Shown here piece after piece: positions 1 to 28,749 of a stretch of 28,749 nucleotides of DNA. The notes under the pieces are model-generated. The model was not told the DNA's origin, did no database searches, and worked only from the letters and a program-made list of their open reading frames with translations. Within the stretch, counting starts at the first letter, position 1; each line of letters opens with the position of its first letter. Made by a program: the position numbers and the translations under genes. The stretch is from a virus: IMG/VR virus record IMGVR_UViG_3300032088_000050, positions 1-28,749 of that record; one strand, written 5' to 3'.

Positions 1-629
1 GGGTTTTTCTTTAGGTCTGGTATAACCATGTTACCATTGCCATCGTCTTGTAGTGTGACTATAAGCATCTCACCAGTTGACGGGTTAGTAATTAGCTGCT
101 TGTTCTTTAGGTCTGTGTAATCAAACGTACCCTCGTTAAAAACAATCTCTAACTCTGACGCTATCTGATTTCCATCCTCTCCTTGTGCCAGCCTTTCCAT
201 AGCAGCCTTGTACTTATCGTCTGCGTTCTTGGCAAATATACTTAGGTTCTTGTACCCATCCTTCACACTCTGCTGAAAGAGCTGGTATTCGCTAGGCTTT
301 ATCTTACCCCTAGTCATTAGTTCATACTGCGTTGCCATGGCGTTCTTAGAAAAGTTACCACCCCTTATAACAAAATTATTTACAGACTGGTTATCAAGGT
401 CGGCAACCTGAGACAACTCGTTTAAAGTATTCCTCTGAGATGTCGCAAGTTCGTCTCTCTTCGTCTGCCTTTCGTCAGATATTTTTGTTACCTCGTCACT
501 TATGTCCTTGGCTATAACACCCCAGTCTACCTGAACTGAGTCAGTGTCCCTCTGTGCGTATACCGAGAACTGGTTAGCCCCTGATGGTGTGTCCCTCCTT
601 TCTCGTGTATCCTTTCTTTCCTTTGCCAT
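1..629 (-). CDS. Candidate internal virion protein, N-terminal part (cut by window edge)
   Basis: I read this open frame directly from the sequence: an ATG at 629 opens 209 codons without a stop and runs off the left edge. The product starts MAKERKDTRERRDTPSGANQ, is charged, and looks mainly helical (ISDEVTKISDERQTKRDEL, then QYELMTRGKIKPSEYQLFQQ). No enzyme motif is seen in the visible part. It follows the 258-residue gene by six bases and is last in the tail-gene run, where T7-like phages place their internal virion proteins gp14 to gp16. A long internal virion or ejection protein is therefore my inference, from position and helical composition only. The start is firm because it is the first ATG after the upstream stop and is preceded by an A/T-rich leader. 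Confidence 0.75.
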   Translation of the reverse strand, partial: MAKERKDTRERRDTPSGANQFSVYAQRDTDSVQVDWGVIAKDISDEVTKISDERQTKRDELATSQRNTLNELSQVADLDNQSVNNFVIRGGNFSKNAMATQYELMTRGKIKPSEYQLFQQSVKDGYKNLSIFAKNADDKYKAAMERLAQGEDGNQIASELEIVFNEGTFDYTDLKNKQLITNPSTGEMLIVTLQDDGNGNMVIPDLKKN

Positions 630-635
630 TGTTAT

Positions 636-1412
636 TTATTTTTTTCTGCTAGTAGGATATGGAAGAAGACCTGGAATATAGCTATCTTTCTGCTCCGTAC
701 CTCCTGGTATTGTCATGCCGTATATGCTTGACATTGGATTTTTCTTAAAAATATTAGCACCTATTTTAGCAAACTCATCTTCTTGACCACCACGCTTGTT
801 GAACTCATCAAAGAGGGTTACTGGATTGACATCTGGTGGGTCTGGTGATGTTTTATCTTTATTTGGATATAAATCCTTACCCCTACCATATATATAAGCA
901 GCGTTTGCAGCACTATTTATACCACTCTGCATAGCAGCAGCCCTAGCCTGTTCAGCGTCCCTAGCCATAAGCTGTTGGTCTGTCGCCTGGCCTATATCTA
1001 TCTGTAACTGTTGTTGGTTTATGTTCTGCCTAGAGTCGGCCTTCATCTGCCTGTTAGCATAAAGCTCCTGACCCAGACCAATACGTGTCTGCTCGTTGGC
1101 CGCTGCCGCAGCTGCAGTTAGCCCCTGCACCCCACCGATAAGATTCCTTGTGTCACCCTCCTGCAGTGCCTGTATAGTCTGCTGCTGGTTTGCCATGTTT
1201 TGAGCAAACTGCTCCCCGTATGCGTCTAGGGGTACGTTCAGTCCCTCGTAGTAGTCCTTCTCTGCCTTCTTTCTAGCGTCCGCTACTAGCTTCTCAGATG
1301 CCTTCCTTGCCTTGGATGCCATCCTTGATTGGTCTGCGGCCTGCTTAAAAGATAGTCCTGAACTTATTGCGCTAACTCCTACTCCTATTGTTGCTGCTGT
1401 TCCTATTGCCAT
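636..1412 (-). CDS. Candidate internal virion protein, T7 gp14-like layout
   Basis: A 258-residue protein with a small-residue, weakly hydrophobic N-terminus (MAIGTAATIGVGVSAISSGL), then a long Ala/Gln-rich helical stretch (about residues 25-175, with NQQQTIQALQ, AAAAAANEQTR and NQQQLQIDIGQA) and a Pro/Gly-rich tail (KTSPDPPDVNP). This is the general layout of short-tailed-phage gp14-type internal core proteins, which are ejected into the cell envelope. I see no motif that proves it. Its place, after the tail tip genes and before another helical gene, fits. It begins two bases before the acetyltransferase stop, separated by a single base, so the two are probably translated together. Function is inferred; the reading frame itself is secure. 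Confidence 0.8.
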   Translation of the reverse strand: MAIGTAATIGVGVSAISSGLSFKQAADQSRMASKARKASEKLVADARKKAEKDYYEGLNVPLDAYGEQFAQNMANQQQTIQALQEGDTRNLIGGVQGLTAAAAAANEQTRIGLGQELYANRQMKADSRQNINQQQLQIDIGQATDQQLMARDAEQARAAAMQSGINSAANAAYIYGRGKDLYPNKDKTSPDPPDVNPVTLFDEFNKRGGQEDEFAKIGANIFKKNPMSSIYGMTIPGGTEQKDSYIPGLLPYPTSRKK

Positions 1413-1413
1413 G

Positions 1414-1824
1414 CTATAATATTTTAATCATTTCACTTGTGTATTTAGAACCCTCTGTGTACCCCAGATTCTTATATGCCTCTATAAGTGGCTTGCTCTG
1501 TATCAGTGCGTATGAGTACCTGTGTCCACTGTTCTTTGCTATGTCTGTTATGTGACCTATAAGCAGCCTTATAGCCGCCTTTCTTTTGTCCCTGTCCTTG
1601 TAGTTTATGTTCGATATAATCCAGTCACACCAAACCGCTTTAGAGTTTGTCATGTACATAAACCCTGCACATACAGGGGTCTCATTGTCATATACTATAT
1701 ACCCACCAGTCCCGTCCTCAGGTAAAAAATCTTTAGGGGGCGGTGTCCATCTCCAGTCTCTCCACCACTGACACAGTATATCGTCATAGTCAGTAGAGCT
1801 TAGTCTATTTATATTTAATTCCAT
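1414..1824 (-). CDS. GNAT-like N-acetyltransferase
   Basis: A 136-residue protein. It begins with a Trp-rich block (QWWRDWRWTPPPKDFLP, about residues 19-35), then a beta-strand region (GGYIVYDNETPVCAGFMYM), a charged segment where GNAT proteins bind the acetyl-CoA pyrophosphate (YKDRDKRKAAIRLLIGHI, about 76-93; the canonical R/Q-x-x-G-x-G/A is degenerate) and a typical motif-B ending (LIEAYKNLGYTEG). From family knowledge this would transfer an acetyl group from acetyl-CoA to an amine. The substrate is unknown. Similar proteins with the WW-DW-WxxPPKDFLP opening recur, as I recall, in structural regions of marine podoviruses. A TATCTTTG promoter-like box lies only six bases before the ATG, and the gene sits between tail-tip and internal virion genes. 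Confidence 0.75.
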   Translation of the reverse strand: MELNINRLSSTDYDDILCQWWRDWRWTPPPKDFLPEDGTGGYIVYDNETPVCAGFMYMTNSKAVWCDWIISNINYKDRDKRKAAIRLLIGHITDIAKNSGHRYSYALIQSKPLIEAYKNLGYTEGSKYTSEMIKIL

Positions 1825-1830
1825 TTAATG

Positions 1831-1838
1831 CAAAGATA
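1831..1838 (-). promoter_or_regulatory. TAnnTTTG (-7 type) promoter box, TATCTTTG
   Basis: On the minus strand the bases read TATCTTTG, an exact match to the Bacteroidota -7 consensus TAnnTTTG. It is in the 22-base gap before the acetyltransferase ATG at 1824. Transcription starting just after it would give an almost leaderless message. The twelve bases TTTGCATTAAAT beginning inside this box are repeated at 27668-27657. No clear -33 TTG element is seen. Confidence 0.5.
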
Positions 1839-1846
1839 ATAAATTT

Positions 1847-2815
1847 CTATGGAAAACTTTTCATCACACTACTTCCCACTGCAAATAGCTCTACTGGCGT
1901 GGTGTCGTCATTAACTAACGTGAACTCCATGTAGTATCCCCTCATGCCATAGCTCTCCGCTATAGTGTTGTTAACAAACAGTAGGAACTGGCCTGCGACT
2001 GGGGCTGTAGCCCCTGCTATCGTAGTATCCAAAGTAACCGTACCGCTGTCTCCAGACTTAACCACTTCTATCACCTGTCCTGCAAGGGATGGCGAAGAGT
2101 TTGGTGCTAGTGTGTAAGCAGTTGCCCCGTTTGTTATGATGTTTCCTATGTTGTTGTTGAACGTACACAGCACCGTATCGGTTGGACATGTAGTACTTCC
2201 CGCACTTATTGTTAATCCACTTGATACCGTTGGTACTACCTGTGAACAGAAAGTTGTACTAGTGCCACTATTTAAAGTACCTTGTAGTACATTACCATCA
2301 CAATCAGTTATTTCATAAAACCCAGTACTACCAGTATTATTAGTAATTAAATAAGATTGACAACCTATCCCAGTAACAGATACTATGTTGCCCAAGCCAT
2401 TTGAGTACCTTAGGGAGAAGTTTGTTACCCCCGTGTTGTGTCTTATGTACGCAAACCATTCACCCTCCTTCTGCTCGAAGTTTAGCTCAGGTACATTACC
2501 CTGGCTTAGGTCAGTAAGCAGAGACGTACAGTCCCAAGACGCATTACTCTCAAACGAAAGTGTCTTAAACAGCTTTATAGTTACCGATGGCTGTGGGTTA
2601 AACACGCTCGTAACACTTGACGTACCCTGTACGCCATAGTAGTTGTTACGTATGCTATTGGTATTATGCCTATACATGTTTCCGTTCTGGAAGGTGTATA
2701 GGTATCCATTCATCCCCTTTATGTACTCAGGGAAGTATGTATAGAAAGACGGCCAACCCTCAGCCCCCTCGCTATAGGTCAGTGTGAATGGATTACTTGA
2801 TGACGGTACTGGCAT
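1847..2815 (-). CDS. Tail-tip structural protein with Cys-rich TDCDGN module
   Basis: A 322-residue protein. Residues 10-50 (YSEGAEGWPSFYTYFPEYI, then NGYLYTFQNGNMYRHNT) and the KTLSFESNASWD region resemble the conserved end of tail stabilisation proteins in marine phages, as I recall them. Residues 151-210 form a separate Cys-rich block (GCQSYLITNNTGSTGFYEIT, DCDGN, TTFC, STTC). It is encoded by visibly more A/T-rich DNA than its flanks, which suggests a swapped-in module. Residues 211-322 are beta-rich and end FAVGSSVMKSFP. It follows the 363-residue gene by 12 bases, behind an AAAAAATAATACAT leader. A virion role at the tail tip or in receptor contact is inferred. The exact function is unknown. 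Confidence 0.75.
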   Translation of the reverse strand: MPVPSSSNPFTLTYSEGAEGWPSFYTYFPEYIKGMNGYLYTFQNGNMYRHNTNSIRNNYYGVQGTSSVTSVFNPQPSVTIKLFKTLSFESNASWDCTSLLTDLSQGNVPELNFEQKEGEWFAYIRHNTGVTNFSLRYSNGLGNIVSVTGIGCQSYLITNNTGSTGFYEITDCDGNVLQGTLNSGTSTTFCSQVVPTVSSGLTISAGSTTCPTDTVLCTFNNNIGNIITNGATAYTLAPNSSPSLAGQVIEVVKSGDSGTVTLDTTIAGATAPVAGQFLLFVNNTIAESYGMRGYYMEFTLVNDDTTPVELFAVGSSVMKSFP

Positions 2816-2827
2816 ATGTATTATTTT

Positions 2828-3919
2828 TTAAGGTATTTGAAGGCATGGGCCTTTCTCTATAACCACACCGTTTCTTACTCTAATATATTCCCCTACGCCT
2901 GGAGATGATGGTATGTCTATATAGTAATATAAAGGATTTGATGTATCGTTAAGGTACACAGAGCCATCTGATGTTGTGAATACAAAGTTACCCACGTCAG
3001 GCGTGGTGTTCGTGTCCACATTAAACTGCTGTGTCGCAAAGTTATAACTGTCTGAATTCCTTGCGAAGTAATACGTATTAAAAGTTGGTGTGTCTGTACA
3101 GAAAGGAATGTTTACAGTACCTTCTTCTGCATCAAAGAACGGCAGTTGTGCGGGACACTCTACCTCCCATTTCATATCAGTGCCACACAGTGGTGAATAG
3201 TTAAGCATGTCAGCAAATGTAGACGCAGCATTTGTTTTTGGGAAAACTAAGGTAAAAGGCTTGGTAACAGCACTCCCTGACTGAGTGAAAAAACCTACTT
3301 GGTTGTTATTAACCACAACCGTCTGGTACGTCCCCTGCTCAACAAAAGACCCTGTCACAGATTCATATGTGAAATCTTCGAGCTGGTCTAATGGCCCGCA
3401 TGGGTCTGTTGGGGTTTGATCGTAAGTGTCAACAAAAGTTGTGTTTCCTGCAAAAACTCCCAAATACGTAGGATCGGTAGGGTTATTGTTTATGCCTGCA
3501 TAATCTACTTGAGTTCCATTTTCATCTTTAAACTGAATACCGTTGTGGTTGTTCTTAATAGTGAACCTGTTATAGTTACTTCCATCGTGTGTTATTATTG
3601 TACCCACTGGGTAGACAGGAATCTCTCCAAATATAACTTGAATCCTAAAAATTACAGCACCCGTTCCACCACCTAGCTCTAAGCATGATGAGTACACTCC
3701 ACTTGTACTCTCGAACACTGACACAAGAGCGTTACATGGAACACAGCAGGTACTGCATGTCTCTGCGGACAGCAGTATGCCAAGCAATTGCTGCCTTACT
3801 ATGCCTGCATTTGAGTAGTAGCCATCTGGCGCAAGGGTAGTAAGATCAGAATCCGTAAACACGGATGTAGCCTGAGCAAAAGAGTTTCCATTAAAGTAGT
3901 ATGTTCCTAACTGTCCCAT
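2828..3919 (-). CDS. Putative tail-tip or receptor-binding protein
   Basis: A 363-residue, beta-rich protein made of Gly, Asn, Thr and aromatic-rich segments. The start is MGQLGTYYFNGNSFAQATS; a Cys cluster CSTCCVPCN lies near residue 56; more Cys occur in the body; and the end is EYIRVRNGVVIEKGPCLQIP. The opening and the end each resemble the last 65 residues of the preceding giant tail protein (a TYY...NG...V pattern), so these neighbours may share a small surface domain. No signal peptide or enzyme motif is seen. It starts nine bases after the giant gene behind an AAAAAATAAT leader. Role in host recognition is inferred from position and composition. Confidence 0.7.
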   Translation of the reverse strand: MGQLGTYYFNGNSFAQATSVFTDSDLTTLAPDGYYSNAGIVRQQLLGILLSAETCSTCCVPCNALVSVFESTSGVYSSCLELGGGTGAVIFRIQVIFGEIPVYPVGTIITHDGSNYNRFTIKNNHNGIQFKDENGTQVDYAGINNNPTDPTYLGVFAGNTTFVDTYDQTPTDPCGPLDQLEDFTYESVTGSFVEQGTYQTVVVNNNQVGFFTQSGSAVTKPFTLVFPKTNAASTFADMLNYSPLCGTDMKWEVECPAQLPFFDAEEGTVNIPFCTDTPTFNTYYFARNSDSYNFATQQFNVDTNTTPDVGNFVFTTSDGSVYLNDTSNPLYYYIDIPSSPGVGEYIRVRNGVVIEKGPCLQIP

Positions 3920-3928
3920 ATTATTTTT

Positions 3929-6900
3929 TTAACAATTTTTTATTTGTAGCACCAGGCCATTTAATCCTATCTCCATGTACGTTGTTGCAGATATCTTATA
4001 GAACCCTGAAGGTAATACATTTACCAGACCCGTTGTTGTGTCCTCACAGTTTGAACTTGTGTACACAATACTTCCAACCACTGGTAAAGAACCAGACCCG
4101 TTGTTGTGGTAGTACGTTGAGTTTGTAACCATGCCACACACTGAGTCCTCTACCGATGATGTACTCGCTAAGAAAGGAACACAGCTCCATGTACACGTAC
4201 AACAAGCTGCAATCGCAGAAGTTGAATCGTAGCACAGCTGCTGTGCGCTAATATCCCTAAGGTCGTATATTACATACAGGTACTGGTTTCCTACTGGCAG
4301 GCTTAGTCCAGTCACCGTTGCTAAGTTTATGTTAGGGGAAGGGCTTGTCACGTCTACGTTTGGTATGGTAGTAGAAGCCGCTAACAACGCATCCACATCC
4401 GTAGGGGTGTTGGCATACAATGTGTTAGAAGACAGGTACTTGAAGTTATCTTCTGGATACCCCCAGTTATAGTCATCAAAGTTTACCTTGTTTGCCCTAA
4501 TAGTAAAATCAACTCCGCTGTACGGGAACACTCCCTGTGACCTTATACCAGCCTGTACATTGTAGAAGCTAAACGTGTTGTTACTCGTACCCAGTGTGGC
4601 CATGTCGCTGTCTACTGGGCTATTAGAGTTTGTATTGCTCCAGCTGTACTCAACGTGTATAGTCTCACCTGCGTTAGTGCTTGAGTTGATCATACACTTC
4701 ACTACCGTAAGTGGTATCTTCCCTACACACTGTGGTGTCACACTAAATGCAGCTGTATCAACAGGCGTTATAGTGACCTGTGCATTGGTAGGTGTAAGTG
4801 CTGACTTGTTCCACGTAAAACTTCCTGACACAGTAACCACACCCGATGAGTATGTGTTCCCGTTCCATAGCACGTCTATAGTAATCCCGCCTGAGTATAT
4901 CTCGTAGTCTACTACACTGTTTCCAATTATACTTCCAAAGTTATATGTGTGCGTAACAGGCTCACTTAGTCCCTTGAACGATAGCTGTGCGCCACACTGT
5001 AGCACAGGCTCAGGTACAGGCACAGGGTTTAAGTTTGTTCCAAGGACATACTCGTCCATATATGGATCGAAGCCACCAACCTTCTGAGTGTTCAACTGAA
5101 AGTTCCACTGGTCTCTAAACCAAGACCGCATTCCTAGGTTTGATATAACCCTAAGCCTGTCGTTACTAGAGTTACCCATAAGTTCTATCACAGCACCCCT
5201 CTTGGTGTCGGTAAAGTAAAAGTAAGGCCCGTGGTTAGCAAAGCTCTCTGGGTTGTAACTAATACCATACTCCTCTACACGAGCTATCTGTGTGCCTAGT
5301 ATCTGTGGCACTGACACGATAGACCCGCCACCCACTGAGTCGCTGATAAGGTTCTTGTCCGCAAGTACGTAACTAATCCTATCCTCCTGTAGCGTGAGTA
5401 TGTCTGTCTCCCTTGCAAACAGTAGCTGTATAGGGCCAAACGATGTCTCCAGTGTCTTGAAGTTTGCCAGACCTAGGTTGAACTCGTTAAGGTTATTTAT
5501 GCCAGAGCTGCTGCTGTACACACCGCTGTATGTAAGGTCAGCAAACCTGTCTGTCTTTTTGTAGTCCTGCTCCGCTACTGCCAGTCCCCTCTGCCCCATG
5601 ACAACAGACCTTCCATCTATCCTGTCTAGGTACTTATAGCTCTCCACGCCATTACCAAAGGTATAGCAGTCCATAAAGTCTAAAGTAACGATTGCGTCCT
5701 GTGTAGTGGTCTGGTCTTGGTCACCAGAGTCCACGCTCCCCGTTGACTTGTGTAGCATGTTTCCAGTAGCCACGTCCCTAACTAGGGGCAGTGCCTCTGA
5801 CGCATCAAAGTAAATCTCATCGTTTGCATCGGCTGGCTCTGTTTCAAATACCATTACCGTGTTTGCCCTTTGGACTACTATCTCAGCAGATACAGTCATT
5901 TCTTGGTCAAACACAGTCCATCCATTGATCCCTATACCCCCACACCTAACACCAAGCCATAAAGGACTTGTTACGTTACCTGGATCTTGCTGTATGAACT
6001 GAAAGTACATCTTAAAGAGATCCTCCCCCACAGTCTCATCAGCACGTTTATATGCCCCATCTGCGTTTGTTGGAGATGTAGCATTTGGATCTAAACCACT
6101 ACCTGATGGGTCAACAAAGTTAGTATTGTAAATACCGACAGGGTCAGCCCCTGAAGAGTATGTTGCGGTAGTGTCTATGTTAGAGGCAGTCCAAAATTCG
6201 TGGAAGTCACTGTAGTCCTCTGACACTACAAAGCTCCTGTCTAGTTCCCATTCTCTTACTGGCCCACCACCACCCTCAGGTCTAAAGAACTTAAACTTCA
6301 TGTCTATGACTGAACCTGCAGGCAGGTCATAGTTACTTGTTGTGCCGCCAACAGTGTCGTATGTATAGCATGGGTATGATAAGGCCCATACATCATCCCC
6401 AGGCACCTTTGAGTCAGATGCTCTTGCCCTTAGTCCATAGTCAATTATAGAGTTGCTAGAAACCTGAGCAGAAAAGTTGGTCGCCTTGATCTGCATGTAT
6501 AGCCCTGCCAACTGCTCGCTGTCTTCCCCAAGCTCTTGCTGTCCATTTAAAAAGTCAGAGCTTTGTGCCTCTACGCCCAGTACCGTGGTCTCAACCAAGG
6601 ACGTTAAAGCACCCCTTGTGTCTCTCTTTACCCTAAGTCTGTCTCCAACCTTTACCTTGTTCGTGTTGTCACCCTCTAGCTTAAAGTGTGTTACGTTGTC
6701 AAACGGGTTTGTGTAAAAGAAGTTGCTGTAAACCGTCTCGTACCCAACCTTACTTGGCTTGACTACAAACTTATACTTAGTCGCCCATGTTGGTGCGTAG
6801 TTCTGTATTGTGGCCTGTATCTGGTTCTTTGTTAGACTCGCACTAGGTGGAACGAATATAGTGTTGTACTCAGATACCAAGACGGTAGAACCCCTGCCGT

Positions 6901-8740
6901 ACTCATCTAGGTATACAATCCCAGTCTCAAAGTCTCTGTCACTGTGTAGGCTTGATTTATTTATGTTGTTAGTAAAGCCCACCCTAAACGAACTGAAGCT
7001 AAAGTACTCGTACATGTCAGCAGATGGAGTAGTACCTGTAGAGTACTTCATCGCCAGCGTCTGTAAAGTAAAGGTAGTTTGCCCAGAGGTAGCACTAATA
7101 GCAAATCCCTGCTGCGCAACACTACTTGTAATAGAACTTATGATTTTATCAAAGTCACAATCACCTTCAGCGGGTGCTACTAATCCTGCGTTAAACCTAT
7201 CCGTTAGAGATATCCCCTGGTCAGCTGTTGCTATTGGTTCAAAGTTTGTGTCTATCAAAGTTCCTATAGCATTCTCAAAATCTGCTGAATTAACAAAGTC
7301 AAAGACATTTGCATAGTCCTGTGTGAGGTTTATGGTGACATTTATGTTAAGCGGAGAATTACTAAACCCAACATTATCGATGTAACACGTATCAGTAGTT
7401 GTACCGTTTATAGTAAAGTGTTCAATCCTTATATCAAAAGCTAACTGCGCCCCCCTTAAGAGTTGGTCTTCTACCTCTGCAAGGTCTACTGTGGCTAAAG
7501 AGTTAGGCACATCAATAGTTGCTGATGGGTTTATGGTATAAGCAACACCAGGATTTACGGATGAGTTTTCGAGTACAGCATTGTCTAAGTTTATAAGGCT
7601 TAACGATGTAGCGAATAGTGATGTAGAGTAGTCTATGGGAATGTTCTGTCCGTTTATGTTTACTATGTCATACCCATCGGTATAGTTACCGTATATCAGC
7701 CTGTTGCCCATTATTGTTTGGGCCTGTGCCTTTAGTGGGACGTTGTCGTACAGCCTCAGTAACTCATCCGATCCTATTACAGAGTATATCTTACTGTTCG
7801 TGAACACATACTCCTGCGTTGCGTTGTCTGCCCAGCCGTAGTCTTCCTTCTTGAACCTCTCTATTACATATATCCTGTTAGTGTTAGAGTCCTTATACAG
7901 CAAGTCAACTTGAACAACCCTGTCACTCCCTGTGCTAAACTTTACCTTAGCACCGTTGAATGCATTAGACATACCAGCGTTGTCATAGCTTCGGGTATCG
8001 AACCTAAAGTTTGATGGCTGGAATGCAGGTAGACTGAATAAAGAAGTCGCACTGTACTCGTTGTTTATGTACCTGTACCTGTAGGCAAAGCTTATAAACC
8101 TGTCCTCCAAATAATTTTCTCCACCCACCACATTGATTAACTCAAACGTAGGTGCTGTCAGTGGAACTTCGCCAGTTGCTGTCTGGTCTTCAAAACCAGG
8201 TGGCTTTAGTATCACAGATATATCCTCCTCCTCTATACCATCCACATCCCCCGTAGGAAATTCGTATGTGTCGTTTACATTTATTCTCCTTGGTGGATTC
8301 TTTCCGTCCGTAAAGAACAGTAAGTCCTCGATCTTATCTACGCCAGTTATTAAATACTCTGGGTCAAACTTTAATACGTCAAGTGTTATCACATGGTATC
8401 TGAGCTGATTGTTCTGCGTGTTAAACGACACCACCATATCAACTACACCATCGGTAGCCACTGTGTTAGCGGGGTCATGAACAAACCAGTACATAGTCTC
8501 CAGCTGCCCATCGTCATATGCACCTAGGCATGTTGCCGAGCTTGACAGTGACTGCCCACCATACTCTAATGTAGTCAAGGAGTTGTTGCCCTTTGAGTTC
8601 TCTACAGCACCTATCTCAGTGTTTTCAGTAGAACCCAGACGCACGTTTATAGCATCTACATATTCACCTGGTGGAAGGAGTCTCTCGTCCACAGACTTAT
8701 TCATCCTACCTGCAATAAAGTTTGTATTTATTATTGGCAT
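3929..8740 (-). CDS. Giant tail protein, stabilisation/muzzle type
   Basis: A 1,603-residue protein whose opening (MPIINTNFIAGRMNKSVDER, then PPGEYVDAINVRLGSTEN and AVENSKGN) matches what I know of the tail stabilisation or muzzle proteins of crAss-like and marine short-tailed phages. These proteins close the end of the tail tube and carry receptor-binding parts. The first 1,235 or so residues look like one conserved, beta-rich body; near residues 1150-1235 come RVEEYGISYNPESFANHGPY and SNLGMRSWFRDQWNFQ. A Pro linker (PVPVPEP, about 1239-1246) leads to a roughly 360-residue extension that looks like Ig-type beta domains and ends in a Cys-rich part. It starts four bases after the ring-protein stop, behind AAAATAATAAT. 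There is no frameshift over 4.8 kb, which shows good sequence quality. Confidence 0.88.
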   Translation of the reverse strand: MPIINTNFIAGRMNKSVDERLLPPGEYVDAINVRLGSTENTEIGAVENSKGNNSLTTLEYGGQSLSSSATCLGAYDDGQLETMYWFVHDPANTVATDGVVDMVVSFNTQNNQLRYHVITLDVLKFDPEYLITGVDKIEDLLFFTDGKNPPRRINVNDTYEFPTGDVDGIEEEDISVILKPPGFEDQTATGEVPLTAPTFELINVVGGENYLEDRFISFAYRYRYINNEYSATSLFSLPAFQPSNFRFDTRSYDNAGMSNAFNGAKVKFSTGSDRVVQVDLLYKDSNTNRIYVIERFKKEDYGWADNATQEYVFTNSKIYSVIGSDELLRLYDNVPLKAQAQTIMGNRLIYGNYTDGYDIVNINGQNIPIDYSTSLFATSLSLINLDNAVLENSSVNPGVAYTINPSATIDVPNSLATVDLAEVEDQLLRGAQLAFDIRIEHFTINGTTTDTCYIDNVGFSNSPLNINVTINLTQDYANVFDFVNSADFENAIGTLIDTNFEPIATADQGISLTDRFNAGLVAPAEGDCDFDKIISSITSSVAQQGFAISATSGQTTFTLQTLAMKYSTGTTPSADMYEYFSFSSFRVGFTNNINKSSLHSDRDFETGIVYLDEYGRGSTVLVSEYNTIFVPPSASLTKNQIQATIQNYAPTWATKYKFVVKPSKVGYETVYSNFFYTNPFDNVTHFKLEGDNTNKVKVGDRLRVKRDTRGALTSLVETTVLGVEAQSSDFLNGQQELGEDSEQLAGLYMQIKATNFSAQVSSNSIIDYGLRARASDSKVPGDDVWALSYPCYTYDTVGGTTSNYDLPAGSVIDMKFKFFRPEGGGGPVREWELDRSFVVSEDYSDFHEFWTASNIDTTATYSSGADPVGIYNTNFVDPSGSGLDPNATSPTNADGAYKRADETVGEDLFKMYFQFIQQDPGNVTSPLWLGVRCGGIGINGWTVFDQEMTVSAEIVVQRANTVMVFETEPADANDEIYFDASEALPLVRDVATGNMLHKSTGSVDSGDQDQTTTQDAIVTLDFMDCYTFGNGVESYKYLDRIDGRSVVMGQRGLAVAEQDYKKTDRFADLTYSGVYSSSSGINNLNEFNLGLANFKTLETSFGPIQLLFARETDILTLQEDRISYVLADKNLISDSVGGGSIVSVPQILGTQIARVEEYGISYNPESFANHGPYFYFTDTKRGAVIELMGNSSNDRLRVISNLGMRSWFRDQWNFQLNTQKVGGFDPYMDEYVLGTNLNPVPVPEPVLQCGAQLSFKGLSEPVTHTYNFGSIIGNSVVDYEIYSGGITIDVLWNGNTYSSGVVTVSGSFTWNKSALTPTNAQVTITPVDTAAFSVTPQCVGKIPLTVVKCMINSSTNAGETIHVEYSWSNTNSNSPVDSDMATLGTSNNTFSFYNVQAGIRSQGVFPYSGVDFTIRANKVNFDDYNWGYPEDNFKYLSSNTLYANTPTDVDALLAASTTIPNVDVTSPSPNINLATVTGLSLPVGNQYLYVIYDLRDISAQQLCYDSTSAIAACCTCTWSCVPFLASTSSVEDSVCGMVTNSTYYHNNGSGSLPVVGSIVYTSSNCEDTTTGLVNVLPSGFYKISATTYMEIGLNGLVLQIKNC

Positions 8741-8744
8741 ATTA

Positions 8745-9668
8745 TTATTTTATCCATTTATCCTTGCCCCTCATGTTCATCAGAAGCCTGCCAGGGTGTA
8801 TGTTACTTAGTCTTAATTTTGCGTTCCTTAGTAGTGATGACTTATCTTTCCTTGCCCTGTTAACTACATACTCCTGCACACCAAGCCTGCCGTTTAAAAT
8901 AGAGTAACGTATGTACGCATATATGTACTCCTCAAATAACTTATTTAAACTAACAGACGCATCGTCTCCGTTCTCCATTCCGTCAGATACATACTCTAAT
9001 ACCACTGACATCATACTACTCCCTGAGCTAAAGTTTATTACCCCTGCCTTCTTGTCTATATTAAACGTAGGGTTTGAGTTTGCTGTCTCTGTATTCAGAC
9101 CAAACCTTGCACCAACCTGGTAGTCAAAGTACCAACACCCCTCTACATTCCATCCCTCCTGCCCGTCATAGACACTGTTTGAGTTTAGGTATATACTCCT
9201 TGCACCACCCCTTATACGGGCTAGATCTATTTCACTGTCCTGAGGGCTTAGTACGTTACCGTCTTGGTCGAATAGTAGGTTAGACTCGTTGTCTTGTAGG
9301 TAGGCCTTGGCGTAGCTTGTCTGTATGTTTTCAGTCAGTGGACGCAGTACACCATTCCTCCACTCAGATATCCTAACCCAGTTCACAAAGTCGGATGGCA
9401 AAACAAACCTATGGCTACTGTCTAAGTCTAGCTGCAGTATCTTTATCTCCTTGAGTGCATCGTAGTTTAACTCCTGTATACCACGCTTTGCATGGAACAG
9501 TACCTGAAACCTGTTCAGGTTGTTAACCAACTCGTGGTTTCCTTGGTATATAAGCATGAAGTTATTAACTATATCCTCTAATGTTACATACTGGTACGAA
9601 CCCCAATTCGCATCGTTAGGGTTTCCCTCGTTGTTTGTGTAGTACTGGTACTGATTTATATATGCCAT
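8745..9668 (-). CDS. Tail ring / head-to-tail adaptor-type protein
   Basis: A 307-residue protein. Its middle (FVLPSDFVNWVRISEWRNGV, about residues 87-107, preceded by LNYDALKEIKILQLDLDSSH) and a helical end (FEEYIYAYIRYSILNGR, NRARKDKSSLLRNAKLRLSN) are of the sort found in structural ring proteins just before the stabilisation protein in crAss-like phages. Such proteins bridge portal and tail muzzle. The basic end (PGRLLMNMRGKDKWIK) may lie near DNA or portal. It is tightly packed: one base after the upstream stop and four before the next start. I infer the ring or adaptor role from order and conserved look; which ring it is cannot be told from sequence alone. Confidence 0.78.
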   Translation of the reverse strand: MAYINQYQYYTNNEGNPNDANWGSYQYVTLEDIVNNFMLIYQGNHELVNNLNRFQVLFHAKRGIQELNYDALKEIKILQLDLDSSHRFVLPSDFVNWVRISEWRNGVLRPLTENIQTSYAKAYLQDNESNLLFDQDGNVLSPQDSEIDLARIRGGARSIYLNSNSVYDGQEGWNVEGCWYFDYQVGARFGLNTETANSNPTFNIDKKAGVINFSSGSSMMSVVLEYVSDGMENGDDASVSLNKLFEEYIYAYIRYSILNGRLGVQEYVVNRARKDKSSLLRNAKLRLSNIHPGRLLMNMRGKDKWIK

Positions 9669-9669
9669 C

Positions 9670-10641
9670 TTAACTTGTTTCTTGTGTATCTAATGCTTCC
9701 TGTCCCTGTGCAAACTGTACAACATCTGCTTCCCTTATTTCTACTCCCGCATACTGTAATATCTTATTAACTAAGTTAGGTTCATCTGAAAGCGGTAGCT
9801 CAAAGTCTTGATACAGTCCATCAGATATATTAAATATAGGGTCGTTACCAGAGGTCTCTAAGTAAGTCCAGCTAGGTACAAACGGATACCTAATATACTG
9901 AGCCAATACCTGCCCCTGTTCGTATACACTAGATGGGTATATCTTAGAGCTTAATGCGTTCTGAACATACGCAGGGTATGTCAACGTTGGCTTGGTTAGT
10001 ATAGAGTTATCTAGTAAGGTTATCTTAGCCTGTGTTACCTTCTCTGCTTCCTTTAAGTTATTAGGATTATATACTGCGTAGTCTATAGGAGACGAAATAA
10101 TATTTGTACTTTCCACCTGAAGCTGTGTCTCTGACACCACGCTCTCCACTAATGTGTTTGTTGGTATACCCCCAATACTATACCCCACAACATCTCCTGG
10201 AAGTACTCCGCTTGTTACAAAGGTAGCGTTTGTGTCTAGTATCTCGTTCTGACCAACCGCAAAGCTGGTTGTAGTACCCGTAGCCCTAATCGTTTGGTAG
10301 ACTAACATCTTGTTAAGTAGGTAGTAGTCACTTCCGTTTAGTGTTGCGGTAGGGAGAAGGTACGAGCTTTTATTTAATGTAGCCGTACTCTGATTTTGTA
10401 GGGGTGCTAGTACCGTAAACGTGTCTATAACCTCCTCTAGTCCCTTTACTATATCTGCGTAACCAGTCCCTGAAGACCTGTTATTTTCTCTGTTGATCCA
10501 GTTGTTGTACTGATAAAAGTAGTCCTCAAACAAGTCCATCTGGGCTTGTAGGCAGTATAAGTTAAAGTCTTGGGGAGATAGATATCCGTAATTGTTTTTA
10601 TTGAGTACAGCTAACACTGTATTTCTCACAGAATTTATCAT
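9670..10641 (-). CDS. Tail ring protein with inserted small beta domain
   Basis: A 323-residue structural protein. It opens with a helical part (MINSVRNTVLAVLNKNNYG, LSPQDFNLYCLQAQMDLFED) that resembles ring or adaptor proteins of crAss-like phages. Residues about 118-194 form an inserted domain (ATFVTSGVLPGDVVGYSIGG, TNTLVESVVSETQLQV) that recurs in the 262-residue protein at 19900-20688 and, more distantly, in the 177-residue protein at 26571-27104. After it the ring fold resumes (YIRYPFVPSWTYLE, LPLSDEPNLVNKILQYAGV). A terminator and a TATCTTTG box lie just upstream, so this gene seems to open the tail transcription unit. The ring role is inferred from position; the domain insertion is seen directly. 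Confidence 0.78.
   Translation of the reverse strand: MINSVRNTVLAVLNKNNYGYLSPQDFNLYCLQAQMDLFEDYFYQYNNWINRENNRSSGTGYADIVKGLEEVIDTFTVLAPLQNQSTATLNKSSYLLPTATLNGSDYYLLNKMLVYQTIRATGTTTSFAVGQNEILDTNATFVTSGVLPGDVVGYSIGGIPTNTLVESVVSETQLQVESTNIISSPIDYAVYNPNNLKEAEKVTQAKITLLDNSILTKPTLTYPAYVQNALSSKIYPSSVYEQGQVLAQYIRYPFVPSWTYLETSGNDPIFNISDGLYQDFELPLSDEPNLVNKILQYAGVEIREADVVQFAQGQEALDTQETS
10060..10290 (-). other. Inserted beta module, copy 1 (in ring protein)
   Basis: Codons for residues 118-194. The block IRATGTTT, then ILDTNATFVTSGVLPGD and SETQLQV, aligns almost without gaps to residues 113-195 of the 262-residue protein. Some DNA similarity remains (for example CGATTAGGGC on the minus strand in both). 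Confidence 0.75.
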
Positions 10642-10656
10642 CGATATTCTTTTTTA

Positions 10657-10664
10657 CAAAGATA
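10657..10664 (-). promoter_or_regulatory. TAnnTTTG (-7 type) promoter box, TATCTTTG
   Basis: The minus strand reads TATCTTTG, directly after a strong terminator and 15 bases before the ATG of the first tail ring gene. A terminator followed by a promoter would separate the head unit from the tail unit. A -33 element would fall inside the terminator loop, and none is clear. Confidence 0.55.
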
Positions 10665-10666
10665 AC

Positions 10667-10698
10667 AAAAAAAAAGAGGCCTAATTTTTTAAGCCTCT
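10667..10698 (-). terminator. Rho-independent terminator after the 251-residue gene
   Basis: On the minus strand AGAGGC pairs with GCCTCT (10698-10693 with 10680-10675). U-G, U-A and A-U pairs extend the stem inward around an A-rich loop. A run of nine T follows at once. This is a textbook intrinsic terminator, starting 11 bases past the stop codon. Confidence 0.9.
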
Positions 10699-10708
10699 CT
10701 CTTTGTTA

Positions 10709-11464
10709 TTAACTATTACTACTTAAGCGTTTCTTTAATAGCTTGTAAGTCTCAATACCATCATCTGTCTGGAACAATGAAGCCACAATGTAGTAGGGGT
10801 CTTCACCAAACGGAACGGTTAGTAACTTAGTTTTATTCTTTGGTAAGTTAAAGTAAACGTCTTTACCTGAGTTCCTAAACGACAGGTAAGAGTTATTAAA
10901 GAACTGAACAACATCATTGGTCAGGTCTAGCATAGGATCGTTTATGGTCTCCATAAAGTCATGTGGACTGTTTCTTGCATAGACAAGTACATCCCTCTTG
11001 ATCTCAGCGGTAGACATCTTGTCAACCGAAACCCCGATCAATACCCTTGCCACAGCCAACAACTTATCGCCCTTTAATTCCTTTGCAACAATCATTGCAT
11101 CAACAGCCTTCTCTACCATCTCCAGCTCCTTAGACGCATCCCTTGACTTATCTACAACCTCATACACCCTCCCATTAGACGGGTGGTAGTGTAAGAACTG
11201 CTGCAGTACTTGGTTTTGTTTAGGTACGAATAGCATGCCATCCTCGAATACGATAGGCTCTAGTATAGCGTTACCATCCTGCTCATCCTCGAACGGACTC
11301 TTTTGGTTTCTCGCATACCTCAGTGGCCTGTTAAGTCCCTTACCCTCATCGAAGTGTAGCAAAGGTGATCTCTTAGAGTGTCTTGATGACAACATATAGC
11401 TGAGTGGCGCACGGTCTTGTTTTAGTCTGTAAGTTTTGTCTACAAACTTTTGTGTTTTTTTCAT
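10709..11464 (-). CDS. Unknown head-region protein between two terminators
   Basis: A 251-residue protein I cannot name. It has a basic start (MKKTQKFVDKTYRLKQDRAP), an Asp/Glu-rich segment (FEDEQDGNAILEPIVFEDG) and a mid part FVPKQNQVLQQFLHYHPSNG (about residues 78-97). Long helices follow (KELEMVEKAVDAMIVAKEL and LLAVARVLIGVSVDKMST), and the end is Lys-rich. There is no membrane segment or known catalytic motif. It follows the major capsid gene, with a terminator on each side. That pattern fits a product whose amount is set separately from the capsid protein, such as a head accessory, cargo or decoration protein. In crAss-like phages this slot often holds head auxiliary or cargo genes, but assignment here is inference. 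Confidence 0.72.
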   Translation of the reverse strand: MKKTQKFVDKTYRLKQDRAPLSYMLSSRHSKRSPLLHFDEGKGLNRPLRYARNQKSPFEDEQDGNAILEPIVFEDGMLFVPKQNQVLQQFLHYHPSNGRVYEVVDKSRDASKELEMVEKAVDAMIVAKELKGDKLLAVARVLIGVSVDKMSTAEIKRDVLVYARNSPHDFMETINDPMLDLTNDVVQFFNNSYLSFRNSGKDVYFNLPKNKTKLLTVPFGEDPYYIVASLFQTDDGIETYKLLKKRLSSNS

Positions 11465-11487
11465 TTGATATAATTTAATTTAGAATT

Positions 11488-11517
11488 AAAAAAAGGGGAG
11501 ACTCTTACATCTCCCCT
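11488..11517 (-). terminator. Rho-independent terminator after the major capsid gene
   Basis: The minus strand reads AGGGGAGA, an eight-base loop, TCTCCCCT, then a run of T (11517-11510 paired with 11501-11494; T run 11494-11488). The stem of eight pairs is GC-rich and lies 14 bases past the capsid stop. Only 23 bases separate it from the next ATG, with no clear promoter, so some read-through is likely needed for the next gene. Confidence 0.92.
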
Positions 11518-11531
11518 AATATTACTACTTA

Positions 11532-12989
11532 TTATGCATCTTGGAATAAGAAGAAGTTGTTTGCGCCTAATACACAAACTGCTCTCTCTGTCAAGAAGTT
11601 TACCTCCATAGCATCCAAAGAAGATGTCCTTGCTCCACCAGCTGAACCAGTGATCCAAGTTTTGTAACGTCTGTCTTCAGTCTCAGAAGCTCTGTAACGA
11701 ACGTGTAAGAAAGGACGCTTTGCATTCTTTCCTAGTACCTGGTCGTATACTGTAGTCGAACCAGCAGGAACTAACATTCCGTTGATCGCACCGCCTACAA
11801 GACCGCCTCTCATTGTTGGGTCGTTAAGATACTTCCAGTCAGACTTATAGAAGTCATAGCCTCTCCTGAATCCTGAGAACCCAAGATTTAAAGCCATCTC
11901 CTCGTCATTGTCAAACAGTCCATATGAAGTGCCACCAGCCCCGTAAGAGTTCTGAGCAGCTAACATGTCGTCCATATCAAACGAGAAGTTTCTGTTCACG
12001 AAGAGAACGTTCTCCTCGATTGCTCCCTGCTTGTCTAGCCTCTGTATAATAGAATCAAACTCAGCAAGCGTTGTTGGATTACCTCCACCAAACACGTTAC
12101 CTCTCTGACCCACTACGTAGAACACACCCTCTGAACCGTTAAGGTTAGCTTGTGATAGTCCAGCTCCAGTACCTTGGAAGAAGTCTCCTGCCCCAGAAGC
12201 AGCCTCTGCAGGCACGGCCTCAATCATTGCAGTCTCCATGTAGTCCTCGAAACGTAGTCTCGTGTCATGCTCAGACTTTAGATACCAAAGGTATCCGCTT
12301 ACTCCGTCCTCGCCTGATACCTCAATCCATCCAATCTGAGCCATATCAGAACCAGAGACAGCATACTTGTCCTTGATAATTATTGGCTTGTTGTCAAAGA
12401 TTAGGTCGTCAGACTCGTTAGATCCTACCATCCCCTCAGTTCCCTTGTTGAACTCAGACCCGTAGATAAATATATCACAAGCTACATCCGCTGCCATTGT
12501 CTGTCCACCTGCCTCGTAGTAGGCTATTGTTACCGTGTTTGGTGCGCCAGCTGTAGGAGCTACCGTGATCACACCCTTATTAGTTAGGTTAGACCCAGCT
12601 GTCTTGTCGGATATCATTACCGTCTGTCCAACCCTCAATGATGCTGTATTGCTTCCAGCTAGGGCAGGGTTAAAGTTACTGATGTTGTTAGGAATAGTCC
12701 ACACCCCAGTTAAAGCTGTAGCTGCAGCACCTGATGTACAGTTTTGGTATTTTACGTGTAGTCTTCCCTGCTCTGCCCACTTGATAAGGTCAGAGTTAGA
12801 AGGCATCTCTGCTCCCACTAGTCTTAGGAAAGATGATACACTTCTATTTCCATATCTCTCAAACTCTTTCTCGTAAGTATCGGGTAGATACTGATTCAAG
12901 AAATCAAAGTTTGTGATATAGTTACTTTCCAACGGCACTTGCTGTGCTGATGGCTGCAGGTCGAAACCTGGCGTTGCATTTACTGCCAT
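11532..12989 (-). CDS. Major capsid protein, crAss-like HK97 fold
   Basis: A 485-residue protein; crAss-like capsid proteins are of about this length. The block SVSSFLRLVGAEMPSNSDLI (residues 50-69, followed by KWAEQGRLHVKY) is one I associate with capsid proteins of crAss-like and marine Bacteroidota phages. Residues about 116-178 (SLRVGQTVMISDKT, NTVTIAYYEAGG, DIFIYGSEF) look like a beta domain inserted in the N-terminal part. The C-terminal half carries IIQRLDKQGAIEENVLFVNR and KRPFLHVRYRASETEDRRYK. It sits after the scaffold candidate and before a strong terminator, as expected for the most abundant late product. The leader is a long A-rich stretch with no Shine-Dalgarno site. The fold is inferred from family knowledge. 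Confidence 0.9.
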   Translation of the reverse strand: MAVNATPGFDLQPSAQQVPLESNYITNFDFLNQYLPDTYEKEFERYGNRSVSSFLRLVGAEMPSNSDLIKWAEQGRLHVKYQNCTSGAAATALTGVWTIPNNISNFNPALAGSNTASLRVGQTVMISDKTAGSNLTNKGVITVAPTAGAPNTVTIAYYEAGGQTMAADVACDIFIYGSEFNKGTEGMVGSNESDDLIFDNKPIIIKDKYAVSGSDMAQIGWIEVSGEDGVSGYLWYLKSEHDTRLRFEDYMETAMIEAVPAEAASGAGDFFQGTGAGLSQANLNGSEGVFYVVGQRGNVFGGGNPTTLAEFDSIIQRLDKQGAIEENVLFVNRNFSFDMDDMLAAQNSYGAGGTSYGLFDNDEEMALNLGFSGFRRGYDFYKSDWKYLNDPTMRGGLVGGAINGMLVPAGSTTVYDQVLGKNAKRPFLHVRYRASETEDRRYKTWITGSAGGARTSSLDAMEVNFLTERAVCVLGANNFFLFQDA

Positions 12990-13014
12990 AATTTTTTACT
13001 TTTTTTTTTGTTAA

Positions 13015-14109
13015 TTATTTTTTTAAACTTCTAATTTTGAGTCCCTTCCCGCTGCTTGTGTCTCCAACAGAACGAATTTTCAAACCATCTTTTGATGAGA
13101 GCTGAGGTGACTTACGTACATCCATGTTTATGTTCTTGGACTTACGTGTAACGTCATCAACCGCTGCTGCAACACCTTGTTCATAAAAGAACTGAGCAAA
13201 CTTCTCTGGATTCATAGCAACCGATAAGGCCCTGTGGTAATCCTTTGTCTCGCTCAGTAAACCCTCCTTGTCTACAAACTTGTTTATAAAGTTGTTTACG
13301 TCAGACTGTTTGTTATACAGCTCTTCTGCTGTACCTGGTTTGTAATTAATCTTCTTTTCACCGACCTCAAATTCAAAACCTTTGAACTCGTTGTTAAACA
13401 CTTCCTTAGTGCGGTTTAAGAAGTAATCATATCGCTTCTGATTTTGTTCAGCAACAGAATTAGATTCGTTTATATACTTATGATATGCACTTAAGTTTTC
13501 TTTCTGATCTTCAGATAACCCACCCCCACTTGACTCAAGAGGAATTTTATATTTATCTTTCTGTTCATTAAAAAACTTACGTGCTTTCGCAAGTTCTCTT
13601 TTCTTAGCCAGCTGTCTCTTCTTGATATCCTTGTCGTCATCAAGCTCATCATAGCCAAACTTATCATCCATCAAGTCCTCGATGTCTATCGCATCTAAAC
13701 CCTCCTCATGAATAGCCATGTAGTCAGCTAGTATAGAGTTCTCGTCCATGCTATCGTAGTCCTTTTGTAGTTTATAAAAGTCCTCAATACCACGCCCAGT
13801 CTCTTTCTTATACTCAAAATACTTTAACACATCATCAGGCAACTGCTCGTTTGACTCTCTCGTCTCGAACAACTGATCAACTGAATCAATGTCCTTGTTA
13901 TACCTTTCCTTTATATACGACAGAACACTGTCGTCATCTATAGTTAATGGCTCAGGTGTAACCTCTGGCTCTTTAGTTATAACCTCTGGCTCACTAGATA
14001 CAGTCTCTGCGTCAGCAAAAGACTCTTCATGTTTCTTAAGTAACTGCTCCTCTATCTCAGCCTTTGATTTTTCTTGGTTTCCACCAACTTCTTTTACTTG
14101 TAAATTCAT
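13015..14109 (-). CDS. Scaffold-type protein upstream of capsid
   Basis: A 364-residue, highly charged and probably coiled protein. It is Glu/Pro-rich at the start (SSEPEVITKEPEVTPEPL), acidic in the middle (LDAIDIEDLMDDKFGYDELD), Lys-rich after that (KKRQLAKKRELAKARKFFNE), and basic at the end. The last part repeats a six-residue motif, GLKIRS, at 342-347 and 356-361. Lack of hydrophobic core, high charge, a basic C-terminal hook and a place between portal and capsid are all typical of scaffolding proteins, which guide capsid assembly and then leave. No protease is visible in the window. A TAACTTTG promoter-like box lies 17 bases before the start. Scaffold function is a strong inference from position and composition. 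Confidence 0.78.
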   Translation of the reverse strand: MNLQVKEVGGNQEKSKAEIEEQLLKKHEESFADAETVSSEPEVITKEPEVTPEPLTIDDDSVLSYIKERYNKDIDSVDQLFETRESNEQLPDDVLKYFEYKKETGRGIEDFYKLQKDYDSMDENSILADYMAIHEEGLDAIDIEDLMDDKFGYDELDDDKDIKKRQLAKKRELAKARKFFNEQKDKYKIPLESSGGGLSEDQKENLSAYHKYINESNSVAEQNQKRYDYFLNRTKEVFNNEFKGFEFEVGEKKINYKPGTAEELYNKQSDVNNFINKFVDKEGLLSETKDYHRALSVAMNPEKFAQFFYEQGVAAAVDDVTRKSKNINMDVRKSPQLSSKDGLKIRSVGDTSSGKGLKIRSLKK

Positions 14110-14125
14110 TTGATTTAATTTTGTA

Positions 14126-14133
14126 CAAAGTTA
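14126..14133 (-). promoter_or_regulatory. TAnnTTTG (-7 type) promoter box, TAACTTTG
   Basis: The minus strand reads TAACTTTG, in the 51-base gap between portal and scaffold genes, 16 bases before the scaffold ATG. Upstream is only A/T-rich DNA including the 14138-14154 palindrome; no TTG at -33 is seen. It would allow extra transcription of scaffold and capsid over terminase and portal. Confidence 0.55.
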
Positions 14134-14137
14134 ATAC

Positions 14138-14154
14138 ATATTATATAATAATAT
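14138..14154. repeat. A/T-only inverted repeat
   Basis: ATATTAT and ATAATAT flank a three-base centre in the portal-scaffold gap. It is too weak for a terminator stem and lies beside the TAACTTTG box, so it may be an operator or just A/T-rich spacer. Confidence 0.4.
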
Positions 14155-14160
14155 TTTAGC

Positions 14161-16596
14161 CTACCTTGGGTTAAACTCAGCTAGATCAAAGCCATCTAAA
14201 CTGTCCTCGTTAGACTCAAAGTTTATTGGTGGCAGGTTTCTCTTCCTCTGCTCAATCATCTTAGACTGCTGCGTGTTAGCCTGAGTAATCCTGTCAGACT
14301 TAGCCTTCTCCCTTGACTGCTCCCTCATATCTATCTGCTGCTGTTCTAAGCCCCTCATCTGCATCTGGTAGCCGAACTCAATCTCCATCAACTGAGCCTT
14401 TAGCTGCGCCTCGTTCTTTAGCTTCTCAATATCCATAGCAACCTCTGCTTGCTTTATCTGCATCTTAGCCTGTGTCTCTGTCTGTATCCTCATCTGTTCG
14501 GCTTGAGACTGTGCCATTACTTGCTGCTGTTGCATCTGTGCCGCTGCTTGTTGCTGCTGCTGTACTGCCTGCTGCTCTGCCTCCTGCTTTCTTTTTCTCT
14601 TAACCTTCAATAGCTGGTTAGCCATCTTTAGGTTATGTATCTCCCTAATGTCAATAGCGTCCTCAAGGTTTATATCCTGCTTGGATAATGCCATCTGTAT
14701 GTTCTGCTCAAGCATAGCCTTCTGCTCCTCGTCTGGAGACATCTCTAGGAATATACCAAAGTCATACAAGTAGAAGTCCCTTAGGTCTTCTAACAGCCTT
14801 AGGTTGTACTTACCAATCTGCATAGCAAACTGATTCTTAAAGTTTGAGTACTCCAATATATCTGATGTCCTTATAACAATACCCTCAGCCAAACGCTTTG
14901 TTATATATAAGCTGCTGTTAAGTATGTGTCTAGTTGCCGTGTTAGAGCTTAGTGCAGCGAGCTTCTGTACACCAACCAACGCCTGTGGGTTAGGGCTTGA
15001 AGCATCCCTTGCCTCGTTCAATCCAGTAACCGTCCTAATCATGTCCATGTAGTGATTATAGTTACCTATCAGCATCTGTAGCTTACCTGACCCACTGCTT
15101 GATGTAAGCTGCTGTATCGGCTGCCTTGCGTTATTAAACTCACCGTCTTGGGTGTAAGACCTACCAACAACAGAACCTGTCTGGAAGTATAGCCTCAGTG
15201 CATCCTCAGGGTTGTAAGCGTTACCTGTACCCAAGTCTACCTCGTTTAATCCATCAGCGTCTATGAACACACCGTCTGGTACAACACGAGAAACTACCTG
15301 CTGTATCTTTAAGTGTGTCATCTGTATAAGGTCTGCAAAAGGAATCATACGCCTCACTAAAGATTCGTATACACCCTTGTACATCCTTGGCGCACACGCA
15401 ACATAGTTAGGCAGTGCATGCTGAGAAGCTGACTTTGGTCTTACCATGTTTTCAGCTAACTCCCACTTCAATAAAATGTTTGTACCCATCACCATGATAC
15501 CATCGTACCATACCTCTATATTCTTTTCTACCCTCTCAAACTTACCCTCCTGCTGCATCTCAATGGGTGGGTTAAACTGGTCGTCCTTAGCCACAACCTT
15601 GTAACTACCGTCTGCCATCTCCTTCTTCTTGTAAACAAAAGAGTGTGTGGTCTTGTAGTTAAAGTACAGCAGGGTGACTGTGTCACGCTGGAACATAGAG
15701 TTCTCGTAGTACTGGGCGTTGTTGTAGTAGTTATACCAAGACTGACTGTATTTAGATATCTTATCCATATCCTCGTTTGATATGTCTGGGTCTATCTTAA
15801 CAAGTTCTGCCATAGGTATAGTCTTTACCTCACCCCAGTAGTAACAGTCCTTAAAGTATGGATCTTCTGTATAGCTGTACACAACGTTTGCAGGGTCAAC
15901 ATAATCTAGCTGTACCCCTTGTCCTGGTAGGAACTGATGCTTTGCCATACTAACGCCAAGCGTCATAAGGTCGTAGTCGCATCTCTTTCTTATCTCGTTG
16001 TATTGGTTCTGGTTTAGTATGGTGTCTATAGCCTCCTCCGCAGCAATCTCTATAGCTGGCTTATATTTAAGCTGCATATATAACTGAAGTTCCTCATCAC
16101 TCTCAGGCAGCTCAGACTCTTCCGTCTGAAAAAGGTTTAGGTCAAAGTCTTGCTCTATCTGTTGAAACAACGGACGTGCAATCATCTCTCCCTCTATCAT
16201 TTTCTGAAACTCATCCCTCTTCTCCGCTGACATAGCATCCTCTGCAAAAGCTTTCACCTTAAACAGCCTATCGTTTAATCCGTTTACTACTATGTCTACA
16301 AACTTAGGTATAACTGGAACAGGTGTCCAGTCTAGGTTAAGGTAACTTAGGTCTCCGTCTACCGCAATCTCGTTCTTGTACTTAGCCACAGACTGCTCAC
16401 CACGGGCATACAGCCTTAGCCTATTGAACTCCCCCCACTGGTTGAAGAACCTACATGAACTATTGTCCTTCCTGAACCACTCGTACTGTATCGCCTGCCC
16501 TATCTGTAGGCCATACTCCATCGTATCTTTCTGTGCGTCAGTAACAAACTGATCAGGAAAAGCGGCTTGATTGATTTCTATTTTTACCTCTTTCAT
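14161..16596 (-). CDS. Portal protein with long Gln-rich coiled tail
   Basis: An 811-residue protein between large terminase and scaffold, the standard place of the portal, the dodecameric ring through which DNA enters and leaves. The body has features that fit known large portals: DYDLMTLGVSMAKHQFLPGQ, then YVDPANVVYSYTEDPYFKDC (about residues 208-250) and a long helical section with RTVTGLNEARDASSPNPQAL (about 510-545). From about residue 665 onward the chain becomes a Gln/Ala/Met-rich coiled coil (KRKRKQEAEQQAVQQQQQAA onward). It ends acidic, DGFDLAEFNPR. Its start codon overlaps the terminase stop (ATGA), so translation is coupled. It is longer than classic portals of about 500-700 residues because of this tail. 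Confidence 0.87.
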   Translation of the reverse strand: MKEVKIEINQAAFPDQFVTDAQKDTMEYGLQIGQAIQYEWFRKDNSSCRFFNQWGEFNRLRLYARGEQSVAKYKNEIAVDGDLSYLNLDWTPVPVIPKFVDIVVNGLNDRLFKVKAFAEDAMSAEKRDEFQKMIEGEMIARPLFQQIEQDFDLNLFQTEESELPESDEELQLYMQLKYKPAIEIAAEEAIDTILNQNQYNEIRKRCDYDLMTLGVSMAKHQFLPGQGVQLDYVDPANVVYSYTEDPYFKDCYYWGEVKTIPMAELVKIDPDISNEDMDKISKYSQSWYNYYNNAQYYENSMFQRDTVTLLYFNYKTTHSFVYKKKEMADGSYKVVAKDDQFNPPIEMQQEGKFERVEKNIEVWYDGIMVMGTNILLKWELAENMVRPKSASQHALPNYVACAPRMYKGVYESLVRRMIPFADLIQMTHLKIQQVVSRVVPDGVFIDADGLNEVDLGTGNAYNPEDALRLYFQTGSVVGRSYTQDGEFNNARQPIQQLTSSSGSGKLQMLIGNYNHYMDMIRTVTGLNEARDASSPNPQALVGVQKLAALSSNTATRHILNSSLYITKRLAEGIVIRTSDILEYSNFKNQFAMQIGKYNLRLLEDLRDFYLYDFGIFLEMSPDEEQKAMLEQNIQMALSKQDINLEDAIDIREIHNLKMANQLLKVKRKRKQEAEQQAVQQQQQAAAQMQQQQVMAQSQAEQMRIQTETQAKMQIKQAEVAMDIEKLKNEAQLKAQLMEIEFGYQMQMRGLEQQQIDMREQSREKAKSDRITQANTQQSKMIEQRKRNLPPINFESNEDSLDGFDLAEFNPR
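14521..14586 (-). repeat. Low-complexity CAG/CAA-type codon repeat in portal
   Basis: Runs of GCTGCTG on the plus strand encode the Gln/Ala-rich part of the portal tail. The repeat is imperfect and in frame, so its length could change by slippage without breaking the gene. Confidence 0.6.
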
Positions 16597-18884
16597 CTAT
16601 TTATTATTCTACTGCGGGAGTCAGTGTTGTTATATGTTGCAAATTTAATGCTTATTTTTTTATTTTCTTTTAACGGTGTATATAGGTGTTTTTGGTTAGC
16701 CATTATAGCCAGACCTGAACTTATAGACGCATCAAACTTTGTCCTGTTGTTGATATCAAACTTTGCCCAGTCCTCTAAGGTTCTTTCAAAGTATACGTCC
16801 CCCATGTCTCCCTCAGTTCTATATATACCAGTCTCATCTAGTCCTACATATTTTTCTATATAAGACTCAATAGCAGATGCGTGTGACTGCTTTACATCCT
16901 GGGATGTGTTAGGTATACCACCCAACTCCTTCTCTGTCTTAGACAGCTTTGAGTAAGCCTTGTCTGGTCGGTTTAAAGAGAACCCTCTATACCCCCTGTT
17001 CTTGAAGTGATACAGTAAACGAGGTTTATTGTTCTCACATAGGATAGGCATACCAAAGAACACACACGCCATCAACACCTCCTCAAAGAATATCTCAGCA
17101 GTCTGAGGCCTGGCTATGTACTCCAAGAAGAAATGATTACTTGGTATCTCCTCCATAGAAAACTTAGTCAAACCATGCAAAGAACCATTAGACCCCTTGC
17201 CCACAACTACTCCAGATATATCGTAGGAATCGCATCCAAAAGTTCCAAGGTGTTCGTTGCCTGGAAAAAATCTACCATTCCTCCTTATTACATTATTCTG
17301 TAACGCAGGTTTAGGCATGTAAGTTACAAAAAATCTGCCTCTTTTATTTGGAGTCCAAACTACCTTGCTGTCCTTGATGCCATCCTTCCAACTAAACGAA
17401 CCCTGAGTTACAAAGTGTTCCCTTATAAGGGAGTCGTTGTAATCTATCTGTTGGTATATCTTGGTTAGGTTAAATATAGACTGCTTACTCTCATCCCTAA
17501 AAGCATGAGACTCGCTACGAGGAAACTGCCTGTAGAACTCATTAAGTGCATCGGGGTCTGATGTTAGAGAACTAACCTCGTTGTCCCAGTAGTCAATAGC
17601 ACCCTGGCTAATAAGCTCTTCGTCAATACCCATCACTGGCTTGCTTGGTGTCTTTAACACAGGCATTCCATACTGGTCTATAAACCCCTCCATGTTCCAC
17701 TCCATAGGAATGAATAGGTTATACAGGCCACTCTTAGTCTGTCCGTTTGAGTTCCTCTTAGATACATCAGAGTCGTAGTATAATTGTTTAAAATTCCTCC
17801 CACCCTTATCCAAGGCATTAGACGTAGAACCCATCATGCACTTACCCACAACCTTACTACCCAGCCTGAGACATGTTTTAGTAACACGCCAGTTGTTTAG
17901 TATATTGTCTGGCTTGTCCCACTTTCCACTCTCGTCATGTATAAGTAGCTTTAGCTTCTCACCATCATAGCTGTTGTCTGAAGTATTCTTCCAGTCAATA
18001 GTGGTATCAAGCCCCTCAAGCTTTTCCTCTTCGTCTATGAGGAACATATTCTTTTTTGTAATCTTAGACGCAGGGACTCTGTAAGCAAGCTCTGTCTTAG
18101 GCTTATCCATACCGTCCTGTATAGGCTTAAAGAAGAATGGGTAGTTGTTTGATATGGGAACAACCTTGTCTGTAAACATCTTCTTTGCATCAGACCCTGT
18201 CTTTGACAGTATACCTACACGAGCATCCCTAGCAAGCGTAGCCATGTTTACACACTCCTCAGAACCCATGTAAGAAAACCCTGACCTCCTAATCTTTAGG
18301 TAGCATATACCAAAGCTTCTCTTGTCTGCCTTGCAAGCCTCCCAGTATATATAGAACACCCTATTGGCCTCCCTAAAGTCTGGTAGTCCAACATCAATCT
18401 TAGTCCACTGTAGATACATATAATGAGAACCTGTAATATATGTAGGAACTCCATTGTTATAGAACCAGTAACCTAAGTCCCTCCTATTAAACTCTTTCTC
18501 TATGTAGTCCACCCACCTCTCCTTAAAACTAAGGGGCATGTTGTGCCACTGAAATATTGTTGATATCCTCTTTAACTCCTTGGAGTACTCTGATGCCTCC
18601 CAGTACTGAGACGCTTTTTCAGTAGACCTCTTGTATGGGTCTTTAGGTGTATGTGGTAGGGCAACCTTTAGGTTGTTTATGTTGTATATATCTCCGATAG
18701 TCCCGTCACGAGATATAACCACGATATCATACTTCTCATCGTAGCCATAGACCCAGGACTTGTGTCTGTTCTTTAGCTTCCTAACGCTTGAGGGTATAGT
18801 GTCGTTTACTTTTGTGTATAAGCTATTTTGACTTTGATTCTGCAAATCCTTTTGGTAAGTTATTTTTTTCTCTTTCCACGCCAT
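16593..18884 (-). CDS. terL: Terminase large subunit
   Basis: The packaging motor: an N-terminal ATPase drives DNA into the head and a C-terminal RNase H-like nuclease cuts it. From the ATG at 18884 it is 763 residues. The phosphate-binding loop is the crAss-like variant RRSGFSYMGS (about 199-208), without the usual Lys. The Walker B candidate is LLIHDESGK (about 313-321, Asp317-Glu318). Nuclease acid candidates are Asp552 in GTFGCDSYD, Glu617 in LCENNKP and Asp718 in TKFDASISSGL. An in-frame TTG at 18944 gives a longer version, but it lies deeper inside the preceding gene; the ATG has an AGGAGGAGG stretch 12 bases upstream. The gene overlaps the 91-residue gene by 62 bases and the portal start by four. 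Confidence 0.92.
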   Translation of the reverse strand: MAWKEKKITYQKDLQNQSQNSLYTKVNDTIPSSVRKLKNRHKSWVYGYDEKYDIVVISRDGTIGDIYNINNLKVALPHTPKDPYKRSTEKASQYWEASEYSKELKRISTIFQWHNMPLSFKERWVDYIEKEFNRRDLGYWFYNNGVPTYITGSHYMYLQWTKIDVGLPDFREANRVFYIYWEACKADKRSFGICYLKIRRSGFSYMGSEECVNMATLARDARVGILSKTGSDAKKMFTDKVVPISNNYPFFFKPIQDGMDKPKTELAYRVPASKITKKNMFLIDEEEKLEGLDTTIDWKNTSDNSYDGEKLKLLIHDESGKWDKPDNILNNWRVTKTCLRLGSKVVGKCMMGSTSNALDKGGRNFKQLYYDSDVSKRNSNGQTKSGLYNLFIPMEWNMEGFIDQYGMPVLKTPSKPVMGIDEELISQGAIDYWDNEVSSLTSDPDALNEFYRQFPRSESHAFRDESKQSIFNLTKIYQQIDYNDSLIREHFVTQGSFSWKDGIKDSKVVWTPNKRGRFFVTYMPKPALQNNVIRRNGRFFPGNEHLGTFGCDSYDISGVVVGKGSNGSLHGLTKFSMEEIPSNHFFLEYIARPQTAEIFFEEVLMACVFFGMPILCENNKPRLLYHFKNRGYRGFSLNRPDKAYSKLSKTEKELGGIPNTSQDVKQSHASAIESYIEKYVGLDETGIYRTEGDMGDVYFERTLEDWAKFDINNRTKFDASISSGLAIMANQKHLYTPLKENKKISIKFATYNNTDSRSRIINR
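16640..16647 (-). promoter_or_regulatory. Possible TAnnTTTG box inside the end of terL
   Basis: The minus strand reads TAAATTTG, 43 bases before the portal ATG. It lies within codons for IKFATY, so a chance match is possible. I keep it because its spacing would suit portal expression. Confidence 0.25.
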
Positions 18885-19098
18885 TGATCCTGTCTTCCTC
18901 CTCCTGTATACGCTGAAGTATATCGAAGGCATCAAAGATAGCAAGCTTCTTAGCAGCCGCAGCGTTCTTTAGTCTGTCAGCCGCAAGCTCATCCTCTGGG
19001 TCTATCTTTATTATCTTCTCGTTGGCTACCTGAATCAAGTGCTGCACAGAGTTTTTTCCTGCTTGAATTATCTGTATCTTTAGTTCCCTTATATCCAT
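18823..19098 (-). CDS. Helical protein in the small-terminase position
   Basis: A 91-residue, almost wholly helical and charged protein (MDIRELKIQIIQAGKNSVQH; DPEDELAADRLKNAAAAKKL; FDAFDILQRIQEEEDRING). It lies directly before the large terminase and its end overlaps that gene by 62 bases, so the two are linked in translation. Small terminase subunits are usually short, helical and placed here, and none has been easy to recognise in crAss-like phages. I therefore suggest a small terminase, but there is no clear helix-turn-helix and the assignment rests on position and shape. It begins one base after the co-chaperonin stop. Confidence 0.7.
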   Translation of the reverse strand: MDIRELKIQIIQAGKNSVQHLIQVANEKIIKIDPEDELAADRLKNAAAAKKLAIFDAFDILQRIQEEEDRINGVEREKNNLPKGFAESKSK

Positions 19099-19099
19099 A

Positions 19100-19666
19100 C
19101 TATAGCTTGATGGTTATATTGCTGGTGTACATCCTAAACAACTTCTGGCCCTCTATATCAAACATGTACTCACTGAAAGGCTCGAAGCATATGCTGTCCC
19201 CCTTCTCTAAACCAAGCTCTACTAACTGGTCGTTGAGGTACACTAACTCTCCATGTAGTGGCTCTTCTTTTACCCCGCTGCCTATAATGTAAGAGTCCTT
19301 CTTTTTGATTGGTTTTACAAAGCAGTACTTATCAAATGCCTTCCACTCATCTCCCTTCTTGTATAAAAAGAACTGATCGAAGTCTACAATAAATAGGTTA
19401 TCCTTGAGCCAGCTCCTGCCACTCTTCTGCCTGCCGTATATATCGTTGTAGTACTTGAATACATTGTGGTGTACAAGTATAGTATCTCCCTTAGATACCT
19501 CTCCTTCGTACCCCATGGGTACGCTGACTACCTCTGCATAGCGATTAGCTACGGTGTGATCCTCCTCAGATACGCTGATGATTAAGTCCCTATCACCGTA
19601 TACCCTTATGTTGTCATAGCGCCTGCCCTTTACAGGCTTTACAATAAATGAGTATGGTGATTGCAT
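19100..19666 (-). CDS. Tandem GroES-like co-chaperonin
   Basis: A 188-residue protein from the ATG at 19666, whose first base is the last base of the preceding stop (TAATG). A longer start at 19723 exists but adds only residues overlapping the upstream gene. The C-terminal half (114-188) has GroES order: YCFVKPI strand, a flexible loop (IIGSGVKEEPLHG), ELVYLN, then LGLEKGDSICFEPFSEYMFD and FRMYTSNITI. The first half repeats the pattern more loosely: FIVKPV, RYAEVVSVP, VSKGDTILVHHN, FIVDFDQFFLY. GroES-like proteins cap the GroEL chamber; T4 gp31 does so for its capsid protein. Here the likely client is the major capsid protein, made from the same operon. The duplicated fold within one chain is unusual. 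It might instead have a structural role. Confidence 0.75.
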   Translation of the reverse strand: MQSPYSFIVKPVKGRRYDNIRVYGDRDLIISVSEEDHTVANRYAEVVSVPMGYEGEVSKGDTILVHHNVFKYYNDIYGRQKSGRSWLKDNLFIVDFDQFFLYKKGDEWKAFDKYCFVKPIKKKDSYIIGSGVKEEPLHGELVYLNDQLVELGLEKGDSICFEPFSEYMFDIEGQKLFRMYTSNITIKL

Positions 19667-19890
19667 TAAAAGTTTATGTTGTACTCCAGCGATATAGGCA
19701 TCGTCTTCTTGAACTCCTTCCATAGCAAGACCTCGTCCTTGTTACGAATCCATATCCTATAAGAAAAATCCTCATGGTCATACTGAATCAAATGGATGCA
19801 GTATTTTCCACCTAAAACATCCTGTCCCGCAATGTAATGCATTGCCCCAGACTTATAGTCTGCTCCTATGGATATCTTTCTTATGTCCAA
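19666..19890 (-). CDS. Small conserved protein of unknown function
   Basis: A 74-residue protein, probably starting at a TTG codon (19890), since the in-frame stop lies just upstream and there is no ATG before residue 17. It starts MDIRKISIGADYKSGAMHY, a form I recall in other marine phages, and carries YCIHLIQYDHEDFSYRIWIR, which looks like a small beta sheet. Its stop overlaps the co-chaperonin start (TAATG), so their translation is coupled and their roles may be linked. No motif reveals a function. The start choice is the weakest part. Confidence 0.65.
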   Translation of the reverse strand: MDIRKISIGADYKSGAMHYIAGQDVLGGKYCIHLIQYDHEDFSYRIWIRNKDEVLLWKEFKKTMPISLEYNINF

Positions 19891-19899
19891 AGTATTAGA

Positions 19900-20688
19900 T
19901 TAAAATGAAGTACCTATCGTTAGTACCCTGTAAAATATATTAACAAACATCTTACCATTACCATCAGCTGGGTTGGATTCACACTTTAACCTAAGTGGAC
20001 TTCCAGCACCCATGTGGTAGTTTGAAGATGGCTGAACCAGTTTATATACCCGTTCATTTACGGTGTTCATATCGACCGCAGGAATAGTTCCAAGTGCCAC
20101 AGTATTATCAGGGGTATATATTATATACGCAACTGGAGAAGTATCAAGGTTTTCTGCCACCACCCGTAGCCGTGTTTCGGATATTACGTTTGTCACCACC
20201 GTGTTAGTTACAACACCTAGAATTGTATATGTTGCTATATCTCCAGGCCTTACCCCGCTTGTTATAAACGTAGCAGCGTTGTCTACTATTTGATTCTGAG
20301 GGTCTCCAACTGGCCCTGGTGCTTGTCCCGTTGTAGTCCCCGCAGCCCTAATCGCTTGGTCAACCGCAGACACAAACTCTAGTGGGTCAGTAAAGTTATA
20401 TGCAGTTGTTCCTGGCACAGTGTTTACAGCTAAAGATATAACATCTATAACCTTATCAACACCAGGGCTAGGTATAATAACCTTGTTTGACGTAGATAAG
20501 GATAACAGGTCAGCAGGTGTTACCTCCACGTGGGCAACCAGTGTATCAATACCAAACTCTTGCTGCAGCTTGCCTATGGTACAGGACTTTGTCATTAACT
20601 TATTATCCTTGTCGGTTAATATTATGTAGTCATCTGTATGTAAGGTAGCAATCTGAGGGTATGCCGTTGTGTTACTTATCCGTGCCAT
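19900..20688 (-). CDS. Virion-type protein carrying the shared beta module
   Basis: A 262-residue protein. The N-terminal part (MARISNTTAYPQIATLHTDD, YIILTDKDNKLMTKSCTIG) and the end (GKMFVNIFYRVLTIGTSF) belong to a type often seen among fibre genes of marine phages. Between them, residues about 112-195 (IRAAGTTT, ATFITSGVRPGDIATYTI, TNTVVTNVISETRLRV) match the inserted domain of the ring protein at 9670-10641. The module lies at the same residue number in both, which is probably chance, because the flanks are unrelated. It starts after a GAAAAAAAATAAAAC leader. I infer a structural or fibre-associated role; no catalytic residues are seen. Confidence 0.72.
   Translation of the reverse strand: MARISNTTAYPQIATLHTDDYIILTDKDNKLMTKSCTIGKLQQEFGIDTLVAHVEVTPADLLSLSTSNKVIIPSPGVDKVIDVISLAVNTVPGTTAYNFTDPLEFVSAVDQAIRAAGTTTGQAPGPVGDPQNQIVDNAATFITSGVRPGDIATYTILGVVTNTVVTNVISETRLRVVAENLDTSPVAYIIYTPDNTVALGTIPAVDMNTVNERVYKLVQPSSNYHMGAGSPLRLKCESNPADGNGKMFVNIFYRVLTIGTSF
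20104..20355 (-). other. Inserted beta module, copy 2
   Basis: Codons for residues 112-195 of the 262-residue protein. Compare TFITSGVRPGD with TFVTSGVLPGD, and SETRLRV with SETQLQV in copy 1; the upstream IRAxGTTT is also shared. Confidence 0.75.
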
Positions 20689-20691
20689 GTT

Positions 20692-20946
20692 TTATTTTTT
20701 TTCTTCGGGTTGAGTTACCTCACCATCCTGTAGGTTGATGGTAGCATTCTTCCCATATTTTTCAGCAAGCAATAGTTCCTGATCCTTAAAATCTTTTTGT
20801 ACCAAACCAATCTCTGCGGTAAGTTGCTGCTGTTGAATTACAGTGTCTGCAATTGCAACCTTTATTTGCATGAACTTATTGTTTAGCTCCTGTATAGCTG
20901 TTAACTCGTCTGCGGTTAACATCACCTGTTCTTTACTTTTACTCAT
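20692..20946 (-). CDS. Small coiled-coil protein
   Basis: An 84-residue, probably all-helical protein with a heptad-like pattern (LTADELTAIQELNNKFMQIK, VIQQQQLTAEIGLVQKDFKD, QELLLAEKYG) and an acidic, Pro-containing end (GEVTQPEEKK). Such short coiled-coil proteins are common beside structural genes of marine phages, but I cannot give a function. It starts after a 44-base gap containing a TATCTTTG box, so it may open the unit that leads into the co-chaperonin and packaging genes. Three bases separate its stop from the next start. Confidence 0.7.
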   Translation of the reverse strand: MSKSKEQVMLTADELTAIQELNNKFMQIKVAIADTVIQQQQLTAEIGLVQKDFKDQELLLAEKYGKNATINLQDGEVTQPEEKK

Positions 20947-20976
20947 TATATTAAATTTAATTAGTTATCAGTAACA

Positions 20977-20984
20977 CAAAGATA
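20977..20984 (-). promoter_or_regulatory. TAnnTTTG (-7 type) promoter box, TATCTTTG
   Basis: The minus strand reads TATCTTTG between the large fibre gene and the 84-residue gene, 30 bases before the ATG at 20946. It is the same eight bases as at 10657 and 1831. It would start the unit running towards terL. No -33 TTG is obvious. Confidence 0.55.
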
Positions 20985-20990
20985 GTAAAT

Positions 20991-23006
20991 TTATTGAGAT
21001 TTTAATGCTTCTATTTCTGCTTTTAATTCTTGTATTGCTTTTACTAATATAGGAACTAATTTACCATAACTCATTTCTAGTTTATCTGGATTTGAATTGT
21101 ATACAAGCCTTAATGTATCATCATCTAATTCTTGTACCTCTTGTGCTACAAATCCAAAATCTTTTTTGCCCTTATTACTAGAATGAAATTCTACTTCTTC
21201 ATAAACTGGCTCTTCATTTTCATCAAATACCCCATTCCCATTTTCGTCTTTAACTTGTTGTAATTTTATTTCTGAACGATTTGCCCAAACAAATTCTCTA
21301 GGTTGTAAACTATCAATGAAATCTAATCCGTAAGTCAAATCTTTTATTTCTGCCTTATCTCTCTCATCTGATAATGATGTAATAGATGTAACTGCACACC
21401 TCAACGTACTTATACTTGAATTACCAAGTGTAAATTCATTTGAAACAGTGGCTGAACTTGCCGCTGAATCATTTCCTATTAAAGTATTGTTTGATCCACT
21501 TGTTAAATTATTTGTACCAGTATTTCCGCTATTAGTTCCTATTAAAGTATTGCCGCTGCCAGTTACATTATAACCAGAATAGTAACCTAAAGCTACATTG
21601 TCTGTAAACGTACTTCCACTATATAATGATCGATAACCAATTGCAGTATTTAATGACCCAGTTGTTTGCCACCACAAGGCTTTTCCACCGAATGCCGTAT
21701 GATTACTATGCTGTGTTGTAAGATAACACGCTTGGTGACCTACTACTGTAGATTCTTGTCCATGATATCCTCCTAGATTATATAATGTTTTTGTTCCAAT
21801 AGATATACTGCTCGCCATCCCAAGACTTTGTTGTGCCGCTTGAGATCCAATAATTACAGATTCATAATTTGCACGAGAACTATTTCCAGCTTTCCATCCG
21901 ATCATAACTGAATAAGATAAAGTTGTTGCACTCTCTCCAGCCTTTATTCCCAAGAATACATTTTTGTTGCCACTCGTTAATGAATTACCCGCATCATTAC
22001 CGATGACTAGATTGTCTGCTGGATTGCCGCTTAATGTAGTTGGTACATTAACAAAATAAGAGGATGTGCCGTCTATCAATACATCGCTTAATCCATTTAA
22101 GCTTGTTGCACCACCTCCTCCACCTCCGCTACCATTAGCAGCAGCAGTTATTCTACCCTGTGCATCTACAGTAATATCAGCAGCAGTGTAAGAACCTGCA
22201 GTTACGGCAGTATTATCAAGGTTTACTGTCAAAGTGGTAGATCCCCCAGCAGTAGATATTCCTGTACCCCCAGCTATGTCTACAGTAGCATTATTTGTTA
22301 TAAAAGTAGGAAGTCCAGTATCTCCTTGTAATCGCCAACTATAAGAACCAGCAGCATCTATCCAATCTGTACCAGTTACTGTAGAAGACAATACTTGTCC
22401 ATTAGTTCCTGGTGAATTATTTGAGTCATAGTAAGCACCTGTGACCCTAGCGTTTCCATTTACATGAAGTTTTTGAGTAGGACTTGAAGTGCCTAGACCT
22501 GTACTGCCTCCTATTTCTGCACTACCGTCAACCTGTAAATCATTGTAAGTTGTGATATTCCCATCAGCAGTAATATAACCATCTGAGTAAATTCCTGTGT
22601 CCCCATAAAGTACTCCATTAGATAATATATTTCCAGTTACATGGAGTGGTTGTGATGGAGTTGTAGTTCCTATACCTACGTTTCCAGTTGATGAGATACG
22701 CATCCGTTCAGATGAGTTTACACGAAACTGCATACTATCTGTAGCATGCTGATACCTAATCCCTCCTACATAAAAAGTATCGCTATCTCCAAAACGTATA
22801 TAATTACTTTGAGTTGTACCTGCAACCTCCATTCTAATTTCAGAATCACTTGAAGGCCCTGTACCTGTGGTTTTTATTCTAATAACAGAATCAGCAGAAG
22901 ATTGTACATCTAATGTGTAATTAGGAGTTGTAGTTCCTATACCTACGTTTCCAGTTACTGTAAGATCTCCATCAATAGACTGACTGTTTAAAAATCTAAT
23001 TGCCAT
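20991..23006 (-). CDS. Tail fibre with self-cleaving peptidase S74 chaperone
   Basis: A 671-residue fibre. The start MAIRFLNSQSIDGDLTVTGN is followed by three GxxGxGTTTP-type repeats, typical of Bacteroidota and their phages. A mid section is shared with the 567-residue fibre (VDIAGGTG, then DITVDAQGRITAA). Then come LIG-N-SG repeats like trimeric adhesin heads. The last 128 residues are the intramolecular chaperone of endosialidase-type fibres: SDERDK (Ser546, Lys551), FGFVAQEVQE, MSYGKLVPILVKAIQELKAE. Ser and Lys five apart match the cleaving dyad known in this family, so the chaperone should trim itself off after the fibre trimer folds. An EF-hand-like loop (587-598) is inserted in it. The DNA is clearly more A/T-rich than neighbouring genes, a sign of recent acquisition. 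Confidence 0.9.
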   Translation of the reverse strand: MAIRFLNSQSIDGDLTVTGNVGIGTTTPNYTLDVQSSADSVIRIKTTGTGPSSDSEIRMEVAGTTQSNYIRFGDSDTFYVGGIRYQHATDSMQFRVNSSERMRISSTGNVGIGTTTPSQPLHVTGNILSNGVLYGDTGIYSDGYITADGNITTYNDLQVDGSAEIGGSTGLGTSSPTQKLHVNGNARVTGAYYDSNNSPGTNGQVLSSTVTGTDWIDAAGSYSWRLQGDTGLPTFITNNATVDIAGGTGISTAGGSTTLTVNLDNTAVTAGSYTAADITVDAQGRITAAANGSGGGGGGATSLNGLSDVLIDGTSSYFVNVPTTLSGNPADNLVIGNDAGNSLTSGNKNVFLGIKAGESATTLSYSVMIGWKAGNSSRANYESVIIGSQAAQQSLGMASSISIGTKTLYNLGGYHGQESTVVGHQACYLTTQHSNHTAFGGKALWWQTTGSLNTAIGYRSLYSGSTFTDNVALGYYSGYNVTGSGNTLIGTNSGNTGTNNLTSGSNNTLIGNDSAASSATVSNEFTLGNSSISTLRCAVTSITSLSDERDKAEIKDLTYGLDFIDSLQPREFVWANRSEIKLQQVKDENGNGVFDENEEPVYEEVEFHSSNKGKKDFGFVAQEVQELDDDTLRLVYNSNPDKLEMSYGKLVPILVKAIQELKAEIEALKSQ
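21213..21248 (-). other. EF-hand-like calcium loop in the S74 domain
   Basis: Codons for residues 587-598, DENGNGVFDENE. This fits D-x-N-x-N-G-x-hydrophobic-D-x-x-E, the twelve-residue calcium loop used by EF-hand and dockerin proteins. Calcium binding is inferred. Confidence 0.55.
22657..22689 (-). repeat. 33-base exact direct repeat, copy A
   Basis: Identical to 22924-22956. It encodes the TGNVGIGTTTP segment of the fibre. Such exact repeats can recombine and change the fibre length by 267 bases, in frame. Confidence 0.85.
22924..22956 (-). repeat. 33-base exact direct repeat, copy B
   Basis: Second copy, offset by 267 bases (89 codons) from copy A, also encoding TGNVGIGTTTP. Confidence 0.85.
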
Positions 23007-23042
23007 AGGGTATTAAATTGTATTATATTTTATAAGTTGGTA

Positions 23043-23405
23043 TTATATCTCCTCCTCTGGTTCTCCACCCACAGTAAGTGTCACTGATACTGGAGTGATT
23101 TGAAGATCAATACTATTCTGTATACCGTCCTCTACAGAAGTAACATCAAACTCCCCCATTGCACCCTTAGTCCAGTCAACAACAATTTCGTTTGTCAAGT
23201 CCCCAAAGGGTATAAAGTCTGTAATGTCATCCGTGCTTAACGCCTGAGTACCAATACTCCTAGCCTGATAGGGATTACCCTGCGGGTCTAGTTGGTCTGA
23301 TACACCCGTTACTATCCAGTGTACGTTGTATACCACATCTGAATCTTCCCCCACTAATGGGTATGCATCTACTGTCTTGCAGTCCCAGTTAAAAATTGTT
23401 GCCAT
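23043..23405 (-). CDS. DUF7936-like small structural protein
   Basis: A 120-residue protein with the order I associate with DUF7936 family members of marine phages: FNWDCKTVDAYP near the start, DVVYNVHWIVTGV (about residues 23-35), FIPFGDLTNEIVVDWTKGAM (about 65-84), and an acidic end (VGGEPEEEI). Members usually lie among fibre genes, as here between two long fibre genes. The biochemical role is not known. It could be a fibre chaperone or a minor virion part. The start ATG at 23405 has an AATTAAAAAACT leader; there is no other Met near it. Confidence 0.72.
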   Translation of the reverse strand: MATIFNWDCKTVDAYPLVGEDSDVVYNVHWIVTGVSDQLDPQGNPYQARSIGTQALSTDDITDFIPFGDLTNEIVVDWTKGAMGEFDVTSVEDGIQNSIDLQITPVSVTLTVGGEPEEEI

Positions 23406-23417
23406 AGTTTTTTAATT

Positions 23418-25121
23418 TTAAACTATTCTATTAATAAGTACCGTTACGCTGTTAGTTGCTATTGTATTGTTAAATGTTATTTCTACTTCATCATTGCTAG
23501 TCCTTTCTACATCGGCATAAATAGTAACACCATTGGAGTCATATAGCTGCACCATAACAGCCCTTGAACCTAAACTATGGGTTACATCGTATACAGTAGC
23601 CGTTCCGTCACCAATTTGTTGAGAATAATTAAGATTAGATGATATACAACTTTCAACCGCTGTACAGAAGTCAGTTACCTGAGATGCTGTGATTGCAATA
23701 TTCTGTTCTGCCAGTGACGTAAGCAAACCCTTTGCGGTTACCGTGGCAGAGAGAGACTTACTCGCAGAACCATAACTAGCGGCAGTTACACCCGTGTCGT
23801 CTAGTGTTATGAACCCATTAGGAGTGGCACTAAAGTTTGCAGAGTCAAATCCTGCGACACCCTTCTCTGTAGCCCCGTCATTAGTTCCCGTGCCTGCAAT
23901 GTTAGCGTCTGCAATTACAACCGTGTAGTCCGAAAGAGATGGAGTTGAACTTGCCGCAATGTCTGAGTTAGCAAATATTAAGTCACCAGGCTCTAAGTTC
24001 TCTGTAAAGAAAGATCCCGCAACTGTTACGGCAAAGAAGTCACCCTGTGTCAAGGCTACGTTTGATCCACCCGTTAATGCAGGGGTGTTTGTAGATGCGT
24101 TGTATCCACCCTGGAATACTCCCACTCCTGCAACTAAGGACTGTACCTGTCCTAGGTTTACACCATCTGTACCTGCTGTACCAGTTTTGACATCTAATAA
24201 TTTATTGTTCCCAAGGTCTACATCTGCCTCTGCATCTCCCCACTGGTCTAAGTGTACGTTGCTGTATAGTATTTTTTCGTTTGCAGTTCCATCTACGCCT
24301 ACCAAGAAGTCTGTAGCGGGGTCAATAGTTGTAACCGTACTTAAGTCACTTAAAGCAAGATTTGTTGTCAAAATATCTGTACCACTAGCTACAGTGTTTA
24401 TACCTGTCCCCCCCACTATACGAACTTGGTTTCCATCCGTTATTACCTGTGGCGTACCCGACTCTCCAGCTAATTCCCAGCTACTCATTGTACCTGCCCC
24501 TCCATCAGTAGCAGCAGTAATCCTACCCTGTGCATCAACAGTAATATCAGCGGATGTATAAGTACCCGCTGTTACAGCAGTGTCGTCAAGGCTTATTGTT
24601 ACCGTGTCTGTGTTTGAAACAAGAGATGTCAGTCCTGTACCCCCAGCTATGTCTACCGTGTTCCCGTTTGATATAGTTTGGTTAGTTCCACTGTCAGCAG
24701 TTAAGTTCCAGGTGTATACCTGTGCAGACAGATTAATAGTCTGCAGCCTAACTCCAGTAACGTGTCCCGTAGTATTAGTGGTTACGGTGTCTATTGCAGT
24801 AAAGCTGCCTCCAAAAATAGGAGTAATGCTGGTTGTCGTGTCATTTCGTGTTGTATCATCGTGGTTGACTGTGACCACAGGGCCTCCTGAGTTTACGGTG
24901 GTTATATACGTGCCTCCGTTTACGTCAGTAATGTTACCCCCTGTTGTATTTATTACCTGCCAGTTACTACCGTCATAGTACTTCATCTGGTTGGTGTCTG
25001 TCCTGTATATCAGCTGACCCTCTCCAGTTAATCCAGACGGGTCTGCTGCTAGGTTCTGAACCTTGAAGTTCTGTAACTCTCCGTTTGTTAAGTCAACGTT
25101 GGATAGAAATCTTATTGCCAT
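23418..25121 (-). CDS. Long tail fibre with repeat modules
   Basis: A 567-residue, Thr/Gly/Asn-rich beta protein. The start MAIRFLSNVDLTNGELQNFK is like that of the other long fibre, then comes GQLIYRTDTNQMKYYDGSNW, a common fibre segment. Two tandem modules follow (TWNLTADSGTNQ...VDIAGGTG and SWELAGESGTPQ...RIVGGTG), each related to a module in the 671-residue fibre; at DNA level 24511-24590 still matches 22141-22220. The end (YDVTHSLGSRAVMVQLYDSN, VEITFNNTIATNSVTVLIN) resembles the end of the 241-residue fibre. No S74 chaperone is present, so folding may need another factor. It probably contacts the host surface or links fibre parts. Confidence 0.82.
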   Translation of the reverse strand: MAIRFLSNVDLTNGELQNFKVQNLAADPSGLTGEGQLIYRTDTNQMKYYDGSNWQVINTTGGNITDVNGGTYITTVNSGGPVVTVNHDDTTRNDTTTSITPIFGGSFTAIDTVTTNTTGHVTGVRLQTINLSAQVYTWNLTADSGTNQTISNGNTVDIAGGTGLTSLVSNTDTVTISLDDTAVTAGTYTSADITVDAQGRITAATDGGAGTMSSWELAGESGTPQVITDGNQVRIVGGTGINTVASGTDILTTNLALSDLSTVTTIDPATDFLVGVDGTANEKILYSNVHLDQWGDAEADVDLGNNKLLDVKTGTAGTDGVNLGQVQSLVAGVGVFQGGYNASTNTPALTGGSNVALTQGDFFAVTVAGSFFTENLEPGDLIFANSDIAASSTPSLSDYTVVIADANIAGTGTNDGATEKGVAGFDSANFSATPNGFITLDDTGVTAASYGSASKSLSATVTAKGLLTSLAEQNIAITASQVTDFCTAVESCISSNLNYSQQIGDGTATVYDVTHSLGSRAVMVQLYDSNGVTIYADVERTSNDEVEITFNNTIATNSVTVLINRIV

Positions 25122-25135
25122 GGTATTAATTGTTC

Positions 25136-25861
25136 TTAATTAAAAAATGCCTTTCCTGTAAAGGCAGCCCTAAATGATATTGTTACTTCGTTTATATTGT
25201 TGTATTCTACCTGTCCGTTTACTAACGTATTGGCCGAGTCTACCACAGTCACAGACGGAAACTTATTTAAGTTGTGGGTAACTACCCATGTATTAGAAGC
25301 TACATTCTGTGTGTACACAAAGTTTTTGTCTACTGTCTCACCCACTTGGTACGTAAGCAAAGATATGAAATAATCTTCTTCTTGTTTTAAGCTACCGTTC
25401 CCAGCCTTGTACGTGAGACCAATGTTATAGAAGTTATTGTCAGCAGGGTCAGCTGCCTGTGAGTCCCACTCAAATATTGCCCACTGACTCATGTCGTTAC
25501 ACTGCGTTATCAGTACCTCGCTCCCAATAAACGGTGAGTTATATAGGGTAGATATCTCAAAGGGTGGGTTTGAGTTTAAGCTGTATGTGTCAAACTTACT
25601 AAGCGTGAATGAGTTTATAGAGCTAAACAGAACCTGGTCAGCTCCGTATGGATTAAAACTAATAGTTGCGTTACCTCTTACCCCCTCGTTCTGGTAGGTG
25701 TACCTCAGTAGCTGACTCTGGGTTGCCTTTTTGTTTATGAAGTCAGCAACATCACCAGCGGTAAAGTTCTTGGTCTGCCAAGAATTTTGAGAGTCAGACC
25801 CAATCCACTTGTCTGCTGCTACTACGTTAGTGTCTATTTCGTATGTTGCTATCTTTGCCAT
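25136..25861 (-). CDS. Short tail fibre / fibre adaptor
   Basis: A 241-residue protein with the N-terminal block MAKIATYEIDTNVVAADKWI, then SDSQNSWQTKNFTAGDVADF, a widespread virion-anchor segment in marine Bacteroidota phage fibres as I recall. The middle is variable. The C-terminal block (NTWVVTHNLNKFPSVTVVDS, then VEYNNINEVTISFRAAFTGK) is a common fibre-tip beta domain. The C-terminus of the next fibre has the same TH-L-x motif. Position first among the long fibres fits an adaptor that attaches others. Receptor binding is inferred. Confidence 0.8.
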   Translation of the reverse strand: MAKIATYEIDTNVVAADKWIGSDSQNSWQTKNFTAGDVADFINKKATQSQLLRYTYQNEGVRGNATISFNPYGADQVLFSSINSFTLSKFDTYSLNSNPPFEISTLYNSPFIGSEVLITQCNDMSQWAIFEWDSQAADPADNNFYNIGLTYKAGNGSLKQEEDYFISLLTYQVGETVDKNFVYTQNVASNTWVVTHNLNKFPSVTVVDSANTLVNGQVEYNNINEVTISFRAAFTGKAFFN

Positions 25862-25866
25862 TAATC

Positions 25867-26316
25867 TTATTTAGTTATTGCCTTGCCCTTCTCATACGAC
25901 CTGCCACCAAAGTAGGCGGCAACTATTGTTAGGAGAAGCATCTTTAATAAATCTTTCCACTCGTTGTCAACCGTAAAGTTAATAAATCCTGAGTCAATGA
26001 AAATAAGTATGACCGTGCTTAGTACCACGAACGCTAACGTCAATGGCCTGATGGACTTAGACAGTGCGTTGTCGCTTGACATGTCTGAAGACCACCTCTT
26101 AGTCACCTCCTGAAGCTCAGTGTTCTGGTAGTCGTATATCATCTGCTGAAGCTTTATCTTGTCCTCAGTAGAAATATCAGCCTTAGTTATCTCTGAAATA
26201 GCATCCTTGGGTGACACAACCCCGTCAAGAACCTTACCTAGTCCTGGGTTTATTATGTGCGCAGCCCCCAGTAGGATCTTACCTATTGTGGTCTCTTTGA
26301 ATTTTTTCTTTGGCAT
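25867..26316 (-). CDS. Holin, GTA three-TM type
   Basis: A 149-residue membrane protein. The first 75 residues are soluble and charged (MPKKKFKETTIGKILLGAAH; IKLQQMIYDYQNTELQEVTK). RWSSDMSSDNALSKSIRP (74-91) then leads into a first membrane span (about 91-107, LTLAFVVLSTVILIFI) and a second (about 122-136, DLLKMLLLTIVAAYF), ending GGRSYEKGK. This order, with W-S-D-M-S-D, RPL and AYFGGRS-YEK, matches the holin of 3TMs family known from gene transfer agents and many phages. It makes the pore that ends infection. A third span may be the weak segment near residues 11-21. No endolysin is in the window. Confidence 0.8.
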   Translation of the reverse strand: MPKKKFKETTIGKILLGAAHIINPGLGKVLDGVVSPKDAISEITKADISTEDKIKLQQMIYDYQNTELQEVTKRWSSDMSSDNALSKSIRPLTLAFVVLSTVILIFIDSGFINFTVDNEWKDLLKMLLLTIVAAYFGGRSYEKGKAITK

Positions 26317-26329
26317 TAGTTACGATCAT

Positions 26330-26506
26330 TTACTTGTTTGTTTCTTGATCGTCTCTATTGTGTAATAACAGCCACTTGTTTATCGTATAGCCTATGGATA
26401 CCACTAACAACACCAGTTTTAATGTCATGTCAATAGTCGTTAAGGATATTGCGAATGTGCTTGCATTCAGTAGGTATAGTTTTATATCTGACATCCAAGC
26501 ATTCAT
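26330..26506 (-). CDS. Small membrane protein next to the holin
   Basis: A 58-residue protein from the ATG at 26506. A longer frame would need a TTG at 26545. One strong hydrophobic segment (about residues 27-44, MTLKLVLLVVSIGYTINK) is flanked by a weaker one (YLLNASTFAISLTT) and a charged end (HNRDDQETNK). Its place 13 bases before the holin suggests a helper in lysis, such as a second holin, antiholin or spanin-like part. No lipobox is visible. This is a position-based inference. Confidence 0.6.
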   Translation of the reverse strand: MNAWMSDIKLYLLNASTFAISLTTIDMTLKLVLLVVSIGYTINKWLLLHNRDDQETNK

Positions 26507-26570
26507 TTTACGTATGTATATGTAATCACTAATTGGTCTGACCAAGTATTGTTCTGGTTGTACATAACTG

Positions 26571-27104
26571 TTACCATATTGCTACACAGTTGTTCTCTGC
26601 AGCAGCTGATGTTCCAGTTGTATACAGCTGGATCACTTGTACTGGTAGGTACTCTCCTACAGGGAAGTTAGAGAATGTTACGTCACTTCCTGACACAGTC
26701 TTTACCGTCACGTTCACGTAAGAGCTTGCTGCAGTCATAGTGGCCTCACTGCTACCCACGTATAGTAAGCACCCCTCGGATGACTTTATCCTTGAAGATC
26801 CGTTAGGGCCTCCCAAGAAAATAGTATAGTTCTCAGGTGAAGTAAATATATCTTCACTTACTGACAATATTGTTGAGGTATCTATTGCTGTTACTGTAGC
26901 AACAGAACTGTCTGTAGTGTTATAAATAATATCACCTACACTTACATTAGAAAAGTCAGCTCCAACATCTACAAGTTTATTTGCAGTAGCGGCTGTTGTT
27001 GTTCCAGATAAAACTGGCAGGTCTGCAGCTGGTATTGGAATTGAGTCACTGCCCACAACCTGTAGTGTCATGCCAGTGTTAACTGTAATCTTTGGGTATG
27101 CCAT
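26571..27104 (-). CDS. Beta-rich virion protein with third copy of the shared module
   Basis: A 177-residue protein. It starts MAYPKITVNTGMTLQVVGSD. Residues about 33-97 (SGTTTAATANKLVDVGADFS, VGDIIYNTTDSSVATVTAID, FTSPENYTIFLG) resemble the beta module of two other proteins here: a GTTT entry, a D-x-x-A-x-F strand, a V-GD turn, and a closing Y-I/V strand. The rest is also beta (CLLYVGSSEATMTAASSYVN, FPVGEYLPVQVIQLYTTGTS) and ends NNCVAIW. The latter form is widespread in marine phages as a head or fibre decoration-like protein. The function is unknown; a virion surface role is likely. Confidence 0.72.
   Translation of the reverse strand: MAYPKITVNTGMTLQVVGSDSIPIPAADLPVLSGTTTAATANKLVDVGADFSNVSVGDIIYNTTDSSVATVTAIDTSTILSVSEDIFTSPENYTIFLGGPNGSSRIKSSEGCLLYVGSSEATMTAASSYVNVTVKTVSGSDVTFSNFPVGEYLPVQVIQLYTTGTSAAAENNCVAIW
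26811..27008 (-). other. Beta module, copy 3 (divergent)
   Basis: Codons for residues 33-98 of the 177-residue protein. The match to the other two copies is by pattern (GTTT, LVDVGADFSNVSVGDIIY, TILSVSEDIF, YTIFL) rather than by close identity. Confidence 0.5.
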
Positions 27105-27135
27105 CCTTTTATATTAGAGGGTTAAAAATCTCTTG

Positions 27136-27318
27136 TTAATCTTGCTTGTAAGGAAACTTACGGTTCAACGTGTCTCTCCTTGAAGCACAGCCACAGTCCT
27201 TTCCCATAGCCTTGCTTACTTTTTCCACAACGGTATGTATACCTGTTGCCTTTGTTATCTTCTGGATTGAGTCTCCCAATCCCCTTGACTTATTTTTTTT
27301 CACAATTACAGTCGGCAT
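27136..27318 (-). CDS. Small basic protein with DCGC motif
   Basis: A 60-residue basic protein: MPTVIVKKNKSRGLGDSIQK, then ITKATGIHTVVEKVSKAMG, then KDCGCASRRDTLNRKFPYKQ. The order GLGD, TKATGI, CGC-x-x-R-x-x-x-LN is one I recall from small proteins of marine phages. The paired Cys in a basic context could bind metal or nucleic acid, but function is unknown. The start has no Shine-Dalgarno site; a smaller overlapping frame (27290-27433) covers its first ten codons. Confidence 0.68.
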   Translation of the reverse strand: MPTVIVKKNKSRGLGDSIQKITKATGIHTVVEKVSKAMGKDCGCASRRDTLNRKFPYKQD

Positions 27319-27433
27319 TTGGACATCTTGTTACGTCAAACATTAAGTTAATCATTAGGCAGTTCCAGTTACACTGAGTCCTGCACCAAAATTCTTGAAC
27401 CCACAGGCCCATCCTTATTAATAATTTTCCCAT
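27290..27433 (-). CDS. Possible 47-residue Cys-rich small protein
   Basis: Read from the sequence. The ATG at 27433 shares its first base with the stop of the preceding gene (TAATG) and the frame runs 47 codons to a TAA at 27290. The product opens MGKLLIRMGLWVQEFW and holds six Cys (17, 21, 25, 37, 42, 44), ending PNADCNCEKK. For: translational coupling, a Cys ending like its neighbour's, and filling the longest gap. Against: the many Trp, Cys and Met residues may be a sign of out-of-frame reading, it overlaps the next gene by 29 bases, and the two other frames here are also open for a while. It may be a decayed gene or untranslated spacer instead. Confidence 0.35.
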   Translation of the reverse strand: MGKLLIRMGLWVQEFWCRTQCNWNCLMINLMFDVTRCPNADCNCEKK

Positions 27434-27648
27434 TACTTCTTTATAAGTTTACCTAAGTGATCCTTAACCTTGCCGTCCTTTATACACTGGTGGTTGTAGC
27501 TCATAGACTTGTCACCACCGTATGCATGCCCAGACTCCTTCTTGGACATTCCCTTGCTCTCGTCTCGTCTTGATTTCATTGACTGAGACTTTTTTCCGTT
27601 CCTTGCTCCAAGTGACTCATCGAGTCTTGAATTGTATCCCTGTTTCAT
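27433..27648 (-). CDS. Small basic conserved phage protein
   Basis: A 71-residue, Lys/Arg/Ser-rich protein: MKQGYNSRLDESLGARNGKK, then MKSRRDESKGMSKKESGHAY, and MSYNHQCIKDGKVKDHLGKL. The repeated R-x-DES-x-G motif (residues 8-13 and 27-32) is a form I recall from small proteins in marine phages, often next to DUF5754-type genes. It looks disordered and nucleic-acid-like in charge, so packaging with DNA is possible. Its function is unknown. A TATATTTG box lies 16 bases before the start. Confidence 0.72.
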   Translation of the reverse strand: MKQGYNSRLDESLGARNGKKSQSMKSRRDESKGMSKKESGHAYGGDKSMSYNHQCIKDGKVKDHLGKLIKK

Positions 27649-27664
27649 AATAATTTATTTAATG

Positions 27665-27672
27665 CAAATATA
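27665..27672 (-). promoter_or_regulatory. TAnnTTTG (-7 type) promoter box, TATATTTG
   Basis: The minus strand reads TATATTTG in the 24-base gap before the ATG at 27648. The box partly overlaps nothing but the gap. The twelve bases TTTGCATTAAAT also occur at the box before the acetyltransferase gene (1834-1823). Confidence 0.45.
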
Positions 27673-27963
27673 CTAATATTTTCCTTGCCTATTTTTAGGC
27701 GATGACTTAGTGCTTCCACCCTTCCCTGCCCATAGCTTTTTACATGACCAGTACCTTGCAGTCATCTTAGATGTGGCAGTCGAACAGTTGTGTCTTGCCT
27801 TGAAAGACTTCCTTGCCTTAGCAGAGTAGTTGTGTCCGTACCCCTTAGCACCGAAGTGTATAAGCTTCTCCTTGCCGCCAGCACATGCCTTGACCATCTT
27901 CTTCTTGCCTGCCCTGTCGCTTGCCCTGACGGAGTTGCACTTCATTTTACTTTTATTGGCCAT
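27673..27963 (-). CDS. DUF5754-like small basic protein
   Basis: A 96-residue, very basic protein. The central block LIHFGAKGYGHNYSAKARKS (residues 34-53), followed by FKARHNC, then TSKMTARYWSCKKLWAGKGG and an end SPKNRQGKY, is the pattern I know as DUF5754, found in marine phages and, as I recall, in large algal viruses. Four Cys (9, 27, 60, 74) and several His (36, 44, 58) could form a zinc site. The role is unknown; the charge suggests nucleic-acid contact. It is in a tight run with the fibre-like 157-residue gene (one base apart). Confidence 0.8.
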   Translation of the reverse strand: MANKSKMKCNSVRASDRAGKKKMVKACAGGKEKLIHFGAKGYGHNYSAKARKSFKARHNCSTATSKMTARYWSCKKLWAGKGGSTKSSPKNRQGKY

Positions 27964-27964
27964 A

Positions 27965-28438
27965 CTATGTAGCTTTTGCTTGGATAACAGTCCAGTTTGA
28001 TCCGTCTGACCAAACCGCTATACCATTATACGATTTGTTAATCACATAATGAGTAGTTCCGTCTATTGTTTCAGGAGCTGGTGAATATACATTAACCCTA
28101 TTATTTGCGTCTACTGTTCCGTCTGTAGTGATTCTTAAAAATCTATAAGGCACATCTGCTGCTGAAGGAAGTGTAAAATTATAATCACCACTACTTCCAT
28201 TCCAAGAAAAATCAATAATACTTTTAGTGCCACTGTAGGTAGATGATCCTCCATCAGAAGCTGTAATAAAATCAGGAACTAACTTTACAATACCTGTTTC
28301 AAAATGATTTATCACGTAGTCAGAGACTTGATCAATTGTATATGCGTCTCTGCCTGAATTAGCAAGAGCAGATCCTTTATTCTTTGTTTCTATGCCAGGG
28401 GCTACTCCATGAAATTTAGTTCCTTCGGGTATACTCAT
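27965..28438 (-). CDS. Fibre- or decoration-like structural protein
   Basis: A 157-residue protein that starts MSIPEGTKFHGVAPGIETKN, then KGSALANSGRDAYTIDQVSD, an opening I associate with short structural proteins of marine phages. The second half is beta-rich (IIDFSWNGSSGDYNFTLPSA, HYVINKSYNGIAVWSDGSNW, TVIQAKAT) like a fibre tip. The DNA is more A/T-rich than its neighbours. Its ATG shares a base with the stop of the preceding gene (TAATG). Role in host contact or head decoration is inferred. Confidence 0.72.
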   Translation of the reverse strand: MSIPEGTKFHGVAPGIETKNKGSALANSGRDAYTIDQVSDYVINHFETGIVKLVPDFITASDGGSSTYSGTKSIIDFSWNGSSGDYNFTLPSAADVPYRFLRITTDGTVDANNRVNVYSPAPETIDGTTHYVINKSYNGIAVWSDGSNWTVIQAKAT

Positions 28439-28668
28439 TATCTAACTCCTTTAATATTTTTTACAAACTGCTTACCCTTTGCCCCCTCCTTCTTCTTCTT
28501 CCTTGCGGTAGCAGCTAGTTTTCTTTTTGATAGTGAACGAGCCTTTGCCAGGGGTAGACACCTGTCTGGGTTCTTCTTATTCTTAGAAGTACCGCACTCT
28601 CCCTTTATCTTTCCGTCAGTACCTATACGTACCCACTTCTCGTCCCTCCATTTCTTTAATTCTCCCAT
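28438..28668 (-). CDS. DUF5872/DUF6321-like small basic protein
   Basis: A 76-residue, strongly basic protein. The core KWVRIGTDGKIKGECGTSKN (residues 11-30), followed by KKNPDRCLPLAKARSLSKRK, is the W-x-x-I-x-x-DGK...CG-S-x-x-K...P-x-RC-P pattern of the small marine phage and algal-virus families that I know as DUF5872 or DUF6321; I cannot decide which. Two Cys (25 and 37) may bind metal. The end is Lys-rich, as in nucleic-acid-binding proteins. Its stop overlaps the next start. Confidence 0.75.
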   Translation of the reverse strand: MGELKKWRDEKWVRIGTDGKIKGECGTSKNKKNPDRCLPLAKARSLSKRKLAATARKKKKEGAKGKQFVKNIKGVR

Positions 28669-28670
28669 AC

Positions 28671-28749
28671 CTATGATCCGCAGCCAATACAGTCAACGTA
28701 ACTGTGACTTGGTTTTACTCCGTTTATTTTCATCTTGAGGTTATGTATC
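28671..28749 (-). CDS. C-terminal end of a gene cut by the right edge
   Basis: An open frame comes in from the right edge and ends with TAG at 28671, two bases before the next start. The last 25 codons read IHNLKMKINGVKPSHSYV, then DCIGCGS. Tight spacing and a Cys-x-x-Cys ending fit its small-protein neighbours. Too little is present for a name. Confidence 0.55.
   Translation of the reverse strand, partial: IHNLKMKINGVKPSHSYVDCIGCGS

Follow-up and report, generated by a model that had tools for sequence, protein, structure and literature searches.

The 188-residue product of a phage gene is predicted to hold two GroES domains in a single chain, in the manner of the co-chaperonin Cpn20. The gene lies in the window, which is a virus record from IMG/VR, 28,749 bases long and without an attached host genome. 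Computation establishes its two GroES-fold domains, its family, its synteny and, in relatives, its co-occurrence with a separate single GroES and with GroEL. The protein probably serves as a Cpn20-like part of the lid: with the single GroES it would make up a seven-domain lid on a phage or host GroEL, for the folding of virion proteins. The family is large and occurs in phages of marine and freshwater flavobacteria.

The minus-strand frame 19666..19100 (stop included) encodes 188 amino acids; the plus strand over the same positions, 19100..19666, has many stops. The initial annotation did not name a strand. The start codon of the tandem gene overlaps the stop codon of the 74-aa ORF upstream (taATG). 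The longest ORF has an earlier start that gives 207 aa. That start was dropped in view of the taATG overlap and of the alignment of relatives, which begins at Met 20. Because the overlap and the relatives point to the same Met, 188 aa is taken as the correct length. The PHROG profile phrog_13932, named 'co-chaperonin GroES', covers residues 1-184 (E=4.2e-20), and this family name is already public in databases. A PDB sequence search with the tandem protein gave no significant match. The features of the locus are collected in Table 1.

Table 1. Features of the tandem gene and its surroundings in the window.
Feature	Position	Strand	Properties and evidence
Tandem GroES-like (Cpn20-like) co-chaperonin, putative	19100..19666	-	188 aa, 22.0 kDa; phrog_13932 full-length match
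N-terminal GroES-like domain, residues 1-105	19352..19666	-	Half-model pLDDT 83.5; Foldseek PDB ranks 1-20
C-terminal GroES-like domain, residues 106-188	19103..19351	-	Pfam PF00166 at 122-185; hhalign
N-domain loop at mobile-loop position, residues ~13-43	19538..19630	-	Conserved [FL][IF] at 28-29 and S-x-S-E-E-D-H at 31-37
C-domain short mobile-loop-like segment, residues ~120-138, IKKKDSYIIGSGVKEEPLH	19253..19309	-	Y/F126 and I/L127 conserved, remainder variable
Conserved 74-aa ORF, function unassigned	19666..19890	-	Immediately upstream, stop overlaps tandem start; homologues in 167 loci
Conserved 91-aa ORF between tandem and terminase	18823..19098	-	Homologues in 164 loci; possible small terminase, from position alone
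Terminase large subunit	16593..18944	-	phrog_6681, E=2.6e-171
Portal protein	14161..16596	-	phrog_6547, E=1.5e-145
Probable major capsid protein, candidate client	11532..12989	-	52.6 kDa; phrog_13704 virion structural protein
157-aa ORF	27965..28438	-	Homologues directly downstream of phage groEL-groES pair

The full-length AlphaFold2 model, built from 82 relatives, has two domains (mean pLDDT 86.9, pTM 0.81), and the GroES beta-barrel fold is present in both halves of the predicted models. In a Foldseek search of 350,542 PDB chains, ranks 1 and 2 are two chains of entry 7ekq (E=8.5e-5 and 3.6e-4). These are Cpn20 and Cpn23 (Chaperonin 23) of the Chlamydomonas chloroplast, and single-domain GroES comes after them. 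The TM-score over the query is 0.58 for Cpn20 and 0.54 for Cpn23, and the listed one-domain GroES and gp31 chains reach at most 0.32. Since the Cpn20 and Cpn23 scores are well above those of single-domain chains, both domains fit in one rigid superposition. The model thus suggests that the two barrels are placed as neighbours in a GroES ring. The initial annotation had read GroES order twice in the 188-residue product, and the Cpn20/Cpn23 matches, the fold of the N half and the Pfam match of the C half agree with it. It had also suggested a structural comparison with GroES and gp31, in which both GroES barrels are now predicted.

The N half modelled alone retrieves exclusively GroES, Cpn10, gp31 and Cpn20-type co-chaperonins at Foldseek PDB ranks 1-20, at a modest best E=0.005. 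After rank 20 the list turns to quinone-oxidoreductase-type proteins, whose catalytic domain is GroES-like. The C half matches the Pfam Cpn10 family (PF00166) at residues 122-185, with 21.4 bits narrowly exceeding the cutoff of 21.1; on its own it scores 21.2 bits. Homologues score higher with the same family, at 32.6 bits for phi18:3 and 28.2 bits for phi38:1, and within the family 56 of 82 proteins match it at E up to 0.1. Against a phage GroES profile, hhalign gives the C half a probability of 80%.

For the N half of the window protein, neither Pfam nor hhalign gives a match. Its score of 4.4 bits against a one-domain GroES HMM is equalled by 4 of 500 shuffles and is not significant. The fold comparison and the phi18:3 homologue are needed because sequence methods failed on this half. 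The N half of the phi18:3 protein reaches 13.6 bits with the one-domain HMM (best of 500 shuffles, 5.8), and its C half reaches 22.6 bits (best of 500 shuffles, 8.2). The one-domain GroES profile phrog_3188 also aligns to residues 14-64 of an elemo homologue (E=3e-4). An hhalign comparison of the N half with the C half gives no signal, so the halves do not come from a recent duplication.

Two other viral proteins share this structural neighborhood. BFVD entry A0A516L046 (304 aa) ranks third among viral structural matches to the tandem protein and is long enough for three GroES-size domains. BFVD entry S0A2F3, an uncharacterised 129-aa protein of the GroEL-carrying Cellulophaga phage phi14:2, matches the GroES fold and may be an unannotated co-chaperonin.

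Both domains have a loop at the position of the GroES mobile loop. The N-half loop has 31 residues and the C-half loop 18; E. coli GroES has 23 and gp31 has 25. Of the two tandem loops, the N-half one is both the longer and the better conserved. In the full-length model, pLDDT drops to 62 over residues 31-40 of the N loop. Position 28 of the N loop is a large hydrophobic residue in 100% of 91 non-redundant relatives, and position 29 in 99%; an S-x-S-[E/Q/K]-E-D-H that hardly varies comes next. In the C loop, position 126 is mostly Y/F (97% large hydrophobic) and position 127 is I/L/V (100%), and the other positions vary. A hydrophobic pair is kept in both loops (28-29 and 126-127). The third position of the tripeptide is not conserved, and the canonical G-I/V-L tripeptide is absent from the loops of the window's clade. 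The phi18:3 tandem protein has GroES-like loops in both domains (KTESGLEL in the N domain and SLIYIPEDNKEK in the C domain). These host-like loops, in a phage that must use host GroEL, and the divergent loops that accompany a phage GroEL fit a co-divergence of loop and chaperonin, seen in one lineage. The mobile-loop-like segment assigned earlier to the C half is correctly placed, although short and variable, and only its Y/F-I/L pair is conserved. The accompanying suggestion that one loop has been lost is not clearly borne out, as both persist and the C-half loop is shortened. The conservation expected of hydrophobic loop residues in relatives is found in both loops.

The roof segments of the N and C halves have 10 and 11 residues, and the E. 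coli-type roof hairpin is missing in both. For the same segment, E. coli GroES has 17 residues, gp31 has 13 and a Cytophagales GroES has 12, and the hairpin is largely missing in the host group too. Given the gp31 and Cytophagales lengths, a short roof is not decisive against membership of the GroES family. An argument that the protein is roofless like gp31 is weakened in turn: GroES of Bacteroidota is already short-roofed, so the loss is not phage-specific.

IMG/VR contains at least 593 loci of the family. Relatives occur in 83 phage records, of which 68 are Flavobacterium elemo phages, 13 Cellulophaga phages, 1 a Maribacter phage and 1 unclassified. The named members of phrog_13932 (Cellulophaga phi18:3 gp096 and phi38:1 gp089, the Flavobacterium elemo phages and Maribacter Panino) belong to the same family by full-length profile and have an identical gene order. 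A search of 84,980 species genomes of bacteria and archaea finds only 11 tandem loci, all in entries titled as metagenome-assembled genomes (MAGs), and the tandem gene is therefore read as a phage gene. One phage segment with a tandem gene lies inside the 'chromosome' of an Aenigmatarchaeota MAG (CP070801.1, 863633-884193), which is probably a chimeric bin.

In reading direction, the gene order is 74-aa ORF, tandem, 91-aa ORF, terminase large subunit (TerL), portal, a 364-aa protein and the capsid-like virion protein. The 74-aa and 91-aa flanking ORFs match no known family in Pfam or PHROG. Of the 166 loci with room for it, 161 have TerL no more than 1 kb behind the tandem gene on the same strand, and the remaining 5 have it within 1.9 kb. 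The location before packaging and capsid genes, first described for the window, is thus seen in relatives as well. Elsewhere in the window, a 671-aa tail-like protein (20991-23006, minus strand) has a C-terminal end that by eye resembles an endosialidase (S74)-type intramolecular chaperone.

Companion genes were counted in the 17 records that carry the tandem gene and measure at least 57 kb; these counts are not phylogenetically independent. GroEL (Pfam PF00118) is found in 16 of the 17; its overall frequency is 278 in 50,697 phage records. A separate one-domain GroES is also found in 16 of the 17, and in the exception GroEL runs off the contig end. The single record that has no GroEL is phi18:3 (NC_021794, 71 kb, circular), which encodes the tandem protein gp096 and a single GroES (31117-31338). 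The mobile loop of the single GroES is clear, reading K-T-x-S-G-[LI]-L-L-S in most. The tandem gene lies 5-13 kb away from groEL-groES and is grouped with the terminase gene instead.

Neither GroEL nor a single GroES was found in the 28,749 bases of the window. Contigs near-identical to the window all end before the expected groEL site, and none shows groEL. The chaperonin set of the window's phage is for this reason assigned from relatives. The window ends 311 bases past the 157-aa gene, so a groEL-groES pair probably lies just outside the contig. A search with the 157-aa protein, which was not begun from chaperonin genes, finds groEL and groES upstream in all 9 loci with room for them; 7 of these 9 also show the tandem gene downstream.

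The phage GroEL has 32-39% identity to E. coli GroEL. Glu occupies the position of E. coli L234 in 13 of 15 sequences, and V263 and V264 are mostly replaced by Ala. Inter-ring residues are not conserved and the GGM tail is absent. These changes may reflect an altered groove and single-ring behaviour. For phi38:1, GroEL is reported to be methylated in infected cells and to accompany the capsid protein in preparations of virions (PMC13288928).

Because relatives encode a single GroES and usually GroEL, the tandem protein is read as an additional subunit of the lid, more than a mere stand-in for host GroES. Its two GroES-like barrels would be laid out as ring neighbours. Together with the phage single GroES they would assemble into a lid of seven GroES domains, for example 3 x 2 + 1. 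Such a lid would close over the GroEL that the phage encodes or, in lineages such as phi18:3 that have none, over that of the host. The closed cage would fold large virion proteins, with the ~53-kDa capsid protein as the likeliest client. We infer the ring stoichiometry, the chaperonin binding and the client. The listed chains of 7ekq, two of Cpn20, one of Cpn23 and one of Cpn11, add up to seven GroES domains. In plants and algae, mixed rings of Cpn10 and Cpn20 that add up to seven Cpn10 domains are functional; homo-oligomers can also function, with one domain left out (PMC5780408; PMC3542282). The T4 capsid protein gp23 (~56 kDa) requires gp31 (PMC6318259), and the capsid protein here is similar in mass at 52.6 kDa. 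A broader scheme is conceivable but doubtful. Bacteroidota phages, independently of plastids, may have evolved a three-part set in which a mixed single and tandem lid solves the seven-fold symmetry problem. The loops would diverge together with a groove-altered phage GroEL, giving a private capsid-folding cage that excludes host GroES.

The tandem protein could instead make a lid alone, from three or four chains with six or eight domains that sit asymmetrically on the seven-fold chaperonin, acting like gp31 while the single GroES serves clients of its own. Plastid and apicoplast Cpn20 act as homo-oligomers, mostly tetramers, and Plasmodium Cpn20 substitutes for GroES in E. coli (PMC3542282; PMC5780408). 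GroES concatamers of six to eight domains also function on GroEL (PMC5780408), and the tandem gene stands apart from groES-groEL, so its expression may differ. We consider this unlikely, as the single GroES accompanies the tandem protein in nearly all near-complete genomes, even those that have no GroEL. That pairing fits partners better than it fits two alternative lids. A repurposed GroES fold is more improbable. Here the protein would not bind a chaperonin and would act in head assembly or DNA packaging beside terminase and portal. Its strict placement immediately ahead of terminase and the diverged loops in the window's clade agree with such a role, as do the N-domain S-x-S-E-E-D-H and H66-H67-N68, which are highly conserved and unlike GroES. 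The GroES-like loops in both domains of phi18:3, the conserved hydrophobic pair in each loop and the chaperonin parts encoded by tandem-carrying phages argue against it.

There is little to recommend a host-directed factor, such as one that competes with the GroES of the host or caps its ClpP, as chloroplast Cpn11/20/23 does for ClpP there. The best structural match, 7ekq, is a co-chaperonin complex on chloroplast ClpP that is reported to be inhibitory (PMC8889267), but the tandem gene sits among structural genes and no ClpP-specific feature was seen in it. Slighter still is the chance that the C half alone is a GroES domain and that the N half is an unrelated, just beta-rich segment. The window N half has no Pfam match and an HMM score inside the shuffle range. 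Its model nevertheless returns GroES-type co-chaperonins through PDB rank 20, the phi18:3 N half outscores all 500 shuffles, and phrog_3188 aligns within the same half of the elemo homologue. The reading kept is a Cpn20-like subunit that probably shares its lid with the single GroES.

The public annotation of phrog_13932 members is ordinary GroES/cpn10, and two domains or a pairing with a single GroES are found nowhere in it. The literature searched holds no description of the tandem nature or of a single-plus-double lid set, although earlier recognition is possible. Chaperonins go unmentioned in the Flavobacterium phage paper, and the Maribacter Panino paper lists GroEL and GroES homologues with nothing further on them. 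If the proposal is true, these phages bring a complete folding cage, beyond a lid. Cultured carriers include phi38:1, phi18:3 and Panino, and phi18:3, with both lids and no GroEL, permits a direct comparison.

Jumbo-phage chaperonins (EL gp146, OBP, AR9) are likewise phage-encoded and group I-like. The phage EL chaperonin did not interact with E. coli GroES (PMC7185714). The phages here carry GroES-type partners.

T4 gp31 shares with the tandem protein a phage-encoded GroES fold, a reduced roof segment, a long loop (in the tandem N half) and a capsid protein as the proposed client. It differs in having one domain of 111 aa that works with host GroEL, and it appears at rank 32 in the fold search. 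The tandem protein has two domains, and its relatives usually encode their own GroEL. The initial proposal of a gp31-like protein that replaces the host co-chaperonin thus stands as to a phage co-chaperonin family; the closer parallel is plastid Cpn20, and relatives have a single GroES and usually GroEL besides.

Plastid and apicoplast Cpn20, Cpn21 and Cpn23 have the same two head-to-tail GroES domains in a ~20-kDa chain. The Cpn20 type is the top full-length structural match, and it keeps the company of a one-domain Cpn10 and Cpn60, as the tandem protein does in relatives. In contrast to it, the tandem protein is phage-encoded, has 12-13% identity and shorter roof segments, and its loops are divergent in the window's clade. 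That identity is too low for a tree, so membership of the Cpn20 lineage is not claimed; a putative origin independent of plastid Cpn20 is likely. Double-domain co-chaperonins, best known from plant chloroplasts, have been described from plastids and apicoplasts, where the fit of an even domain number to a seven-fold chaperonin has long been debated. The phage trio of a single lid, a double lid and usually a chaperonin is a second system, and a genetically simple one, in which to address this symmetry question.
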